Positions 1 to 64,000 of a DNA stretch of 64,000 nt are shown here, in pieces. The DNA is from Chitinophagales bacterium. Its GTDB lineage: Bacteria; Bacteroidota; Bacteroidia; Chitinophagales; Saprospiraceae. The stretch is from assembly GCA_013299105.1 (NCBI GenBank), contig JAAFJY010000006.1:62001-126000 (forward strand), written 5' to 3'. Both the position numbers and the translations under genes were made by a program. The notes under the pieces were generated by a model, which was not told where the DNA came from, did no database searches, and saw only the letters and a program-made list of their open reading frames with translations. The number at the start of each line of letters is the position of its first letter. Within the stretch, counting starts at the first letter, position 1.

Positions 1-357
1 TTTTTGCTGGCCTGCGGGTACGGGGTTGAGTACGCCGCCCTCCACCATTTCGGTTTGATCCGAGGCAAATTGCAAGGTAATGGCCTTGATCAGGTCAAAA
101 TTCAGGGTATCTGAGTTGGTGTTCAGGCTGGCACTTTTCAGGCGAATGGTTTTGAGTTGGTCCAGATCGCTGCCATTTTCAGCTAAAAATGCCTCCAGGG
201 CTACTTCATAGTTGCCTTGTGCGGTGTTGGAACCCTCAAACAAAGGCCCTTCGGCTGCAATGGGCAGGTTTTCGATGCTGAAACTCAGGGTGCGAGATTT
301 GGAGCATCCTGAGAAAAACAGGACACCGCCAAGCAGGATTGATAGTGAAATTTTCAT
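1..357 (-). CDS. Lipoprotein, partial (3' end beyond the window)
   Basis: An open frame runs from an ATG at 355-357 on the minus strand to the window edge without a stop, giving 119 codons. The N-terminus is a lipoprotein signal: MK, then a hydrophobic stretch ending in LFFSGC with the lipobox cysteine at residue 18. The protein is therefore probably exported and lipid-anchored. The visible mature part (RTLSFSIENLPIAAEG and onward) is rich in polar and beta-prone residues. I recognise no family. Function unknown; the signal peptide is the only firm assignment. Confidence 0.75.
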   Translation of the reverse strand, partial: MKISLSILLGGVLFFSGCSKSRTLSFSIENLPIAAEGPLFEGSNTAQGNYEVALEAFLAENGSDLDQLKTIRLKSASLNTNSDTLNFDLIKAITLQFASDQTEMVEGGVLNPVPAGQQK

Positions 358-501
358 TGATAGTCGCTACGCTTTTGTTGATTCAACCTCGATTTTGTGA
401 AAATGTTCGTTGAAAAAATAAGGCCTCGGAGCCTGTGGCTACATTTGTGCATCCATCATTGGTGGTGCTTATCTATATTCGTAGAGAAAACCTAAGTGAC
501 A

Positions 502-867
502 ATGATCCAACTTTTTAATCTCAAAGAAAAATTCGCCCAGTTCCATGAGCATTGGACGCCCAAAATTGCAGGCGAACTGAATGGCCAGTACGTAAAACTG
601 GTCAAAGCCCAAGGCGAACTCATTTGGCACAGCCACGAAGATGAAGACGAGCTTTTCTGGATTCTGAAAGGCACCTTTTACATGGATTTTCGTGACCGCA
701 CAGTTACGCTCAATCCTGGCGACATCTTGATTGTGCCCAAGGGCGTAGAACACTTGCCCCGTACCGGAGAAGAAGAAGTGTGGCTGGTTTTGTTTGAACC
801 CAAAGCAACCAAACATACAGGTGAAATTGAGCACGAGCGCACGGTGAAAATGCAGGATTGGGTATAA
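502..867 (+). CDS. Cupin-domain protein
   Basis: Small single-domain beta-barrel protein of 121 residues. Cupin motif 1 is clear: G-E-L-I-W-H-S-H-E-D-E-D-E-L-F with two metal-ligand histidines and a glutamate, followed by ILKG. Cupin motif 2 is present as PGDILIVPKGVEHLP. It is probably a soluble metal-binding cupin; the substrate cannot be told from sequence. An in-frame GTG lies two codons upstream at 496, but ATG 502 (MIQLFNLKEKF) gives the usual cupin start. It stands alone, facing a large gene on the other strand. Confidence 0.85.
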   Translation: MIQLFNLKEKFAQFHEHWTPKIAGELNGQYVKLVKAQGELIWHSHEDEDELFWILKGTFYMDFRDRTVTLNPGDILIVPKGVEHLPRTGEEEVWLVLFEPKATKHTGEIEHERTVKMQDWV

Positions 868-1021
868 GGATAAAGGTTGAAAGGAAGAAACTGAAAGGAT
901 GTAAAAGCTCCGTTGATTTGGTCCACACCACATAAGTAATCCTGTAATCCTGCAAATTCTGATTTAGACAAAAAAAATCGCGTTGATCATGGGCTATTAT
1001 TTCGTTCGCGTTCCACTAATA

Positions 1022-1161
1022 TGAGCTAAAATAAGATGGACATCTTTGTTCTTGAGGTTTAGCAAAAAAAAGAACACAAATCCTTTCATCCAGTTGCTTA
1101 AACTGGTAGTGCTCTTTTTTCACTAAACCCAAACCTGTCCACCTTATTTTTTTACGCTCCC
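1022..1161 (-). repeat. Family A palindromic element, copy 1
   Basis: About 140 bp running from TGAGCTAAAATAAG to TTTTTTTACGCTCCC. The two halves are imperfect inverted copies (GAGGTTTAGCAAAAAAA against TTTTTTCACTAAACCC; ATAAGATGGAC against GTCCACCTTAT). It starts directly after the stop codon of the 1162-2817 gene with its GGGAGCG end facing that gene. Further copies lie at 22677, 46999 and 52673, and a terminal fragment at 23095. It could act as a 3' UTR hairpin or terminator. Confidence 0.8.
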
Positions 1162-2817
1162 CTAGTTAGCCTTCGCTTGCTCCAAACGCAGTAAAAAGCG
1201 CTCGCGTACTACTTCTTCAATGCGTTTGTTTTGGATTTTGCTCTCTACCCAGGCTTCAATGTCTAGGAAAACAAATGAGCGGCGTTCGTAGAGATCGTCT
1301 TTGAGCTCTTTGAGGCTATTGCGAAACTTTAGAAAATGTTTGATTCGCTCGTCAGGCGCTGCTCCTACGAGTTGGCGCAAAAAGGCAACGCTTATCAATT
1401 GTAATTTAGAGGGACCACCACTATTTTTGGATGATTCGTCTTTTTTACTGTCTTTTTTCTGCTTCATGATGGCCCGGTGGGCATTGTTCACCATGTATTC
1501 AAGTAAGTCGTAATTGCCCAGGTCGTAATGTGCCATGATGAAGAGCAGGTTAGCGTACACTTGCATGTCATCGCGCAGCACTTTACCAGGTTGGTTCAGT
1601 ATTTTGTTGAGGTATTCTACGGTCATACCAGGTTTGCCCGCGCCGAGGTACATCCAGGCGATTTTGAAATAAAAAATCTGGACTTTGTGGGGATCTAGTT
1701 GATGATCGTACTTTTTGATCCGTTTCAAGGTTTTGGGAATGGTCTCGTCCACACCTCGTGAAAAACTCCCTTCCAAAAAGTCGCGGTTGAAGCGGCCCTG
1801 GTGCACGAAAAGGAAAGAAAGTATCCTGGAATTGTGATTGATTTTGAGGTAGTTGTCTTTGCGGAAGTGTTCAAATTTTTCAAGATTTACATTGAACACT
1901 GGATAATCCCGCTGCAAAAAGGCCATGATCAGCAATTGGTGCATTCCAATCATGTACATGTCCACGTCCATTTCGATCATTTTGGGTTCCGCGTGGTAAA
2001 GTTCCACCCATTTTTCGCAGTATTCCTGGCATTTGGCATAATCCAACAAGAGGTAATAGTGCCAGTAATAAACCTGATAGAGGTAAATTTTTTGAAAAAA
2101 AGTATTGGCTGCATCATCACTACCTAAAGGAAAATCGGCTTTGAATTCTTTGATGATTTCGTCCCGATCAGCATCGTTCATGGCGTGACCGTGATTGATG
2201 AACTTTCGTTGCAACAAAAGCTTATAGTTAGATAACTGGGCAATATTGAGGTTGTTTTCGCCTTGGTTCTTGGCCCCTTTCATGAGTTCTTCCATGCGTT
2301 CGGTACTGCTGCGGGTAATGTGGCGAGATTCGATTTTTTTCTCAAACTCCACAATTTCCAATTGCAGCAGGTCATGGTTGATTTTTTCAGCCAGCACCTT
2401 GGCCTTGGCCAATAGTTTCAAAGATTGCAAATACAAACCCCGCCCGTAAAGAATGGAGGCATAGTCGATCCATTCACGCACTTGAATTTCCTCATTTTTA
2501 TGGATTTCCATCAAGCGTAGGCAAGTAAGGATGTGTTGATACAAATGGCGTTTTAGGTTAGAGAGCTGGCTTTTGCCACCATCATCCGAGCCATTGTCGC
2601 CATTTTCTTTGCCTTTTTCTATTTCTTTGAATTTACGAACCACGGTGTTTTCGTCGTAAACAGTTTGCTTTTCGAGCAAGTCGAAAAGCTGCATGAACTT
2701 GGCATCGTGTTCACCTTGACCCTGAATACGCTTGGTGTAAAGCCGGAAATTGCGCTTTTCCGCTTTACTAAGAGAACGAATCATTTCAAAAAGTTGATCG
2801 CCGTGAGAGATGGGCAT
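1162..2817 (-). CDS. Large helical protein of unknown function
   Basis: 551-residue soluble protein without signal peptide or membrane segment. It is almost wholly alpha-helical and rich in Tyr, Leu, Lys and Glu, with TPR-like spacing in the middle (YLQSLKLLAKAKVLAEKI; IAWMYLGAGKPGMTVEYLNKI). The N-terminus has a basic helix (SLSKAEKRNFRLYTKR) and residues about 70-82 form a Gly/Asn/Asp-rich linker. I do not recognise a named family; proteins of this style (long helical repeats, cytoplasmic) are common in Saprospirales genomes. ATG 2817 is the first start in the frame. A palindromic repeat follows the stop codon directly. Confidence 0.8.
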   Translation of the reverse strand: MPISHGDQLFEMIRSLSKAEKRNFRLYTKRIQGQGEHDAKFMQLFDLLEKQTVYDENTVVRKFKEIEKGKENGDNGSDDGGKSQLSNLKRHLYQHILTCLRLMEIHKNEEIQVREWIDYASILYGRGLYLQSLKLLAKAKVLAEKINHDLLQLEIVEFEKKIESRHITRSSTERMEELMKGAKNQGENNLNIAQLSNYKLLLQRKFINHGHAMNDADRDEIIKEFKADFPLGSDDAANTFFQKIYLYQVYYWHYYLLLDYAKCQEYCEKWVELYHAEPKMIEMDVDMYMIGMHQLLIMAFLQRDYPVFNVNLEKFEHFRKDNYLKINHNSRILSFLFVHQGRFNRDFLEGSFSRGVDETIPKTLKRIKKYDHQLDPHKVQIFYFKIAWMYLGAGKPGMTVEYLNKILNQPGKVLRDDMQVYANLLFIMAHYDLGNYDLLEYMVNNAHRAIMKQKKDSKKDESSKNSGGPSKLQLISVAFLRQLVGAAPDERIKHFLKFRNSLKELKDDLYERRSFVFLDIEAWVESKIQNKRIEEVVRERFLLRLEQAKAN

Positions 2818-3280
2818 AACATTGATTTTGACAATACAGCAAATACTGACATGGGCAATACTTGTTGTAAAAAACTGGCATTCAAGCCATTGATATTTTT
2901 TTTAGGCGATTTTATTTGGTCATAAAGCAGCGAAAATTCGCGTGCCTGGGCGTTTGGGGATCACATTTGGGGGCAAAATAAGCTATTTTTCCCTTAAAAA
3001 CAGCGCTATGTTTGTATTGTTCAAAAGCGATAAAGTACTTCAGAAATGGATTACCTAAAATCGTTGAGAGCAACAAATAAGGCAGTGGCAGCGGGGACCT
3101 AGAGAGTTTAAACTTCACTACCCAAGCCTTAACCACTTGACTGCAAATTTATGCAGTTTGTTTTTTGTTTGTTGATTTCTTGGACAGCAAATCTGGCAGA
3201 GTTGAAAAAGGACTGATAGTTTCCGCAAGTCCGAAGGATTGATCCTTCGGACTTTTGCTTTTTAGGGATTTTTGTCTACG

Positions 3281-3440
3281 TAACAACCCACAAATAAACC
3301 ATTCCAATTCGCAACTTCGTTGCTCCAATGTGGCCACGAATCTTTTTTGCCCCGCTTCGCGGGATGGGAACACGGATGAAACGGATTTTCACGGATTGCC
3401 AACATGATTTTGACCGTGATTTTGACCATCACGTTGACAT
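3281..3440 (-). repeat. Family D repeat, copy 1
   Basis: Begins with an AATAAACC-type terminus, carries the CCCCGCTTCGCGGG hairpin, then GGAACACGGATGAAACGG and alternating GATTTTGACC/GTGATTTTGACC strings. The second terminal inverted repeat is missing. Confidence 0.75.
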
Positions 3441-3508
3441 TTATTTCAATCCATACTCTGCTTAGGGCCACAGATTAAATAAAGTGGACAAGTTGATAAA
3501 GCCTTTTA

Positions 3509-3607
3509 ACCGCTTTGCGGCTTCAAGTTGGGAACACGGATGAAACGGATAAAACTGATTTTCACTGATTTCCAGCATGATTTTGACCATGATTTTGGCT
3601 ATAACAT
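3509..3607 (-). repeat. Family D repeat, copy 2 (partial)
   Basis: Contains the AACCGCTTTGCGGCTT hairpin, GGGAACACGGATGAAACGG, ACTGATTTTCACTGATT and CATGATTTTGACC. It lacks both terminal inverted repeats. Confidence 0.7.
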
Positions 3608-3838
3608 TGCCACGCAGAGGGCTAAATCAAAAGCCAAAGATGTCCACTTTGTTTCTTTTCTGTTCCTAACGTAAGTTCTGGGTGAAAAATGTTGTTTTTC
3701 AAATACTTGCAGTGTCTTGCAGAAGCAAAATGTTGAAAATTCGTCTCAACTTTCTCTCTTCTAGCATCACAACTTACTAATTTTTGTCAACGTATTTCAG
3801 GCAAGGACATTAATCATATCGAAAACTTCCACCCCCTA

Positions 3839-3942
3839 CCATATATATACACCCCCTGCTGCCTATATATACAAAACCTGGTGACACATAGACACTGCGT
3901 GTGTATATATAGCGCATATATGCGTCCCTATATATACAAAAC
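3839..3942. repeat. TATATATA tract with direct repeats and a palindrome
   Basis: A 16-bp direct repeat CCTATATATACAAAAC occurs at 3862-3877 and 3927-3942, exactly 65 bp apart. Between the two copies are GTGTATATATA and the perfect 12-bp palindrome CGCATATATGCG (3913-3924). A related CCATATATATACACCCC lies at 3839. This is downstream of the caspase-like gene. Function unknown. Confidence 0.7.
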
Positions 3943-4033
3943 TGCTGATGGCCATTGTACAATACCATTTTCAGGCCGCTGGTCCTGTGCTGAACGGCTT
4001 TTTTACTTTACAAAGGGTAAAAGGGTAAAAGCC

Positions 4034-6070
4034 CTAAAGGGCAAGGGTCCTGGCTAGGCGAAACCCCACATTGCTGCTGCGATCGTCCGGGGAGCCGTTG
4101 TCGCGATCCGCCACCCGGCAATCCTGCGGGTCGTTGAACCACGACCCGCCGCGCAAGACACGGCCGGAGCCTGTTTCCGGGCCGCGTGGATCATTACGGG
4201 GGCTTTTTTCGTAGTATTTTTCATCGAACCAATCCCAGCACCATTCGTTGACATTGCTACTCATTTCGTGCAGGCCAAAGCCATTGGGGCTGTCCAGACT
4301 GCCTACGGGTACGGTATTTTGGCGGTATTCCCCCACCAAGGAATAGTCTTTTTTTGTTTCCTTAATGGCTCTAAAATTAAGGTTTTGGGAGTTGGCGATG
4401 TCCTGGCCATGGCCAAAGCGGGTCTTTTTGCCATTGCCCATGCTGGCCGCGTATTCCCATTCGGCTTCGCTGGGCAAGCGAAAACCAAGGGCTTGCCAAT
4501 TGCATTGTGCCGGGTTTTGGGTTTGGTAAACGGCCTGTAAGCCTTGTGATGCACTCAACCAATTGCAATAGGCCAGGGCGTCATTCCAGCTCACGTGGAG
4601 CACCGGGTGATTGCCCTCGCTGGCGGGCCGGGTGCGCCCGTCCACGCCGCAGCGCCAGGTAACCCCAGGGGTCAATTCCCATTTGCCTTGCTTGGCATCC
4701 CAGAGGTAACTGCCGCCTTTTTGCTCGGCATCGGTGGCGTACTTGGTTTTTTCGATGAATTGGGCAAAATCAGCCCAGGTCACTGCGTATTTTGCCAGCA
4801 TGAAAGGGGCTATTTCTACTTCGTGTACGGGCTTTTCATCCTCATATTGATTGTCTCCAAAAGTATCTCCCATCATAAAAACGCCGCCGGGAATGCGGAC
4901 CATGTTCATGGCCTGGTCGATGGCAGCGTAGTCGGGAGTGGAGGGGATGATGATGTTGGGTGGAGGGATGACTTCAATGGCTGAGGCGGTGGCTTTTTGC
5001 TCTTTTTTCAAATCGCGTAATAATTGTAGCCTTTCCCTGGCTTCGACTACATGTGGGTTTTTGGGGTGTTTGGTGATGAACTTTATATACAGCTCAGGCA
5101 GATCCCGCAGGCGACAGTTTTGCCATTCTTGTTCTTCGCGCAGTTGTTCCAGCTTATGGGCGGCTTGTTCGGCCAAGGAGCTGTCAGAAAAGTCAAAAAG
5201 GAATTCCTCCAGTGCATCAATGTCCTCCCCAGCTTCGCGGAAGGCTTTTTCGTCGGGTTTTTCTTTTTCGATTTTTTGGAAAAAGAATTGGCCTGAAAAG
5301 TGCTGCTCAGTGCCATGCAAAACGGCGGAATACGCGGTTTGTTGGGCGTTCTCGGCCACGCGTTCTTCCACAAACTGGGCCAATTCGGCAAAAGAAAAGG
5401 TCTCTTTGTCGGGGTTTTGCAAAAACGTGAGCAGGGCTTTGGCAAAAGGGCTGTTGTCTTGGCGGTAGCCGTCGGCAACTTCTTCGAGCAGGCCGGAGGT
5501 GAGCACCCGGCGCGAAGGGCGGGCTTCGTTGCTGTTTTTGTAGTCGCCTTTGCCGCGTTTCACACAAACCGAGCCTGAAAAACAGGTGTCCAAAAATAAG
5601 GTGAGGTGATGGACCTGGATGGCGCTGAGGTGATCTCGAAAATTGCCGTGCTGTAGGCAGGTGCTGGCCAAATTGCCAAGTTTTCCATCGTGCGGAATAA
5701 AATACCCCAGCTTGGTGCGGGGATTGTAGTGCCCATGCCCGGAGAAATAAACGAGGAGGTTGTCGGCAACTTGGTTTTCGGCTTTGGGGTGGAATTGCTC
5801 GGCGATTTCGTCGAGTTTATCCAGGATATTGGCGCGGGTGGCTTCCTGGTCATAAAGTTGGTGGATGTGATCGGTCCTGAAACCGTAGTCTGCTTGCAGG
5901 ATGGCGACCAGGTCACGGGCGTCTTTACAGGCGTTGTTGAGTTTGCGGATGGCGGGGTCGGCGTACTGGTCGATGCCCACGATCAGCAGGTGGTTGTTGC
6001 GGGCGGGGTTGCTGCTCGCGGTCTTGTTGGGGCGGGTGATGAGTCCCTTGTTCTCTTGTTGTTTCGCCAT
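4034..6070 (-). CDS. Caspase-like peptidase fused to FGE-sulfatase (C-type-lectin-fold) domain
   Basis: 678-residue cytoplasmic fusion. The N-terminal domain (about 25-260) is a caspase/metacaspase peptidase (C14): the histidine is in VYFSGHGHYN (His112) and the cysteine in FLDTCFSGS (Cys163). A helical, charged linker (260-400) follows. The C-terminal domain (about 410-675) is an FGE/SUMF1 fold (MVRIPGGVFMMGD, NHPVLHVSWNDALAYCNWL, RLPSEAEWEYAA, GRVLRGGSWF, NVGFRLA). The last 40 residues carry a possible retroelement-diversified ligand-binding region (separate entry). ATG 6070 (MAKQQENKG) was preferred to an in-frame ATG at 6127, which would add 19 hydrophobic residues of no clear role. Inferred role: sensor-triggered protease in stress or defence. 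Caspase-FGE fusions are known as variable proteins in other phyla. Confidence 0.92.
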   Translation of the reverse strand: MAKQQENKGLITRPNKTASSNPARNNHLLIVGIDQYADPAIRKLNNACKDARDLVAILQADYGFRTDHIHQLYDQEATRANILDKLDEIAEQFHPKAENQVADNLLVYFSGHGHYNPRTKLGYFIPHDGKLGNLASTCLQHGNFRDHLSAIQVHHLTLFLDTCFSGSVCVKRGKGDYKNSNEARPSRRVLTSGLLEEVADGYRQDNSPFAKALLTFLQNPDKETFSFAELAQFVEERVAENAQQTAYSAVLHGTEQHFSGQFFFQKIEKEKPDEKAFREAGEDIDALEEFLFDFSDSSLAEQAAHKLEQLREEQEWQNCRLRDLPELYIKFITKHPKNPHVVEARERLQLLRDLKKEQKATASAIEVIPPPNIIIPSTPDYAAIDQAMNMVRIPGGVFMMGDTFGDNQYEDEKPVHEVEIAPFMLAKYAVTWADFAQFIEKTKYATDAEQKGGSYLWDAKQGKWELTPGVTWRCGVDGRTRPASEGNHPVLHVSWNDALAYCNWLSASQGLQAVYQTQNPAQCNWQALGFRLPSEAEWEYAASMGNGKKTRFGHGQDIANSQNLNFRAIKETKKDYSLVGEYRQNTVPVGSLDSPNGFGLHEMSSNVNEWCWDWFDEKYYEKSPRNDPRGPETGSGRVLRGGSWFNDPQDCRVADRDNGSPDDRSSNVGFRLARTLAL
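4037..4150 (-). other. Candidate DGR variable region (VR) in the FGE domain
   Basis: Read on the minus strand, the stretch after GGSW has 14 positions (4138 down to 4070) where lectin-fold variable proteins usually vary. All 14 are NNC or NNT codons: TTC AAC GAC, GAT, GAT, GAC AAC GGC TCC, GAC GAT, AGC AGC AAT. Each can be derived from an AAY codon by changes at adenines only. The constant codons between them (CCG, TGC CGG GTG GCG, CGC, GTG GGG TTT CGC) are nearly free of adenine. This is the signature of adenine mutagenesis by a diversity-generating retroelement. No reverse transcriptase or template repeat is visible in this window, so the element would have to act in trans. Confidence 0.55.
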
Positions 6071-6151
6071 GAAAAACGGGCAATGGGTTGTTTTTGCAAG
6101 GATAAGAAAAAATGGTGAGAAATGCAAAAGGAGGGATTTTTGACCTGCGAC

Positions 6152-6197
6152 TTGCGTGGTAATGAAAAAATCCGTATCTTTGCGAGCGATTACTCGC
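6152..6197 (+). promoter_or_regulatory. Promoter and operator of the TetR gene
   Basis: TTG at 6152-6154, a 20-bp spacer and TATCTTTG at 6175-6182 match the Bacteroidota sigma-70 promoter. The palindromic operator GCGAGCGATTACTCGC (6182-6197) starts at the last base of the -7 element and covers the expected start of transcription. Near-identical DNA precedes the next gene (6887-6902), which suggests autoregulation by the encoded TetR protein. Confidence 0.75.
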
Positions 6198-6203
6198 TTT
6201 TGT

Positions 6204-6812
6204 ATGACCGAAAAGAAAGAGCAGATTTTACAGGCCGCTTTGCGCCTTTTTGCCCAACAGGGTTACGATGCCACGCCAACCAGCCAAATTGCGAGGGAGG
6301 CAGGGGTATCGGAAGGGGGCATGTTTAGGCATTTCCCAAACAAGGAAGCGCTGATGCAAGCGGTTTTGGACATTGGGCACGAGAAAGTGAATGCCCATGT
6401 GGATTCAATTTTGAGTCAGCAGGACCCACGTGGCTTATTGAGCAGCTTGATTGAATTACCGCAGTTGTTGATCCAGCACGAGCCTGAGTTTTGGTCCGTG
6501 CAAATGTCTTTGAAATGGCAAGGCAAATTCAAAGGCAAGTGGCAGGAACCACCTTACAACGCGGCTTTGATGGCGGCGGCAATACAGGCTTTTGCCCAAT
6601 TGGGCTACACTGATCCGCAAGCCGAAGCCTTGTTGTTGTTCACGACCCTCGAAGGCTGGAGCAATGTGTTGGTGGCGCAATTGCCGCGTTTACAAGACCC
6701 AAATGGGGCAGGGCCAGCGCAGGCCAATCTGCAATCCATTGCCCAACTCTTATTGGCTAAATATGGATTGACCAGCATTGCAGCCGAATCAGGCTTATCC
6801 ACGCCTGAATGA
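6204..6812 (+). CDS. TetR/AcrR-family transcriptional regulator
   Basis: 202 residues. The N-terminal TetR DNA-binding domain is clear: EQILQAALRLFAQQGYDATPTSQIAREAGVSEGGMFRHFPNKEALMQAVLDI (recognition helix around GVSEGGMFRHF). A helical ligand-binding domain follows, with Trp-rich segments. An in-frame ATG at 6156 lies inside the promoter, so the start at 6204 (MTEKKEQILQ) is preferred; this implies a leader of only about 15 nt. The operator at 6182-6197 recurs before the following SDR gene, so the regulator probably controls itself and that enzyme. Ligand unknown. Confidence 0.92.
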   Translation: MTEKKEQILQAALRLFAQQGYDATPTSQIAREAGVSEGGMFRHFPNKEALMQAVLDIGHEKVNAHVDSILSQQDPRGLLSSLIELPQLLIQHEPEFWSVQMSLKWQGKFKGKWQEPPYNAALMAAAIQAFAQLGYTDPQAEALLLFTTLEGWSNVLVAQLPRLQDPNGAGPAQANLQSIAQLLLAKYGLTSIAAESGLSTPE

Positions 6813-6886
6813 TGGGATACATGCACTACGCATAAATACGCATGAAACCTCTGCCCGAAAGCGGAGGTAATTTTTTAACCAAAATT

Positions 6887-6902
6887 GCGAGCGAGTACTC
6901 GC
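6887..6902 (+). promoter_or_regulatory. TetR operator in front of the SDR gene
   Basis: GCGAGCGAGTACTCGC, containing the perfect 12-bp palindrome GCGAGTACTCGC. It differs from the operator at 6182-6197 at a single position and ends 17 bp before ATG 6920. Confidence 0.75.
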
Positions 6903-6919
6903 ATTTATTCACAAAAACA

Positions 6920-7774
6920 ATGAAAAAAACTGCCTTGATCACGGGCGCATCAACGGGGATTGGCCGCGCAACAGCAATTGAAATGGCCCAAAATGGCTAT
7001 CAAACCCTCGCCGGGGTGCGCAACGAGCGCGACCGCCAAAGCTTGTTGGATGAAAAAATCGAAGGGTTGGAGCCCATCATTTTAGATATTACCCAAGCCG
7101 AGCACATCCAGCAATTGGCCGCAGACCTCAGCAAGCGCCTGAAAAATGAAGGTTTGGCCGCTTTGGTCAACAATGCCGGGATCAACTACATCATGCCCTT
7201 TGAACTTTCAGAAGAACAAAAAGTCCGCCAACTGATGGAGGTAAACTTTTTTGGCATGGTGAACTTGAGCAAAGCCTTGTTGCCGCTTTTGCAGCAGTAT
7301 GGCAAAAAGGATCCCAAGGGGGCCAAAATCATCAATGTAGGCTCCATTGGCAGTGCCATTGGCATTCCTTGGGAGTTCAGTTACCACGCTTCCAAGTTTG
7401 CGGTATTGGGCATGAGCCAATCGCTGCGCTTTGAACTGGAAGCGCTCAACATCAAAGTGGTTTGTGTGATGCCTGGCGGGGTCAAAACCCCCTTTTTCAG
7501 AAAATCTGGCGAAGAAACCCAAGCCGCCAAAGGCTTGATTCAGGGTGAAAACGCGGAGTATTATGCCAAAAACGTGAGCCAGATGTGGGACAATGCCCTC
7601 AATTTTGAGCGCTTTGCCACCGCCCCTGAAAAAGTAGCCCTGCGGATTCGCCGTGCAATTGAACAGCAAAATCCACGACTCCGCCTAGTCATTGGCCTCG
7701 ACGCCAAGATCATCAATTTTTTAGTTTGGATGGGCTGGACGGGATTGTTGAAGGGGCAGTTTGTGAAGCGATAG
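6920..7774 (+). CDS. Short-chain dehydrogenase/reductase (SDR)
   Basis: 284 residues, classical SDR fold. The NAD(P) site is TALITGASTGIGRATA at the N-terminus, NNAG is present (VNNAGINYI), the catalytic serine is in NVGSIGSAIG, and the YxxxK pair is YHASK. The C-terminal region resembles steroid/retinol-dehydrogenase-like SDRs, but the substrate is not predictable. The start at 6920 (MKKTALITG) is chosen because the longer frame from 6842 would run through the operator. It lies 107 bp behind the tetR-like gene on the same strand and is probably its regulatory target. Its stop is 12 bp from the convergent gene's stop. Confidence 0.93.
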   Translation: MKKTALITGASTGIGRATAIEMAQNGYQTLAGVRNERDRQSLLDEKIEGLEPIILDITQAEHIQQLAADLSKRLKNEGLAALVNNAGINYIMPFELSEEQKVRQLMEVNFFGMVNLSKALLPLLQQYGKKDPKGAKIINVGSIGSAIGIPWEFSYHASKFAVLGMSQSLRFELEALNIKVVCVMPGGVKTPFFRKSGEETQAAKGLIQGENAEYYAKNVSQMWDNALNFERFATAPEKVALRIRRAIEQQNPRLRLVIGLDAKIINFLVWMGWTGLLKGQFVKR

Positions 7775-7786
7775 TGGTGCATCCCT

Positions 7787-8956
7787 TCAAAAATACCGCC
7801 CAATCATCGCATGTTCCACAATGACTTTTTTGAGTGCATAAAAATCAAAAGTGCCCTGGTTTTTCCAAACGATTTTTCCACCAGGCTCCACCAGGATGGT
7901 GTAAGGCAAAGCGCCGTTCCAGTCGGGGTCCACTGCTTCGATCAGGGCGTATTTGTCCTCTTCGGCAAAAAGGAAATTGGGCACCGCTGAAAACTTGGAT
8001 TGTAGCAATTTCAAGGCCTTGGCTTCCTGATCGGGCTTGTCGGCGGAGATGGAGACGAACTCAAAATCCCTGGCCCCATACATCCTTTGCAGGGCGATGA
8101 ATTCGGGGTATTCCAGCACGCAAGGGCCGCACCAGGTGGCCCATACATTGACCAGGCGCAACTTTTGCGAATCCTCGTTTTTGAGCAGTTTTTTCACCCC
8201 TGCCACGTCAAGTTTGGCGATGCTCACGGGCTTGGATTCCCACTCTTTCTGCATTTTGTCCTTGTAGTCGAGTTTCCAACCCCACTTGGTCGAGCAGCCG
8301 AAGGTCTTGGTTTCGGGTGTAGCCACTGGTTTTCCGGCCAACACAGCGTCGATGGCGGCGCGCAGGTCTTCGGCATTGGCTTGGCCGGGTTTTTCAATGG
8401 CATCTAGGCGGCCCACATAAGCCAGTTTGCGGTTTTGGTCAAATAAAAAAGCGTGGGGTGTGGCCACCGGACCGTATTGGATCGACACTGCTTCGTCGTC
8501 GCCGTCGTACAGGTAGGGGAAGTTGAAATCCTGGTCTTTGGCCCGGATTTTCATCTCTTCAAAGTCATCGTTGAGGTCGGTATAGCCCAGTTCTTCGTAC
8601 AACAAACCCAGGGGGCTGTTGGGCGAAATGGCCACCAACGCCAGCCCTTTCTCGCTGTAATCTTTGGCCACGCTTTTCATCCGCGCCTCGTAAGCCTGGG
8701 CGGTTGGGCAGTGGTTGCAAGTAAAAATAATGACCAGAGCCTTGGCCGATTTGAAGTCGGACATTTGGTAGTATTTGCCGTCCACACCGGGCAAGTTGAA
8801 GTCAGGAGCAGCGGCTCCAAGGGACAGGGTTTTGACCTCCTGTTCGGGCACGGGCTGGGGCTTGGCGACGAATGTAGCCTTGGCCTCCTTGGTGTTTTCT
8901 TTGGCTTGGCAGGCGCAGAGGAAAAGGAGGGAGAGAGCGAATACTGATGGTTTCAT
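7787..8956 (-). CDS. Lipoprotein with two thioredoxin-like domains
   Basis: 389 residues. The lipoprotein signal is MKPSVFALSLLFLCAC with the lipidated cysteine at position 16. Domain 1 (about 40-215) is an AhpC/TSA-type redoxin with FTCNHCPTA. Its CxxC lies after the first strand, and the segment LVAISPNSP with a following VATPHAFLFD is typical of thioredoxin-family peroxiredoxin-like lipoproteins. Domain 2 (about 240-389) is TlpA/ResA-like with VNVWATWCGPCVLEYPEF. Two CxxC centres in one envelope protein suggest a thiol-disulfide relay or thioredoxin-like reductase in the periplasm. It is convergent with the SDR gene and shares no obvious pathway with it. Confidence 0.88.
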   Translation of the reverse strand: MKPSVFALSLLFLCACQAKENTKEAKATFVAKPQPVPEQEVKTLSLGAAAPDFNLPGVDGKYYQMSDFKSAKALVIIFTCNHCPTAQAYEARMKSVAKDYSEKGLALVAISPNSPLGLLYEELGYTDLNDDFEEMKIRAKDQDFNFPYLYDGDDEAVSIQYGPVATPHAFLFDQNRKLAYVGRLDAIEKPGQANAEDLRAAIDAVLAGKPVATPETKTFGCSTKWGWKLDYKDKMQKEWESKPVSIAKLDVAGVKKLLKNEDSQKLRLVNVWATWCGPCVLEYPEFIALQRMYGARDFEFVSISADKPDQEAKALKLLQSKFSAVPNFLFAEEDKYALIEAVDPDWNGALPYTILVEPGGKIVWKNQGTFDFYALKKVIVEHAMIGRYF

Positions 8957-8964
8957 AGTGTGAT

Positions 8965-9165
8965 GAATTATGAGTTAGGAGTGATGAGTAGGGGCTCGCG
9001 GGGGAGATTTTAGGTTGCTTAGGTTTCGGTTCTCCTGGTTGGGTTTTTGAAAGAGGAAACGATGAAATTTTCGCCCAAAATCCTGTCAGTATGGGCGTAA
9101 CTTTGGTCAATCAACGTCATATGAGCATCCTGCCCATCAAAAAAATCATAAAAATTACAGTTCAC
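8965..9165 (+). repeat. Family E repeat, divergent copy
   Basis: Starts with TATGAGTTAGGAGTGATGAG, then GGGGCTCGCGGGGGAGATTTT, and ends with AAAAATCATAAAAATTACAG, the same order of blocks as the repeats at 11469 and 48430. Confidence 0.6.
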
Positions 9166-9257
9166 TGGAAACTTCGGAAAAGTTTTTAGTGATTATAAGT
9201 TTCAGTAGCAGCTCCTGCTTTTTCAATGCCATTAGCCCAATTCAAGCTCGCAGGTCC

Positions 9258-9462
9258 CGCTTCGCAAGAAGCCCAAGCTTTGTAGATATCAGCAACCCAT
9301 GCGTATTTCCCCACTACTGGCTTCGCAAGAAGCCTAAGATTATCCATTTCTAATCCATTTCCATCCAAAACATTCATTCTTAGGCTTCATCCGAAGCCGG
9401 ACCCGCGCTGTTCGTAAATCTGCTACAAAGCTTTTGGCTTCTTGCGAAGCTCGCTCGCTGGC
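9258..9462. repeat. Cluster of GGCTTC/GAAGCC hairpins (family G)
   Basis: Four short hairpins in 200 bp: CGCTTCGCAAGAAGCC, GGCTTCGCAAGAAGCC (9319-9334), GGCTTCATCCGAAGCC and GGCTTCTTGCGAAGC. Stems are six pairs, loops are four bases (GCAA, ATCC, TTGC), usually followed or preceded by CTAAG/CTTAG. The region from 9166 to 9773 otherwise shows no recognisable gene. Confidence 0.7.
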
Positions 9463-9773
9463 AGGTTTTCTCAAAAAAATGAACAATCCGCTACCCGTTT
9501 TGGGATTTAGGATGGTATTTCTAGTTTCGATTAATTTGCTGGAGACTTCTCCGAAGTTTTCAGAGTTCAGACAAAAAGGCAAAATAGGGAGCATTGTGAA
9601 ATTGATTGCAGACTCGCAACGATACCCAAACCTAAATATAAGGCGAAAAGCGATTGATGAGGCTAAAAATTCTGCTTGAGGTCATATTTTGCCAGTAAAA
9701 AAGCTTTTCTTTGGACGCGCTAAATAAGCTTTCAAAAATAAATATTCAGTTTTACGGATGTTAATCGCAGAGC

Positions 9774-9930
9774 TTGCCAACATCATGGTCAAAATCACGG
9801 TCAAAATCGTGTTGGCAATCCGTGAAAATCCGTTGAATCCGTTTCATCCGTGTTCCCATCCCGCGTAAGCGGGGCAAAAAGTTCGTGGCCACAGCGGGGT
9901 AACGAATTGGAATGATTTATTTGTGGCTTA
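9774..9930 (+). repeat. Family D repeat, copy 3
   Basis: TTGCCAACATCATGGTCAAAA, AATCCGTGAAAATCCG, CATCCGTGTTCCC, a GCGTAAGCGGGGC hairpin and TTATTTGTGGCTTA. It ends 40 bp before the xylB start. Confidence 0.75.
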
Positions 9931-9970
9931 TTTAATGCGCATTTCACAACAAACAAAAAAATCCTGGCCC

Positions 9971-11446
9971 ATGTACCTCATTGGCTACGACATTGGCAGT
10001 TCATCGGTCAAAGCAGCACTGGTGGATGCTGAGAGCGGCAAAACCCTGGTCCGCACCCAATATCCTGATCAGGAAATGGCCATCCAAGCCCCACAAGCGG
10101 GCTGGGCCGAGCAAGACCCCGCTCAATGGTGGGATGCCCTGGTGCAAAGTACGCAACGACTAAAGACTGGCTTTAACTTTGACCCTCAACAAGTCAAGGC
10201 CATTGGCATTTCTTACCAAATGCACGGCTTGGTTTTGCTCGATAAAAACCAGGAGGTCCTGCGCCCTTCGATCATTTGGTGCGATGGGCGGGCCGTAACG
10301 ACTGGCGAAGCCGCTTTTGGCCGCATCGGCGCGGAGAAATCCTTGCAACACCTCCTCAATTCTCCGGGCAATTTTACCGCTTCCAAACTGCGTTGGGTGC
10401 AGGAAAATGAACCCGACTTGTACCGACGCATCGCCCACTTCATGCTGCCCGGTGATTACCTGGCCTTGCGACTAAGCGGAGAGCTGGGTACCACGATTTC
10501 AGGTTTATCCGAAGGCATTTTTTGGGATTTTTTGGAGAAAAAACCAGCCGATCTGGTGTTTGGAGACTACCAAATCGACCCTGCGCTTACGCCGCCAATT
10601 TTGCCCACTTTTGGCATCCAAGGCCAATTGAGTGCCAGCGCGGCAGCAACTTTGGGCCTGGCCCCAGGCATTCCCATCGCCTATCGGGCGGGCGACCAAC
10701 CCAACAACGCCCTGGCCCTCAACGTACTTGAGCCGGGAGAAGTAGCCGCTACAGGCGGTACTTCAGGCGTGGTGTATGCCTTGACTGAAAAGGCTTTGTA
10801 CGATCCTCAATCAAGGGTCAATGGCTTTGCCCACGTCAATTATACCCTCGAAAAGCCCGTGATTGGGGTGCTGATGTGCATCAATGGCGCAGGCATCCAG
10901 TACGCCTGGCTGCGCAAAAACCTGGGCCTGGCCAATACCAACTATGCGGATTTGGGAAAAATTGCGGCCAGCTCGCCGATCGGAGCCAAGGGCCTGGGTA
11001 TGCTGCCCTTTGGCAACGGTGCCGAGCGCATTTTGGTCAATCGCGACCCTGGGTCGAGCATGCACGGCCTCAATTTCAACGTACACGGCCAGGCCGATTT
11101 GCTGCGAGCTGGTTTGGAAGGCATCGCGTTCGCATTTGTCTATGGCATGGAAATTTTGCAAGGCATGGGCCTGGACCTGCACATCCTGCGGGTGGGCAAC
11201 GACAACCTTTTTCAATCGGCCATTTTTTCTCAACCCATCGCCACTTTGATGAACAGCCAGATCGAAGTGATGGATACCACTGGCGCTGTTGGCGCGGCCA
11301 AAGGAGCCGGATTCGGCGCTGGCTTGTATGCGGATTTGCGCAGCGCCCTGGGCAATACGCCTGTGGTCGGGAAGTGGGCACCTGATGGAGCGGCGGCGGA
11401 ATACCGGGAGGCGTATCTGCGGTGGAAGGGAGCGCTGGAGGGCTGA
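9971..11446 (+). CDS. xylB: Xylulokinase
   Basis: 491 residues, FGGY carbohydrate kinase. It phosphorylates D-xylulose to xylulose 5-phosphate, the second step of isomerase-type xylose use. Motifs: phosphate-1 loop LIGYDIGSSSVKAALVD at the N-terminus, ISYQMHGLVLLD (substrate loop), IIWCDGRA, AYRAGDQPNNALAL with the catalytic aspartate, ATGGTSGVVY (phosphate 2), and DTTGAVGAAKGAGFGAGLY near the end. The start at 9971 (MYLIGYDIG) fits the family; an in-frame ATG 48 bp upstream would add a non-conserved tail. It is followed 513 bp later by xylA on the same strand, with two large repeats between. No XylR-type regulator or transporter is nearby. Confidence 0.95.
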   Translation: MYLIGYDIGSSSVKAALVDAESGKTLVRTQYPDQEMAIQAPQAGWAEQDPAQWWDALVQSTQRLKTGFNFDPQQVKAIGISYQMHGLVLLDKNQEVLRPSIIWCDGRAVTTGEAAFGRIGAEKSLQHLLNSPGNFTASKLRWVQENEPDLYRRIAHFMLPGDYLALRLSGELGTTISGLSEGIFWDFLEKKPADLVFGDYQIDPALTPPILPTFGIQGQLSASAAATLGLAPGIPIAYRAGDQPNNALALNVLEPGEVAATGGTSGVVYALTEKALYDPQSRVNGFAHVNYTLEKPVIGVLMCINGAGIQYAWLRKNLGLANTNYADLGKIAASSPIGAKGLGMLPFGNGAERILVNRDPGSSMHGLNFNVHGQADLLRAGLEGIAFAFVYGMEILQGMGLDLHILRVGNDNLFQSAIFSQPIATLMNSQIEVMDTTGAVGAAKGAGFGAGLYADLRSALGNTPVVGKWAPDGAAAEYREAYLRWKGALEG

Positions 11447-11468
11447 ACTTGACGTTGATTTTTTTGAA

Positions 11469-11657
11469 GTACGACTTACGAGTGACGACTTACGACTTAC
11501 GAAGTGGGGGCTCGCTGGGGAGATTTTTGACTGGTAAAGGCATTCGCTTGCACGGCCTATTTTTGGAGTGCGATTGTTCAACATAAAGGCGATCATGCAC
11601 CTCAAGAAAATCACAAAAATCACAGTTCAGACAAGAAAGGCGCGCTGGGGAGATTTT
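11469..11657 (+). repeat. Family E repeat, tandem copy 1
   Basis: Head of TACGACTTACGA-type simple repeats, then GGGGCTCGCTGGGGAGATTTT, GACTGGTAAAGGCATTCGC, and a tail AAAATCACAAAAATCACAG plus a second CGCTGGGGAGATTTT. The same unit recurs 233 bp downstream at more than 90 percent identity by eye. Confidence 0.85.
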
Positions 11658-11701
11658 GGGGTGGATCGGGTAATCGTTTACATGGATTGATATTTTTTGA
11701 C

Positions 11702-11890
11702 TTACGACTTACCAGTGACGACTTACGACTTACGAAGTGGGGGCTCGCTGGGGAGATTTTTGACTGGTAAAGGCATTCGCTTGCACGGTCTATTTTTGGA
11801 GTGCGATTGTCCGACATGTAGGCGATCATGCACCTCAAAAAAATCACAAAAATCACAGTTCAGACAAAAAAGGCGTGCTGGGGAGATTTT
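11702..11890 (+). repeat. Family E repeat, tandem copy 2
   Basis: Second copy of the unit at 11469-11657, with only scattered substitutions. Together the two fill the xylB-xylA gap. The 69 bp left before xylA hold the direct repeat TCAATAGCAC (11891 and 11936). Confidence 0.85.
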
Positions 11891-11959
11891 TCAATAGCAC
11901 GCATTTGTTTACAAAGACTTGATTTTTCATACTTTCAATAGCACAAAAACCACACTATC

Positions 11960-13297
11960 ATGAGCAATTCAGTTCTGCTGGGAGACAAGGAATACTTTCC
12001 TGGCATTGACAAAATCAAATACGAAGGCCGCGAATCGGACAACCCGCTGGCCTTTAAATATTATGACGAAAACCGCCTGGTGGCTGGCAAAACCATGAAG
12101 GAACACTTCCGTTTTGCGGTGGCTTACTGGCATACTTTCTGCGGCACGGGGGGCGATCCCTTTGGTCCTGGCACCAAATTATTTCCTTGGTTGACGGCCA
12201 ACGACGCAGTGCAGCAGGCCAAAGACAAAATGGACGCCGCATTTGAGTTCATCACCAAAATGGGCATCCCTTATTATTGTTTTCACGATGTGGACCTCGT
12301 AGACGAAGGCAATCAAGGCCTGAAGGAATTTGAGCGCCGCTTGCAGGCCATCGTGGATTACGGCAAACAAAAGCAGGCAGCATCGGGGGTGAAACTGCTC
12401 TGGGGGACAGCCAACCTGTTTTCCAACCCGCGCTACATGAACGGCGCAGCCACCAACCCTGATTTTGAGGTAGTGGCCTATGCAGGTGCCCAATTGAAAA
12501 ACGCCCTGGATGCCACCATCGCCCTCGACGGCGAAAACTACGTCTTTTGGGGTGGTCGTGAGGGCTACATGTCGCTGCTCAACACCGACATGAAGCGCGA
12601 GCAAGAGCACCTGGCCCGCATGTTGCACCTGGCCAAGGATTATGCCCGCAGCCAGGGCTTCAAAGGGACCTTCTTCATCGAGCCCAAGCCGATGGAGCCC
12701 AGCAAGCACCAGTACGATTTCGACAGCGCCACAGTGGTGGGCTTTTTGCAGCAATATGGCCTGGACAAGGATTTCAAAATCAACGTTGAGGTCAATCACG
12801 CTACTTTGGCTTTGCATACTTTCCAACACGAATTGCAGGTAGCAGCCAACGCGGGCATGTTGGGCAGCATCGACGCCAACCGGGGTGACTACCAAAACGG
12901 CTGGGATACCGACCAATTCCCGAACAACGTGATGGAACTGACCGAGGCCATGCTGGTGATCTTGCAAGCGGGTGGTTTCCAGGGTGGCGGCGTGAATTTT
13001 GACGCCAAAACCCGTCGCAATTCAACCGATCTGGTGGACATTTTCCACGCCCACATCGGTGGCATGGATGTATTCTCGCGCGCACTTTTGGCCGCTGATG
13101 CGATCCTCAACAAGTCGGCTTATGGCAAAATGCGCAAGGAACGCTATGCCTCTTTCGACGCTGGCCAAGGCAAGGCATTTGAAGACGGCAAACTGAGCCT
13201 GAGCGACCTGCACAGCCTTGCCCATGCCCAAGGCGAGCCCCAGCAGCGCAGCGGTCAGCAGGAATTGTACGAGAACATTTTGAACCAGTACGTTTGA
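11960..13297 (+). CDS. xylA: Xylose isomerase
   Basis: 445 residues, the usual length for class II xylose isomerases. It converts D-xylose to D-xylulose in the cytoplasm and needs two divalent metals. Motifs in order: [23 protein letters not shown] (catalytic histidine and aspartate), [17 protein letters not shown] (metal-binding Glu, catalytic Lys), [37 protein letters not shown] and [14 protein letters not shown]. It pairs with xylB upstream, and the two proteins give the complete isomerase route into the pentose phosphate pathway. A strong terminator follows at 13396-13445. Confidence 0.97.
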
Positions 13298-13395
13298 TTG
13301 AGTTGAAAGGTTGAAATGTTGAAGTGTTGATGAGGGGGCTTCGATTGGGCCTTGGTGCGGGGCAGTGCCTTTTTTCAAGCAAGCAACTAAAAACT

Positions 13396-13445
13396 CAAAG
13401 CCATTGCAAGACTCATGCAAAGTGAAGTTTGCAATGGCTTTTTTA
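13396..13445 (+). terminator. Rho-independent terminator after xylA
   Basis: Inverted repeat AAAGCCATTGCAA ... TTGCAATGGCTTT (13-bp stem) followed by TTTATTTTA. It probably ends the xylBA transcription unit. Confidence 0.85.
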
Positions 13446-13560
13446 TTTTAATTACAGGCAAAAATCCATTGTAAGTCAATTACTGGTGACCAGGACAAAT
13501 ACAGTCATAAATAGAAACCTCAAAGAACCCAAACCGTGTAAACTAAAGCTTACAACCCCT

Positions 13561-13620
13561 CAAATCTCCCCAGCGAGCCCCCCAATCATATATCGTATCT
13601 AGTTTGTCGTCTATCGCATG
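13561..13620 (-). repeat. Family E fragment (head and conserved core)
   Basis: CAAATCTCCCCAGCGAGCC followed by AATCATATATCGTATCTAG and GTCGTCTATCGCATG. This is the reverse complement of the E-family core with its simple-sequence head. Related fragments lie at 37505-37556, 53941-53980 and 61676-61735. Confidence 0.65.
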
Positions 13621-13751
13621 TGAAAAATCAAGCTCAATACTCCAAGTACTCAATTCTTCAATGCAAACGATATGTTAATCTCCTTCAATCATTTGATCTG
13701 ACCAACGCTGAAGGCTACTTTAGAGGATCACTACATCAATCGCCCTGATCC

Positions 13752-15275
13752 ATGACGAAGCGCTCCCTTGCCCTACTTTTTGCCCTCCTGCCTGCTTACC
13801 TCTGGGCCCAAACTGCGATTGTGGCGGGTAAATTTCCGTACCAAAGTAAAGTGCCTTACCAGATTTCGCACATTTCCAATCAGTTGACGCTGATGGATGA
13901 ATGGGGCGTGACCAAAGACACCAGTGACAAAGAGGGCCTTTTTCAGCAAAAAATCGAACTCAAGGAGGCAGAATTGCTCTCTTTCAAAAGGGGAGAAGGC
14001 TTTCAAATTTATGTAAAACCCGGAGACAGTTTGTGGGTTGAAATGGTCAGTATCCGCAACCTGACATTTGGCGGCACCCTTGGCCCTGAAAACACCCTGC
14101 TTCGAGCCTTTGACAATGGCACTTATGAGGTGTCTAGGGACTTACAAACTTATTTTGGCGAATACTCTGCGGCTGCGGACAGTATGCACTTGTTGCGACA
14201 AAAAATGATCCAGGAATATGAAGCGAGTGCTGGCGCTGACCCTGACTTTGTAAAATTGTGCTATGCAAAAGATGACGCACGCTTCATCAAGGATAAAGTG
14301 CGCATTCGTGAGCAACAACTCAAAAGTGGAGCCAGCAACGAGCTCGCCGAAAAAGTGGCCCGACAGTTGAAGACCTTGACTTTTTGGGACGAGCTCAGGG
14401 CCATTGAATACCTGGAAGCCTTGCATGACTTGCTTGAGATGGAGGCTTTGGGGCTCATGGGCTATGATTTCACCAACGTAGAAAGAAACAAGGACGGCAC
14501 TGAGGCCTACCCTCTTGGTTTTTCCAACATTTACACCCAGCATTGGCAGGAGCGAATGCGGGATTATCCACAGTTGATGCGCCACTTCGAAGCCACTGAT
14601 TTGATGCAAACGGTGTACGCCTGCAATTCAATGGCCCGGCTGCCATTGGCTCAACAAGCCTTGGCGCGATTGGAACGCGATTTTGAATACCCTACGCTCC
14701 TCAAAATGTTGCGCAAGGAAGTAGCCAAAAAGCAAGTCATCTACACCTTGCGTAAACTGCCTGCCTTGGACTTGAAAGAAGAGGATGGCAAAATACTGAA
14801 CCTGGAACCCAGTACCACCCAGACCGATGTATATGTTTTTTGGGACGCCCGCGACACCTTGCAGCGCAGGTATTACAGCAGTTTTCAAGCTTTGATGATG
14901 GTCCGCCCCGAACCGGATAAGCGCTATATTTGGGTGCAAATGGGCTTGGCTGAAGAGGATTGGTTGAAAGCCATCAATGGGAAGCCAACGCTAATGGGTT
15001 TGCCGCAAGACAAAGAAAGTAGAGAGAACTGGTTGAAAGTCATGGAAACGGTACCCGCAAATAAAAAAGTAAAACACGTGGTTTTGGACAACCCCGCTCA
15101 AATGCAAGCCCTTAAACCTTATCTGATAGACAATCAATTGCCTGCTTCCGTTTACCTGGATTCCAATGGCCAGATCAGCAACATCAGGTATGAACTGGAT
15201 CGCTTAGTCTCCGGCTCGGATCCAGAGACGGTCATGGTAGGCAATCGAATTTATTATTTGTATCGGAGGGAGTGA
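13752..15275 (+). CDS. Exported TlpA-like protein with degenerate thioredoxin domain
   Basis: 507 residues with a cleavable signal peptide (MTKRSLALLFALLPAYLWAQ). The N-terminal part (about 20-120) looks like the beta-rich domain found before thioredoxin modules in Bacteroidota TlpA-like proteins (VYVKPGDSLW-type turn: IYVKPGDSLWVEM). The middle is helical. The C-terminal part (about 340-500) has a thioredoxin-like order, but where CxxC is expected the sequence reads YVFWDARDTLQRRYY, with no cysteine. It is therefore probably a non-catalytic envelope relative of TlpA. No operon partner: repeats on both sides. Confidence 0.7.
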   Translation: MTKRSLALLFALLPAYLWAQTAIVAGKFPYQSKVPYQISHISNQLTLMDEWGVTKDTSDKEGLFQQKIELKEAELLSFKRGEGFQIYVKPGDSLWVEMVSIRNLTFGGTLGPENTLLRAFDNGTYEVSRDLQTYFGEYSAAADSMHLLRQKMIQEYEASAGADPDFVKLCYAKDDARFIKDKVRIREQQLKSGASNELAEKVARQLKTLTFWDELRAIEYLEALHDLLEMEALGLMGYDFTNVERNKDGTEAYPLGFSNIYTQHWQERMRDYPQLMRHFEATDLMQTVYACNSMARLPLAQQALARLERDFEYPTLLKMLRKEVAKKQVIYTLRKLPALDLKEEDGKILNLEPSTTQTDVYVFWDARDTLQRRYYSSFQALMMVRPEPDKRYIWVQMGLAEEDWLKAINGKPTLMGLPQDKESRENWLKVMETVPANKKVKHVVLDNPAQMQALKPYLIDNQLPASVYLDSNGQISNIRYELDRLVSGSDPETVMVGNRIYYLYRRE

Positions 15276-15388
15276 TGGTGATTATTTTCTGCTGCTTAGT
15301 GAACCGAAAACGAAACAATAGGTCATTAACAATTTTTTTCGCCTGTGCGTAAAGGCATCACTAATGTCCAGCTTTGCAAGAAGCATAA

Positions 15389-15573
15389 GTGACAAGCCAC
15401 GAATAAACCTTACGAAATCGCAACTGCGTTGCCCCGCTGCGCGAGGCTATTTTGGGAACACGGATGACACGGATTAAACGGATTTACACGGATTTCCAGC
15501 ATGACGTTGACCATGATGTTGACAACTGGCAATCAAAAAACTTGGTAAGGTTTATTTTTGAACCGTTACTAAG
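15389..15573 (-). repeat. Family D repeat, copy 4
   Basis: Full-length copy: GTGACAAGCCACG, terminal repeat AATAAACCTTACGAA (15402-15416), CGCAACTGCGTTGC, GGAACACGGATGACACGG, GCATGACGTTGACC, and the opposite terminal repeat TTGGTAAGGTTTATT (15542-15556), then GAACCGTTACTAA. Confidence 0.85.
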
Positions 15574-15603
15574 ATTTGTAGCATCGGCCATTCTGCTCCG
15601 GTT

Positions 15604-15686
15604 TCCCAACTACTGGCTTCTCACGAAGCCTAAGATTCCTGATGCCTTAGGCTCTACAAAACTTTAGGCTTCTTGCGAAGCCCGCT
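15604..15686. repeat. GGCTTC/GAAGCC hairpins (family G)
   Basis: ACTGGCTTCTCACGAAGCCTAAG and, 45 bp on, a TTAGGCTTCTTGCGAAGCCC unit, both six-pair stems with four-base loops, as at 9258-9462. Confidence 0.65.
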
Positions 15687-16073
15687 CGCTGGGGAGATTT
15701 GAGATTGTTTGTACTCGTCCAAGTTAGGTTTTGTGAAAAGCAACAAAAAGGGGAAAGGCCACTCTGCGGTGTCTTGGGATAGCATGGTCTCGACGAAGGC
15801 GGGCGCTTTTGGCACTTTTGTTTCTTTTGATTTCTTTTGTGTTTCAAAAAAAACGCTTTTGCTTTTCCAGAATACCTTTTGTTGTTCAGTATAAGCACTC
15901 ATTTGAACGATTTCAGGACCTTCATTCAACTTTACAAATTCCAACCGTGCCTCGCTCATGCGGTGCGAGGCACGGTCCATGAAGCTGTTTTTTAGCTTGC
16001 GGATGAACATGGGTGATCCCGTTTTGATAGGAGATTGCCTACCTGCTTTGAAGAGAATAGCACATAGCATCTC

Positions 16074-17564
16074 TCAACCCCGATTCCAAATCCTGATCAC
16101 CTGCCCATTCGCCTCATCGGTCAAGAGGTACAGGCGGCCCAGCGGGCTTTGCACCACTTTCCTTGCGCGCACCCGGCTGTCCAGAAACAATTCTTCGGCG
16201 CTTTTCACAGTTTCGCCCTCAATGCTTATGCGCCACAGGCTGCCCTTGGATAAACCTGGCACCAAAAGCGAACCTTTCCAGGCGGGAAATTCTTCGCCCT
16301 TGTAAAAAACCAGGCCCGTTGGCGCTACGGTATGGGACCAATGCCACACGGGGTTGGTGTAGGTACTGTCTTTGAGCTGGGGAGGTGCATAGCCATCGTA
16401 GCGGTATTTCCCCGTCGTCTTAATGGGCCAGCCGTAGTTGGCCCCTGCCTTCAACACATTGATTTCGTCGCCTTGGTGGGTGCCGTGCTCGGTAAACCAA
16501 ATGGCCTGAGTAGTTGGGTGCATGGCCAGCCCCTGGGCCGCCCGAATGCCGATGGCAAAAAGCCCTTTTACTGCATTGGGGCCAAAATCGGGATTGTCAT
16601 TGGGGATGGTCCCGTCGGAATTGATGCGGTAAATTTTTCCCCGTCGGTCTTGCACATTTTGGGCGATAGGCAGGGCAGGTTCGTCTTGCTCGGTAAACAA
16701 ACGCTCGCCAATGGTGATGTACAATTTCCCATCATACCCAAAGACCATGCCCCCGCCGTAGTGGTGGCGGTTGTGGGTGTAGGGGCTCGCCACCAAAAGG
16801 GTTTTCACATTGCTCAAAGCATCATTTTCGAGGGTAGCCCGGATTACTTTGGTGGTTTTGCCACCTTCGCCCTTGGCCGCGTATGATAGGTAAATGAATT
16901 TGTTTTGGGCAAAATTGGGGTCTAAAAGCACCTCAAATTTGCCAGTATTGTCGCCAAAACCAGCTAGGCTGTCCACCGCATCCGTGGGGAAGTTTTTGAT
17001 CGGCGTTCGGGTCTTGGTCTGAAGATTCACGCGCAGCAAATCGCCTTCTTTTTGGGAAATCAGAACTTCCTCTTCCGACATAAAAGCCATGCTCCAGGGG
17101 CGATTCAAACCCGTCAAGACAACCTCTTTTTCGGGCAGCATGGCCCTGACCCGATGGGGTTTGCGGGTAGATATTTTGTCCATGATGAACCAGCCCTCGG
17201 TGGTTTTCATCAGGTTGAAATAGTCGGTGAATTTATCAGTAGCAGTGCTGATTTCTACCTTGGCCCCAGCGATGAGTTCGTCGGTGATGTCTACATAAAT
17301 GATGTTTGTTTCCAGGCCCTTGGGGCGATCGCGCAGCCTGAAACGACTCACATAATCCTTTTTGGGGATCAGGATGAATTGGCCATCGCGGTAGTTTTTC
17401 AAATTGCAAGAGTGGTGCATGGCCTTGCTCAGTTTGCTGGAATCACCCGTGGCCCAACCGTCAAAGTACAGTTGAATGACGTTTTCGATTTGCTGTCGAT
17501 CCGTTTGTGCGTAAAAAACCTGTTGGCACAAGCACATGACCAGGGTTAAATAAAGTGCTTTCAT
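16074..17564 (-). CDS. Secreted PQQ-type sugar dehydrogenase with NTF2-like N-terminal domain
   Basis: 496 residues with signal peptide (MKALYLTLVMCLCQQVFYAQ). Residues about 20-135 form an NTF2-like/lumazine-binding-like domain (IENVIQLYFDGWATGDSSKL ... GWFIMDKIS). Residues about 150-495 form a glucose/sorbosone dehydrogenase six-bladed propeller: LNRPWSMAFM, HHYGGGMVFGYDGKLYITIGE, GIRAAQGLAMHP, TEHGTHQGDEINVLKAGANYGWP, VWHWSHTVAPTGLVFYKG. It would oxidise aldose-type substrates in the periplasm using PQQ; the true substrate is unknown. Start 17564 follows the signal peptide. It lies 85 bp behind an AraC-type regulator on the same strand. Confidence 0.88.
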   Translation of the reverse strand: MKALYLTLVMCLCQQVFYAQTDRQQIENVIQLYFDGWATGDSSKLSKAMHHSCNLKNYRDGQFILIPKKDYVSRFRLRDRPKGLETNIIYVDITDELIAGAKVEISTATDKFTDYFNLMKTTEGWFIMDKISTRKPHRVRAMLPEKEVVLTGLNRPWSMAFMSEEEVLISQKEGDLLRVNLQTKTRTPIKNFPTDAVDSLAGFGDNTGKFEVLLDPNFAQNKFIYLSYAAKGEGGKTTKVIRATLENDALSNVKTLLVASPYTHNRHHYGGGMVFGYDGKLYITIGERLFTEQDEPALPIAQNVQDRRGKIYRINSDGTIPNDNPDFGPNAVKGLFAIGIRAAQGLAMHPTTQAIWFTEHGTHQGDEINVLKAGANYGWPIKTTGKYRYDGYAPPQLKDSTYTNPVWHWSHTVAPTGLVFYKGEEFPAWKGSLLVPGLSKGSLWRISIEGETVKSAEELFLDSRVRARKVVQSPLGRLYLLTDEANGQVIRIWNRG

Positions 17565-17649
17565 TTTTGCTGTTTTTGTATTGACCGCCGCAAAAATGAG
17601 AGAGAAAGTCATTGTGAAGGTCCGAAGAAGGGAAATGTGTAGTTCGGAT

Positions 17650-18702
17650 TTATAAATTGGGAGTAGAATGCTGTTTGTAAGTGGCCGGAGTGACGCCCTT
17701 TAGCTTTTTGAAGGTACTAAAAAAGGTGGATTTGGAGTTGAAGCCCACTTCGTCGCCAATGCCTTCGATGGAGAGCAAACTGTCTTTTTCCAGCAAGACA
17801 CAAGCCTCCTGGATGCGGTGTTCGTTGATGAAATGGGTGAAATTTTTGCCCAAATGATCGTTCAAAAACTGTGAGAGTTGGTGCACAGAGAGGTTCATAT
17901 CAGCTGCGACGTCTTGCAACTTCAAGTTGGGGTTTTTGAACAGTTTTTGCTCTTTCATCAGTTTTTCGAGGGATGCCAAGCGCGTTTGGGCCTCATCGTC
18001 GCTGATCTTTTTGGAGGGAGACCGAAGCGAATTGAAAAACAAGTCATCGTTCTTTTTTCGGTTCAGCAAAATGAAGATGCTGGTGTACAAAGCAAAAGAG
18101 AAGGTAAGGGCGGCACTAATGTAAAGGCCACCCCAAAACGCCCACAAGTAGGCACCCCAAATGGTGAGGTTGATGAGAAACACCGATAAAACCCACATTT
18201 CCTGAGGGCTGAGTGCGTGCCAGGTTTTCAGGGATTTCAGCAGAAGATTTCTCATCAATATGCCTGAAGCAAGCATGTAAACCGCCCATTGGGCATAGAT
18301 AAAAGGCACCCAAACCCGATTCCAAATGCCAGGATATTGCTGATAAGGAACGATTGCACCTCCCAAAACAATGATGCCCAGCAGGATGCCTAGCTGAATT
18401 TTCCAGGCCACTGGTAGAGACTTGACGGGATTGAGGCTGGATTTTAAAAAGAAATAGAGTGAGGGGCCAATGAAAAAACAGGCGGATAGCCCGATTTGTC
18501 GATAAATTTCGGGCAAGCTACGGTCAAAATAGAACAAGACGGATTTGCCTACCCGCAAACTCAAGGCCAAAAGTAGAGTCCCCAGAAAAAAATGAGCAAG
18601 TGTCCTTTTTTTCGCCAAAAAGAGAAAATACAGGCTCAACAACAGGCCATTGAATGCACCTAAAGCGCTGAAAAAGAAGAGGATTTCCTTGCCAAAGGCC
18701 AT
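17650..18702 (-). CDS. AraC-family regulator with N-terminal membrane domain
   Basis: 350 residues. The first about 225 residues hold about seven hydrophobic segments (ILFFFSALGAFNGLLLSLYF; AHFFLGTLLLALSLRV; IGLSACFFIGPSLYFF; IQLGILLGIIVLGG; WVLSVFLINLTIWGAYLWAF). The C-terminal about 100 residues are an AraC DNA-binding domain with two helix-turn-helix motifs (LKLQDVAADMNLSVHQLSQFLN and IEGIGDEVGFNSKSTFFSTFKKLKGVTPATYK). It is thus probably a membrane-tethered regulator that senses an envelope or extracellular signal. Start 18702 (MAFGKEIL) is preferred to the longer frame from 18786. It is upstream of the sugar dehydrogenase on the same strand. Confidence 0.9.
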   Translation of the reverse strand: MAFGKEILFFFSALGAFNGLLLSLYFLFLAKKRTLAHFFLGTLLLALSLRVGKSVLFYFDRSLPEIYRQIGLSACFFIGPSLYFFLKSSLNPVKSLPVAWKIQLGILLGIIVLGGAIVPYQQYPGIWNRVWVPFIYAQWAVYMLASGILMRNLLLKSLKTWHALSPQEMWVLSVFLINLTIWGAYLWAFWGGLYISAALTFSFALYTSIFILLNRKKNDDLFFNSLRSPSKKISDDEAQTRLASLEKLMKEQKLFKNPNLKLQDVAADMNLSVHQLSQFLNDHLGKNFTHFINEHRIQEACVLLEKDSLLSIEGIGDEVGFNSKSTFFSTFKKLKGVTPATYKQHSTPNL

Positions 18703-18790
18703 GTTTTTGGTGGTTTCTAGCGCGAATATAGGTAAATACGAGGGTAAGCGTGGCTTGTATTCACTGAAAACTTCGGAGGAAGGCACTGGG

Positions 18791-18930
18791 AATAATCAAG
18801 TGGGGTGTTTTTTTTGTCTGAACCAGAATTTTCAGAATTACAGAATTGCAGAATTTCTTACGTGACGTTGACAAAATTTTGCTAAAGTGGAATTTGAAAG
18901 AATTTTCGGAATTGGCCCGCTTCGCGGACT
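18791..18930 (+). repeat. Family B repeat, copy 1
   Basis: AATAATCAAG, GGGTGTTTTTTTTGTCTGAA, AGAATTTTCAGAATTACAG, TGACGTTGACAAAATTTT, AATTTGAAAGAATTTTC and GGCCCGCTTCGCGG. The same blocks in the same order form 26161-26330. Confidence 0.8.
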
Positions 18931-18988
18931 CCGTTATGCGTATGAAAAGCGTAGCATGGGAGCGGTAATCACAAAAATCAAGGATGGC

Positions 18989-19019
18989 TTGGATAATTGA
19001 GTAAGGCTCCATAACTTTG
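18989..19019 (+). promoter_or_regulatory. Bacteroidota-type promoter
   Basis: TTG at 18989-18991, 20-bp spacer, TAACTTTG at 19012-19019. It predicts a leader of about 30 nt before the ATG at 19055. Confidence 0.65.
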
Positions 19020-19054
19020 CATTTCAAAGTACTTTTAAAAACACCATATTGACT

Positions 19055-19378
19055 ATGCAAACCAAAACAATGGACATCATCCAGTCGCCCTCGTTCCGGA
19101 GAAGTGTGAAAAACGGGGCCATTTTGGCCTTGGTCTTGGTCTGTACCCTGCTGCTGATCATCAGCAAAGGCAATATTGGGCCTTTGATGCTGGTACCCAT
19201 GACATTTGTAAGCCTTGCTGGTGCGCTAGGCGGTGGGTTTTATCGCCTCTTGGATTTGATAAGGCAACACGGCCATACCCAAAAAGCTTTGGCCAATGTA
19301 TTTGGAATTTTGGTTTATCTTGTAGGTCTTTACATGAGTTTGATCCTTGCACTTAGCTTGACTGGGCATTGGGATTGA
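19055..19378 (+). CDS. Small membrane protein, unknown function
   Basis: 107 residues with three hydrophobic segments: ILALVLVCTLLLIISKG, LMLVPMTFVSLAGALGGGFY and VFGILVYLVGLYMSLILALSL. The soluble loop RLLDLIRQHGHTQKALANV joins the second and third. No family recognised. ATG 19055 fits the promoter at 18989-19019; a TTG two codons earlier is possible. The next gene starts 22 bp after its stop, so the two are probably cotranscribed. Confidence 0.7.
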   Translation: MQTKTMDIIQSPSFRRSVKNGAILALVLVCTLLLIISKGNIGPLMLVPMTFVSLAGALGGGFYRLLDLIRQHGHTQKALANVFGILVYLVGLYMSLILALSLTGHWD

Positions 19379-19400
19379 AAAGAAGCACAACAAGGTAGTA

Positions 19401-21569
19401 ATGAAAAATGTAGCCCGTTTAGGTTTTTGTACAAAAAACAAACACTTCATTGGAGGCCAATCAGGCCCTCAAAATGCAAGTAAATGCGCTTGGGCCAAAA
19501 CAAGCAAACCTGGGTCCGTCCTGAAATACACCCAATGGGTTCTTTTTCTCCTGATCTGGCTCCCTGCGCACCTCCAGGCCCAGCCCCCAATGGTTCGAAA
19601 AACAGCGGTCAGCATCAAGGGCGAAGATTTTTACATCAATGGACGCCCAAGTTTACCAGGCATTCACTACAAAGGCATGCGCATGGAAGGCTTGTTGCCC
19701 AATGTGCGGATGGTGCAGGGCATTTATGATGACTACAATCCAGAGACAAAAGGCAATTGGGTTTACCCCGATACCAAGGTCTGGGACCCTGAACGCAATA
19801 CCAATGAGTTTATCAAAGCCATGCCAACTTGGCGAGCGCATGGGCTATTGGCCTTTACCCTCAACTTGCAGGGCGGAAGCCCTTATGGATACTCCAGAAC
19901 CCACCAACAACCTTGGCTGAATACGGCCATTAAACCTGATGGTAGCCTGGATGAGCGCTACATGAATCGCCTGGAAAGGATACTCAATCGGGCCGATGAA
20001 TTGGGCATGGTTGTGCTATTGGGGGCCTACTATTTTGGGCAAGATCAGAATGTAGAGACGGAAGCAGCCGTCAAAACGGGCTTGCTGAACACCGTCAATT
20101 GGGTTTTAGACAAAGGCTATACCAACGTCATGATCGAGGTCAATAACGAATGCGACGTAGACTCATACGACCACGCGATTTTGAAACCAGCCCGGATTGT
20201 AGAACTGATCCGCTTGGCAAAAGCCCAGTCCAGGAATGGCCGCACTTTGTTGGTGTCTACGAGCTATAAAGGTGGTGCCATCCCCAGCGACGAGGTGTTG
20301 GAAGCCTCGGATTATGTGCTATTGCATGGCAACGGCGTACACAATCCCATCCGAATCGAGGAAATGGTGATGAAAGTGCGCGCCAATAAAAAGTACAAAG
20401 GAACCCCCATCGTTTTCAATGAAGACGACCATTTTGATTTTGAAAAACCCCTGAATAATTTCATCGCATCCACCAGGCACCACGCTTCATGGGGCCTATT
20501 CGATTACCGGATGGAGAATGAAAAGTTTGAGGCCGGCTATCAAAGTATCCCAGTTGATTGGGGCATCAGTTCGCCCCGCAAGAAAGGTTTCTTCGACCTT
20601 TTGAAGCAAATGACCGCAGGCTCTGACCCAAGTATCGTGCAGAGGTCTACTCTATTGGAAACCAAAAACGACTGCTCGGCCCGCCATGAAAATAGCTTTG
20701 CTAAAGTGGGCAAAGACTTGGTTTTGGTAGGTGGTCGCGGGATGCGCCCCACTGATTTGTATGGCTTAAAAACCATGCACTGGAGTTCAATGGCTACCCC
20801 ACCTTTGGAAATGCACCACTTCCAGGCGATTGCTTATCAAAATGAACTTTGGGTACTGGGTGCATTTACTGGTGGCTACCCGCACGAAAAGCCGATCCCC
20901 AATGCGTATATTTTCAACCCCAAAACCAACGAATGGCGAAAGGGACCAGAAATACCCGAATCGCGGAGACGAGGTTCCGCTGGGGTTTTTGTTTACCAGG
21001 ACAAAATATATGTGGTAGGTGGCATCATCGACGGGCACTGGGACGGGCATGTGAGTTGGTTTGACGAGTATGACCCTGCACTTGGGCAATGGAAAACGCT
21101 ACCCGACGCACCCCATGCCCGCGACCATATACAAGCAGCGATGATCGACGACAAGGTTTACCTGGCAGGAGGCCGCCGCTCCACCGCCCGGATCAACCAA
21201 GTACTCAACCTCACTGAGGCAGCGGTGGATGTATTCGATTTCAAAACAAGGGCATGGGAGACCCTACCAGCTTCCAAAAACTTACCAACCTTGAGGGCAG
21301 GGGCTTCTTGTGTGGCTTTGGGCAAAAACCTGCTGGTCATCGGCGGAGAAAGTGGCACCCAAATACCCGCCCACAGCGAAGTGGAAATGTTCAATACCAC
21401 TACCCAGGAATGGTCCTTGCTAGCAACTTTGAAACAAGGGCGGCACGGCACGGGCGCAGCAGTTGTTGGGAAAAAAGTTTACACTGCTGCCGGTTCATTA
21501 AACCGAGGTGGCGGCCCGGAGTTAAAAACCATGGAGGTGATTCAGCAAACGAGTAGCAAGCGGAAGTAG
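19401..21569 (+). CDS. Secreted glycoside-hydrolase-like/Kelch-repeat fusion
   Basis: 722 residues. A hydrophobic signal segment (YTQWVLFLLIWLPAHLQAQ) sits unusually late, at residues 43-61, with no in-frame internal start codon before it. Residues about 65-410 resemble a TIM-barrel glycosidase of the cellulase superfamily: KGEDFYINGRPSLPGIHYKG, MIEVNNECDVDSYD (candidate acid/base Glu) and PIVFNEDDHFDF (candidate nucleophile Glu). Residues about 430-715 contain Kelch repeats (ELWVLGAFTGG, KIYVVGGIIDG, KVYLAGGRRSTA, NLLVIGGESGT, KVYTAAGSLNRGG), which build a beta-propeller. It is likely an exported polysaccharide-active or binding protein; the substrate is unknown. Confidence 0.8.
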   Translation: MKNVARLGFCTKNKHFIGGQSGPQNASKCAWAKTSKPGSVLKYTQWVLFLLIWLPAHLQAQPPMVRKTAVSIKGEDFYINGRPSLPGIHYKGMRMEGLLPNVRMVQGIYDDYNPETKGNWVYPDTKVWDPERNTNEFIKAMPTWRAHGLLAFTLNLQGGSPYGYSRTHQQPWLNTAIKPDGSLDERYMNRLERILNRADELGMVVLLGAYYFGQDQNVETEAAVKTGLLNTVNWVLDKGYTNVMIEVNNECDVDSYDHAILKPARIVELIRLAKAQSRNGRTLLVSTSYKGGAIPSDEVLEASDYVLLHGNGVHNPIRIEEMVMKVRANKKYKGTPIVFNEDDHFDFEKPLNNFIASTRHHASWGLFDYRMENEKFEAGYQSIPVDWGISSPRKKGFFDLLKQMTAGSDPSIVQRSTLLETKNDCSARHENSFAKVGKDLVLVGGRGMRPTDLYGLKTMHWSSMATPPLEMHHFQAIAYQNELWVLGAFTGGYPHEKPIPNAYIFNPKTNEWRKGPEIPESRRRGSAGVFVYQDKIYVVGGIIDGHWDGHVSWFDEYDPALGQWKTLPDAPHARDHIQAAMIDDKVYLAGGRRSTARINQVLNLTEAAVDVFDFKTRAWETLPASKNLPTLRAGASCVALGKNLLVIGGESGTQIPAHSEVEMFNTTTQEWSLLATLKQGRHGTGAAVVGKKVYTAAGSLNRGGGPELKTMEVIQQTSSKRK

Positions 21570-21678
21570 GTTTGTGTGGAGAGTTGAGCGGGCTTTGAGC
21601 TGCTATCTCAGTAGGACCCCTACTTCTAAGTGATGGCGAAAGAGTAAGTTATAAAAATTGGCTGGTCAAAATTGAGTT

Positions 21679-21863
21679 AGTAACGGTTCAAAAATAAACC
21701 TTTCCAATTTTTTAATTGCTAGTTGTCAACATCATGGGCAACGTCATGCTGGAAATCCGTGTAAATCCGCTTAATCCGTGTCATCCGTGTTCCAAAAATG
21801 GCCTCGCACAGCGAGGCAACGCAGTTGCGATTTGGTAAGGTTTATTCGTGGCTTGTCACTTAG
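21679..21863 (+). repeat. Family D repeat, copy 5 (full length)
   Basis: AGTAACGGTTCAAAAATAAACC, CAATTTTTTAATTGCTAG, GTCATGCTGGAAATCCGTG, CCGTGTCATCCGTGTTCC, GCCTCGCACAGCGAGGC, GATTTGGTAAGGTTTATT and CGTGGCTTGTCACTTA. The terminal inverted repeats are intact apart from one mismatch. Confidence 0.85.
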
Positions 21864-21865
21864 TG

Positions 21866-21947
21866 GGGGCAACGTCATGCTTGAAATCCGTGAAAATCAG
21901 TTTTATCAGTTACATCCGTGTTCCCAACTTGAAGCCGCAAAGCGGCT
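21866..21947 (+). repeat. Family D repeat, partial tandem copy
   Basis: GGGCAACGTCATGCTTGAAA, CAGTTTTATCAGTTACATCC, GTGTTCCCAACTTGAAG and the GCCGCAAAGCGGC hairpin directly follow the full copy. Confidence 0.7.
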
Positions 21948-22016
21948 GAAGGCTTTCGTTAACTTGTTTACCTTATTAATCAGCGGCCCTAAACAACCTC
22001 AACTTCTCAACCAAAA

Positions 22017-22643
22017 TCACTTGTGCCTCGCCCTCAAAATCTGCTCCACGTCCTGCAAGGTAAACCCCTTGGCCTGCAAAAGAATCAGGTAATGAAACAG
22101 CAGATCCGCTGCTTCATTGAGGAATAAATCGTCGTTGTTGTCCTTGGCTTCGATCACCAATTCTACCGCCTCCTCTCCTACTTTTTGCGCTACTTTGTTG
22201 ATTCCTTTGGCAAAAAGACTGGCCGTATAACTTTGCTCATTGGGGTTGGTCCGGCGCTGGGTGATTACCGCTTCCAGTTTTTGCAAAAAATGACTGGATT
22301 CGTTTACTTCATTCCAACAGGTGTCGGCACCAGTGTGGCAAGTTGGGCCATCGGGCCGGGCTTTGATCAGGATGGTATCGCGGTCGCAATCCAGCTGGAT
22401 GTCGAGCAAGTGCAGGAAGTTGCTGCTGGTTTCGCCTTTGGTCCAGAGGCGATTTTTGCTGCGGCTAAAAAATGTTACGACCTTTTCAGCCAGGGTTTTG
22501 TCCAGGGCTTCGCGGTTCATGTAGCCCAGCATCAACACTTTATCGGTTTGCTGGTCTTGGATAATGGCGGGCACCAGGCCCGTTCGGGCGTCAAAATTTA
22601 CCTCCTCGGCATTAAATGCTGCGATCATCTCGGCTGTTTTCAT
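22017..22643 (-). CDS. hisIE: Phosphoribosyl-AMP cyclohydrolase / phosphoribosyl-ATP pyrophosphatase
   Basis: 208-residue bifunctional enzyme for steps 2 and 3 of histidine synthesis. The N-terminal HisI domain (about 1-110) has VLMLGYMNREAL, TFFSRSKNRLWTKGETS, LDCDRDTILIKARPDGPTCH and a final CW with the zinc cysteines. The C-terminal HisE domain (about 115-208) has LFAKGINKVAQKVGEEAVE and NEAADLLFHYLILL with the metal-binding acidic residues. It stands apart from any other his gene here, so the pathway is split in this genome. ATG 22643 is the only sensible start. Confidence 0.96.
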   Translation of the reverse strand: MKTAEMIAAFNAEEVNFDARTGLVPAIIQDQQTDKVLMLGYMNREALDKTLAEKVVTFFSRSKNRLWTKGETSSNFLHLLDIQLDCDRDTILIKARPDGPTCHTGADTCWNEVNESSHFLQKLEAVITQRRTNPNEQSYTASLFAKGINKVAQKVGEEAVELVIEAKDNNDDLFLNEAADLLFHYLILLQAKGFTLQDVEQILRARHK

Positions 22644-22676
22644 GGGCGCAAGGTACGAAAAGGGGCCTTATCTATC

Positions 22677-22782
22677 TGAGCTAAAATAAGGTAAACAACT
22701 TTGCTTTTGAGGTTTAGCAAAAAAAGAACACAAACCCTTTCATCCAGTTGCTTTTCTTTTTTCACTAAACCCAAACTCGTTT
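22677..22782 (+). repeat. Family A palindromic element, copy 2 (one end lost)
   Basis: TGAGCTAAAATAAGGTAAAC, TTTTGAGGTTTAGCAAAAAA, TTTCATCCAGTTGC and TTTTTTCACTAAACCC. The right terminus stops after CTCGTTTA, so the CTTATTTCTTTACGCTCCC end is missing. It lies 33 bp upstream of hisIE. Confidence 0.8.
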
Positions 22783-22916
22783 AGGGGTGGTACAAGAAAT
22801 AAAATACCCGGAAAAATACTGTTCAAAACGATGTAAGCCTAAGCTTTTGTGGGGATTCTGTCCGGCTTCCCGTCAGCCCTTTCGCAAAATCGCAGGATTT
22901 GATCACAGCCCTTGAC

Positions 22917-22954
22917 TTTTTTTTTCTTTTTTTGTCAAGAAAAAAAGAAAAAAA
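22917..22954. terminator. Perfect A/T hairpin, possible bidirectional terminator
   Basis: Two 15-base arms, TTTTTTTCTTTTTTT (22919-22933) and AAAAAAAGAAAAAAA (22940-22954), flank the loop GTCAAG. It lies between the 3' end of the CHAT gene and the hisIE promoter area, both read leftward. The stem is pure A/T except for one pair, so termination is inference. Confidence 0.5.
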
Positions 22955-23094
22955 TATTTCATTGAAAATCAGATATTTAGATTCGTAACCAACCTTGTCA
23001 CGCACCAAAAAGCATGTTAATTTAGAACAACATCCATCCAAGAATCAGCCTATTTTGCTGTTTTAGTTGGGTATGTTTTTATTTACAAATTGCC

Positions 23095-23117
23095 TTACCT
23101 TATTTCTTTACGCTCCC
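23095..23117 (-). repeat. Terminal fragment of a family A element inside a gene end
   Basis: The 23 bases reading GGGAGCGTAAAGAAATAAGG and then TAA on the minus strand are identical to the terminus at 46999-47021. They encode the last seven residues (RERKEIR, with the R codon overlapping the joint) and the stop codon of the CHAT protein. Confidence 0.75.
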
Positions 23118-25839
23118 TAAGTAGCCGCACCCGACGGAACAAAAAGTACAACACCAAAACCCCTAAAAACAGCAAAATTAAGCTGCCAATCGGAAAAATA
23201 CTGGTATTCAGCGGCCCATCAGCCCCGATGTACACCACTGCGGCCCAGTAATAAGGTGCTTTTTGGAAAGAAGGCACTTCAGGATGCTCCAGATAGGCCA
23301 ACTTGGCTTGGTTCAAAGCTTGGGATTTGCGTGCGCCTTTGTTCAGCTTTTGGTAAAAATCGGCAAAAATGCGGGTACTTGAATTTTCGTTCACCGACCA
23401 CAAGGTAGCCACCAAGCCCTTGGAGCCAGCATACGCAAAAGCCCTGGCCAGGCTCATCACACCTTCGCCTTTTTGCCATTGGCCTTGCCCGGTTTGACAA
23501 GCACTGAGGGTCGTCAACTCCGCCCGCAAAGGCAGCGCGTAAATGTCGCTGAGGAAAGCCGTGCGGTCATAAAACTCCAGGCCTGCGATGGCTTGCGAGC
23601 TATCGGCAGCGGCATGGGTGCAGAGGTGCAGGATGCCACAATGGGGGGCCACCTTGGCAAATTGAGCCCAGGTGGCTTTTTGTCTCAACAACTTTTGCTT
23701 GCGACCGCCGCGAATGCTGGCCAACTCATCTTCACTTTGCCGCAAAGGGGGCAAGCCGCGCTGGCTGGCTTCAAACCCTGGTGCCAGGGCCAATATTTTG
23801 CGCGAACGGCTGGTTTTGAGTTGGCTTTGGGCTTGCAATACGCCCAAAGAATAGGCGTATTGGGCCTCCGTTTGGCGCAACAACCAGGGCACTTGGTTCC
23901 AATTGCGGCATTTTTTGGCTTGCAGGGGCAGCAGTTCAAATGGCAAATAATTGAGCCAGGCATCGGGAATGAGCAAGAGGTGCGAAAATTGTCCTTGTCG
24001 CACTTTCGCGGGCAGTAGTTTTTGGCTCAACATACTGCCCGTATCACAAAAAGCCTGGGGCAACAACTCACTTTTTTGCGCTACTTGCTTCAATAAAACC
24101 TTGCCCAGCCCTTCCGCCTCCGCCGCAGAACCCAAGGAAAACAACTGTGCAGCACCTTTTTGGGGCCAAAAGAACAAGAACAAATCGTTTTCGCCGCTGA
24201 AATACTCCAAAATGGCGGAATTTTGGTCTTTGGACAACTGTGCAAAGGCCGCTGCAAAGTCCACCTTCTCCAGTTCCTTTTTCAATTGGGCATAAGCTGG
24301 GTACTTGGCTTTGAGTTGGGTGCGCAGCTCGGCCAGGGTGGCGCGGGTTTTTTCACTTTGCTCCAGCCAGTTGTTGGCCAGGCTGGAATCGCTTTCGGTC
24401 AGGGCTTGGGTTTCAAAATAGGCCAGTTGTTTTTGTAATTTTTGCTCCTTTTGCAGCAGCTCATCCCCACTCGACACCGCTTGTTTGAGTTGGTTGTGGG
24501 CTACCGCTTCCAGCAATACTGCGGCCTTGTTTTGCTCCAACATGCGCCAAGCTTTTTTTAAACGCTGCTGATCTGGTCGGTGGACTTCCAGCAATTGGGC
24601 AATTTTCAAAGCGTGCTCCATGCGGGCGCGTCCGTAGCCGAGCTGTTGCAGCTTTGAGGATTCAAATTCGAGGGTATTGCGCAGGGCCAGTTCGACTTGC
24701 TGGCACAACAAATGGCATTGAAAAGCTTGTTCCAACTGAGGCCATTGGCTGGAATCGCGCTCCCAGTTTTGCAAAAGGGCCTGGGCCTTGCCGTACAGGG
24801 CCTCGTAAATGGTATTTTCTTCGTACAGGTCTTTGGCTTGGGGCAAGTCGCTCAGTTTTTGGGGCTTGAAGCGGGGCAAAACCACTCGCAGGGCCTCGTT
24901 GAACAACTGAAGGGCTTGGTCCGAGGCCCCGGTTTGAAGCTTGAGCTGGCCGTATTGGATTTTCATTTTGCCCAATTCGCGGGCTTCGATCTCTTCACTT
25001 GCTTCTTGGGCCAGGCTGAGGGCTTTTTTCAGGGCATTTTCTGCCTTGGGGAAGTCTTTTATTTGTCTTTCAAACTCTGCTTTCAAAGCCCAGGCCGCCG
25101 ACAAATAACTGTCAACGATTTGGCTGGGGGCTGCTTTGCCCAAGGCCACAAAAGCAGCATCCAAGGCTTGGCGGGCTTGTTGTGTATTTTGTAAATCGTG
25201 AAAAGTAGCGGCCAGGTTCAGTTGCAAGAGGCCTGCTTGTTCGGGTAAAAGTTCGGGTACCGCCAGCCCTCGTTGGTAGTTGTCTACGGCTTTGAGGTAT
25301 TCGCCTTGGTTCCAGTATGCCAGGCCGATGTTGTTGTACAGGCCGGGCATGCTGCTGCGGCTGGCCAGTTTCAGGGCTTCGTGCCGTAGGACTTGTGCTT
25401 TGGCGTTGTCGCCCAACTTGGTGTATTGTGAGATCAGGGGTTTGTACAAGTACTCGGTCACTTCATATTCATCGCCCGGATAATTGAAATGGTATTTTTG
25501 GTACAGGCTGCGGGCTGTTTCGTAAGCCTGGGTCGAAGCCAGGATTTTGCCCAATTTACTCAAGGCTTCACCCCGAAAAACATGGACCCAGTACCAGGCA
25601 TCGGCCTCGCTGGAATCGCGCACGGGCCGCCAAGCTCCAGTGATTGCGGAGTCGAGTACGGCCAGGCCCTCGGCGTAAGTGTCGGCAGCGCTGTAGCGGT
25701 CGAGGTGGGTATTGAGCCAGGCTTCCAGCTTATCTTTTTCTTTTTGCTCCTGCGGGTTGTGAAATGCCCAGCCCAGGAGCAGCACCAAAGCGGAACTGAT
25801 CAGCCAAAAAAGTCGATGGGCAGGACGCAAAACTGACAA
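23095..25839 (-). CDS. TPR-CHAT membrane protein
   Basis: 914 residues. An N-terminal hydrophobic segment (LFWLISSALVLLLGWAF) acts as signal or anchor. Residues about 60-340 are TPR repeats (for example GLYNNIGLAYWNQGEYLKAV), then a coiled-coil-like helical region to about 540. A CHAT (caspase HetF-associated with TPRs) protease domain spans about 560-880, with His742 in ILHLCTHAAA and Cys781 in LSACQTGQG. A C-terminal transmembrane helix (LILLFLGVLVLYFLF) and a basic tail end the protein. The frame has no ATG at its start: TTG 25839 (MSVLRPAH) is the likely initiator. The extreme C-terminus is encoded by a repeat fragment. It is probably a membrane-anchored protease that responds to protein partners through its TPRs; the target is unknown. 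Confidence 0.9.
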   Translation of the reverse strand: MSVLRPAHRLFWLISSALVLLLGWAFHNPQEQKEKDKLEAWLNTHLDRYSAADTYAEGLAVLDSAITGAWRPVRDSSEADAWYWVHVFRGEALSKLGKILASTQAYETARSLYQKYHFNYPGDEYEVTEYLYKPLISQYTKLGDNAKAQVLRHEALKLASRSSMPGLYNNIGLAYWNQGEYLKAVDNYQRGLAVPELLPEQAGLLQLNLAATFHDLQNTQQARQALDAAFVALGKAAPSQIVDSYLSAAWALKAEFERQIKDFPKAENALKKALSLAQEASEEIEARELGKMKIQYGQLKLQTGASDQALQLFNEALRVVLPRFKPQKLSDLPQAKDLYEENTIYEALYGKAQALLQNWERDSSQWPQLEQAFQCHLLCQQVELALRNTLEFESSKLQQLGYGRARMEHALKIAQLLEVHRPDQQRLKKAWRMLEQNKAAVLLEAVAHNQLKQAVSSGDELLQKEQKLQKQLAYFETQALTESDSSLANNWLEQSEKTRATLAELRTQLKAKYPAYAQLKKELEKVDFAAAFAQLSKDQNSAILEYFSGENDLFLFFWPQKGAAQLFSLGSAAEAEGLGKVLLKQVAQKSELLPQAFCDTGSMLSQKLLPAKVRQGQFSHLLLIPDAWLNYLPFELLPLQAKKCRNWNQVPWLLRQTEAQYAYSLGVLQAQSQLKTSRSRKILALAPGFEASQRGLPPLRQSEDELASIRGGRKQKLLRQKATWAQFAKVAPHCGILHLCTHAAADSSQAIAGLEFYDRTAFLSDIYALPLRAELTTLSACQTGQGQWQKGEGVMSLARAFAYAGSKGLVATLWSVNENSSTRIFADFYQKLNKGARKSQALNQAKLAYLEHPEVPSFQKAPYYWAAVVYIGADGPLNTSIFPIGSLILLFLGVLVLYFLFRRVRLLRERKEIR

Positions 25840-25871
25840 GGGCTTGAATTTTTGGAGGTTATTGGGCTGCT

Positions 25872-26056
25872 TAGTAATGGTTCAAAAATAAACCTTACCA
25901 ATTTTTTAATTGCCAGTTGTCAACATCATGGTCAACGTCGTGCTGGAAATCCGTGTAAATCAGTTTCATCAGTTTCATCTGTGTTCCCAACCAGCACCGC
26001 GTGAGCGGGGCAACGCAGTTGCGATTTGGTAAGGTTTATTCGTGGCTTGTCACTTA
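25872..26056 (+). repeat. Family D repeat, copy 6 (full length, best terminal repeats)
   Basis: The terminal inverted repeats are perfect over 15 bp: AATAAACCTTACCAA (25887-25901) and TTGGTAAGGTTTATT (26026-26040). Between them lie GGTCAACGTCGTGCTGGAAA, three CATCAGTTT/CATCTGTG-type phrases and GCGTGAGCGGGGCAACGC. Confidence 0.88.
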
Positions 26057-26160
26057 CATCCCGCGATGATACAAATTTTAGGGAAAACAATGTGGGTTCT
26101 GGGTTTGTAAAACCTATTTTTTAATAACTTCTTGAAAACCTCAGACAAAAAGGAGGGCTG

Positions 26161-26330
26161 AATAATCAAGCGAGGTGTTTTTTATCTGAACCACATTTTT
26201 TGTCTGAGCTAGAATTTTTGTCTGAATCAGAATTTTCAGAATTATAGAATTACAGAATTCCTTGCATGACGTTGACCAATTTTTTCTAAACCAGAATTTG
26301 AAAGAATTTCAGAATCGGCCCGCTTCGCGG
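26161..26330 (+). repeat. Family B repeat, copy 2
   Basis: Same block order as 18791-18930, with an extra TTTTTGTCTGAGCTAG phrase. It ends in the GCCCGCTTCGCGG hairpin. Confidence 0.8.
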
Positions 26331-26378
26331 TCATAAGCGCTACATGTTCACCATAAAACACCGCCAAGTAAGATTGCA

Positions 26379-26650
26379 AGAATAAACGTTTCCAATTTTT
26401 ATGGTCAACGACATGGTCAACATCATGCTGGAAATCCGCAAGAATGGGTGTGTCGTGTGTAAGTGTGAGTTCGAGTGTGTGGGGCTTCGGTCAGAATCTA
26501 TCGACTCACTTAATTGAAAACGGGGTTTACGCACACTCACACCCAAACAAGCACACCCAAACTCAATTTTATCCGCGTACTAAAAATGGCCTCGCAAAGC
26601 GAGGCAGCTCAGTCGCGAATTGGAAAGGTTTATTCGTGGCTTGTCACTAA
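26379..26650 (+). repeat. Family D repeat, copy 7, with a GT/AC-rich insertion
   Basis: The ends match family D (AGAATAAACGTTTCCAATTT; GCGAATTGGAAAGG and TTCGTGGCTTGTCACTAA). The middle is replaced by about 130 bp of GTGTGT-rich DNA followed by ACACAC-rich DNA (26447-26565), roughly inverted copies of each other. It ends 42 bp before the peptidase start. Confidence 0.75.
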
Positions 26651-26692
26651 TCCATCAAAAAATACGATCTTCACCCAAAATACTTTTTGCCC

Positions 26693-29056
26693 ATGCGTTT
26701 GACCGTACTTTCCTTGTGCCTCTTGGCCAGCATTTGCACTTTTGCCCAACCCAAGCCCAGCAAGCCTGTCCTAAGCATCGACCAGATCATGAAAGGCGAG
26801 CGTTTCATCGGCTTTTCACCCGAAAACATCACATGGAGTGAAGACAGCCGCCAGGTTTTTTTCTCGTGGAATCCCAATCAGGATACCCTGCGATCCTGGT
26901 ACAAAACCGACCTCAGTGGCAGCGCCCCGGTCAAAGCCAGCCTGGCGGAACAAATGGAGATGAATGCTTTTGGCAGCTACAGCCGCGATTATCAGCAGCG
27001 GGTATTCAGCCGTTCAGGCGACTTGTTTTTGCAGGATTTTGCCAAAAACACCACTACCCAACTCAGCAATACCCTGGCCCAGGAGAGCAATCCACGTTTT
27101 GCGGGAGATCAGCAAAAAATTGTGTACCAGTTGGACGGCAACCTTTTTGTTCTCGATTTGCGCAACAGCAGCGTGCAGCAAATCACCAATTTCCGCAGCG
27201 CTTCCTCGCCCGTAAGGGTTGAGCGCAAAGGTGCCGAAAACGAAGAATGGCTCAAGGAAGACCAATTGGATATGTTTGAAATCTTGCGCTGGCGCAAAGG
27301 TCAACGCGAGATCAACGAGCGCAACAACAAAGCAATGGTGGTGAAACGCCCCAAGGAATTTGCCCATTCCGGCAAGACCATGAGCAGCATCAACTTCAGC
27401 CCCGACCTGCGCTTCATCACTTTTCGCCTCACCAAAAGGGCCGACCCCAAGGCTACCATTGTACCCAGTTATGTGACTGAATCGGGCTACACCGAGGACT
27501 TGCCCGCCCGCTCGAAGGTCGGTTCGGCGCAAGACACCCACGAAATGGGCATTTACGACGCCCAGCGCGATACTGTATATATGGTGGATGCTAAAAAGCT
27601 AGAGGGTATTTTTGACAAACCCACTTTCTTGCAGGATTACCACAAAGGCGACAAACCCTACAACCCCAAATACGAAAAAGCCCGCGAAGTCAATTTCCTC
27701 AACATCAGCTTCAGCGAGGAGGGCAAAGCGGTGGTTTTGATCCGCTCTTCTGACAACAAAGACCGCTGGATCGCAGCCCTGGACCTGCAAAAGGGCAGCC
27801 TCAAGGTCCTGGACCGACTGCGCGACGAAGCCTGGGTGGGTGGCCCTGGTTTTTTCAGCCTGGGCTGGATCGACAACGAACACATTTGGTTCCAGTCGGA
27901 AGAAACGGGGTATTCACATTTGTACAAACTCAATGTCAATACTGGTCAAAAAACGGCCCTGACCAGTGGTAAATTTGAGGTATTGGAAACCCGCCTTTCA
28001 CGCGACCGCAAGCGTTTTTTCCTCAGCGCCAGCGCCGAGGGGCCTCATGAGCGCCATTTTTATCACTTGCCAGTGGCGGGTGGGAAAATGGAAAAGATCA
28101 CCAGCATGATTGGTGGCAACGAAGTGACCCTTTCGCCCGATGAAAAGCAATTGGCCATTCTGTACTCCAGCCCCAATCAACCATGGGAACTGTACCTGAT
28201 GGAAAACCGTGCCGGGGCCAGCGCCAAAAAAGTGACCACTTCTACCACTGCGGCCTTCCAGGCTTACCCCTGGCGCAAGCCCGAAATCGTGTGGTTCACT
28301 GCCCGCGACGGGGCCAAAGTGCCTGCCCGCCTGTACAAACCTGATCGCCCAGCCTCTACCAAGCCTGCGGTGATCTTTGTACACGGAGCAGGTTACTTGC
28401 AAAACGTACACCAGTGGTGGAGTTCGTACAGCCGCGAATACATGTTTCACAATATGTTGGCCGATCAGGGCTACACCGTTTTGGATGTCGACTATCGGGC
28501 CAGTGCGGGGTATGGTCGCGATTGGCGCACTGGCATTTACCGTTTCATGGGCGGCAAAGACCTGGACGATCAGGTGGACGGCGCACGCTATTTGGCCAAA
28601 AACCACGGCGTGGATCCAGGCAAAATTGGCATTTATGGTGGTTCTTATGGTGGTTTCATCACGCTGATGGGCTTGTTCACCTCGCCTGAGACATTCAAAA
28701 GTGGGGCCGCACTGCGTCCGGTGACCGATTGGGCACATTATAACCACGGCTACACGGCCAATATCCTCAATACTCCAGTGGAAGACAGCATTGCTTACCA
28801 ACGCAGTTCGCCGATTTACCACGCCGAGGGTTTGAAAAATCGCTTGTTGATGCTGCACGGGATGCTCGATGTGAATGTGCATTTCCAGGACGTGGTACGC
28901 CTACAACAACGCCTGATCGAGCTGCGCAAAGACAACTGGGAACTGGCGGCTTACCCAATGGAAGACCACGGTTTTATCGAATCCAGCTCCTGGGCCGACG
29001 AGTACCGCCGGATTTACAAGCTGTTTGAGGAAACCCTGGCCGGGCGGACGAGGTAA
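26693..29056 (+). CDS. S9 family (prolyl oligopeptidase/DPP-IV-like) serine peptidase
   Basis: 787 residues with a signal peptide (MRLTVLSLCLLASICTFAQ), so exported to the periplasm. The N-terminal about 520 residues are a beta-propeller of the DPP-IV type with many SxDxR/W blades. The C-terminal about 260 residues are the alpha/beta-hydrolase catalytic domain: AVIFVHGAGYLQ, nucleophile Ser651 in YGGSYGGF, Asp726 in LHGMLDVNV, His759 in PMEDHGF. It probably releases dipeptides or cleaves oligopeptides during peptide scavenging. Start ATG 26693 is preferred to a TTG two codons earlier. It has no operon partner. Confidence 0.93.
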   Translation: MRLTVLSLCLLASICTFAQPKPSKPVLSIDQIMKGERFIGFSPENITWSEDSRQVFFSWNPNQDTLRSWYKTDLSGSAPVKASLAEQMEMNAFGSYSRDYQQRVFSRSGDLFLQDFAKNTTTQLSNTLAQESNPRFAGDQQKIVYQLDGNLFVLDLRNSSVQQITNFRSASSPVRVERKGAENEEWLKEDQLDMFEILRWRKGQREINERNNKAMVVKRPKEFAHSGKTMSSINFSPDLRFITFRLTKRADPKATIVPSYVTESGYTEDLPARSKVGSAQDTHEMGIYDAQRDTVYMVDAKKLEGIFDKPTFLQDYHKGDKPYNPKYEKAREVNFLNISFSEEGKAVVLIRSSDNKDRWIAALDLQKGSLKVLDRLRDEAWVGGPGFFSLGWIDNEHIWFQSEETGYSHLYKLNVNTGQKTALTSGKFEVLETRLSRDRKRFFLSASAEGPHERHFYHLPVAGGKMEKITSMIGGNEVTLSPDEKQLAILYSSPNQPWELYLMENRAGASAKKVTTSTTAAFQAYPWRKPEIVWFTARDGAKVPARLYKPDRPASTKPAVIFVHGAGYLQNVHQWWSSYSREYMFHNMLADQGYTVLDVDYRASAGYGRDWRTGIYRFMGGKDLDDQVDGARYLAKNHGVDPGKIGIYGGSYGGFITLMGLFTSPETFKSGAALRPVTDWAHYNHGYTANILNTPVEDSIAYQRSSPIYHAEGLKNRLLMLHGMLDVNVHFQDVVRLQQRLIELRKDNWELAAYPMEDHGFIESSSWADEYRRIYKLFEETLAGRTR

Positions 29057-29143
29057 TCCTCTTTTCAACACTTCAACCTTTCAACTCCCCCTATATTTTG
29101 CTATCTTTCGACAATTTAACTCATTCACCAAACCCATTTCAGC

Positions 29144-30034
29144 ATGTTAGGTCTTTTGCAAGTAGTCATTGGCATCGTTTTTTTGCTACTGCTCCTTAGT
29201 TTGTTGGTTACTACCATCATGGAATTAATCACTTCAGCCTTGGCTTTGCGGGGTAAAAACCTTGAAGATGCCATTGCCAATATGCTGGCAAATGGTGACA
29301 AAAATGGGGAGTACTATAAAAAATTTACGGGTAATGCCTTGTATCGGCAATTGAGCCGCTACCGCCCCAGCGGCAAAAAAAGACCACCATCGTACATGAG
29401 TCCTGAAAACTTTCAGTCGATTGTTTTTCAATTGATCAATCGGGAAGAGGGTTCCGTTCGCAGCAGCATCGAAAAAATTGAAAACAACGACGAACTGAAG
29501 TCGGTACTCCTGCAATTTCACGATGAAGTAGGCGACGACATTGACCAGTTCAAAGGCAAAATCCAAGGCTGGTACAACGATGTGATGGACCGTGCTTCGG
29601 GCTGGTTCAAGCGCAACATCCAGATTTGGGTGTCTTGTGTGGGGTTGGCAGTAGCCGTAATTTTCAACGCCGATACCATTGCGATTTTTTACCGTTTGGA
29701 GTCCAACCCACAAGCCCTCAAGGAGATCGTGACGATGGCGGAAACCTACGTGGCCGCCCAACCCGCAGAAGGATTGAACAGCAATACCCTTGCTCCGAGT
29801 GCGGCAATGGGTCAAATCAACAGCCTCATTTCGCAAGAAATCGAACAGGCTAAATCCCCCCTCGGCTTGGGCTGGAACTGGGACGAAATCAAATCCCTGG
29901 ATACGGTAGGCTGGGCAGTAAAAATCTTGGGCTGGATCGTGACCGCCCTGGCCATGTCATTAGGCGCACCTTTTTGGTTTGATTTGCTGAAAAAACTGGT
30001 CAATATCCGGGCTTCAGGGAACAAGCCTGCTTGA
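29144..30034 (+). CDS. Membrane protein of unknown function
   Basis: 296 residues. It has one long N-terminal transmembrane helix (VVIGIVFLLLLLSLLVTTIM), then ELITSALALRGKNLEDAIANML, which looks like a conserved amphipathic segment. Two further hydrophobic stretches lie in the second half (IQIWVSCVGLAVAVIF and ILGWIVTALAMSLGAPFWFDLL). The long loops are charged and helical. No family name can be given. A possible promoter TATCTTTC lies at 29102-29109, seven of eight bases matching the phylum consensus, about 35 bp before the ATG. Confidence 0.75.
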   Translation: MLGLLQVVIGIVFLLLLLSLLVTTIMELITSALALRGKNLEDAIANMLANGDKNGEYYKKFTGNALYRQLSRYRPSGKKRPPSYMSPENFQSIVFQLINREEGSVRSSIEKIENNDELKSVLLQFHDEVGDDIDQFKGKIQGWYNDVMDRASGWFKRNIQIWVSCVGLAVAVIFNADTIAIFYRLESNPQALKEIVTMAETYVAAQPAEGLNSNTLAPSAAMGQINSLISQEIEQAKSPLGLGWNWDEIKSLDTVGWAVKILGWIVTALAMSLGAPFWFDLLKKLVNIRASGNKPA

Positions 30035-30068
30035 GTTTGTGTATTAGGGCCACTGATGAACAAAGTGA

Positions 30069-30180
30069 AACTTCTAGCCGCTTTGCGGCTCAGTTGGGAA
30101 CACGGATTTTACGGATAAAACTGATTTTCACTGATTGCCAACATGATTTTGACCGCGATTTTGACCATCACGTTGATACT
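30069..30180 (-). repeat. Family D repeat, partial copy 8
   Basis: AGCCGCTTTGCGGCT hairpin, GGGAACACGGATTTTACGG, CTGATTTTCACTGATTGCC and CATCACGTTGATAC; almost the same layout as 3509-3607. Confidence 0.7.
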
Positions 30181-30282
30181 CCTTGCGATGGACATCTGTA
30201 AAACTTGGAAAGCTTTTTTTTCACCCTTACTAAGGGATAGCAAAAGATTAAGCTATAAAAATTGACACCAATGTTTTGATCA

Positions 30283-30409
30283 ATGCGATGTCAACGTCAA
30301 GTTGGAAATCCGCGAAAATCTGCGTCATCTGCGTCATCCGCGTGCTAAAAACGGCCTCGCACAGCGAGGCAACGAAGTTGCGAATTGGAATTAGTGGCTT
30401 GTTACTTAG
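30283..30409 (+). repeat. Family D repeat, copy 9
   Basis: ATGTCAACGTCAAGTTGG, CGTCATCTGCGTCATCCGCG, the GCCTCGCACAGCGAGGC hairpin and AGTGGCTTGTTACTTA. It ends 15 bp before the amine oxidase start. Confidence 0.75.
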
Positions 30410-30424
30410 ACAAAATATTGCTGC

Positions 30425-31765
30425 ATGAAAATCATCGTCATCGGCGCAGGTTATGCGGGCCTAACTGCTACTCGACATTTGATCGAAGCAGGCCATGAAG
30501 TAGCCCTTTGGGAGGCCCGCGAGCGCGTGGGAGGCCGGATTTTTACCCAGCAAATAGAGAATGGCCAGTACGCCGACCTCGGCGGGCAGTGGATTGGCCC
30601 TACTCAAGACCGGATTTATGCATTGGTCAAAGAAATGGGCTTGGAGACTTTCGGAGTATATAACGAGGGCAAAAACGTGCTGGCGCTGGGTGGAAAAATC
30701 AAAACCTACGCTGGTCTGATTCCTAAAATGGACCTATTTTCCTTGCTGAACCTCGATTTTGTGCTCAAGAAACTGGACCGTTTGGCCAAAAACATCAATC
30801 TGGAAAAACCTTGGCTTAGTCCCGATGCCAAACGGCTCGACAGCATGACCTTGGCCACTTTTCTTGACCGACAGGTGTGGACCAAAGCTGCCCGTTCGGT
30901 AATGGATGCGGCAATGGAAACGCTGTTTGCAGCTCCTGCTGCTGAAATTTCCCTTTTACACGCCTTGTTTTACGCCAAATCCGGCACCAGCCTCGAAACC
31001 CTGATCAACATCGACAATGGAGCCCAACAAGACCGCATCAAAGGCGGCGCGCAAGGCCCAGCGGATCGCCTGGCGGCGCGTTTTGCCCAACACATTCACT
31101 TCAATCGTGAATTAAAAGCTGTGATCCAGGATGAAAATGGTGTCACTTTGGTCCACCAAAATGGCCAGGAAAGAGCCGACCGGGTCATCATTGCCATTCC
31201 ACCCACCCTGGCTGGCCGCATCTACTATTCACCCGCTTTGTCCGCCAGGCGCGATCAATTGAGCCAACGCGTGCCAATGGGAACGGTCATCAAATGCTAT
31301 GCAGTTTACCCCAAAGCCTGGTGGCGTGAGCAAGGCATGAGCGGCCAAGTGGTGGCCGATGAAGACTTCCCCATCCAGACGTTTTTTGACAATTCACCTG
31401 CGGATGGCAGCAAAGGAGTGCTCATGGGATTTTCCCTTGCCAATCGTGCCCGCCCTTTGCTTGATAAAAGCATGGCCGAACGTGGTGAAATGGTGCGCAA
31501 CATGCTGATCCGTTGTTTTGGTCCAGCCGCTGGCCAATGGGAGCAGTATTTTGACCACTCTTGGGCTGATGAAACCTTTAGCCGGGGCTGTTACGCTGCG
31601 GTGATGCCACCCGGTGCCTGGACGGGTTTTGAAGCGGCCTTGAGCGAGCCTTGTGGCCGCATCCATTGGGCCGGCACTGAAACCTCGCCGATTTGGAATG
31701 GCTACATCGAAGGAGCCATTCGATCGGGGGAAAGGGCCGCTGCCGAGGTGTTGGGATTGGGATGA
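30425..31765 (+). CDS. Flavin-dependent amine oxidase (monoamine-oxidase-like)
   Basis: 446 residues. The N-terminal FAD-binding motif is IIVIGAGYAGLTATRHL, followed by LWEARERVGGRI and YADLGGQWIGP, the usual signature of flavin-containing amine oxidoreductases. The C-terminal FAD-closing motif is HWAGTETSPIWNGYIEGAIRSGERAA. No signal peptide, so cytoplasmic. It probably oxidises an amine or a related substrate with release of hydrogen peroxide; the natural substrate is not evident. Only the 15 bp after a D-family repeat precede the ATG. Confidence 0.93.
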   Translation: MKIIVIGAGYAGLTATRHLIEAGHEVALWEARERVGGRIFTQQIENGQYADLGGQWIGPTQDRIYALVKEMGLETFGVYNEGKNVLALGGKIKTYAGLIPKMDLFSLLNLDFVLKKLDRLAKNINLEKPWLSPDAKRLDSMTLATFLDRQVWTKAARSVMDAAMETLFAAPAAEISLLHALFYAKSGTSLETLINIDNGAQQDRIKGGAQGPADRLAARFAQHIHFNRELKAVIQDENGVTLVHQNGQERADRVIIAIPPTLAGRIYYSPALSARRDQLSQRVPMGTVIKCYAVYPKAWWREQGMSGQVVADEDFPIQTFFDNSPADGSKGVLMGFSLANRARPLLDKSMAERGEMVRNMLIRCFGPAAGQWEQYFDHSWADETFSRGCYAAVMPPGAWTGFEAALSEPCGRIHWAGTETSPIWNGYIEGAIRSGERAAAEVLGLG

Positions 31766-31804
31766 GGTTTTGACAACGGAAATTTTTACCCTCCACTGCC
31801 AAAT

Positions 31805-34090
31805 TCAAAACTCCAGCCCTGTGACATCCTGCACACTCTCCTCCCCTACCCTATAAGTATGTACCTTACTTACGGGCTTCAACTCCGAACTGGAATTCAA
31901 AACCTGGTAACTGATCTGTTTTTGCCCTGCGGGTAAAGTCACAAAAAAACGTGAAATGCCTTGTGGTCTTACATCTGCCAAAACAGCGCCAGTAATCGGG
32001 TCGCTTACCCGTAGGATCATGTCGCGACGGGTATCTTCATCCAGTTTTTGTACGCCGCTCAGGATCGGGATCACCAAGACTTTTTGAGCGGGACCTCGTA
32101 CAAAACTGGGCAGGGTGCTGGTCCAGAGGTCTTCCTGGCGGTTTTTATCGCGGCTTTCGGCGCTATAGACCAGGGTTTTTCCATCGCTCGCAGGGTTCAG
32201 CCAGTGCGATACTTCGTCTTCGAGGGTATTGAATTCTTTGCCTAGATTCTGGACTGGACCCCATTCTTTCCAAGTATCATCCAAGCGCTGGGTGAAGAAA
32301 AGATCGACCTCGCCCAAGCTGTTTTCCTCGCTGCTGAAAAACAAAGTACGGTTGTCGGCACCGATCATTGGATAACGTTCGGGGCTGTATTGGGTACAAA
32401 AAGGCAATTCATAGGGATTGGTCCAGCCCATGTTGCGGGAACTGCGATTCATCATGTACAAGTCGATGAAAGGCGGGATCGACTCGTGGCCTTGGGCGGC
32501 TGTTTGGGCACCTTCAAAAATGAAGGCTTTGCCATCGGGCGAAAGCGAACCACGCCCTAGCCAAGGCATTTGGTTCACGGTAAGGGGCAGGCCAAAGGGA
32601 GCATTCCAGCCCTTGTAGCTGCAAATGCTGATTTTAAACTTCCCAGCCTGTGATAGGAGCATTTCCCGTCCATCTTGGGTCATCGAAAGGGGCAGGTCAT
32701 CGTCGGAGCTGCACCAAATGTCTTGGCGTTGGGGTGTTTTCCAAAAACCTGTGGTGTCTTTTTGGGCTGAGTAAACGTCCAAGTCGCCCTTGGGACCTGG
32801 CATGGCAAAGTAAAGGGTGCGCTGGTCGGGACTCAACAAAGGGGCTTTTTCGTCTTGTACTGGGGTGCTGAGGCCGGGGACGAGTTCGGGTTTAATTTGA
32901 TCGGCGGGTTGGGCAAAAAGCTCTTCTACCAGGGCCATCCAGGGTTGTTTGTTGCGGTAAAAAAGCCAGGTGCGGTCTTCACAGCCTTTCACTTCGACAT
33001 CGGGATACAAGGGTTTGGCAAAGCTGATCAGTTGCAGGGCCTTGTCCCATTGTTTGCGGCGCTGGTAGGCGGCGATGGCAATTTTCATGCGGTCGTATGA
33101 GCGCTTCGCCGGGGCCGTTTCGCGCAAGTAGCGCTTGAGTACTTCATCAAAATCAGGTTTTCGGACCCCAGCTTTGTACTGGTCGCTGATGTTCCAGCCC
33201 AGTTGCAGGGCACGGATCTGCTGGCGCTCGGTTTCGTTGTATTCCAGGGTATCGAGCAGGCTGCCGTAATTGCACAAGCGGGCAAAGTGGATTTCGGGAA
33301 AATCGTCCAAAATTGACCAAGGGTGCTCGCGCAGGAATTTCAGCGCCAATTTAGGGTCGGTATTGCGCACGGCAGCTGCACATTCGGCTGCCCAACAATC
33401 GCGGGCAATCCAATGCCAGGGGTTGTCCTGGATAAAAGTGCCCATGGCCCGGTAACTGGAGTCGCGCACAAAAGCTTCCCAAATGAAGCCGCCAATCACG
33501 TTGGGGTAACGCGTGCCTCGCAGCAGCAAGATGTCGTTGTAGCGATTGTAAATGGCATTCAGGGTTTGGTAATCGCAGGTTTTCAGGCGCTTGAGGTGCC
33601 AGGCGATCAGGCGAATGGCCCCACTGCGACGGATGGCCTGGAAGGTTTTATCGGGATTGGGAGGCAGTTTTTTGAGCACGTCTTCGTAAGCCAAAATGCC
33701 AAAACTATCCTTGAGGCCCGCAAGCAGCAAGAACTCGAACTGGTTGCGCAGGTCGCGCACGAGGGCCGTATCAAACTCCGGGGCCTTGCGCTTGACCTTT
33801 TTCTGGTCTTTGGCCGAGAGTGTGGGCCAGTGCTGGTAGGCCCTTTCGAGTTGCCATATCTTGGACAGCAGGGAATCGGGGCCGATTTTGGCCATTTGGT
33901 TTTCGCTGTGGATGATACCATAGGCAATGGCCGAGGCAAAGCGCGGTTTTTGTCCTGGTTTTTTCAAAAACCGGATGGCTGCAGGGTAGTTTTTGACGCG
34001 CAGGGCTTTGTAGCCTTTTTTCACCTGGGCTTGAGTGGTTTGGAGAGCGAAGGCCAGGAGAGTGAAGCAAAACAGCAGTCTTTTTACCAT
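31805..34090 (-). CDS. Exported PD40 (WD40-like propeller) protein
   Basis: 761 residues with signal peptide (MVKRLLFCFTLLAFALQTTQAQ). Residues about 20-390 are helical with TPR-like character (KGYKALRVKNYPAAIRFLKK at the start). Residues about 400-660 contain PD40 propeller blades (LLSPDQRTLYFAMPG, LSMTQDGREMLLSQAG, SLSPDGKAFIFEGA, MIGADNRTLFFSS, NPASDGKTLVYSAESRD). The last about 100 residues form a beta-rich domain. In this phylum such TPR-PD40 proteins often end in an OmpA domain, but none is present here. Probably a periplasmic or outer-membrane scaffold. Start 34090 is chosen by the signal peptide; the frame also continues upstream to 34183. Confidence 0.82.
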   Translation of the reverse strand: MVKRLLFCFTLLAFALQTTQAQVKKGYKALRVKNYPAAIRFLKKPGQKPRFASAIAYGIIHSENQMAKIGPDSLLSKIWQLERAYQHWPTLSAKDQKKVKRKAPEFDTALVRDLRNQFEFLLLAGLKDSFGILAYEDVLKKLPPNPDKTFQAIRRSGAIRLIAWHLKRLKTCDYQTLNAIYNRYNDILLLRGTRYPNVIGGFIWEAFVRDSSYRAMGTFIQDNPWHWIARDCWAAECAAAVRNTDPKLALKFLREHPWSILDDFPEIHFARLCNYGSLLDTLEYNETERQQIRALQLGWNISDQYKAGVRKPDFDEVLKRYLRETAPAKRSYDRMKIAIAAYQRRKQWDKALQLISFAKPLYPDVEVKGCEDRTWLFYRNKQPWMALVEELFAQPADQIKPELVPGLSTPVQDEKAPLLSPDQRTLYFAMPGPKGDLDVYSAQKDTTGFWKTPQRQDIWCSSDDDLPLSMTQDGREMLLSQAGKFKISICSYKGWNAPFGLPLTVNQMPWLGRGSLSPDGKAFIFEGAQTAAQGHESIPPFIDLYMMNRSSRNMGWTNPYELPFCTQYSPERYPMIGADNRTLFFSSEENSLGEVDLFFTQRLDDTWKEWGPVQNLGKEFNTLEDEVSHWLNPASDGKTLVYSAESRDKNRQEDLWTSTLPSFVRGPAQKVLVIPILSGVQKLDEDTRRDMILRVSDPITGAVLADVRPQGISRFFVTLPAGQKQISYQVLNSSSELKPVSKVHTYRVGEESVQDVTGLEF

Positions 34091-34270
34091 CGGGCGGGTC
34101 TTTTCGTAATTAATCCGCAATTTAGTAGATGTTACACAACAATTCAACGTATTTTTTAGTTTTAAAGCGGATTTTTTAGACAAATTTGATTTAAAGGCGT
34201 TTTTAAATCATCTTCCAAGCTGCGGGGATGCCCCAATCTAATATTCGGCACCAGCATAAGGTTCAATTTA

Positions 34271-34319
34271 CGCTGGTTCCAGGCCTCTGACCGGAACCAT
34301 CTTACACGCGTTTGTAACA
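34271..34319 (+). repeat. Family C repeat
   Basis: CGCTGGTTCCAGGCCTCTGA, CCGGAACCATCTTACACGCG and TTTGTAA. Closely related to 51403-51452 and, inverted, to the tandem pair at 37379-37430. Confidence 0.65.
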
Positions 34320-34643
34320 CGTAAACTGATCTTTAGCGGATTGAAAACTTACCAAATTACTCGTGTTTGTTCTGAGCCTATTCTAATCACAACAAGGTCT
34401 TTTGCAAAAGCGAAAGCAATTTTTTGAAACACAAAAGGAACCAAAAGCAACAAAAGTACCAAAAGTGCTCCGCTTTAGTAGTTTGTTTTTTAAGTTCGCT
34501 AAACCATCGTAAATGAGTTTTTGCATTAAAGAGGTAAGTACGTCAGCCCTTTTGCCAGTTCAGCTCCGCCAATCAGTAGGGGAGATAATTACGAAAACTT
34601 AAAAAACGCTGTACTTTAGGGCCGCAGATTAAATAAATTGGAC

Positions 34644-34712
34644 ATCTTGGTTGCCTCGCTGCGCGAGGCAACGCAGTTGCGATTTGGTAAGATGTATTCG
34701 TGGCTTGTCACC
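34644..34712 (+). repeat. Family D repeat, shortened copy 10
   Basis: ACATCTTGGTTGCC, the hairpin GCCTCGCTGCGCGAGGC, AACGCAGTTGCGATTTGG and TTCGTGGCTTGTCACC. Confidence 0.7.
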
Positions 34713-34840
34713 TAGGCCTGACCATGCAGCTTGATTCTTCCAAAACCAAAGTGGCTTCTATTGCCTTGTCTTATTTCGCGATTTTGCAAAAACACAATGC
34801 GGACGAGTCTAAACTCAGCCGAGCGTGGGGGCTTGCGACC

Positions 34841-35650
34841 TCATTTTTTTTCCATCTCCTTCAATCGCTTCTTCAGCAATGCCCCCAAATTCGGTTCTTC
34901 CTTCAGCACCCGCTCCAGCCAGTCGAGGCGTTCTGCTTCGGGTAGTGATTTGAGCAATTGGCTGTATTCGGGCGCTTTGGCTACAACCGTAGCACTTGCA
35001 GTTTTGGCTGCTTTTACAATCGAGTCGTCTATTTCAAAGTACTCGATGAAAGCCTTGAGTTTTGCGTCTACTCTTTTAAAGTTTGCGGGCAAGGGAGGGG
35101 CGATGTTCCATTTTTCGTCGTCGTCATTATCATCATCTTCATCGTCGTCTTCATCGTCATCCATTTCTGCGCTGGCGTTCATTTTAGTCCACAGCAGGTA
35201 CAATGAGATGTAGTTCCCTGCGATCAATTCGTCTCTGGTTTGGCCCAATGCGTGGATGTCAAAATCATCGTCTTCCATCCATTCACCTCCTTCCTCGTTG
35301 GCAAAATACAGGTCGAGCAGGTAAACCTGGCCTTTTTTCTCTAAGCGGATGTAATCTCCACTCCAGTCAACCTCTGTGCAGTATTTGGCCAATTCCTTGG
35401 GCTTGATCAAGTCCACAGGCAGTTTGAGCAGCAGTCGGCGGGTACCCCAATTGGCAAAATAAATCATGGCATCGAAGTAGTGCTCGACTGCCCATTCGGG
35501 TTCTTTTTTGAAATCGCCGTAGTGATACACAAAGGTAGCCGTAGTAGAAGTCACCTCACCCCTGCTCGACCAGGAATCGACCTCTTCGCGCTCGGAATTG
35601 CTCAGTGGCCGGTCGATGGTTTTGAATTGGTAGCATTGAAATTCGCTCAT
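34841..35650 (-). CDS. Conserved acidic protein of unknown function
   Basis: 269 residues, soluble. The N-terminus (MSEFQCYQFKTIDRPLSNSE, then YHYGDFK and YFANWGTRRLLLKLP) matches, from memory, an uncharacterised family found in many phyla with the pattern YxYYEFxAIDRPL and ANWGT. A strongly acidic spacer (DDDEDDDEDDDNDDDE, residues about 165-180) separates it from a helical C-terminal third (LPANFKRVDAKLKAFIEYFEIDD ... LDWLERVLKEEPNLGALLKKR). The function is unknown and no motif suggests catalysis. It precedes the hipBST operon on the same strand by position only; there is a 53-bp gap from the hipT-like stop. Confidence 0.82.
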   Translation of the reverse strand: MSEFQCYQFKTIDRPLSNSEREEVDSWSSRGEVTSTTATFVYHYGDFKKEPEWAVEHYFDAMIYFANWGTRRLLLKLPVDLIKPKELAKYCTEVDWSGDYIRLEKKGQVYLLDLYFANEEGGEWMEDDDFDIHALGQTRDELIAGNYISLYLLWTKMNASAEMDDDEDDDEDDDNDDDEKWNIAPPLPANFKRVDAKLKAFIEYFEIDDSIVKAAKTASATVVAKAPEYSQLLKSLPEAERLDWLERVLKEEPNLGALLKKRLKEMEKK

Positions 35651-35703
35651 CTTGGTGTTTGCCGCGATTGGTGATTGGAAAATTTTCTTCCCTCCAGCTC
35701 CGT

Positions 35704-36642
35704 TTACCCCTTTTTCAGGCGTTCCATCCTGCTGCGCATCATTTGCTGATATGCAATTTTGTCTGTTGCTTCTAAAAATGATCGCTCAATCCAGGCTTCG
35801 CAAGCTGGCATATTTTCTTCAAAGTTGAGTAAAGTTGCTTCGATCAATTTGACCGAAAGCTTGAGTTTTTCAAAACCCAAGTAGATAATCAACTCTCGGT
35901 AACGGAACTCTTTCCGCTTGCCAGCCAACATCAAGGCCATTTCTTCTTCTGCTTGTTTCATGATCAAGGTAGAATTGATCAAATCATAGGCGGGCGATAA
36001 TTCAACTTTTCCATTTTTGGTGATCATGGAAAAATTTTTCAGGTGCATATCTTCATTGCCCGTCAGAAAACAAAAAAGAATGAGCTTGAAAAATTTGAGC
36101 TTCTCCAGGGAGGGAAAAGTACAATGTTCATCTATCAATTTGATGACCTTCTCGATGCTGTAGTTGTACTTAGAATCCCGGTTTACGCCTGCCAATTGAG
36201 CAAAGTCCTCGGTAGCGATTTTGATTTTTTTGCCGACTCGGTCAAAACGCTTAATGAAATAACTCAAGCTTCCGTCTTTGCACCAAATCAAACCATGAGT
36301 GGGGGTGCTAATTCCCACTTGATCGGCCATTTTCATGGTTAGGTCTTCGTTTTCGGGCATCTGCGCATAAGTGCCGTGTTGGGGTTTGATGATGAATTGA
36401 CCTCCTTGGGTTACAATGTTAAATACCTTGCCTTTTTTATCTAAAACCGCGCTCAACTTGGGTTGCACCCCTTGAATTGACATTTTCCCTACCCTACTCA
36501 CCGCTTCGGTCAGCTGTTCTGTCTTGGTGAAGGGGAAATCGTGCAACTGATCCAAAGATTTGTCCAGCAAATGTAATCCGGTCAGTGTGTATCGCCCCGT
36601 GTCAACTGGCAGGTAAGTGATTGGGCATTTATTCATCTTCAT
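35704..36642 (-). CDS. hipT: HipT-like kinase toxin (HipA C-terminal domain)
   Basis: 312 residues, a HipA-type serine/threonine kinase lacking the N-terminal subdomain, which is encoded separately upstream. Kinase features: Gly-rich loop MSIQGVQPKLS (55-63), ATP-binding lysine in FIIKP (86), DRVGKKI region, catalytic Asp198 in TGNEDMHLKNFS, and metal-binding Asp220 in SPAYDLINS. All catalytic residues are kept. Known HipT enzymes phosphorylate an aminoacyl-tRNA synthetase (TrpS in E. coli) and stop translation; the target here is unknown. The ATG overlaps the hipS stop by 14 bp. Third gene of the hipB-hipS-hipT operon. Confidence 0.9.
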   Translation of the reverse strand: MKMNKCPITYLPVDTGRYTLTGLHLLDKSLDQLHDFPFTKTEQLTEAVSRVGKMSIQGVQPKLSAVLDKKGKVFNIVTQGGQFIIKPQHGTYAQMPENEDLTMKMADQVGISTPTHGLIWCKDGSLSYFIKRFDRVGKKIKIATEDFAQLAGVNRDSKYNYSIEKVIKLIDEHCTFPSLEKLKFFKLILFCFLTGNEDMHLKNFSMITKNGKVELSPAYDLINSTLIMKQAEEEMALMLAGKRKEFRYRELIIYLGFEKLKLSVKLIEATLLNFEENMPACEAWIERSFLEATDKIAYQQMMRSRMERLKKG

Positions 36643-36946
36643 GCAATTTGAAACTTACCGCTCCAACGAGGTCTTCCCCTGTTGCTGCCAATTGGCCAAA
36701 ATAATCATCATGATTGAGTTTTAAATTGCGCAGTAAGGCTTCCAACAAAACCCCTTCGGGCAAAAGCCCCTCGAAAAAAGGTGGAAACTGCTCGTATAAG
36801 TAATGGCGCTGCCCCAAGGGCATGGTCAGTGAAACTGCGGCCCCTTCATAATCAGGAAGATAGCTGAAGACATAATGCCTAGGCTCATCTTTTTCCTCCA
36901 ATATACCCGCCCAACGATTGTGGACAAAAATCTTAGCCTTTCGCAT
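36629..36946 (-). CDS. hipS: HipS-like protein (HipA N-terminal subdomain)
   Basis: 105 residues matching only the N-terminal 'couple_HipA' domain: AKIFVHNRWAGILEE, YVFSYLPDYEGAAVSLTMPL, PFFEGLLPEGVLLEALLRNL and ATGEDLVGAVSF. In characterised tripartite systems this small protein, not HipB, is the antitoxin that binds the kinase. Both junctions overlap by 14 bp (with hipB before and hipT behind), which implies translational coupling. The sequence runs in step with an intact frame, so this is a true split gene and not a frameshifted hipA: the hipT ATG lies inside the hipS C-terminal codons in a different frame. Confidence 0.88.
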   Translation of the reverse strand: MRKAKIFVHNRWAGILEEKDEPRHYVFSYLPDYEGAAVSLTMPLGQRHYLYEQFPPFFEGLLPEGVLLEALLRNLKLNHDDYFGQLAATGEDLVGAVSFKLHEDE

Positions 36947-37163
36947 CTCTGAATTCTTTCATCAAGGGACTTTGGAACTCCAGGCGAATGTTGAGCACCC
37001 ACAGTACTTTCAATAATGTGTCAAAACGAATACTGGTTTTGCCATGCTCAATATCGTACACCACAGTTTTGCCCACCCCCGCCAAATCTGCACATGCTTC
37101 CCTCGACAAACCAGCCCTTTTGCGGTGGTACAAAACCATGGTAGCCAAATCAGGTGCCTCCAT
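36933..37163 (-). CDS. hipB: HipB-like XRE-family antitoxin/repressor
   Basis: 76 residues with a single Cro/C1 helix-turn-helix (VLYHRKRAGLSREACADLAGVGKTVVYDIEHGKT is the HTH region, followed by IRFDTLLKVLWVLNIRLEF). The C-terminal dimerisation strand of HipB is recognisable. It is the first gene of the operon, 10 nt downstream of the predicted transcription start. Two operator-like sequences cover its promoter (37180-37233), so it is probably the autorepressor. Confidence 0.9.
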   Translation of the reverse strand: MEAPDLATMVLYHRKRAGLSREACADLAGVGKTVVYDIEHGKTSIRFDTLLKVLWVLNIRLEFQSPLMKEFRDAKG

Positions 37164-37179
37164 TTTGCTGCTTTAACGG

Positions 37180-37233
37180 TAAAAATAAGCACTTTTTGCT
37201 TAATTTGCAATAGGAAAATGCGCTTTTTGGCTA
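37180..37233 (-). promoter_or_regulatory. hipBST promoter with embedded operators
   Basis: On the minus strand: TTG (37210-37208), a 20-bp spacer and TATTTTTA (37187-37180, seven of eight consensus bases). The spacer contains the perfect inverted repeat TAAGCA-AAAAG-TGCTTA (37202-37186). A second, weaker site (TAGCCAAAAAGCGC, 37233-37220) lies upstream. The matching blocks are 31 bp apart, three helical turns. A CGGTAAAAAT phrase also occurs twice (37177 and 37249). Confidence 0.72.
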
Positions 37234-37378
37234 AAAATACTGCTATGGCGGTAAAAATTAGGTTTTTTGGGGATGCAAGCCAATCGATTGATTTTAGATG
37301 TGATTGGGGGCAAATATGATCCTTGTTATTGTTTTGAGCAAGTTTGGGGATACACGTTGCAAAGGTGTAGAAGAGGGT

Positions 37379-37430
37379 TCCGGTCAGGAGACCGTGAACC
37401 AGCGTCCGGTCAGGAGACCGTGAACCAGCG
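37379..37430 (+). repeat. Family C repeat, perfect 26-bp tandem pair
   Basis: Two identical 26-bp units (37379-37404 and 37405-37430). Each contains CGGTCAGGAGACCG, a hairpin with a five-pair stem and AGGA loop, followed by TGAACCAGCG. A degenerate relative is at 37658-37676. Confidence 0.85.
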
Positions 37431-37504
37431 GTAGGAATTTATCAATTTCAAATTTCAAAAATCTCAAATCGTGCAAATGAATGCTAAAACTACTTCAAAA
37501 TTTG

Positions 37505-37556
37505 CCAGCGAGCCCGCAAATCATATGTCGTCTATCGTATATTGTCTATCGTATGT
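37505..37556 (-). repeat. Family E head fragment
   Basis: CCAGCGAGCCCGCAAATCA and then TATGTCGTCTATCGTATATTG-like simple repeats, as at 13561, 53941 and 61676. Confidence 0.6.
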
Positions 37557-37600
37557 TAAAAAAATAGAAAATTTAAAATCACCCCCTGTGTTAATAATGC

Positions 37601-37638
37601 AAAAAGCGACCCTCCCAAAAGAGAAGGTCGCTTTTTTT
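37601..37638 (-). terminator. Rho-independent terminator
   Basis: AAAAAGCGACC ... GGTCGCTTTTTTT, an 11-pair stem with T-runs on either strand. It lies 45 bp after the stop of the SUFU gene on the minus strand. Confidence 0.88.
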
Positions 37639-37682
37639 GATGGCGTGATGTCCGGTCAAGAAACCGTTAAACAAACAAGCGC

Positions 37683-38264
37683 TCAAAGCATGACCTGCTT
37701 TCGGGTCACCTTGTACGGATCAAAATCAGGGTGTTTCCAAAATGCTTCAAAGCCAATTTTATCATAAACTTTCAGCTCATCCGAATACACGGGGTACATA
37801 CAAGCGAGATTGATCTTGTAGTCTGCTCCAATGTCGATGTTGAGGAAATGCTCTTTTTCCAAGAAATTGGGTGCAAAGATTAAAAAGGAATCCATTTCAG
37901 AATCATCGCTGATTTGATCGCCAAAGTCGATGCTTTCGCCATAGGAAAAAGGACATTGTCCGCGCAGGTTATTGGCAATCCATCCGATTGCCAGTCCCCA
38001 TGAGTGGTCATTTGATTCTACACAAATGCACAGTTCAGCGCGGCCCAACTTCCACTCCGGATGATCAACCAAAGACAAACCATAAGTAAACGCGGTGATA
38101 TTGCCGGGTTCTGGGACGTTCTCATACACAAAGGTCGTGACTCCAGGCAGCCCTTTGGTAAGACTTTCGTCTTGGTAAATCACGGGCTCCTCTTCGATGA
38201 GGCGTTCAAGATAGTCAAGGTAGCGTTCAGCGGGGCTGGGCTTGTTATTTGAAGCTTTGGGCAT
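37683..38264 (-). CDS. SUFU (suppressor of fused) domain protein
   Basis: 193 residues, soluble, one domain. The features fit the bacterial SUFU family: YLDYLERLIEEEPVIYQ, TTFVYENVPEPGNITAFTYGLSLVDHPEW, RAELCICVESNDHSWGLAIGWIANNLRG and DSFLIFAP. Bacterial SUFU proteins are often immunity proteins of polymorphic toxin systems. No toxin gene is seen next to this one, so it would be an orphan. An upstream ATG at 38318 gives 18 extra basic residues; 38264 (MPKASNNK) is preferred. It ends before a strong terminator. Confidence 0.78.
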   Translation of the reverse strand: MPKASNNKPSPAERYLDYLERLIEEEPVIYQDESLTKGLPGVTTFVYENVPEPGNITAFTYGLSLVDHPEWKLGRAELCICVESNDHSWGLAIGWIANNLRGQCPFSYGESIDFGDQISDDSEMDSFLIFAPNFLEKEHFLNIDIGADYKINLACMYPVYSDELKVYDKIGFEAFWKHPDFDPYKVTRKQVML

Positions 38265-38381
38265 GGAATTTGGATTTTGATTACGCGCATTCAGGCGCTT
38301 TGTTTTTCCTTTTAGCATGTGTTTAAACCTCTTATGTTAAACACACGCTTAGACTCTGAGATTGCCTTTTACAAATAAAAA

Positions 38382-38416
38382 AAAGCCTCCCCACTCATCA
38401 CCGAGCAGGGAGACCT
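38382..38416 (-). terminator. Rho-independent terminator after the repeat-protein gene
   Basis: On the minus strand: GGTCTCCC, a loop, GGGGAGGC, then a run of T (read from AAAAAAAA on the plus strand). It is 40 bp after the stop at 38456. Confidence 0.85.
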
Positions 38417-38455
38417 TTTACCTAAAGTTCCGAGTGAACAATCTGAAACTCGAGA

Positions 38456-40018
38456 TCAATACTTTACACCCAAAGCTTTGAGTGTTTCGAAGTCCAGGTT
38501 ACCAACAGGCAAGTTGTTGTCCTTCTGAAACTTGGTCAACGCTGCTTTGGTTTGCAAGCCCATTACGTTGTCGACTGGGCCTGGATCATAACCACGAGCC
38601 TTGAGAGCTTCCTGGATCTGACGGGTCGTAGCGCTGGTTACGCGGTCGCCACACAATACTTCACGCCATTCAGTGAAACCACCTTTTTTCACCAAGGTGC
38701 GCTTGGTTACGTCGGAGTATTCAGCTGGAATTTCGATGGTACGGGTGGTAGCAGCATTGGCCAGTTTTTGCTTGGTTAAAGTCTGGTACTCAGCAGGTAC
38801 TTCCGTTTCCTGTGGAGCCACACCAGCGGCACTCATGCCATCGCCACCTGGGTAGCGCTGCACTTGAATGGTGCTGAACTCTGCTGGAATTTCTACTTCA
38901 CGAGTGGTAGCAGGGGTTTTCACCTTGCGTACAGTCATCGTTTCGTATTCAGCAGGGATTTCTACTTCGCGGGTAGTAGCTGGAGACTTTAGTTTGCGAA
39001 CCGTCATGGTCTGGTACTCCGCAGGTACTTCTACTTCGCGGGTAGTAGCAGGCGTTTTGATCACTTGCTTGGTCACCGTGCGGTACTCAGCAGGAGTCAC
39101 TTCTTCACGAACAGTAGCAGGCGTCTTCAGCTTGCTGACAGGTACAGTGCGGTACTCAGCAGGAATTTCGATCGTGCGTACACAATCGCCACCTTGGGCA
39201 GTGTAGCCAGCAGCGCAAGGCTTAAGCTGTTGCTTGGTAACGGTCTTGTAAGCAGCAGGAACTTCCACCAAACACCAAACCAAACAATCGTTAGGGTCGG
39301 CGCTTAAGCAGTTGCGGTCGCCTACTTTCTTTTCCCAACGGGTAGAAGCAGGAGAAACCTCAACCCGCTCGGTCACGGTTTCGTACTGTGCAGGTACACG
39401 CTCCAAACGGGTAGAAGCATCTTTCACCACTACGCGCTCAGTTACGTTTTCATAAACGGCTGGTACAGGAATGAAACGCTTAACTTCTGGACGAAGCATC
39501 ACGCGCTCAGTTACGGTTTCGTAAACGGCAGGTACGGTTTCGAGCTTTTTTGAAGCTTCTTTAACCAATACCCGCTCGGTCACATTTTCGTAAACGGCAG
39601 GTACAACTTCCAACTTTTTAGAAGCCTCCTTCACCAGTACGCGCTCGGTCACGTTTTCGTAAACGGCAGGTACAACCTCCAACCGCTTGGAAGCAGCCTT
39701 GGTTTCAACGCGCATGGCTTGAGCCGACAATTGGCTGGCGCTGGAAGTAGCTCCGCCAGTCGCTAAACGCTTGGAGCCTTCTTTTACCAGCACGCGCTCG
39801 GTTACGGTTTCGTAAGCGGCAGGAACGATTTCCACCCGCGAAGAAGCGGCTTTCACCATCATCCTTTCGGTAGTGGTGGTGTACTCGTCCTGAATCAAAC
39901 ATTTCGCGTAACATTTGCCAGGTTGGCTGTTGGGCGGTAGATCACCCGGAACTTGGGCATTAAGAAAAATGGCGCAACTGGCAATAGCCAGCACCATCAT
40001 TGAACGTAAAGTTCTCAT
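38456..40018 (-). CDS. Exported 23-residue-repeat protein with peptidoglycan-binding domain
   Basis: 520 residues. The signal peptide is MRTLRSMMVLAIASCAIFLNAQ. The body is about 15 degenerate copies of a 23-residue unit of the type VYENVTERVLVKEASKKLE-VVPA, changing in the second half to EYRTVTK-type units with PATTREVE and IPA. Two neighbouring units are almost identical at DNA level (39541-39680), which points to recent duplication. Cysteine-containing inserts interrupt units 7 and 8 (CLSADPNDCLVWC; CAAGYTAQGGDC). The C-terminal about 65 residues are a peptidoglycan-binding module (TTRQIQEALKARGYDPGPVD, GLQTKAALTKFQKDN). It is probably a periplasmic, wall-associated protein. ATG 40018 is preferred to an in-frame TTG at 40027. 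Confidence 0.88.
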   Translation of the reverse strand: MRTLRSMMVLAIASCAIFLNAQVPGDLPPNSQPGKCYAKCLIQDEYTTTTERMMVKAASSRVEIVPAAYETVTERVLVKEGSKRLATGGATSSASQLSAQAMRVETKAASKRLEVVPAVYENVTERVLVKEASKKLEVVPAVYENVTERVLVKEASKKLETVPAVYETVTERVMLRPEVKRFIPVPAVYENVTERVVVKDASTRLERVPAQYETVTERVEVSPASTRWEKKVGDRNCLSADPNDCLVWCLVEVPAAYKTVTKQQLKPCAAGYTAQGGDCVRTIEIPAEYRTVPVSKLKTPATVREEVTPAEYRTVTKQVIKTPATTREVEVPAEYQTMTVRKLKSPATTREVEIPAEYETMTVRKVKTPATTREVEIPAEFSTIQVQRYPGGDGMSAAGVAPQETEVPAEYQTLTKQKLANAATTRTIEIPAEYSDVTKRTLVKKGGFTEWREVLCGDRVTSATTRQIQEALKARGYDPGPVDNVMGLQTKAALTKFQKDNNLPVGNLDFETLKALGVKY

Positions 40019-40476
40019 GTGTTGCAAGTATTTGGTTTTCGGTTAAAAAATATGAGAAGTAGATTGTTCCGCAATAAATACAATAGATCTCGACACCGTT
40101 AACGCCGCTTGAACGTTAACAGAGAGATTACATATGGGCGATTTTTTGGTAAATACTCAGTGGTTCTACCAAGAGCGCGTTTAAAGATTTGGAGCTTAAC
40201 CGGAAAACGAGTCAAATTTTGAATAATCAAGGCAGGAAAAGCGGAGTTATGCAGCGCATAATGAGCATTTTCCTAACAACCTTGTTTTATAAGGGTGAGT
40301 CGAAATTGGGCCGTTTTACGGCAAACAAAAAATTTTAAACATGCTCTAAAGAGAGGCTAGGAGCTCATGGGAAGGGATGATTGCTGCCACAGAGAATATT
40401 GGGCATCAGGGCAACCACTTGCACAAATTTAGTAGCTTATCCGACAAATTTCCAATAACATCCAATTTTTTCTAAG
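40019..40476. other. 460-bp intergenic region, nothing recognised
   Basis: Upstream of the repeat-protein gene and downstream of the HD gene. AT-rich, with a CTCGACACCGTTAACGCC... AACGTTAACAG partial inverted repeat near 40090-40125. No frame or repeat family could be assigned. Confidence 0.5.
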
Positions 40477-41706
40477 CTATAATCGGGTGTTTTTGGGATA
40501 ACATATGAAATACTTGGTTACGTTTTTAGAGTGCAGGCCTTCTTCTATCACGGCTGACATAGGCTTTACCCATCCGGGTTTGAATAAAATTTGGATCTCT
40601 TCTCCCTCACCACCAGCATTGTAGGCTTTATTGCTTTCTGCACCAGTCAAGATAAAATAGTCTAAATCTGATTCCGGACCTTGCCAGGTGGCCGCAAATT
40701 GGCGAAGTTTTTCTTGAACCAAATCTGAGCCAGGTTTTTGATCAAAAAACTCCAATTTGAACAAGCGGCGCTCAACCAAACTTCTGGACAGAAAAGATAA
40801 TACGGAGTCCGAATCTTCCATCCAGTACTTGATGGCTGAAAAAATATCGGCGTCATCCAATTTTGCAAATTTATCCAGTAACCTGTTTCCAGGTGTCAGG
40901 AAATCATTTTCTCCAAAATTGTTTTCCAAAAAAGGCTGTAAGCTCGGCGGCGCAAACACGGCGTGGCCCTGCTGCACCAGGAATTTTGCGCGTTTGAAAA
41001 CCTGCACCAACATCTGCTCGGCAGCCAATACTGTTTTGTGCAAATACACCTGCCAGTACATCAGGCGGCGGGCAACCAGAAATTTTTCGATGGAATAAAT
41101 GCCTTTTTCTTCGACGGCCAATTGCCCCTCATGTACCACCAGCATTTTGATAATTCGATCGTAGCCAATTACGCCTTCGTACACGCCTGTGAAAAAACTG
41201 TCGCGGGTGAGGTAGTCCAGGCGGTCCATATCGAGTTGGCCAGATACCAATTGGTGTAAAAAACGCTTGGGGTATTCATCCCTGAAAATCTGCAAAGTCA
41301 GGTTCAAAGCGCCACCCAACTCCTCATTGATTTTTTCCATGAACAACTCTGAAAGCCGCTCGTGGTGGGCATCGATGATGGTGCTTTCCAGGGTGTGGGA
41401 GTAGGGCCCGTGCCCAATGTCGTGCAGCAAGATGGCGGCTTGTACGGCCTCGGCTTCGGCATCCGTGATATCGGCCCCTTTGGACTTCAACACCTCAATG
41501 GCCTGCGACATGAGGTGAAAAGCCCCCAAGGCATGGTGAAAACGGGTATGCAAAGCCCCTGGATAAACGTAATGAGTGAGGCTGGTTTGTCCAATTCGCC
41601 TCAAGCGTTGGAAATAAGGATGCTCTACCAGTTTGAAGATCAGTCCATAAGGCACCGATACAAAACCATAGACTGGGTCGTTGAAGATTTTATGGTTTGC
41701 GGGCAT
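40477..41706 (-). CDS. HD-domain phosphohydrolase (dGTPase/SAMHD1-like)
   Basis: 409 residues, soluble. HD-domain metal ligands: His in LHTRFHHALGAFHL, HD in AAILLHDIGHGPYSHTLE, and Asp in SGQLDMDRLDYLTRDS, the order seen in SAMHD1/dGTPase-like nucleotide triphosphohydrolases. The N-terminus (KIFNDPVYGFVSVP) is also typical. Its probable function is to degrade deoxynucleoside triphosphates or another nucleotide; some relatives act in phage defence, but the context here gives no support for that. A five-copy motif array lies 205-320 bp upstream of its start. Confidence 0.9.
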   Translation of the reverse strand: MPANHKIFNDPVYGFVSVPYGLIFKLVEHPYFQRLRRIGQTSLTHYVYPGALHTRFHHALGAFHLMSQAIEVLKSKGADITDAEAEAVQAAILLHDIGHGPYSHTLESTIIDAHHERLSELFMEKINEELGGALNLTLQIFRDEYPKRFLHQLVSGQLDMDRLDYLTRDSFFTGVYEGVIGYDRIIKMLVVHEGQLAVEEKGIYSIEKFLVARRLMYWQVYLHKTVLAAEQMLVQVFKRAKFLVQQGHAVFAPPSLQPFLENNFGENDFLTPGNRLLDKFAKLDDADIFSAIKYWMEDSDSVLSFLSRSLVERRLFKLEFFDQKPGSDLVQEKLRQFAATWQGPESDLDYFILTGAESNKAYNAGGEGEEIQILFKPGWVKPMSAVIEEGLHSKNVTKYFICYPKNTRL

Positions 41707-41910
41707 GGTTTTGCTTTCGATTCAGGTTTGGGTATGGTGAGCAAGGTAGTCAAGAATGAGGAGAATGGCAAGAAAAGGCCACTCTAGTAGCTTGAACTGC
41801 GCCTAGAGATGATTCGCAATGGCGCCCCCCACGGGCTTATGGGGTATAAATGATGGGGTATGGGTTGGGGGGCTTGTGCGATTTGAAGTGATTGGCGGGC
41901 ATTTTTTGAC

Positions 41911-42026
41911 ATACTTCGCTAAATGTGGGTTTTTTTGAGCGATTTAGCGGAGTATAGGGCAATACTTCGCTAAATCTCTGAAAATTACCCTGATTTAGCG
42001 AGGTATTGGCTGATAGCTCGCTAAAT
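41911..42026. repeat. Array of five alternating inverted sites
   Basis: ATACTTCGCTAAAT occurs in alternating orientation: plus at 41911-41924, minus at 41941-41955 (GATTTAGCGGAGTAT), plus at 41962-41976, minus at 41992-42006 (GATTTAGCGAGGTAT), plus at 42013-42026 (ATAGCTCGCTAAAT). The centres are about 30, 21, 30 and 20 bp apart, close to whole helical turns. It lies upstream of the HD gene. It is either a cooperative protein-binding array or a set of hairpins. Confidence 0.8.
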
Positions 42027-42186
42027 ATCGGGGTTTGGTGGTGATTTGGTGTAAGTGTTCGATCCGAGTTTTGGTTAGCGCTTTTCTACAGAAGGCTGTA
42101 TGAATCGAAAAGGGAAAACCCGAATTTACATTAAGCTAGCCAGGCTTGGACTTTTGGGAGGTTGAGGTTGATAGTTGCAATCCCCT

Positions 42187-42303
42187 CTAACTCAATACCT
42201 CTTCCGGCACCTCGGTCAAATCAAGATAGCCCAAATACAAAAAATCAGACTTATTTTCCCCACATTCTCTGATCAATTCAAGTGCTCTGGCTGGCGTAGG
42301 CAT
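42187..42303 (-). pseudogene. Remnant of a leucine-rich-repeat protein gene (5' end)
   Basis: 38 codons: a helix ARALELIRECGENKSDFLYL followed by GYLDLTEVPEEVLS and a stop. This matches the start of bacterial leucine-rich-repeat proteins (including Roc-COR types), where the phrase LDLTEIPEEV is normally followed by many LRR units. None of these follow: the frame ends after the first half-repeat and downstream DNA shows no LRR pattern in any frame. It is a truncated fragment left by deletion. Confidence 0.6.
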
Positions 42304-42644
42304 GGTGGTACAGGGTTTGTTATGGGCAATGGGGCCTGTGGCTAAGGTAGGGAAAGAGAGTTGAAATAACAAGAAAAAATCAAGGGAAGGGTACTGGGGT
42401 TTTGAAAGGGCTACTTCTCGCTCAAGCCAAAATGCAATAATTTCACGTGAAAACCCACTGCACAGGATGCAAGCCGCTGAATCGATTTTAGATGTAATTC
42501 AGGTGCATTCCCGGCCCCGGACTGAAGTCCAGGGTTTCAAGATTTTAGATGCGCAAACGGCGAGCACCCCAAAACCCAAGGATCTGATCGCTAAAGTGGT
42601 CTCTTATAGCCGAAGAAAAGCACGCTCAAAAAAGCAATGAGCGT

Positions 42645-42800
42645 TTATGTCAACATCACAAGGTCAACGTCACGCTAGCAATCAGCGAAAATCAGTGTCA
42701 TCAGCGTCATCAGCGTGCAAAAGAAGCCTCGCGCAGCGAGGGCATAATCTATAAAGTACGCAGTTGCGATTTAGTAAGGTTTATTCGTGGCTTGTCACTA
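42645..42800 (+). repeat. Family D repeat, copy 11, abutting the recQ stop codon
   Basis: TTTATGTCAACATCACAAGG, AGTGTCATCAGCGTCATCAG, GCCTCGCGCAGCGAGGGC, GCAGTTGCGATTTAGTAAGG, TTTATTCGTGGCTTGTCAC. The last bases run into CTAG, which holds the recQ stop. Confidence 0.78.
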
Positions 42801-44993
42801 GTTCGCCAGCTCAGAAATAAACTTGATCCGCACCAGCAGAATCTCGTCCATCGTGATGTCGTCGTCCTTGAGTGCTTTGTAGGCCAGCTTGGCGTCGTCG
42901 CTGTCTACGCTCATAAAGTGGTCGTAGATGTCGTCGCGGATCGACTCGTCGAGGGCCTCGTCGAGGTAGTAGTCGATGTTGACTTTGGTACCTGATGTCA
43001 CGATGGCGTAAAGCTCGTCGAGCAGGTCATCCATGCTCATGTCGTTGGTGCGAGCCAGGTCTTCGAGGGGCATTTTACGGTCGATGCCCTGGATGATGTT
43101 CACCTTGGCCTTCGACTTATTGGCCACCTGCTTGATCACCAGGTCGGTGGGGCGGTCGATCTCGTTTTCCTCCACATACTTGGCAATCATGCTGATGAAA
43201 GGCTTGGCGTAGCGGGTCGCCTTGCCTTTGCTCACCCCGCTGATCTGGGCCATGTCGTCGAGCGAAATCGGGTACTGGGTCGCCATTTCCTCCAAGGAGG
43301 GGTCCTGGAAAATAACGTAAGGTGGGATGTCCTGGCGCTTGGCCTCTTGGCGGCGCAGGTCTTTGAGCATTTTCAGCAAGACATCGTCGAGTACCGCCGT
43401 TTTGGCGCTGTCCTCGTTGAGGTCGGGCAATTCTTTGTCGAAATCGTGGTTGAGCGGGATTTCGACTTCGTAGGGCTTTTTCAGGTATTGCTTGCCCTTT
43501 TCGGTCATTTTCAGCAGACCGTAAGTCTCGATGTCTTTCAACAACAGGTCCTGGAGCAGGGCGTGGCGGAAGACCGATTCCCAAAAGTTCTGGTCTTTGT
43601 CTTTGCCCACGCCAAAGCTGGGCTTGCCGTCGAAGCGAAAATCGGTGATTTCTTTGGTTTTGTTGCCCAAAACGAAGTCCACCAAGGTCTTGATGGTAAA
43701 GTTTTCGTCGAGTTCCACCACCGATTGGAGGCAGTTTTTCATCTCGACTTTCACGTTGATCTTTTCCTTGGGGTAGCGGCAATTGTCGCAGAGACCGCAG
43801 GTATCGTGCGGGTATTCTTCGCCAAAATAATGGAGCAAGAAAGTCCGGCGGCAAGCGGTTGTTTCGGCGTAAGCCATCACTTCCTGCATCAGTTGTGAGC
43901 CCATTTCGCGCTCGGCTACGGGCTTGTCGCGCAGGAATTTTTCTAACTTCAACATGTCGCGGTAGGCATAAAACGCGATGCAACGGCCTTCGAGGCCATC
44001 GCGGCCTGCCCGGCCGGTTTCCTGGTAGTAGTTTTCGATGCTCTTGGGCATGTCGTAGTGGATCACGAAGCGCACATCGGGCTTGTCGATGCCCATGCCA
44101 AAGGCGATGGTGGCTACGATCACGTCCACTTCCTCCATCAGAAAGTCGTCCTGGGTTTTGGAGCGGGTTTTGGCATCGAGGCCAGCGTGGTAGGGTGCAG
44201 CCTTGATGTCGTTGACTTGCAGGGTTTTCGCAATTTCCTCGGCGGATTTGCGGCTCTGCACGTAAATGATGCCTGATTGGCTCGGCATCCCCTTAATGAC
44301 CTGGATGATCTGGCGTTGGGTTTGCTCCGGTTTGCCCTTGGGGCGTATCTCGTAATAAAGATTTTCGCGGTTAAACGAAGAAAAGAAGGCGTTTTCGTCG
44401 CGCAAGCCCAGGTTTTTCAGGATGTCCGATTGCACCTTGGGGGTGGCGGTGGCAGTTAGGGCAATGATTGGCACTTCCTGGCCGATGCCGTCGAGCATGG
44501 CGCGGATGCGGCGGTATTCCGGGCGGAAGTCGTGGCCCCATTCCGAAATACAGTGGGCCTCGTCGACTGCCACAAAAGAAACATTGACCTGGCGGAAAAA
44601 CTCGATGTTTTCGTCCTTGGTCAGGGTTTCGGGGGCGATGTAGAGGAGTTTGGTGTAGCCGTCGTTGATGTCCTGCTTCACCTCTTTCATTTGCGCTTTG
44701 GTCAAAGAAGAGTTGAGGAAGTGGGCCACATTGTCGTTTTGACTATAGCCACGAATGGAATCGACCTGGTTTTTCATCAGGGCGATCAGTGGGGAGATGA
44801 TGATAGCCGTTCCCTCTAACATGAGGGCTGGCAATTGGTAACACATGGATTTGCCGCCCCCGGTGGGCATGATAACAAACGTGTCCTTCTTTTCGAGAAG
44901 GTTGCGGATGATGGCTTCTTGGTTGCCTTTAAATGCATCAAAACCAAAGTACTGTTGCAGTGCTTCCTGCAAAGTGTCTTGCCTCATGGTCAT
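42798..44993 (-). CDS. recQ: ATP-dependent DNA helicase RecQ
   Basis: 731 residues. Superfamily 2 helicase core: Walker A IMPTGGGKSMCYQLPAL, DEAH box VAVDEAHCISEWGHDFRPEY, LTATATPKVQ, YYQETGRAGRDG. It is followed by the RecQ zinc-binding region (CRRTFLLHYFGEE ... CGLCDNC), the winged-helix RQC domain (FWESVFRHALLQDLL) and an HRDC domain (LKDLRRQEAKRQDIPPYVIF, ISGVSKGKATRY). The C-terminal about 110 residues are an acidic extension common in Bacteroidota RecQ. It acts in recombination and repair of stalled forks. An in-frame TTG extends to 45017; ATG 44993 is preferred. The stop codon touches a D-family repeat. Confidence 0.96.
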   Translation of the reverse strand: MTMRQDTLQEALQQYFGFDAFKGNQEAIIRNLLEKKDTFVIMPTGGGKSMCYQLPALMLEGTAIIISPLIALMKNQVDSIRGYSQNDNVAHFLNSSLTKAQMKEVKQDINDGYTKLLYIAPETLTKDENIEFFRQVNVSFVAVDEAHCISEWGHDFRPEYRRIRAMLDGIGQEVPIIALTATATPKVQSDILKNLGLRDENAFFSSFNRENLYYEIRPKGKPEQTQRQIIQVIKGMPSQSGIIYVQSRKSAEEIAKTLQVNDIKAAPYHAGLDAKTRSKTQDDFLMEEVDVIVATIAFGMGIDKPDVRFVIHYDMPKSIENYYQETGRAGRDGLEGRCIAFYAYRDMLKLEKFLRDKPVAEREMGSQLMQEVMAYAETTACRRTFLLHYFGEEYPHDTCGLCDNCRYPKEKINVKVEMKNCLQSVVELDENFTIKTLVDFVLGNKTKEITDFRFDGKPSFGVGKDKDQNFWESVFRHALLQDLLLKDIETYGLLKMTEKGKQYLKKPYEVEIPLNHDFDKELPDLNEDSAKTAVLDDVLLKMLKDLRRQEAKRQDIPPYVIFQDPSLEEMATQYPISLDDMAQISGVSKGKATRYAKPFISMIAKYVEENEIDRPTDLVIKQVANKSKAKVNIIQGIDRKMPLEDLARTNDMSMDDLLDELYAIVTSGTKVNIDYYLDEALDESIRDDIYDHFMSVDSDDAKLAYKALKDDDITMDEILLVRIKFISELAN

Positions 44994-45349
44994 TGTTGCT
45001 CGTGCTTTGATCTTCAAATGTGATCACGTGATTGATGGCAATGGGTCCGAAAACATCGGTCTGGTCATTCCAAATCGGGCAATAAAAACTTTTACCCACC
45101 AATCACATGTTCATAGCTTACCTTCGCAGCGGCTTCTATTGTCGTCGCTGTGCCTTGTTTGGGATTCGCCTAAGGACCTCAATTTACTAAAAAATCAAGA
45201 TAAATGAAATATTTATCTGGTTTTTTTTCAGCATTTTGCAAGATTCTCGGCATCAATTTTTCAAAAGGAATGCGAAGATAGTGATAATTTTTTAAAAGCA
45301 ATTGAATTTTAGTCGATTATGCGAAAAAATAAGCGGCTAAGCGAAAATC

Positions 45350-46315
45350 ATGAGTGAACTGATCATAGCAACCGCCAAGAGAACCCTGGAAATAGAGGTA
45401 AATACCCTGAAAGACCTGCAAAACAGCTTCGACGAGGACTTCGTAGCGGTGGTGGAACACATTTTCCATAACCCAGGTCGGGTGGTACTCAGTGGCATTG
45501 GCAAAAGCGCGCTAGTGGCCCAAAAGATCGTCGCGACCCTGAATTCTACGGGTACACCAGCTTTGTTTTTGCACGCCGCCGACGCCATTCACGGCGATTT
45601 GGGCATGATCCAACCCGACGATGTGGTGATTTGCCTGTCGAAAAGTGGCGAAACACCGGAAATCAAAATCCTGGCCCCTTTACTCAGCAGCCGTTGCAAG
45701 GTATTGGTAGCGATGGTATCCGAGCGAAAGTCGTACCTAGGCGTGCAGGCAAAGTACGTACTGCACACCCCGGTGGCGCAAGAAGCCGACCCCAATAACC
45801 TGGCCCCCACCGCCAGCACCACCGCCCAAATGGTGATGGGCGACGCGCTGGCGACTGCTCTCCTGGCCCTTCGTGGCTTCAGTCCAGAGGATTTTGCCCG
45901 CTTTCATCCGGGCGGCTCCCTTGGCAAGCAACTCTACCTGCGGGTGAGCGACCTGTACGTGTTGCACCCCAGCCCGATGGTGGCCCCGGAAGCCAGTTTG
46001 CAGGCCGCGATCGTGGAAATTACCTCCAAACTCCTGGGGGCTACCGCAGTGGTTGATGCCGAGCAAAAACTATTGGGCATCATTACCGACGGCGATTTAC
46101 GCAGGATGCTGACCAAAGCCCAGGATTTTAGCGCTTTTTTGGCCAAGGATGTCATGTCGGCCCAGCCCAAAACCATTCAACCCGCTGCGATGGCGGTAGA
46201 GGCGATGGAACTCATGCGGCGCTTCAGCATCACCCAATTGGCAGTGGTGGATGAGAACCACACATATAAAGGTATTATTCACTTGCATGATTTGCTGAGG
46301 GAGGGAATTGCGTAG
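45350..46315 (+). CDS. kdsD: Arabinose-5-phosphate isomerase (KpsF/KdsD)
   Basis: 321 residues. The N-terminal SIS domain (about 35-180) has VVLSGIGKSALVAQKIVATL, PALFLHAADAIHGDLGMI and VICLSKSGETPEI. The link FARFHPGGSLGKQL is a family signature. Two CBS domains follow (LLGIITDGDLRRML; DVMSAQPKTI ... YKGIIHLHDLL). It makes D-arabinose 5-phosphate, the first committed precursor of KDO for lipopolysaccharide. Start ATG 45350 is the first in frame. It is divergent from recQ with a 356-bp intergenic region and no visible KDO partner. Confidence 0.95.
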   Translation: MSELIIATAKRTLEIEVNTLKDLQNSFDEDFVAVVEHIFHNPGRVVLSGIGKSALVAQKIVATLNSTGTPALFLHAADAIHGDLGMIQPDDVVICLSKSGETPEIKILAPLLSSRCKVLVAMVSERKSYLGVQAKYVLHTPVAQEADPNNLAPTASTTAQMVMGDALATALLALRGFSPEDFARFHPGGSLGKQLYLRVSDLYVLHPSPMVAPEASLQAAIVEITSKLLGATAVVDAEQKLLGIITDGDLRRMLTKAQDFSAFLAKDVMSAQPKTIQPAAMAVEAMELMRRFSITQLAVVDENHTYKGIIHLHDLLREGIA

Positions 46316-46627
46316 GCGTTAGTTATGAGTTATGAATGATGGGTTATTAGTGGGGACTGGCAAAAGAGATTGGTCAAGACGAGGGGATTTTGGTATTCCG
46401 TTTTGGGTTTGAAATTTGTTTAAGTGCTGATTTAGAAGCGAAAACACATCTTGCATCATGAAACCCTGAATTTTGGTCCGAGTTAAATACCCCTAAATTT
46501 CATCAAGAATCAATCCAACAGCTTACATCAACTCGCTTACAAACTTTGCTATTGGACCAAAGAAGGTATCCAAAAACAGAATAAATGAGCATCTAATTAA
46601 AAAATACTTAACTTTGAAGAAAAAAAC

Positions 46628-46764
46628 ATGCCTGACTTTGAGTGGGATGAGCAGAAAAATAGGATCAATCAGCAAAAACATGGATCATTTCCGCAAGACA
46701 GGCCAGGAAGGGAGATATCCAGGATTACATTACCAACAAATTCAAAGACGATGACAACGACTAA
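46628..46764 (+). pseudogene. BrnT-type toxin gene with internal deletion
   Basis: Frame 1 starts MPDFEWDEQKNRINQQKHG, the conserved N-terminus of BrnT ribonuclease toxins. From about 46682 another frame reads WIISARQARKGDIQDYITN and ends in KFKDDDND at 46764, which matches a BrnT C-terminus (IISARxA). The two ends are joined with a frame change, and the roughly 45 central residues of a normal protein of about 90 are missing. The toxin is therefore dead. The next gene's ATG overlaps this C-terminal frame by 14 bp, the arrangement expected for toxin-antitoxin pairs. Confidence 0.72.
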
Positions 46765-47008
46765 AAAAATAGCTTCGCATGCTGCTATCAATTTGCTCAA
46801 GTCAGGAAGAACCCTTGAAGATGTAGTTATTGCTGATTTAGAAAGCTCAAAGATTAAGGTAATGGATGCCTTGTTATTGGCTAAAAATGGCTACGTAGTG
46901 CCTGATGGCAGTATCGTTTATGATGACGATGACATTGCCTATGATCCTGATTTTGATGAAGAAGAATGGCAAAAACCAATTTCATTCAGCCAGTTTAAGG
47001 GAGCGTAA
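46751..47008 (+). CDS. Candidate antitoxin next to the decayed BrnT gene
   Basis: 85 residues: MTTTKKIASHAAINLLKSGR, then TLEDVVIADLESSKIKVMDALL, LAKNGYVVPDGSIVYDDDD and a very acidic tail DPDFDEEEW. It does not resemble classical BrnA, and I do not recognise the family; its position and overlap with the BrnT C-terminal frame suggest an antitoxin. The last residues (GA and stop) come from a family A element that begins at 46999, so the original C-terminus may have been longer. The DNA after the element (47127-47308) continues in the same reading frame with coding character. Confidence 0.6.
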   Translation: MTTTKKIASHAAINLLKSGRTLEDVVIADLESSKIKVMDALLLAKNGYVVPDGSIVYDDDDIAYDPDFDEEEWQKPISFSQFKGA

Positions 47009-47126
47009 AGAAATAAGGTAAACGAGTTTGGGTTTAGTGAAAAAAGAAAAGCAACTGGATGAAAGGATTTGTGTTCTTTTTTTGCTAAACCTCAAAAGCA
47101 AAGTTGTTTACCTTATTTTAGCTCAG
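46999..47126 (+). repeat. Family A palindromic element, copy 3 (intact)
   Basis: Runs from GGGAGCGTAAAGAAATAAGG to CCTTATTTTAGCTCA. The arms pair imperfectly over the whole length: AAATAAGGTAAAC...GTTTACCTTATTT, GGTTTAGTGAAAAAAG...TTTTTTTGCTAAACC, with CAACTGGATGAAAGG near the centre. It provides the stop codon of the candidate antitoxin. Confidence 0.85.
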
Positions 47127-47308
47127 ATACTGAAAGATCTTTGGCCGCTGAGAATGGGAACCAAGAGACTACTGAACTCGTCGTTAAAGTACGGGTACAA
47201 AATCTTGGAATGCAACAATGGCTAACGGAAAACAAAGAACAACTCAACTTAGTAGTCAATGGTTTGATTGAAAGCATGTACAAAGCAGAGCAATTGCCTA
47301 AAGTTTGA
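47127..47308 (+). pseudogene. 3' gene fragment after the repeat element
   Basis: The frame reads DTERSLAAENGNQETTELV, VKVRVQNLGMQQWLTENKE, QLNLVVNGLIESMYKAEQL and ends PKV at 47308. It has a balanced, protein-like composition but no start codon of its own outside the repeat. It is in the same frame as the gene at 46751-47008, so it may be the cut-off C-terminal part of that gene or of another protein. Identity unknown. Confidence 0.45.
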
Positions 47309-47425
47309 GCTTGATCAGCGCAAAGTAGAACTCCAGCTTTTCTTTTCTCTCAAAAATCAGTTTTTCTTACCCACTTCGCAGTATTTTAGCCACCGCCCAA
47401 GCTTCAAACTAGCGGGCCGACCCAT

Positions 47426-48382
47426 ATGCAACTGCTTTTCAACCGCACCTGCGCCAAGCACGACACCGGGGCCCATCCCGAAAATGCCCAACGCATCCTG
47501 GTTTTTGAGGACCTACCGGAAACCGAATTTCCCGACGGCGATGCCTACCTGGAACTCGTACACCCGGCTGCTTATGTCGATGCCATTCGACTGGCAGCCG
47601 AGACTGGGGCCCAAATCGACGAAGATACATTTACGTCCAAAGGTAGTTTTCTGGCGGCCAGTCGGGCGGTTGGTGCGGCCATTTTAGCCGCCGAAAAGGG
47701 CGATTTTGCCCTGGTGCGCCCGCCGGGGCACCATGCCTTTGCCAACAAAGCCAGCGGTTTCTGCCTGTTCAACACCGTAGCGATTGCTGCTCAAAAACTG
47801 GCCAATGAGGGCAAAAAAGTCCTGATTTTCGACTTCGATGGCCACCTGGGCGATGGTACTTCTGCTATTTTCTACCAATCGGACCAGGTCATGTACTGGT
47901 CGATGCACCAATACCCCGCTTTCCCTGGCAATGGTTTTGTGAATGAAATTGGGGCTGGAGCAGGTCTCGGCTTCAACCTCAACATGCCTTTGCCGCCAGG
48001 CAGCGCTGACGATATTTTCCTGGATGCGATGGGGCATTTTTTGCCCATTGCGACCCAGTTTCAACCCGATGTGGTGGCCATTTCGGCGGGTTTTGACGCC
48101 CACCAATACGACCCCTTGCTTGATCTGAAGGTCAGCACCCAGGGTTTTTATGAGCTGGGCAAAAAAATCAGGGAGCATTTTCCCCGCTGTTTTGCGGTAT
48201 TGGAAGGCGGCTACAACATCACCTGGCTGCGCAAAAGTGTATTTGCCTTTTGTGCTGCCATGAACGGCGAACCCAATCCCGAACCCGAAGCCCAAACGAT
48301 GTCGGGCCTGCGAGTCTGGGAAACCTATGAAATGAATTTGCATGGGGCACTGGGGCAGTTGAAGAAATATTGGAAGGTGTGA
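47426..48382 (+). CDS. Histone-deacetylase-family (acetylpolyamine/acetoin utilisation-like) hydrolase
   Basis: 318 residues. Zinc hydrolase of the HDAC/AcuC/AphA superfamily. Active-site pieces are all present: LVRPPGHHA (catalytic His pair), IFDFDGHLGDGT (zinc-binding Asp and His; the usual second His of the HHG pattern is Leu here), ISAGFDAHQYDPL (third zinc ligand) and VLEGGYNI (catalytic Tyr). The N-terminus KHDTGAHPENAQRI fits the family. It may deacetylate polyamines or proteins; the neighbouring gene encodes a protein-acetyltransferase-like enzyme on the same strand 224 bp on, so a link to protein acetylation is possible but unproven. Confidence 0.92.
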   Translation: MQLLFNRTCAKHDTGAHPENAQRILVFEDLPETEFPDGDAYLELVHPAAYVDAIRLAAETGAQIDEDTFTSKGSFLAASRAVGAAILAAEKGDFALVRPPGHHAFANKASGFCLFNTVAIAAQKLANEGKKVLIFDFDGHLGDGTSAIFYQSDQVMYWSMHQYPAFPGNGFVNEIGAGAGLGFNLNMPLPPGSADDIFLDAMGHFLPIATQFQPDVVAISAGFDAHQYDPLLDLKVSTQGFYELGKKIREHFPRCFAVLEGGYNITWLRKSVFAFCAAMNGEPNPEPEAQTMSGLRVWETYEMNLHGALGQLKKYWKV

Positions 48383-48429
48383 AAGTGATTCATTTGAAAA
48401 CGTGCTTTATCGCTTATGAACCTTTTTTT

Positions 48430-48580
48430 ACTTACGACTTACGAGCCGTGTCAAGCTTTAGCATGATGACTACTTACGACTTACGAAGTAAGGGCTCGCT
48501 GGGAAGATTTGTGGTTTACTGAGTATCCGTTCACATATTTTGGGATTTCAACAAAATCACAAAAATCAAAGTTCAGACAA
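48430..48580 (+). repeat. Family E repeat, copy 3
   Basis: ACTTACGACTTACGAGCC, a second ACTTACGACTTACGAAG, GGGCTCGCTGGGAAGATTTG and the tail AAAATCACAAAAATCAAAG. It ends 26 bp before the next gene. Confidence 0.75.
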
Positions 48581-48606
48581 GTACCCCCCAAGCCTAAAAA
48601 ACCAAC

Positions 48607-51285
48607 ATGCGCATCCAACTCAACAAGATCTTTCAGGCGGATTCGATTGCCATTGTCAGCGACTTCGACGGGCCCCAGGCACCGGGGTATTTGTTGATGA
48701 AACACTTGGCCCAGGGTGGCTTCAAGGGCAAGGTATTTGCGGTGGCCTTGAGCGGCAAAGCTCCAGGTGGAGCCACCTACGAGCGCCTGCAAGCTTTGCC
48801 CCAGCGGGTAAGCCTGGTGGTCATTTGCCACGAACCTTCGGTTTGGTTGGAACAAGTACAGGCTTGTGTCGATTTGGGCATTGGCGGAATCGCCTTCCTT
48901 TCACCTGGCATCAACCCTGAGCACGAGCAGTTTCATACTGAAAAACAAGCTGCCTTGGCCCTGGCCCGCAAGTACCAACTGCGGGTGCTGGGACCCAATA
49001 GTTTTGGCTTTATTGCCCCCCACCAACGGCTCAACGCCAGTTTTTGGCACAAGATGCCCTTGCCCGGTAAGCTGGCGCTCATTTCACAAAGTGGGGCTTT
49101 GTTGCGCTCCATTCTTGATTGGTCGGGCGAGCAGCGGGTGGGCTTCAGTTACGTGGTCGGTCCAGGCGGAATGGACGACATAAGCATGGCCGACCTGATC
49201 GACTACTTGGGTACCGACAGCCATACCGCCTGTGTGTTGATTTACCTCGAAAACCTTAAAAACGCCCGGCGCTTCATGAGTGCGGCCCGGGCTTTTGCCC
49301 GCTACAAACCCATCATCGTGCTCAAGGCCGGACGCACCGAAGAGGGTGTACAAGCCGCTTATTCGCATACCGCCTCTTTGCTCAACAATGACTCGGCTTA
49401 CGACGCAGCTTTTCGGCGGGTTGGCATCATACGGGTCAATACGGTCTCGCAGTTGTTCAACATTGCCCAAGCTTTGGCCAAGCAGCCCCGCCCGCGTGGC
49501 CCCGGCCTCAGCATCGTCAGCAATGGCGGCGGGCCTGGTGTTTTGGCCACCGATTATTTGACCCGCAACGGTGGCAAACTCAGCCTATTTTCCCAGCGCA
49601 CCCAAGAAAGCTTGAAGCAAATCCTGGGAACGGATACTTTGCCCGGCCATCCCGTTGATTTGCAGGGTCCTTTTTCGGAAGCCCAATACGCCGAAGTCCT
49701 AAAAACCTGCCTCTACGACGAAGGCACCGACGGGCTCCTGGCCATTTTCAGCCCTCAACACCCCGAAGAAGCGGTTTTGGCGGCCCAAACTTTGGTAAAA
49801 TCGGTGGCGAAAAGTGGCAAACCTATACTCGCCGCCTGGATGGGCGAAAGTGAAGTAAAAGCAGCCCGCGACATCCTCGACCAGGGCGGCATTCCGGAAT
49901 ACCGCTTCCCTGAAAGTGCGGTAGATGTGTTTCTGCGCATGTATCAATACAGCCGCGACCTGGAGATGCTTTACGAAACGCCGCCCGCCATTCCACAGGA
50001 TTTTGAACCAGACCGCGAAAAAGCCCAATCCATCATTCAAAGGGCCTTAGCCGCAGGCAAAACCTTGCTCAATGCCAGCGAAACCAAGTCTTTGTTGGCC
50101 TGTTACCGCATACCGGTCACACCGGAGCGTTTTTGCCAAAATGAAGAAGAGGTATTAGCCGCCGGTCAAGCCATAGGCTACCCCGTTGTCCTAAAGCTCA
50201 TGACCCCAGATGCCGTACACAAAACCGAAATCGGCGGTGTGCAACTGCACCTAAACGACGAAAATGCCTTGCAACAAGCTTTTCGCAAGATGCAGGCCAA
50301 AGTCGAAACCCGGCTCGCCAATGCCACTATTGATGGTTATTTGGTGGAAAAAATGGTGTACAAGACCTTTGAAATCCTGTTGGGGGCCAAAAAAGACCCG
50401 ATTTTTGGCCCGGTAATCGTAGTGGGACGTGGTGGTGTAGCTACCGAGGTTTTTCGCGATACCCAGGCGGGTCTGCCGCCGCTCAACATGGCCCTGGCCC
50501 AGCGCCTACTGGAGGGCACCCGCATGTATCCCTTGCTGCAAGGCTACCGGGGTATGCCGGGTGGCAACATCAACGAACTCGATTTTTTACTCTGTCGCTT
50601 TGCTTACCTGGCGATGGATTTTCCGCAGTTCAAAGAGCTCGAAATCAACCCACTCATGGCCGATAGCCAGGGCTTGATGGTGGTCGATGCCTTTGCAGTA
50701 CTCGACCCTGAAGCACCAGCACACCAGCAGGGACAATATCCGCATTTGGTCATTTCGCCTTATCCCGGTGCGAAGTACAGCAAAACGGTCCTGCTCAAAA
50801 GTGGGGAAGTGGTCAACCTAAGGCCCATTCGCGCCGAAGACGAGCCCGCCCTGGCCCGCATGTTGCAAGGAGCTTCGAACGACTCGCTGTACATGCGTTT
50901 TTTTGGCTACATCCCCAAAATCAACCACGCTTGGATGACCCGTTTCACCCACATCGACTATGACCGCGAAATGGCCATCGTAGCGGAGGTGAGTCGGGGT
51001 GCAGGCCGCGAGCTGGTGGGCACCGTGCGCATCATCGAAGACACTTGGCGCGAAAGTGCCGAATACGCCATTTTCATCGCCGACCATGTGCAGGGCAAGG
51101 GCCTGGGCGGCATCATGACCGATTACATCCTCGACATTGCCCGCGACCGCAAGATCAAAAAAGTGGTGGCCACAGTGTTGCCGACCAATACCGCCATGAT
51201 AAAACTGTTTGAAAAACGTGGATTTAGCATTGACCGGAGCGATATGGAGGGGTATGAGGTGGAGTTGTTAATGGTTAATGGTTAA
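48607..51285 (+). CDS. ADP-forming acyl-CoA synthetase fused to GNAT acetyltransferase (PatZ-like)
   Basis: 892 residues. Domain order: CoA-binding (IAIVSDFDGPQAPGYLLM, VLGPNSFGF), succinyl-CoA-ligase-like domains (ALISQSGALLRSILDW; AAYSHTASLLNNDSAYDAAF; SNGGGPGVLATD), ATP-grasp (GYPVVLKLMTPDAVHKTEIGG and VGRGGVATEVFRDT, about 480-690) and a C-terminal GNAT domain (LRPIRAEDEPAL, VGTVRIIEDT, VQGKGLGGIMTDYIL, KLFEKRGFSI). E. coli PatZ, with the same plan, acetylates acetyl-CoA synthetase; its synthetase half is inactive. Here the conserved histidine in YSHTASL is kept, so ADP-forming activity may survive. The last codons (VNG stop) lie in a TTAATGG heptad repeat. Confidence 0.92.
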   Translation: MRIQLNKIFQADSIAIVSDFDGPQAPGYLLMKHLAQGGFKGKVFAVALSGKAPGGATYERLQALPQRVSLVVICHEPSVWLEQVQACVDLGIGGIAFLSPGINPEHEQFHTEKQAALALARKYQLRVLGPNSFGFIAPHQRLNASFWHKMPLPGKLALISQSGALLRSILDWSGEQRVGFSYVVGPGGMDDISMADLIDYLGTDSHTACVLIYLENLKNARRFMSAARAFARYKPIIVLKAGRTEEGVQAAYSHTASLLNNDSAYDAAFRRVGIIRVNTVSQLFNIAQALAKQPRPRGPGLSIVSNGGGPGVLATDYLTRNGGKLSLFSQRTQESLKQILGTDTLPGHPVDLQGPFSEAQYAEVLKTCLYDEGTDGLLAIFSPQHPEEAVLAAQTLVKSVAKSGKPILAAWMGESEVKAARDILDQGGIPEYRFPESAVDVFLRMYQYSRDLEMLYETPPAIPQDFEPDREKAQSIIQRALAAGKTLLNASETKSLLACYRIPVTPERFCQNEEEVLAAGQAIGYPVVLKLMTPDAVHKTEIGGVQLHLNDENALQQAFRKMQAKVETRLANATIDGYLVEKMVYKTFEILLGAKKDPIFGPVIVVGRGGVATEVFRDTQAGLPPLNMALAQRLLEGTRMYPLLQGYRGMPGGNINELDFLLCRFAYLAMDFPQFKELEINPLMADSQGLMVVDAFAVLDPEAPAHQQGQYPHLVISPYPGAKYSKTVLLKSGEVVNLRPIRAEDEPALARMLQGASNDSLYMRFFGYIPKINHAWMTRFTHIDYDREMAIVAEVSRGAGRELVGTVRIIEDTWRESAEYAIFIADHVQGKGLGGIMTDYILDIARDRKIKKVVATVLPTNTAMIKLFEKRGFSIDRSDMEGYEVELLMVNG

Positions 51286-51292
51286 TGGTTAG
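51267..51292 (+). repeat. TTAATGG heptad repeat, left arm
   Basis: Four tandem TTAATGG-type heptads (51267-51292) overlapping the 3' end of the preceding gene. The reverse complement is repeated at 51518-51564. Confidence 0.75.
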
Positions 51293-51402
51293 TTCAAGCT
51301 TAGGACTTGAGGGGAGACGGAGGATTCCGCGCTTCAAATCCGAATGCTCGGATTGGGTCCAACACACCCACACCATCACACCCCAACCCAGACTCATTCT
51401 TG

Positions 51403-51452
51403 CTGATTCACGGTCTCTTGACCGGAACCATTTTCCACGCGCTTGTAATGCG
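51403..51452 (+). repeat. Family C repeat
   Basis: CTGATTCACGGTCTCTTGAC, CGGAACCATTTTCCACGCG and CTTGTAATGCG. Same order of blocks as 34271-34319. Confidence 0.65.
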
Positions 51453-51517
51453 TATCCTCAATCCCAATCAATGCCGTATTATTGCATTTTAATAAACTCA
51501 GCCCACAGCGCAGTAAC

Positions 51518-51564
51518 AACTAACCATTAACCATTAACAACTAACCATTAACAACTAACCATTA
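51518..51564 (+). repeat. CCATTAAC heptad repeat, right arm
   Basis: AACTAACCATTAACCATT, then CAACTAACCATTAA twice, ending next to the ATG at 51569. Inverted relative to 51267-51292. Confidence 0.75.
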
Positions 51565-51568
51565 CCGC

Positions 51569-52663
51569 ATGATTTTAGAAAAATACGCCCGACTCTTGGT
51601 CAACTACAGCCTCAGCCTCAAAGCTGGTGAAAAACTATTCGTCAGCAGCACTACCCTGGCCGAGCCGCTGGTGCGCGAAGTGTACCGCGAAGCCCTCAAA
51701 GTGGGGGCCATCGTAGACGTAAAAATGGAATTTCGCGAGCAAGGCCGCATTTTTTATGAGAACGCTGGCATGGAGGCACTGCAACGCCCCGACCCCCTGT
51801 ACAAAATGATGGTCGAAGGTTACGACGCTTACCTATATATACGTGCGCCTTTCAACTTGCGCGAAAACCAGGGTGTTGACGGCAACAAGGCTTCCATTTA
51901 TGCCCAAGCGGTGGCCCCCCTTAGTGAAATTTACAACCAGCGCACGGCCAGCCGCTCGCTCAAGCGCAACTTGTGCCAGTTTCCTACCCAGGCTTCGGCG
52001 CAGGAAGCGGGCATGTCATTGGAGCAGTATGAGCAATTCATTTTTGGCGCTTGCAAACTTTTTGAAGATGACCCCCAGGCGGCCTGGCTGGCGCTCCGCA
52101 AAAACCAACAGCACATCGTGGATCACCTCAATACCAGCAGCGACATCCACTACCTCGGCGATGGGATTGACTTGAAATTTTCGACCAAAGGACGGACTTG
52201 GATCAACTCAGACGGCCAAACCAACATGCCTTCCGGTGAAGTATATACCTCACCTGTAGAAGATTCGGTAAACGGAGTGGTCCGTTTTTCGTTTCCGGCT
52301 TTGCATGGCGGTTATGAAGTGGAAAACGCTACTTTGTACGTCAAAAATGGCTACATCGAAAAATGGGAAGCCAGCCGCGGCAAGGAAGTTCTGGACCATA
52401 TTTTTCAAAATGTAGAAGGCAGTCGCCGTTTTGGGGAGGCGGCCATTGGCACCAATTATGGCATCCAGCGCATGACCAGAAACATCCTTTTTGATGAAAA
52501 AATCGGTGGTACTGTGCACCTGGCCATCGGGCAGTCGTACTTCCAAACCGGAGGAAAAAACGAGTCTTCCATTCACTGGGACATGATCACCGACATGAGA
52601 AATGGCGGAGAAATTTACGCTGACGGAGAGAAAATTTACGAGAATGGCCTGTTCTTGATTTAA
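51569..52663 (+). CDS. M29-family metallo-aminopeptidase
   Basis: 364 residues, full length for aminopeptidase T/AmpS-like enzymes (M29), dimeric two-metal exopeptidases. Recognisable segments: KYARLLVNYSLSLKAGEKL at the N-terminus, NMPSGEVYTSPVEDSVNG (metal-binding Glu), RRFGEAAIGTNYGI (catalytic Glu), ILFDEKIGGTVHLAIGQSY, and SSIHWDMITDM (metal-binding His and Asp). No signal peptide, so cytoplasmic peptide turnover. The ATG is immediately preceded by the CCATTAAC repeat. A family A element follows the stop by about 10 bp. Confidence 0.93.
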   Translation: MILEKYARLLVNYSLSLKAGEKLFVSSTTLAEPLVREVYREALKVGAIVDVKMEFREQGRIFYENAGMEALQRPDPLYKMMVEGYDAYLYIRAPFNLRENQGVDGNKASIYAQAVAPLSEIYNQRTASRSLKRNLCQFPTQASAQEAGMSLEQYEQFIFGACKLFEDDPQAAWLALRKNQQHIVDHLNTSSDIHYLGDGIDLKFSTKGRTWINSDGQTNMPSGEVYTSPVEDSVNGVVRFSFPALHGGYEVENATLYVKNGYIEKWEASRGKEVLDHIFQNVEGSRRFGEAAIGTNYGIQRMTRNILFDEKIGGTVHLAIGQSYFQTGGKNESSIHWDMITDMRNGGEIYADGEKIYENGLFLI

Positions 52664-52672
52664 GTACCTCAA

Positions 52673-52850
52673 CTAGAGTAAGTTAAAAAATTTTACTTTT
52701 GAGGTTTAGCAAAAAAAAGAATACAACTTGCTTTCAGTCAGTTGCTTATCTTTTTTCACTAGCCCCAAATCCGTCCATCTTAATTTTTTTATGCTCCCTT
52801 GTCCTTTTTCACTGAACCCAAACTCGGTTACCCTATTTTTTTATGCGCCC
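52673..52850 (+). repeat. Family A palindromic element, copy 4 plus an extra right arm
   Basis: A diverged full copy (52673-52798: CTAGAGTAAGTT, TTTTGAGGTTTAGCAAAAAA, TCTTTTTTCACTAG, ATTTTTTTATGCTCCC) is followed by a second right arm alone (52799-52850: TTTTTCACTGAACCCAAACT, TATTTTTTTATGCGCCC). Confidence 0.75.
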
Positions 52851-52930
52851 TAATTCGATTTTTCCTCATTCAAAGGCTGTTTTTGAGCAATTTTTTGCAA
52901 GCCAAACGCTTTTCTTAGAAGCAAGTCTTT

Positions 52931-52938
52931 TATCTTTG
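52931..52938 (+). promoter_or_regulatory. Candidate -7 element (TATCTTTG)
   Basis: Perfect TAnnTTTG at 52931-52938. No good TTG at the standard distance upstream. If used, the leader to the GTG at 53057 would be about 110 nt. Confidence 0.45.
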
Positions 52939-53056
52939 CAGTCCTTATTGTGTTTTTTCTGTTTTTTTGGGCTATATTGTCCGCGAAACACGGCTATTCC
53001 AGACAGGACTAAGCAACAAACTCACATTCACGTACACTAAATTCAAACCTTGAACC

Positions 53057-53782
53057 GTGAACAGAAGTATAGCATTTTTGGAGTTAAAGTACGGTAACAT
53101 TTACGGCGGCTATCCCAACTTTTACGCAATCAGTGAAATCGCGCTCTTGGTTTTTGAAACCGGTAGCAATAAGATTTTCCTCGAAAGCTGGATGAACCAA
53201 GCCAACGTAGACATTGTAAACGTCTATTCCAAGACCAACGAACTAGGCCATACGGTAGGCCGCGCCAAAGAAGTGATCAACATGAAAACCAAAAGGCGCA
53301 AACCGTTTGATGAAGAGTTTAAACTAGACGAAGAAGAGCTCAAGGAAGAATTCCGCAAGCTTCGCCCTTCCAAAGCTCCCATCAAAAACTTCATGACCAA
53401 GAACTTCCGCAAGTACCAATTCCGCGATGTGATCGTTTTCGATGGTCGCCGCGACGTGTTCTTGTGCGAGCGTTCAGGGGCCAATTTCAGCCGCTACAAC
53501 GTGGTGGACATCCAGAAAGACCTCAACAAGGAGACTGATTACCTCTTCTCTTTGAACAAGCTTTCGGTGGTCATCAATTTCGAGATGGACCAGTCTTACC
53601 TGCGCTCCAACAACCAAGAGTATTGGCTGCACCCGATTGCCGCCCGTCAGATCGTACCCAAATCAGCTGCATTCGATGCTGCTCGTTTGATGATGATCCA
53701 CAACGAGTACGTATTCCACAACAGCGATTTCTTGCTAAAAGCGCAGTTGGTGTTGAATAAAATCCAACACACCAAGGAGTAA
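53057..53782 (+). CDS. DnaQ-like-fold protein, possibly non-catalytic exonuclease relative
   Basis: 241 residues, soluble. Three segments are spaced like DEDD exonuclease motifs: AFLELKYGN ... AISEIALLVFETG (Exo I position, but the first Asp is Leu), DVIVFDGRRDVFL (Exo II-like) and SAAFDAARLMMIHNEYVF (Exo III-like). In between is a lysine- and glutamate-rich helical insert (KRRKPFDEEFKLDEEELKEE). The fold assignment is inference; I do not recognise the family by name. The frame begins with GTG 53057. A strong terminator follows. Confidence 0.65.
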   Translation: MNRSIAFLELKYGNIYGGYPNFYAISEIALLVFETGSNKIFLESWMNQANVDIVNVYSKTNELGHTVGRAKEVINMKTKRRKPFDEEFKLDEEELKEEFRKLRPSKAPIKNFMTKNFRKYQFRDVIVFDGRRDVFLCERSGANFSRYNVVDIQKDLNKETDYLFSLNKLSVVINFEMDQSYLRSNNQEYWLHPIAARQIVPKSAAFDAARLMMIHNEYVFHNSDFLLKAQLVLNKIQHTKE

Positions 53783-53802
53783 TTTCCTGGGCGTGGGTTC
53801 TT

Positions 53803-53845
53803 AAACACGAAAAGCTCTTCCTTGTCAGAAGGGCTTTTTGTGTTT
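53803..53845 (+). terminator. Rho-independent terminator
   Basis: AAACACGAAAAGC, CTTC, loop, GAAG, GGCTTTTTGTGTTT. The long stem has the T-run within its right arm and lies 20 bp after the stop at 53782. Confidence 0.88.
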
Positions 53846-53940
53846 GTAGAGTGTAACAGCTGTGAAACTTTTTCAGGATGATCGAGTGTTTATATTGATG
53901 CGCTTGGGATAATCCTTGCTTCAGTCAACATCACGTAGGA

Positions 53941-53980
53941 TAAATCATATGTCGTATATCATATGTCATCTATCGTATGT
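53941..53980 (-). repeat. Family E head fragment before mutL
   Basis: AAATCATATGTCGTATATC and ATATGTCATCTATCGTATG simple repeats without the CTCCCCAGCGAGCC core. Confidence 0.55.
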
Positions 53981-54002
53981 TAATTATGTAAAAAAGAGCT
54001 CC

Positions 54003-55940
54003 ATGAGGGATGTGATTAAGTTGCTGCCCGATGCCATTGCCAACCAAATTGCCGCGGGCGAGGTGATCCAACGCCCTGCCTCGGTGGTCAAGGAGTTGAT
54101 GGAGAATGCAGTGGATGCTGGCAGCAAGCAAATCAAACTCATTGTAAAAGACGCAGGTCGTACCCTGATCCAGGTGATCGATGATGGTTGTGGCATGTCG
54201 GAAACCGACGCCAGAATGGCCTTTGAACGGCATGCGACTTCTAAAATCCGCGAAGCCAACGACTTGTTTGCCCTCCGCACGATGGGTTTTCGGGGCGAAG
54301 CCCTGGCCTCAATGGCAGCCGTGGCCCAGGTAGAATTACGCACCCGCAGGCACCAGTCCGAGATGGGAACCGCTATTCAAATCGAAGGCTCGGCGATCAA
54401 GTCACAAGAGCCTTGCCAAACGGCTCCAGGCTCCAATTTTGCGGTCAAAAACCTATTTTACAATGTGCCTGCCCGCCGCAATTTCCTCAAAGGCAACAAT
54501 GTGGAATTTCGGCACATCATCGACGAGTTTCAACGCGTGGCCCTGGCCAATCCCGATATCCATTTTACCCTTAATCACAACGGCAGTGAAGTTTTTCACT
54601 TGCCGCCCGGTAATTTGCGCCAACGGGCACTGGGCATTTTTGGCAACTCCTTCAACAATCGGCTGGTGCCTTTAAGTGAAGAAACCGATGTATTGAAAAT
54701 CCGTGGCTTCATCGGCAAACCAGAATTTGCCAAAAAAGTGCGCGGTGAGCAGTTCTTTTTTGTCAACGACCGCTTCATCAGGAGCACATACCTCAACCAC
54801 GCGGTGATGGCCGCCTACGAGGAGGTACTGCCTAAAGAAACATTCCCTTTTTACCTGATTTTCATGGACCTTGACCCAGCACACATTGATGTGAACGTGC
54901 ACCCGACCAAAACGGAAATCAAGTTTGACGATGAGCGCCTGGTTTACAACTACGTAAGGGTATCCGTTCGCCACGCACTGGGCCAATATGGCGTGATGCC
55001 TAGTCTGGATTTTGACCGGGAAAACACCTTTAACCTACCTTATATTACCGCTGAACGCGATCGGGATAAACCCATCGAAACTCCTCCGCGCACCAGTAAT
55101 CGTCCACCGGATTGGGCTCAAACCCCTGACTGGAGCGACGATCCCCCTGAGCGTAAAAGAGAATCCAACAACCTCAGGCATTGGCAAGACCTGTACCAAG
55201 GGCTAGGCGATGCTGAACCACAGTTTGAAACCCTGTCTTCAGCAGCAAATGATGATTCGGAGGAAGAAGAAACCGTCGCATCAAATAGCGAGACATTGGT
55301 ATTCCAAAGCTCTTGGTCGGTGGAGGAAGATGCCAATTCGAGCCCACCAACTGGTTTGACTGAAAATGCAAGCAATAAAAAAGCGCCTTACCAACTGCAC
55401 GGCCAGTTTATCGTGAGCCAAATCAAATCAGGTTTCATGCTCATCGACCAGCAAGCGGCACACGAGCGTATCTTGTATGAACATTTTTTGCAAAAACTCA
55501 GCGATCAACAACCTGCTGTACAGGGCATGTTGTTTCCCAGTATGATGGATTTCAGCCCACAAGAAGCCGAAATCCTGCGCGACTTGTTGCCCGAATTGCA
55601 AGCGATGGGCTTTGATTTGCAGGAGTTTGGGGTCAATAGTTTTGCCCTCAATGCTCTGCCAGCAGAGCTCGCAGGCCGGGTTAGCGAACGGATCATCATT
55701 GAGGAATTGTTGGAACAGCACAAAATCGGCGTGGAATTGCAACTCAATACCCGCGAAACAATCGCGAGGGCCATGGCCCAAAGCGCAGCTATTCGGCGTG
55801 GCCAATTGCTCAATGAAAGCGAAATGCAAGCCTTGATCGACCAATTGTTTGCGTGTAGTTTGCCTTTTCGCAGCCCTTTTGGTCGCAGGTGCTTCATTAC
55901 CCTTGAGTTGGAAGATTTGTTGAAGCAGTTCAACGCTTAA
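54003..55940 (+). CDS. mutL: DNA mismatch repair protein MutL
   Basis: 645 residues. The GHKL ATPase domain has NQIAAGEVIQRPASVVKEL, ENAVDAG, VIDDGCGM, HATSKI, FRGEALASMA and NLFYNVPARRNFLK. A variable acidic linker (about 370-455) follows, then the C-terminal dimerisation domain. The endonuclease-type motif is LIDQQAAHERILYE (residue about 482), DQHAxxExxxxE with Gln for His, so strand-nicking activity is likely. The start at 54003 (MRDVIKLLP) is chosen over an upstream in-frame ATG at 53916 in repeat DNA. It is the first gene of a same-strand row with two rhomboids and an EEP protein. Confidence 0.96.
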   Translation: MRDVIKLLPDAIANQIAAGEVIQRPASVVKELMENAVDAGSKQIKLIVKDAGRTLIQVIDDGCGMSETDARMAFERHATSKIREANDLFALRTMGFRGEALASMAAVAQVELRTRRHQSEMGTAIQIEGSAIKSQEPCQTAPGSNFAVKNLFYNVPARRNFLKGNNVEFRHIIDEFQRVALANPDIHFTLNHNGSEVFHLPPGNLRQRALGIFGNSFNNRLVPLSEETDVLKIRGFIGKPEFAKKVRGEQFFFVNDRFIRSTYLNHAVMAAYEEVLPKETFPFYLIFMDLDPAHIDVNVHPTKTEIKFDDERLVYNYVRVSVRHALGQYGVMPSLDFDRENTFNLPYITAERDRDKPIETPPRTSNRPPDWAQTPDWSDDPPERKRESNNLRHWQDLYQGLGDAEPQFETLSSAANDDSEEEETVASNSETLVFQSSWSVEEDANSSPPTGLTENASNKKAPYQLHGQFIVSQIKSGFMLIDQQAAHERILYEHFLQKLSDQQPAVQGMLFPSMMDFSPQEAEILRDLLPELQAMGFDLQEFGVNSFALNALPAELAGRVSERIIIEELLEQHKIGVELQLNTRETIARAMAQSAAIRRGQLLNESEMQALIDQLFACSLPFRSPFGRRCFITLELEDLLKQFNA

Positions 55941-56048
55941 ACTTCAATCTTGGTAGAAAGAATTTGTGAAAGGCATCCGATTCAAGCACTTTGCATTATC
56001 TTTCATCGGCACAAAACCCCTCCTTATTCACCCGCATTTAAAATAAGT

Positions 56049-56708
56049 ATGTATCAGATTACCGACGTTGCCAAACACCTTTTGATCATCAACTTGCTAG
56101 CCTTTGTAGGCTCCTTGCTTTTGGGAAGCCCGATTGATGGTCCCATCAATAATTTCTGGGATTTGGGGCGATTGGCTTTTGCCGTTTATTACCCTACTTC
56201 CGAATTTTTTCGGCCTTTTCAGTTGGTAACCCACATGTTCATGCACGGTGATGCCTATCACTTGTTGTTCAACATGCTGGGTTTATACATGTTTGGATCG
56301 GGACTAGAGATGATTTGGGGGCCGCGAAAATTTTTGTTTTACTACTTTTTTGCAGGCTTTGGCGGAGTTGCCTTGCATATTTTCGTACGCTTTTTGCAAA
56401 TCCAGTACGGTGATTTAACGCAGCCTGAAATTTTCATGGGCAACAACACGCCAATGCTAGGAGCCTCTGGTGCCATTTTTGGTTTATTGGTGGGGTATGG
56501 TTTTCTTTTCCCCAATAATATCATCACCCTGCTGTTTCCGCCCATTCCTATGAAAGCGAAGTATTTTGTAATGATTTTCGCAGGCCTTGAGTTGTACTTG
56601 GGCGTCAGTGGCTATCAATCCGGGATTGCGCACTTTACCCACCTGGGCGGGGCCTTGTTCGGCTTCTTACTTTTGCTGTATTGGCAGCGCTTTGGTAGTC
56701 GTTTGTAA
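56049..56708 (+). CDS. Rhomboid-family intramembrane serine protease (first)
   Basis: 219 residues with six hydrophobic segments. Active site: Ser in MLGASGAIFGLLVGYG and His in FTHLGGALFGFLLL. The conserved oxyanion-side histidine/asparagine region is FMHGDAYHLLFNMLGLYMFG. It would cleave single-span membrane proteins in the bilayer. Start 56049 (MYQITDVAKHLLI) begins directly before the first membrane helix; the longer frame from 55950 is not rhomboid-like. A second rhomboid lies 136 bp downstream. Confidence 0.92.
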   Translation: MYQITDVAKHLLIINLLAFVGSLLLGSPIDGPINNFWDLGRLAFAVYYPTSEFFRPFQLVTHMFMHGDAYHLLFNMLGLYMFGSGLEMIWGPRKFLFYYFFAGFGGVALHIFVRFLQIQYGDLTQPEIFMGNNTPMLGASGAIFGLLVGYGFLFPNNIITLLFPPIPMKAKYFVMIFAGLELYLGVSGYQSGIAHFTHLGGALFGFLLLLYWQRFGSRL

Positions 56709-56844
56709 GTTGTAACCTCGGCCAATCTCTTTCTGTCGTCAAAAATTGTACGATTGTCAAAATAAAGCGGTTGAGAAGTGAGAAAGGTTATATTTTTGTT
56801 CGCATTATGGGCACAATGCCCGGTACGTACCAAGCAATAGGAAC

Positions 56845-57819
56845 ATGTTCAGTTCGATTTGGGAAGATTTGAAGCGGGAATTTCAGTACGGCAATGCGGT
56901 GTCGAGGCTAATGATTGTCAATTTCAGTGCTTTCGTACTGTTTTACTTGATTTTTGGCATTGTTTTTTTGATCAAAGGCGCTCCTGCGGAGGATGGAACC
57001 ATGCAGAAAGTGCAGTACCTTCTAAGCTTGCCCGCCAAACCCTTGACTCTGCTGCGTCAACCTTGGTCGATCATCACCCACATGTTTTTGCATGTTTCGA
57101 TTTGGCACATTGCCTGGAACATGTTGGCACTCTACTGGTTTGGGCGTATTGTAGGTGACCTTATCAACGACCGCCGGGTGATACCTCTTTACATCATGGG
57201 TGGCTTGGCTGGTGGCTTGGCTTATTTTGTCAGCGCCAATTTGCTGGGTTACACCAACAACGCCGATGCATATGCTTTCGGTGCCTCAGCAGCGGTGATG
57301 GCGGTGGCCGCTTGTGCAGGAAAAATTGCGCCTGATTACCTGGTACACCTGATCATAATTGGTACCGTAAAGCTCAAATGGGTTGTTTTCACCTTGGTAT
57401 TCATCAACATCATGTCGATGGCAGTGGGGGATAATATTGGAGGCGTGTTCGGGCATTTAGGTGGGGCGGTGTATGGTTTCATTTTTGCGGCACAACTACA
57501 CGCCGGGCGCGATTGGTCGCTGAGTTTCAATCGTTTGTTCAGCCGCCTGGGCGGATCCTTCAAACGCATGAGAAGTGACCGACAAGAACGGCCCCAAGAC
57601 CAGCAACAACGCCGCTCACATGAACAAGCCCGCGCCCGTCAAACCGCTTCAATGGGCAGCCGCAGCGACAAAAGTAAAAGTGGCCGTGCGGCAAGTGATT
57701 ACCAGTCTATGTCGCAACAAGAACAAGTAGATGCGATCCTAGATAAAATCAAGCAATCGGGCTACGAGAGCTTGTCGACTGAGGAAAAAGAATTTTTGTT
57801 CAACGCCTCAAAAAACTAA
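56845..57819 (+). CDS. Rhomboid-family intramembrane serine protease (second) with cytoplasmic tail
   Basis: 324 residues. Six-helix rhomboid core (about 20-215): MFLHVSIWHIAWNMLALYWFG, YAFGASAAVMAVAA with the catalytic Ser (GASA in place of GASG) and FGHLGGAVYGFIF with the catalytic His. A basic/polar tail of about 100 residues (RSDRQERPQDQQQRR ...) ends in SMSQQEQVDAILDKIKQSGY and LSTEEKEFLFNAS, a short C-terminal motif common on Bacteroidota rhomboids. It follows the first rhomboid, and the next gene starts 5 bp after its stop, so these are probably cotranscribed. Confidence 0.92.
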   Translation: MFSSIWEDLKREFQYGNAVSRLMIVNFSAFVLFYLIFGIVFLIKGAPAEDGTMQKVQYLLSLPAKPLTLLRQPWSIITHMFLHVSIWHIAWNMLALYWFGRIVGDLINDRRVIPLYIMGGLAGGLAYFVSANLLGYTNNADAYAFGASAAVMAVAACAGKIAPDYLVHLIIIGTVKLKWVVFTLVFINIMSMAVGDNIGGVFGHLGGAVYGFIFAAQLHAGRDWSLSFNRLFSRLGGSFKRMRSDRQERPQDQQQRRSHEQARARQTASMGSRSDKSKSGRAASDYQSMSQQEQVDAILDKIKQSGYESLSTEEKEFLFNASKN

Positions 57820-57824
57820 AGCCC

Positions 57825-58874
57825 GTGTTGCGCTTACTTCGCTGGGCCAATGTGCTGTTACTGGGCATCACCTTGTTTGCGTACCTGGCTCCATTTGTAA
57901 GTCCTGCCAAATATTGGTTTTTTGCTTTTGTTGGCTTGATCTATCCACTTCTCCTGCTTTTCAATGTCTTGTTTATTGTTTTTTGGGCACTGCGTAAAAA
58001 ATGGTACGCGCTTTTGTCGCTGGGCATCATCCTTTTGGGTTGGGGGCATGTGCAGGGCTTGATTGGTTTTGGAGGTTCGGGTAAAGGGTCCGATCCTGCC
58101 CAAAGTCTGCGCTTAATGACCTACAATGCGATGGGTTTCAACGACAACTGGAACGCCTGGGAGCCTGCCAGCATCAAAGAGTGGGAAGGCATGCTGCAAA
58201 GATACCAGCCCGATGTGCTTTGCCTGCAAGAATTTTGGTATGCCAAAAAAGAGAATGGCCCCGCCTACATTGAAACCACTCAAAGGGTTGGGAAAATGCC
58301 TCACGCAGTGTGGAAGCGCTATGAGGAGTTGGCAATTTTTTCGCGCTACCCCATTTTGCGCACAGAGGTGAAGTATTTTGGCTCCACCAATGGTTATCGT
58401 TTTGCCGACTTGCAAGTGGGCGAGCAGATAATCCGGGTTTACAACGTACATTTGCGCTCTAATAGCATCACTGGCCTGGCCAACAAGGTAGCCGAATCTG
58501 GCAATTTAAAGGAAAAACAAACCTGGCTCAACATCCGGGGTATCATGGGCCGCTTCAAACGCGCCGCCCGCGAACGCGCCGAACAAGTAGAAGAACTCAG
58601 TGCCCATATCGCCAATAGTCCCTATCCGGTGTTGGCTTGCGGCGATTTCAACGACATCCCCCAATCTTATTCTTACCACCGGATGACCCAAGTGCTGGAC
58701 GATGCATTCAAAAAAGCGGGTTCAGGCATTGGCATTACTTACGCTGGGCGCATCCCTTTTTTGCGCATTGACTACATTTTTTCCGACCCCGACTTCGAGC
58801 CCTCGGTCTGCAAACGAGGGGCCGTGGGCTTTTCAGATCATCGGCCTGTGGTGGCGGAGATTCGGGTGAGGTAG
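57825..58874 (+). CDS. Endonuclease/exonuclease/phosphatase-family membrane protein
   Basis: 349 residues. Three N-terminal transmembrane helices (VLLLGITLFAYLAPFV; YWFFAFVGLIYPLLLLF; ALLSLGIILLGWGHV) are followed by an EEP domain from about residue 95: RLMTYNAMGF, VLCLQEFW, VYNVHLRSN, LACGDFNDIP and FSDHRPVVAEI, with the Asn, Glu, His, Asp and terminal DH of the family intact. It may be a phosphodiesterase or phosphatase acting on lipids or nucleic acids outside the membrane. Starts with GTG 57825, 5 bp behind the rhomboid stop, implying translational coupling. Confidence 0.88.
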   Translation: MLRLLRWANVLLLGITLFAYLAPFVSPAKYWFFAFVGLIYPLLLLFNVLFIVFWALRKKWYALLSLGIILLGWGHVQGLIGFGGSGKGSDPAQSLRLMTYNAMGFNDNWNAWEPASIKEWEGMLQRYQPDVLCLQEFWYAKKENGPAYIETTQRVGKMPHAVWKRYEELAIFSRYPILRTEVKYFGSTNGYRFADLQVGEQIIRVYNVHLRSNSITGLANKVAESGNLKEKQTWLNIRGIMGRFKRAARERAEQVEELSAHIANSPYPVLACGDFNDIPQSYSYHRMTQVLDDAFKKAGSGIGITYAGRIPFLRIDYIFSDPDFEPSVCKRGAVGFSDHRPVVAEIRVR

Positions 58875-58950
58875 AAAGGCATCCCATTCTAATGACATAA
58901 ATTAGTCATCATGTGACTTTCCTTGCTTTTCCAGTCAAAATTAACGTTGA

Positions 58951-58985
58951 GTTAACCTACTTAACTAAACTATCTCTTACCTTTG
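58951..58985 (+). promoter_or_regulatory. Candidate promoter with GTTAAC half-sites
   Basis: TACCTTTG (58978-58985) is a perfect -7 element, 22 bp before the ATG at 59007. Upstream is the inverted repeat GTTAA-CCTAC-TTAAC (58951-58965) at the -33 position in place of a TTG, which could be an activator or repressor site. Confidence 0.5.
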
Positions 58986-59006
58986 TTTAGAATTTAAACT
59001 TACTTG

Positions 59007-59666
59007 ATGGCAAGTTTGCCAAATCATCAGTCCCATCAACTGCAACAACTCGTTCAGGGCTTTCTGCAAGGTCGCTTGCAGGAACGCGGTTATGTTTACC
59101 TGCCTCAATTCAATCAGTTTCGCCGCCTCACGCCAGCTGGTTTCCAAAGTATTATCCTGAACTGGGCTCCTCATCAAGATGCGTGCATCCTCGAAGTACA
59201 ACTAGGCATTCGCCACGATGCCGTTGAAGACTTGGCCTCACCATTCACCAATGGCCTTACGGGGTTTCAAGCACAGAGCCTGACTTTGGTGACGCCAATG
59301 GGCAAATTGTACGACGAACCTACCCAACGTTTTACTTTGCGCAATACTGAAGAGGCTCAAGCTGCGGCTGAAGCCATTGCCGAGCGCCTTTTTTCACGCG
59401 GAGTAGGTTTCCTGGAAAAATATTCTCGTTTGGAAGCCGTCGATAGCCTTTTTAATGCCAAACCTGCGGAACCTGTTTCTTTTGTCCACAACCAGTTTCA
59501 CCGTTGTCTGAAAGCCTTGGCGGTCGCCCGCTTGAATTTTCGGGCCGATTTTGAGCGCTTGGCAGTAGCTTATCGGGTGCAATTGCAAAACCTGGGCGCG
59601 TCTGAAGTGGTGTTGGAGCGCTATGATCGCTTGCTGCGCTATTTGCGGACTTATGCTTGGGGGTGA
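59007..59666 (+). CDS. Hypothetical protein
   Basis: 219 residues, soluble, no signal peptide. N-terminal half: QLVQGFLQGRLQERGYVYLP, FRRLTPAGFQSIILNWAPH and ILEVQLGIRHDAVEDLA, an alpha-beta segment resembling proteins that recognise or process small ligands, but no named family. C-terminal half is helical (AQAAAEAIAERLFSRGVGFLEKY; ALAVARLNFRADFERLAVAYRV). ATG 59007 is preferred to a TTG at 59004. Convergent with the DUF488 module. Confidence 0.7.
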   Translation: MASLPNHQSHQLQQLVQGFLQGRLQERGYVYLPQFNQFRRLTPAGFQSIILNWAPHQDACILEVQLGIRHDAVEDLASPFTNGLTGFQAQSLTLVTPMGKLYDEPTQRFTLRNTEEAQAAAEAIAERLFSRGVGFLEKYSRLEAVDSLFNAKPAEPVSFVHNQFHRCLKALAVARLNFRADFERLAVAYRVQLQNLGASEVVLERYDRLLRYLRTYAWG

Positions 59667-59748
59667 GGGGAATTTCGGATTAAAATAAAGAGAGCTGAGT
59701 TTCTTTTGGAGGATAAAACACACCTATGATCACAAAGGGATTAGTGGC

Positions 59749-60507
59749 TCATCGACGGTGCCATTCCAGAGTGGTGCCAAGAAAGAAATACAAGTCTTTC
59801 TCAAGGCGGAATTCTACATCGTATTTGAGTTTGACTTTTTCAAGTGCTTTTTCTTCGTTATTATTAGCGTCGCGTAGGCAATTCCAATACAACTGACCAA
59901 TTTCCCAATCCTCAATCATCAATCGTGAACTACGCCCTTTGTCATCTTCAAAGCGATAATAAAACTTGTAAGGGACCTTTTTGAGCGGTACGCGCGAGGG
60001 TTCTTGGTCTGCGAAGAGAGACTGTTGATTTTTGAGTTGAGCCCATACTTCCTTCCACTCGCGTTCGTCACGTTCTACCTCAAAAGCGATTATTTTAGTG
60101 GGCTTGAAAGTAGCTAAGGAGACATTTTGGGGTGCTTTGGAATCTTCAATAAGTTGGACCAGGTTAGTGTACACTTTTTTCAGGCAAATTTCTTTCCTTT
60201 TCTGCCAGTGGTGATCGGTACCATAACGTTCTCCAATAACGAGGTCTTTGAATTCATAGTCAGCTGGAGAATGGCTTTCGGGCCTGAAATCATCAGTTCG
60301 CTGCTTGACTTCCAGTTCGATCCAAGTATATTTTGTAGCTTGTACTATGCCATCCTTTTTGAGTTGAGTCAAAAAACTGAAGGGTACTGGGTAAAGGCGA
60401 ATCCAAGAACCATCTTCTAGCAATCCCGCAGTGCATACCAATTCATCATAGCTGCGAGAAGGCAAAGGATAAGTAGTCACTGCTAGCATTATTTTCTTCC
60501 GAGGCAT
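59749..60507 (-). CDS. Uncharacterised partner gene of the DUF488 module
   Basis: 252 residues, soluble, highly charged. N-terminus: KIMLAVTTYPLPSRSYDELV, then CTAGLLEDGSWIRLYPVPF; the middle has YTWIELEVKQRTDDFRPES and a lysine-rich WQKRKEICLKK; the end is helical (NNEEKALEKVKLKYD) and closes with FFLGTTLEWHRR. The pattern 'DELVCTAG..DGSWIRLYPVPF' looks like a beta-barrel, PUA/ASCH-like N-terminal fold; this is inference. It lies 15 bp behind the DUF488 gene on the same strand, so the two form an operon. Function unknown. Confidence 0.75.
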   Translation of the reverse strand: MPRKKIMLAVTTYPLPSRSYDELVCTAGLLEDGSWIRLYPVPFSFLTQLKKDGIVQATKYTWIELEVKQRTDDFRPESHSPADYEFKDLVIGERYGTDHHWQKRKEICLKKVYTNLVQLIEDSKAPQNVSLATFKPTKIIAFEVERDEREWKEVWAQLKNQQSLFADQEPSRVPLKKVPYKFYYRFEDDKGRSSRLMIEDWEIGQLYWNCLRDANNNEEKALEKVKLKYDVEFRLEKDLYFFLGTTLEWHRR

Positions 60508-60522
60508 GAGAAGTTGATAAAT

Positions 60523-61386
60523 TTAGAGATGCTTCAATAAATACGAAAAATTCGGAAATTGTGTGATAGCCTTTGCTAAATGGCTACGATGACATTGGCA
60601 GGCCTCTGCTTCGAAGCATGTAAGGGCCACTCGTTGGTATTGCTGAAGAAGCCGAATTATAAAAACTTGTTGCTCTGAGGTATTGGGAATGGTCTGTGCA
60701 ACATACACTTTAAAGAGTTCGTCGTAGTCTGCCTGGGTCTCTAGTGTTTGCCTTTGTTCACTAGCTATGCCCAATTCTGGCAAATGATAATAGTGGATAC
60801 CCACACCCTCACAAGCAGCCTTGAGTTGATTTTTACTGAAACCAAACTTCATGCTCAACGAATTACGGCGCACATCACAGAGTACTTTTACATCCTTTTG
60901 AATCAGTTTATTCAAGTAAGTTTCCAAGGAAATACCCTCATAGCCAATGGTGTAGAGGCAGGTTTCCTCGTTAACTGGTCTGGCATTGGCCAGTGTTACC
61001 AGTTCATCTGGGGTCAGGTATTGTTCTGCGATTTTGCTTTTGATGGCCAAATAGGGATACTTCCTATACGTTATCCCAATCAGTTCAGCAGTCGATTTCT
61101 CTTTATACTGTTGTCGAATAGCTTGTAGAATAGCTACATCTTGCTTTTTCAAGGTTATTACAAAGTCTTCGGGGGTCACTTTTGTCCAAGTTCGTTCAGT
61201 TTGTGATACAACACCATATTTACCGAGTGTCAAAAGGTCTGCATTGGCCTGAAATGAGTAACACCCATACTTATAAGGCACAAAGTCAAAATCTGGCTGC
61301 ATTTGTAATTTGGAGAACAAAAGCAGCAGTTTTTGCATTTGAATTTTTTCCAGTTGCCCATCGAAAGCCTGCAAAAGGGAGAGCAA
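60523..61386 (-). CDS. DUF488 protein with SocA/Panacea-like N-terminal domain
   Basis: 287 residues from TTG 61386 (MLSLLQAFDGQLEK). Residues about 1-65 (MQKLLLLFSKLQ, FVPYKYGCYSFQANADL, LGKYGVV) resemble the SocA/DUF4065 (Panacea) type of domain known from antitoxins. Residues about 145-276 are DUF488: LYTIGYEGISLETYL, VKVLCDVRRNSLSMKFGF, GIHYYHLPELGI and the CFEAEACQCHR cysteine motif near the end. The frame stays open to 61458, but a promoter -7 element (61424-61431) lies inside that part; AGGA five bases before TTG 61386 supports the shorter form. The downstream gene is 15 bp away. The domain fusion is inference; a defence or toxin-antitoxin role is possible. Confidence 0.78.
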   Translation of the reverse strand: MLSLLQAFDGQLEKIQMQKLLLLFSKLQMQPDFDFVPYKYGCYSFQANADLLTLGKYGVVSQTERTWTKVTPEDFVITLKKQDVAILQAIRQQYKEKSTAELIGITYRKYPYLAIKSKIAEQYLTPDELVTLANARPVNEETCLYTIGYEGISLETYLNKLIQKDVKVLCDVRRNSLSMKFGFSKNQLKAACEGVGIHYYHLPELGIASEQRQTLETQADYDELFKVYVAQTIPNTSEQQVFIIRLLQQYQRVALTCFEAEACQCHRSHLAKAITQFPNFSYLLKHL

Positions 61387-61423
61387 TATTTTCCTTCGGT
61401 AGTACAAAGTGCGTTTATTTTTA

Positions 61424-61431
61424 CAAAGATA
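61424..61431 (-). promoter_or_regulatory. Candidate -7 element of the DUF488 operon
   Basis: TATCTTTG on the minus strand, a perfect TAnnTTTG. A TTTTGG about 24 bp upstream could serve as the -33 element, slightly far. It implies that translation starts downstream of about 61417. Confidence 0.5.
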
Positions 61432-61458
61432 ACAAATTGTTTTATGTAACACTACCAA

Positions 61459-61779
61459 AATCGACTTAAGTTACCATGATTTTTATTTTTCTTGGTTAAA
61501 GAGTTAAGGTGCTTTAAAAAAGCTAGATTATATGGACTCCATCAATACCCTATTCAAAATGAGGTAGTGCTACAGATGGAAGGCTATTTCAAGGGGTTTC
61601 AGAGCAAATCAGCATTACATTTGAGTGACTACCAAAAAATCTAAATCGGGCAATCGATAACTAAAAACACGACAAATTTTCCAAGCGAGCCCCCTAAATC
61701 ATATATTGTATGTCGTCTATCGTATGTCGTATGTCAAAAAAGAGTCTAATAAATTAGAACTCAACATAATTTAGCACCC
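61459..61779. other. Intergenic region before the DUF488 operon
   Basis: AT-rich, no gene recognised. Its left-hand 60 bp are an E-family fragment (61676-61735). Confidence 0.55.
61676..61735 (-). repeat. Family E fragment
   Basis: AATTTTCCAAGCGAGCC, AAATCATATATTGTATG, TCGTCTATCGTATGTCG, TATGTC. Matches 13561-13620 in layout. Confidence 0.65.
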
Positions 61780-62388
61780 TCACTTCCCCGGATCTTTCAC
61801 CATCATACTCCCATCCACCGCTTTGAACTCGATGTCTGTAAAATCCTGATTGGCCAAAATGCCTTGGCTGTAAATGGTGTCTTTGGGAGTGGTCACCACC
61901 ACAAAGCGATTGGTGTATACTTTTTGCTGCTTTTCGTCCCAGGTTAGTTCCGGTGATTCCAGGCGTTTGCCATCGGTGCTGCGCCATACCACGCTGTCGC
62001 GGGCCAAGGTGATGCCGCTGTACTCGTTGCGCTCGGCATACTTAGCGGTGAGGGTAGCTACCACTCTCCCACCCCGGTAAAAATCAACCCAGATACCCTT
62101 GATGAATTCTTGCTTGGGATTGTCCAATGCAGTGTGCCGCAACATCACTGGCCCCCGCACGCGCACGCGCACAACCGCCGAGTCGCTGTAAAACATGTCG
62201 ACCTTTTTGATTGTTTCGACTTGGATTTCTTCCTTGGTAAAGGTTTCAATGGCTTTTTCTTCCTGCTTGCAGGCCACCACAAAGAGGGCCAGCAGGCTGA
62301 AAAACCAAAGCCAATGTTGGTTATTTTTTGACACAAAAGGGATTTTGGCGCAAAGGTAAAGGAAAACGATATTCAATCCATCATTCAT
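61780..62388 (-). CDS. lptC: LPS export ABC transporter periplasmic protein LptC
   Basis: 202 residues. A hydrophobic N-terminal segment ends in the lipobox-like FFSLLALFVVAC, so the protein is likely a lipoprotein rather than anchored by a helix. The rest is an LptC/OstA beta-jellyroll: SDSAVVRVRVRGPVML, FIKGIWVDFYRGGRVVATLTAKYAER, ITLARDSVVWRSTDGKRLESPELTWDEKQQKVYT and TPKDTIYSQGILANQDFTDIEF. It transfers lipopolysaccharide from the LptBFG transporter to the periplasmic bridge. The window shows no other lpt gene beside it. The sequence before the lipobox (MNDGLNIVFLYLCAKIPF) is long, so an internal start (for example a codon near residue 15) is possible. Confidence 0.88.
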   Translation of the reverse strand: MNDGLNIVFLYLCAKIPFVSKNNQHWLWFFSLLALFVVACKQEEKAIETFTKEEIQVETIKKVDMFYSDSAVVRVRVRGPVMLRHTALDNPKQEFIKGIWVDFYRGGRVVATLTAKYAERNEYSGITLARDSVVWRSTDGKRLESPELTWDEKQQKVYTNRFVVVTTPKDTIYSQGILANQDFTDIEFKAVDGSMMVKDPGK

Positions 62389-62398
62389 CCAACGAATC

Positions 62399-62456
62399 GT
62401 TCAAAGCCCCAATCGAAGCCCCTCTTTTCAACACTTCAACTTTTCAACTACCAACG
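62399..62456 (-). repeat. TTCAACACTTCAAC-type short repeat (family F)
   Basis: CCCCAATCGAAGCCCCTC then TTTTCAACACTTCAACTTTTC. The same phrases occur inverted after xylA (13301-13350) and, in part, at 29062-29090. Confidence 0.6.
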
Positions 62457-64000
62457 CTAATTCACCACATTCACATCCCCTTTGAAAATCAAAATCTCGT
62501 TGTCGATGAATTCGATCTCGGCTACATATACATAAGTACCCGCACCGACCCGAGCGCCATTGAATTTACCGTCCCAGCCTTGGGCTTCATCGCCGAGGGG
62601 CAGGTCTTTTTTCTCAAATAGCAAATTGCCCCAACGGTCGTACACCCGCAAACTGCGGATGATCTTTGATGAAGTACCACCGTAAACCGTGAAGAAGTTG
62701 TTCACCCCATCGTTGTAAGGCGAAAAAGCATTGGGGAAGTACAAGGAACGGTCTTTGACCACGGTAATCAAGATGGCATCCTCCGCCTCACAATCCTGGG
62801 GGTCTTTGATTTTCAGCGTGTACTGCTGCGTGTTCAAAGGCGTTAGGAAAGGGTTGGGGCAATTGGTACAGCTGAGGTTGGTGGCTGGCGTCCAGGCGTA
62901 GGATTTGATGTCGTTCCGGCTGCTTACCGCGTTAAGTTGCACACTGGCCCCCAGGTTAATGGTGATGTCCAGGCCCAAATCCAGCGTCAGTTGTGGAGGT
63001 TCGGTCAAAGTCACGTCTTGCGTGGCTTTACACCCTCCCGCATCTTCCACCAAAACACTGTAATTACCCGCTCTCAATTGGTCAAAAATATTTCCTCTTT
63101 GCAAGGTACCGCCGTTGATGCTATAGCTATAAGGTGGGGTGCCACCTGCGCCCAATAGAGTGATTTTGCCCTTGGGTTCCCCAAAGCACAGGACATTCAC
63201 GGGTTGTATTTGACCGATTGAAAGCAAAGGTGGTTCAATCAAAGTGAGTGAGGTGTCCTTGCTGCACCCATTTTTGTCTTGCAAGCTGAGGCGATAAGTA
63301 CCTGGCGGCAGGTCTTTTAGGTCTGCGGTTCGGCCCCCATTGCTCCAATTGAATACATAATCCCCTGCCCCACCTCGCGGTACTGCATTGACGCTGCCAT
63401 TGCGGTCACCAAAACAAGTTGGATTCATGCCCGTAGCCAACACGCCGATGGGTGGGAAATCTTTCACCGCGACATCGAAGTTCCCACGACAGTTGTTGAA
63501 GTCTCGCACGGTCACTTTGTAAGTACCCGCCCTGATTTGCCGCAAGGAATTGTCGTTTTGGAAGCCTCGGCCATCGCCCCAATCAAATTGATAAGGCCCT
63601 CGGCCATTGTTTAGTTGCAAATTGATGGACCCATCGTTGAATCCAAAACAGCGCGGCGGCGTTACCGCATCCACATTGGGATTGAGCAAAAGTTCGAGCT
63701 CTCGCACTTGCAAAATGGTATCTTTTTGGCAGCCTAGGCGATCGCGGATGCGGAAACTGTACGAACCAGAGGCTACATTTCGCAAACTGGAGTCGCGGCC
63801 AAAAGCCCCATTTTGCCAACTGTACTGATATGGCCCCGAACCTCCACTGACCCTTACTGCCAGGCCACCGTCGCGACCACCATTGCAAGTGGCACGCATG
63901 TCGTCGATCTGATAACGGAAGGGCTGAGGACCTCGAACCGTGAGCCGAATGGTAGTGTCACAAGTGGCTACATCGGTGATTTTGACCGAATACGTACCCG
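62457..64000 (-). CDS. Giant repeat protein with SprB-like repeats and T9SS C-terminal domain, partial
   Basis: The frame stays open to the window end, so at least 513 residues of the C-terminal part are visible. Multiple SprB-type repeats of about 75-80 residues (GGSGPYQYSWQNG, GRGPYQFDWGDGRG, GGAGDYVFNWSNGGR, GGTPPYSYSINGG), each with a C..FG/CNGG element and a PPGTYRLSLQDKNGC-type strand, precede a PKD-like segment (SYAWTPATNLSCTNCPNP). The final about 95 residues are the gliding-motility-associated/CHU_C domain: FPNAFSPYNDGVNNFFTVYGG, YDRWGNLLFEKK, GWDGKFNGARVGAGTYVYVAEI. Such domains direct export through the type 9 secretion system and surface attachment. It is probably an adhesin related to SprB. 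An internal ATG at 63899 is not the true start. Confidence 0.92.
   Translation of the reverse strand, partial: GTYSVKITDVATCDTTIRLTVRGPQPFRYQIDDMRATCNGGRDGGLAVRVSGGSGPYQYSWQNGAFGRDSSLRNVASGSYSFRIRDRLGCQKDTILQVRELELLLNPNVDAVTPPRCFGFNDGSINLQLNNGRGPYQFDWGDGRGFQNDNSLRQIRAGTYKVTVRDFNNCRGNFDVAVKDFPPIGVLATGMNPTCFGDRNGSVNAVPRGGAGDYVFNWSNGGRTADLKDLPPGTYRLSLQDKNGCSKDTSLTLIEPPLLSIGQIQPVNVLCFGEPKGKITLLGAGGTPPYSYSINGGTLQRGNIFDQLRAGNYSVLVEDAGGCKATQDVTLTEPPQLTLDLGLDITINLGASVQLNAVSSRNDIKSYAWTPATNLSCTNCPNPFLTPLNTQQYTLKIKDPQDCEAEDAILITVVKDRSLYFPNAFSPYNDGVNNFFTVYGGTSSKIIRSLRVYDRWGNLLFEKKDLPLGDEAQGWDGKFNGARVGAGTYVYVAEIEFIDNEILIFKGDVNVVN

What the first reader, a model, noticed from the sequence alone, without database searches (positions are those of the whole stretch)
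4037..4150. Probable diversity-generating retroelement target at the end of a caspase-like protein
All 14 codons at the usual variable positions of the lectin-fold domain end in C or T and can be derived from AAY by adenine-only changes (TTC, GAC, GAT, GGC, TCC, AGC beside unchanged AAC/AAT). The constant codons between them are almost free of A. This is what a DGR variable region looks like. DGR variable proteins with an FGE fold fused to protease domains are known in other bacteria. No RT or template repeat lies in this window, so the driver would act from elsewhere. A caspase whose ligand-binding face is hypermutated would be an adaptive trigger.
Basis: partly seen in the sequence, partly recalled or inferred. 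Interest (0 to 1): 0.85.

Follow-up and report, generated by a model that had tools for sequence, protein, structure and literature searches.

The report
Orphaned hypermutation target on caspase sensor
A bacterial caspase carries, at its tail, a binding patch that looks as if it was once rewritten by a retroelement that deliberately mutates proteins, but that retroelement is nowhere in the genome, so one binding variant seems to have been frozen.

Summary
The gene at window 4034-6127 (-) encodes a caspase (Peptidase_C14) fused to an FGE/C-type-lectin domain. Comparison with relatives carries the case. The same genus and family hold at least eight genuine DGRs whose targets are FGE-tailed, including caspase-FGE proteins. 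Their VRs differ from their TRs almost only at A (0-1 non-A differences).

The window VR fits this template at 12 of 12 asparagine columns; ordinary FGE paralogues in the genome reach 8-9. It also carries the shared VR 3' flank: GCCAGG, then CTTTTACCCTTTTACC (once in 7.67 Mb), then a TATATA cluster.

The genome has no DGR RT, Avd or TR. Its only RT is retron-like and sits beside cas1. The flank ends where the accessory-Avd-RT genes should begin.

Best reading: an orphaned DGR target, now probably frozen. RT loss is visible at other stages in the genus. Orphan or remote DGR targets are known, so this is a variant of a known kind.

The parts
4034..6127 (-). Caspase-FGE fusion gene. The listed frame starts at a TTG; the ATG at about 6070 (MAKQQENK...) is the likelier start.
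   Evidence: the ORF listing; Pfam PF00656 and PF03781
5339..5989 (-). Peptidase_C14 (caspase) domain with His (SGHGH) and Cys (DTCFSG) motifs intact
   Evidence: Pfam E 3.4e-18; Cys invariant and His nearly invariant in 12 homologues
4049..4909 (-). FGE-sulfatase / C-type-lectin-fold domain
   Evidence: Pfam E 5e-63; PDB sequence matches to FGE enzymes and to the Treponema DGR variable protein 2y3c, E 7e-27
4055..4150 (-). Core of the DGR-type variable region, GGSW...GFRL, with 12 NNY codons at template-Asn columns
4046..4054 (-). GCCAGGACC directly behind the VR: the VR-type end shared with real VRs (the G002, G005 and G026 templates have GCCAATACA here)
4016..4031 (-). CTTTTACCCTTTTACC element, about 24 nt behind the VR; once in the whole genome; also behind real VRs in G003 and orphan VRs in G002
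3840..3936 (-). TATATA cluster (8 of the 14 TATATA in the window). 3840-3921 is 74% identical to the matching flank of an FGE variable-protein gene in G160. In RT-linked loci the accessory-Avd-RT genes start behind this cluster.
2818..3839 (.). Gene-poor stretch where an accessory-Avd-RT-TR cassette would lie in relatives; no relic of any of these found

Best explanation
The gene is a former target of a diversity-generating retroelement: an orphaned variable protein. The FGE/lectin domain at its C-terminus was once rewritten at adenines of a template repeat, and the N-terminal caspase would act when the lectin face binds its ligand. The accessory-Avd-RT-TR cassette is now absent. Either it was deleted from behind the gene, or the gene with about 215 nt of 3' flank was copied away from a DGR that the genome later lost. 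With no RT or template in the cell the binding face is frozen, so the protein should now work as a fixed sensor-caspase. Shown: domains, VR pattern, shared flank, absence of machinery. Inferred: past rewriting, ligand sensing, caspase triggering, and the order of loss.
For: (1) Relatives of the same genus and family carry real DGRs with FGE targets. In the nine TR/VR pairs the differences at template A versus elsewhere are 17:1, 18:0, 16:0, 12:0, 21:1, 16:0, 17:0, 17:0 and 15:0. Two of these VRs belong to caspase-FGE proteins: L050, the query's best full-length relative, and L051. (2) The window VR fits the template at 12/12 columns against 8-9/12 in other own-genome FGEs. It is 2nd of 80 VRs in non-A agreement with two of ten templates. 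Its differences are enriched at template A, at best 19/33 against 15/63, p = 0.001. (3) VR-type end GCCAGGACC, and a 16-nt element found once in 7.67 Mb; the five exact sites in the genus all lie behind FGE genes. (4) TATATA flank homologous to another variable-protein gene's flank, E 3.7e-8. (5) No DGR RT at E <= 10, no Avd at E <= 10, no TR; the same searches find them in G002 and G003. (6) RT loss seen elsewhere in the genus: G003:C156 keeps 45 codons of RT behind a VR, and G002:C1:6006451 keeps the flank nearly to the RT start codon, then breaks.
Against: No template survives, so past A-specific rewriting cannot be tested directly. The best template in a relative still shows 14 non-A differences in 66. 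The residues (D, N, S, G) are less varied than in real VRs. No relic of RT, Avd or TR lies behind the gene, so loss in place is not shown. The tree puts the gene beside a DGR target only with weak support (87/77). The shared 3' flank could be kept for another reason, such as transcription termination.
Confidence: 0.8

Rival explanations
1. Ordinary FGE-domain fusion that was never a DGR target. The D/N/S/G-rich loops and Y-ending codons follow from the fold and from codon usage.
For: P(12/12 NNY | amino acids) = 0.41; FGE domains are common in the genome, 16 matches; no machinery in the genome.
Against: Other FGE paralogues of the same genome score 8-9/12. The VR end, the once-per-genome 16-nt element and the TATATA flank are shared with real DGR targets. 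The best full-length relatives are RT-linked targets.
Confidence: 0.12
2. Active target rewritten in trans by a DGR that the draft assembly misses (a gap, or a plasmid lost before sequencing).
For: Trans targets seem to exist in the genus: G003:C156 lies in front of a truncated RT and matches a template on another contig of that genome at 63/63 non-A positions. The genome is a 77-contig draft.
Against: 99.99% completeness; neither RT, Avd nor TR is found. The cis site is fully assembled and empty.
Confidence: 0.08

Closest known systems
Cellular DGR variable proteins with FGE/CLec tails and effector or sensor heads in multicellular bacteria (Dore et al. 2024, PMC10907252)
   Same: FGE/CLec VR at the C-terminus; heads of conflict-system type. 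Relatives of this gene include RT-linked FGE proteins with caspase and nSTAND1 heads.
   Different: No DGR machinery in the genome here. The incomplete loci described there lie in a genome with other DGRs.
Orthocaspase-CLec variable proteins and remote VPs of cyanobacteria (Vallota-Eastman et al. 2020, PMC7517822), including all3226 with remnant TR-VR homology and no RT nearby
   Same: Caspase-like head plus CLec tail; RT-less paralogue; those authors already suggest removal of diversification components once a good variant is selected
   Different: Bacteroidetes-type lineage; RT, Avd and TR are absent from the whole genome; the cis flank survives and intermediate stages exist in sister species
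Distal DGR targets with a decayed RT nearby (DiGReF survey, 2012, PMC3521204, which also lists a Haliscomenobacter DGR)
   Same: Target gene separated from a working RT; strongly mutated RT near distal targets
   Different: There another RT in the genome can serve the target; here none is found

Membership tests
Active diversity-generating retroelement | DGR-type reverse transcriptase in the genome | tested here: not met
   Genus/family DGR RT profile gives no match at E <= 10. The single RVT_1 protein has LPMGAPTSP, matches retron-type models and lies beside cas1.
Active diversity-generating retroelement | Template repeat differing from the VR at adenines | tested here: not met
   BLAST, masked VR pattern with 3 mismatches, and a template pattern that finds the G002 and G003 templates: none in this genome
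Active diversity-generating retroelement | Avd or other accessory protein | tested here: not met
   Avd profile: none at E <= 10 here, present in G002 and G003
DGR variable protein (target lineage) | C-type-lectin/FGE domain with the VR at its C-terminal end | tested here: met
DGR variable protein (target lineage) | VR codons derivable from AAY at the template's Asn columns | tested here: met
   12/12; weak alone
DGR variable protein (target lineage) | VR 3' end (IMH-type) and 3' flank as in real targets of relatives | tested here: met
DGR variable protein (target lineage) | A-specific variation between strains | not testable with these tools
   one genome per species held
Formylglycine-generating enzyme (sulfatase maturase) | Two active-site cysteines in the CxxxxC stretch behind GGS[YF] | tested here: not met
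   Aligned stretch is WFNDPQDC against YLCHDSYC; the first Cys is replaced by Asn (alignment; the role of the two Cys is from established knowledge)
Caspase (Peptidase_C14) | His/Cys catalytic dyad | tested here: met
   SGHGH and DTCFSG present

The most novel reading that the evidence does not exclude
Bacteria of this family routinely use DGRs to find a useful binding face on a death-effector protein and then shed the mutator. That leaves a growing stock of fixed, germline-like caspase sensors; the window gene would be the end stage in a genome that has lost every DGR.
Probability: 0.3. Interest if true: 0.75.

Novelty: new variant of a known kind. Interest (0 to 1): 0.5.

Why it matters
It gives a concrete case, with intermediate stages in sister species, for asking what happens to a hypermutated immune-type sensor once its mutator is lost. 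Is the variant kept because it works? It also shows that RT-centred DGR surveys miss targets without a nearby RT, and it offers 3' flank marks by which such orphans can be found.

Tried and rejected
A masked VR pattern in viral contigs gave no phage-borne template. The genome-contig scan gave only a distant Cloacimonadota locus. Codon bias alone was rejected as proof (P = 0.41). tblastn and blastn for RT, Avd and accessory relics behind the gene found none; the only relic-like matches are the 16-nt element region and the TATATA flank. The FGE tree is too weakly resolved to prove nesting among DGR targets. The second VR-like gene of the genome (C23) differs from the window VR at many constant and third positions, so the two were not written from one template. 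Structure prediction was not run: by its stated rule, relatives fetched with the genome search are not accepted there, and the fold assignment by Pfam is already certain.

Full report
OBSERVATION. The gene on the minus strand, 4034-6127, encodes Peptidase_C14 (E 3.4e-18) and FGE-sulfatase (E 5e-63) domains. With codon usage from 30 window ORFs, the probability of 12/12 Y-ending codons given these amino acids is 0.41.

NO DGR IN THE GENOME. The window lies in a 7.67-Mb genome in 77 contigs, 99.99% complete. It has one RVT_1 protein (C40:18798-19373). That protein has LPMGAPTSPVLSN where DGR RTs have LPIGNLTSQ, matches retron-type models best, and sits directly upstream of cas1. A profile of six DGR RTs from relatives (A1) finds nothing here at E <= 10, but finds one in G002, two in G003 and one in G004. 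An Avd profile likewise finds nothing here. A template pattern finds the templates of G002 and G003 and none here. The VR with its adenine-type positions masked, allowing 3 mismatches, finds only itself, and BLAST finds only an FGE paralogue at 72% besides short chance matches.

RELATIVES ARE REAL DGR TARGETS. The query's FGE matches lie next to about 330-aa RTs in G018, G005, G026, G002, G004, G029 and G023; two more DGRs were found in G003. The RTs carry LPIGNLTSQFFANV-type and YMDD/YVDD motifs. Template repeats read as GGSWNNNPxNxRxANRNNNxPDNRNNNxGFRL. Nine TR/VR pairs show 12-21 differences at template A and 0-1 elsewhere. Two of these targets are caspase-FGE proteins (G018 L050, G005 L051). 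G002 is probably Haliscomenobacter hydrossis, judging by its 8,371,686-base chromosome (from memory, not tested); a Haliscomenobacter DGR is listed in PMC3521204.

HOW THE WINDOW VR COMPARES. Over 12 template-Asn columns, RT-linked VRs score mostly 11-12 Y-ending codons, the window 12, one other own-genome gene (C23:149168, PKD-FGE) 12, and the other own-genome FGEs of the same motif length 8-9. Against ten templates the window ranks 2nd of 80 VRs at non-A positions for two of them. Its differences are enriched at template A (best p = 0.001), but 14-22 non-A differences remain, so none of these templates is its own.

THE 3' FLANK. Behind real VRs comes GCCAGG..., where most group-A templates have GCCAATACAG, then about 23-28 nt on a (C)TTTTACC(C)TTTTTAC element. 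The window has GCCAGGACC and CTTTTACCCTTTTACC. The exact 16-mer occurs once in its genome and five times in the genus: here, twice in G003 (both DGRs), and twice in G002 (a caspase-FGE and a trypsin-FGE gene). Next comes a TATATA cluster, holding 8 of the window's 14 TATATA. Similar clusters lie within 320 nt of many RT-linked VRs of one DGR group (G018, G005, G002, G026) and are absent at others (G003). Window 3840-3921 matches the flank of an FGE variable-protein gene in G160 at 74% over 82 nt, E 3.7e-8. In G018 the last TATATA touches the start codon of the accessory gene; in the window the homology ends at the equivalent spot and nothing of accessory gene, Avd, RT or TR follows. In G018 two target copies not followed by the cassette keep the same flank, so copying of the gene with its flank is as possible as deletion in place.

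STAGES OF LOSS IN THE GENUS. G003:C156 has an FGE VR followed by 45 codons of RT and then unrelated sequence. This VR matches a template on another contig at all 63 non-A positions and differs at 16 of 33 A, so it is served, or was recently served, in trans. G002:C1:6006451 is a caspase-FGE gene whose flank parallels the G003 DGR nearly to the RT start and then breaks. Its VR against the G003 template shows 19/32 A and 6/64 non-A differences, p = 4e-7.

MECHANISM. Most likely the protein is a sensor-caspase: the lectin face binds a ligand and the caspase (dyad motifs intact) cleaves in response. The face was once diversified and is now fixed. Sensing and triggering are inferred from domain logic and from PMC10907252, PMC7517822 and PMC7159879; neither is tested. 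It is not a formylglycine-generating enzyme: the first active-site cysteine is Asn.

NOVELTY. Remote and RT-less targets, and the idea that diversification parts are discarded after a good variant is found, are published. New here, as far as the held library shows: a target lineage in a genome with no DGR at all, a conserved 3' flank as its mark, and loss stages in sister species.

Noticed in passing
G000:C23:149168-149914 (L025, L207): A second VR-like orphan in the same genome: a 1631-aa PKD-FGE protein with 12/12 Y-ending codons at template columns. Its FGE core groups with the G004 DGR target (99/95), and no RT lies within the 18 kb read.
   Followed up: partly
G003:C156:14091-14225 (L123 3091-3260): RT truncated after about 45 codons directly behind an EAD11-FGE target whose VR still matches a template on another contig at 63/63 non-A positions.
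   Followed up: yes
L202 (G089:C1:1787001-1802000): Template repeat and matching VR side by side, but no RT detected in the 15 kb read.
   Followed up: partly
L201, L191, L112, L113, L114, L111, window 3840-3936: Conserved 3' unit behind DGR targets of this family: TTTTTACC repeat, often a hairpin, then several TATATA sites. It is kept behind target copies that are not followed by the cassette; function unknown.
   Followed up: partly
G000:C40:18798-19373 (L001): The genome's only RT is retron-like in sequence and lies directly upstream of cas1.
   Followed up: partly
G002 (L118-L122, L125, L126, L130, L149): About a dozen FGE genes with VR-like tails, one frame with four FGE domains (L120), but a single DGR RT in the genome.
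   Followed up: partly
window 3360-3600: Two similar stretches with GGAACACGGATGAAACGGAT and repeated 'GATTTTGACC' words in the gene-poor region behind the gene.
   Followed up: no
L079 (Cloacimonadota MAG JAKOXG010000011.1): Six FGE-domain frames in tandem with diverse tails; no DGR RT found in the 18.8 kb held.
   Followed up: no

Follow-up and report, generated by a model that had tools for sequence, protein, structure and literature searches.

A putative HipBST operon of the Legionella subclade and its predicted HipB operators in a Saprospiraceae-like member of the Bacteroidota

Which kind of HipBST system is encoded by a tripartite hipB-hipS-hipT operon in a 64,000-nucleotide stretch of bacterial DNA (hereafter the window), and which DNA does its HipB repressor bind? 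The HipBST operon type has been defined (mBio 2021, PMC8262856), an SIQ group is listed among the HipT loops (eLife 2023, PMC10627512), and the Legionella (Lp) subclade has been described as spread over the FCB group, with the target of HipT given as unidentified there (Lin et al. 2023, PMC10653801). Our reading, at a probability of roughly 0.87, is that the window carries an Lp-subclade HipBST of a Saprospiraceae-like Bacteroidota, in which, by analogy with Legionella, HipS would act as the antitoxin and HipB would repress through two predicted operators, O1 and O2 (Table 1). The host is called Saprospiraceae-like because the nearest HipT relatives are mostly from Lewinella/Saprospiraceae MAGs (57–65% identity; best 80 of 432 relatives).

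Table 1 Features of the hipBST locus, in positions of the window
Feature	Positions	Strand	Description
hipB	36933–37163	minus	XRE/HTH_3 repressor of 76 aa; residues 28–37, AGVGKTVVYD, are the recognition region
hipS	36629–36946	minus	Presumed antitoxin of 105 aa; HipA N-terminal subdomain on its own (Couple_hipA); PEGVL replaces E. coli PEGW
hipT	35704–36642	minus	Ser/Thr kinase of 312 aa (HipA_C), N-subdomain 1 absent; S55-I-Q loop, D198, D220
hipBST promoter, −33 element	37208–37210	minus	TTG
hipBST promoter, −7 element	37180–37187	minus	TATTTTTA; TAnnTTT type; last four bases inside O1
Operator O1 (predicted)	37164–37183	minus	TTTACCGTTAAAGCAGCAAA; touches hipB ATG; 13/14 consensus positions; PWM 25.1
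Operator O2 (predicted)	37236–37255	minus	TTTACCGCCATAGCAGTATT; 72 bp upstream of O1; 12/14 consensus positions; PWM 26.6
TAAGCA-AAAAG-TGCTTA repeat	37186–37202		Present, chance-level, unconserved; outside the system in the present reading

Genes, domains and nearest characterised relatives

The gene content described in an earlier note was confirmed. Three minus-strand open reading frames are joined by two 14-bp overlaps (hipB/hipS and hipS/hipT), and all three products score above the Pfam cut-offs: HipB matches HTH_3 (35 bits), HipS matches Couple_hipA (81 bits), and HipT matches the HipA_C kinase from residue 53 (156 bits). As expected of HipBST, the HTH, HipA N-subdomain and core-kinase functions are carried by separate genes in the order B-S-T, and HipT, which has no N-subdomain 1, keeps the Gly-rich loop and the catalytic and Mg residues. 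SIQ occupies residues 55–57. In all 81 aligned HipT sequences (the window and the best 80 of 432 relatives), S55 does not vary, nor do D198 and D220, the catalytic/Mg aspartates. The relatives come from one scan in which 447 pattern stretches gave 432 relatives, the best 80 being kept; 79 of these 80 have the hipB-hipS-hipT order, and the other, L091, starts at a contig edge. The 14-bp overlap is correct for the window and is no constant of its relatives: judged by longest-ORF starts, it occurs between hipB and hipS in 32/79 and between hipS and hipT in 4/79 (best 80 of 432).

The operon had been likened to the E. coli type, of which the HipBST arrangement and a presumably autoregulatory HipB stood but the subclade did not. 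Against PDB chains, HipT matches solved structures across 307 residues at 1e-90, with 306 bits to HipT(Lp) versus 86 bits to E. coli O127 HipT; HipS reaches 109 bits with HipS(Lp) but 56 with HI_0666 and 51 with the chain from E. coli; and the best match of HipB is HipB(Lp) (75 bits), E. coli HipB being absent among its PDB matches at E ≤ 0.01. By these chain similarity scores, used without a tree, the nearest characterised relatives are thus HipB/S/T(Lp). The SIQ loop of the window is one of the two single-serine forms (SVQ/SIQ) of the Lp subclade, and SIQ was found in 73, SVQ in 7, and SLQ in 1 of the 81 loops (window and best 80 of 432 relatives). Likewise, HipS has V66 and L67 after PEG instead of the E. 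coli-type Trp; residue 67, at the interface, is L in the window and Q or M in 77 of the 80 aligned rows, which counts against the present reading. The evenly spaced 18-nt operators of the Lp subclade, with their 6-nt inverted repeats, are represented here by two sites, imperfect in one arm. Overall, the operon is assigned to the Lp subclade of HipBST, making it a common, known kind of system of a known subclade in a phylum already known to carry it.

Its closest experimental counterpart, HipBST(Lp) of L. pneumophila (lpg2368-2370; PDB 7vkb/8ezr/8ezt), resembles it in gene order, in giving the best PDB match for all three proteins, in the SIQ/SVQ loop, in a HipS without the Trp, and, compared via the Legionella adelaidensis promoter, in the operator motif and its spacing of about 71 bp. 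It differs in belonging to another phylum and in having three operators rather than two, with an O1 core that ends 24 nt before the hipB ATG, whereas the predicted O1 of the window touches the ATG. HipBST(Ec) of E. coli O127:H6 (PDB 7ab3-7ab5), whose target is TrpS, likewise has the three-gene HipA split, an HTH repressor, and a core kinase, but carries an SIS loop, and in its HipS Trp65 follows PEG. Operator motifs of the Legionella type are reported absent upstream of hipBST(Ec) in the discussion of PMC10653801. In the HipBA systems of E. coli K-12 and Shewanella, a kinase core again pairs with an HTH partner, but HipA holds the N-subdomain in one chain and HipB is the antitoxin, both unlike the window system; the operator arms of HipBA are five nt long (PMC10653801).

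That the window might instead encode an O127-type HipBST phosphorylating tryptophanyl-tRNA synthetase is, in our estimate, very improbable. The gene order and domain split are the same, and 86 bits to the 7ab3-7ab5 chains is a significant similarity, but it stands against 306 bits to HipT(Lp), a loop that is SIQ and not SxS, and the missing HipS Trp65. Furthermore, TrpS and GltX both failed to rescue HipT(Lp) toxicity in Legionella (PMC10653801 section 13), so that the assignment to the Lp subclade weakens the expectation of a synthetase target for this HipT.

Promoter and predicted HipB operators

The promoter proposed earlier (TTG, a 20-bp spacer, and TATTTTTA) is present and is common to the relatives: across 75 of them, the first two positions of the −7 box are T in 88% and A in 93%, and the −33 element is T/T/G in 64/70/51%. 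The combination of TTG and TAnnTTT is presumably of the Bacteroidota type. This conserved −7 box extends into O1, so that HipB bound there would mask the polymerase site and probably also the transcription start.

O1 and O2 are predicted as two copies of a motif, TTTACYG-N6-CRGTAAA, that is common upstream of hipB to relatives from many bacterial phyla. When scored with a matrix built without the window (Table 1), both are well above the next-best site in the whole 64 kb, at 13.0. At a threshold of at least 11/14 positions, 212 sites were counted in 80 upstream stretches (the window and those of 79 relatives, including L025, which is partly N); 50 first-order Markov shuffles averaged 6.3 sites and never gave more than 11. 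Three sites were found in 54 of these stretches, two in 19, four in 3, and none in 4. O1 was found in 75 of the 79 relatives (from the best 80 of 432); among the exceptions, the contig of L034 starts inside hipB, and L051, L077, and L081 have a different motif. It should be noted that the counting motif was chosen by visual inspection of 26 of the 79 upstream stretches, from relatives that are not independent, so that the two analyses that follow are the cleaner tests.

A protein-blind search for pairs of strict sites 59–75 bp apart, run over 395 phylum genomes, matched 8 genomes, with 13 loci in 9 distinct places; all nine lie directly upstream of hipB-hipS-hipT, and a reversed-pattern control over the same genomes had 0 matches. 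The genome of the window is missing from the strict matches, a point against the main reading, because neither O1 nor O2 agrees with the strict pattern at every position, each missing one or more. The second test was the Legionella adelaidensis promoter (421 bases), which has sites at −43, −114, and −186 with PWM scores of 31.3, 24.6, and 26.0; the best score among 300 shuffles of it was 15.2. Its O1 reads TTACTG-N6-CAGTAA and has an 18-nt core that stops 24 nt short of the ATG, the first arm carries ACCG in both O2 and O3, and the gaps are 53–54 bp. For the HipB-bound operators in Legionella, the text of PMC10653801 (section 9) describes an EMSA-bound core of 18 nt lying 24 nt upstream of the ATG, gaps of 53 bp, and substitutions that make O2 and O3 asymmetric; these predicted sites fit that description. 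The predicted operator of the operon thus has a sequence that can be stated and located without a protein search, and the window sites carry the motif that agrees with the operators bound by HipB in Legionella.

A decayed or domesticated copy, with HipT toxicity lost and HipB kept as a local regulator, appears about as improbable as the O127-type assignment. The window has two operators where most relatives have three, a third site near −164 not being found in it, which counts against the main reading as well, and among five genus genomes the host alone has such a HipT, the other four having none above 38% identity; against this, the three frames are intact, the catalytic residues are kept, and O1, the promoter, and the spacing are conserved.

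Through O1 and O2, a two-site layout suited to repression holds, though for DNA other than that proposed in the earlier note, whose interval (35704–37233) stops just short of O2. The second site envisaged there, which we take to be TAGCCAAAAAGCGCA (37219–37233), has no match to the operator motif, and the strong matches of the window lie elsewhere. That HipB would bind O1 and O2 rather than the repeat in the promoter spacer belongs to the main reading and shares its probability. HipB binding at this TAAGCA-N5-TGCTTA repeat, beside O1 and O2 or instead of them, is the least probable alternative and can be set aside: the repeat is perfect and sits between the −33 and −7 elements, but when the 120-nt upstream was shuffled 1000 times, 47.5% of the shuffles contained at least one repeat with 6-bp arms and a 3–8 bp gap, a comparable repeat occurs at that place in only 4/74 relatives, the seven nearest relatives preserve 4–9 of its 17 bases (15–17 of 20 for O1), the best PWM score there is −7.8, and the conserved motif lies elsewhere in 75 of the 79 relatives and agrees, in a Legionella, with the sites described as experimentally bound.

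A broader set of HipB targets within the host genome was considered and rejected, as the 18-nt pattern with at most one mismatch gave 128 matches versus 333 for the reversed control. One isolated, perfect 20-bp HipB-type operator (L098; C45:62499-62518, PWM 25.2) was observed in this genome among beta-propeller sensor-like repeat genes, away from hip genes; it may be due to chance or be a lone extra HipB target.

Operator spacing and HipB residue 33

Adjacent sites 55–80 bp apart (n = 123 pairs) fall into two spacing classes that differ by one DNA helical turn: 41 pairs are at 60–62 bp and 82 at 69–73 bp, with none at 63–68 bp. By locus, 21 belong to the short class and 49, including the window, to the long class; the O1–O2 distance of the window corresponds to about 7 turns. 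The other 10 loci have no pair at 55–80 bp, and some of them have sites 122–123 bp apart, as if a middle site had decayed.

Residue 33 of HipB is T or S in 77 of the 80 aligned sequences and N in three, and the three N33 loci have TTCCCC/GGGGAA-like sites at the usual places, 71–72 bp apart. Three further N33 loci were found in 395 genomes of their phylum. One of these (L137) has a GGGGAA half at O1 and a CAGTAAA-type O2, which counts against a clean switch, and the other two (L138 and L142, from one genome) are cut at a contig edge, with a single visible half ending GGGAGA; that search also gave three T33 loci, whose sites are of the ACCG or ACTG type and are weak in L139. T33N tends to go with a different operator, but the six N33 loci all belong to one clade, and the operator change therefore represents one or few events.

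These observations led us to a tentative rule, for which we would offer slightly less than even odds. Across phyla, HipBST-Lp operons would carry a single type of HipB operator in two to four copies, all on the same DNA face and separated by about 61 or about 71.5 bp, and HipB T33N would switch the operator from TTACYG/CRGTAA to TTCCCC/GGGGAA. The spacing and sequence of the operators would then follow simple rules across phyla, and HipB-HipS-HipT complexes bound to sites on the same face might then contact one another or loop the DNA. In the running text of the literature searched, wide operator conservation, the two spacing classes, and the residue-33 link were not found, though these points may be in print.

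Proposed mechanism and genomic setting

By analogy with Legionella, HipT would phosphorylate a target and growth would stop, unless HipS binds HipT and ejects the Gly-rich loop, neutralising it. In Legionella, HipT is toxic and is neutralised by HipS, not by HipB (PMC10653801 section 8), and HipB binds the operators (sections 8–11 of the same paper). Binding of HipS is reported to cause a loop-to-helix shift that blocks ATP binding (Nat Commun 2022, PMC9325769). We infer that toxicity, neutralisation by HipS, and operator binding by HipB carry over to the window organism. HipB would not be an antitoxin but would repress the operon by binding the two 20-bp palindromic operators, O1 spanning the last bases of the −7 box together with the likely transcription start and the leader, and HipT (with or without HipS) held on HipB would probably add co-repression. 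A clean member in the Bacteroidota offers a second place to seek the target of HipT(Lp).

HipT at 53% identity or more is encoded in 7 of 199 family genomes, the host included; the next HipT in these genomes is at most 42% identical, except for one 43-residue fragment at 57%. In a plasmid search, 403 records matched, all below 60% identity, the best being a Legionella, and a phage search gave no match. PADLOC returned weak matches only, such as HipT to PDC-M03A, and Rfam had 0 matches in 34000–39000.

The 7.67-Mb genome of the host has four HipA_C matches. A second hipBST-like operon was observed on its contig C27 (L009; 727–960, 971–1294, and 1291–2301), with a HipT-like kinase of 336 aa that is 38% identical and has an SISGVQ loop; with 103 bits to HipT(Lp) and 78 bits to E. 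coli HipT, it fits neither subclade clearly.

About 53 bp downstream of hipT lies orf269 (34841–35650, minus strand), which encodes 269 aa with an acidic D/E-rich run. It was rejected as a fourth operon member, since homologues occur in two of the four other genus genomes without nearby hip genes (one of them on contig C4 of a four-contig genome), and none was found among the match-strand ORFs of the best 80 of 432 relatives. Upstream of hipB, at 37378–37429 (genome C56 99378–99429), a unit of 26 bp, GTCCGGTCAGGAGACCGTGAACCAGC, occurs twice in tandem; it is a small dispersed repeat with 11 genome copies at up to 3 mismatches and 0 in the reversed control. The upstream neighbour of hipBST (37683–38318, minus strand) codes for a protein with a SUFU domain (32 bits in Pfam), and the other four genus genomes gave no match to it. 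At 38456–40027 (minus strand) lies a gene for a 523-aa protein with many near-identical repeats of the VPAVYENVTERVLVKEASK type, which ends in what appears by eye to be a peptidoglycan-binding domain.
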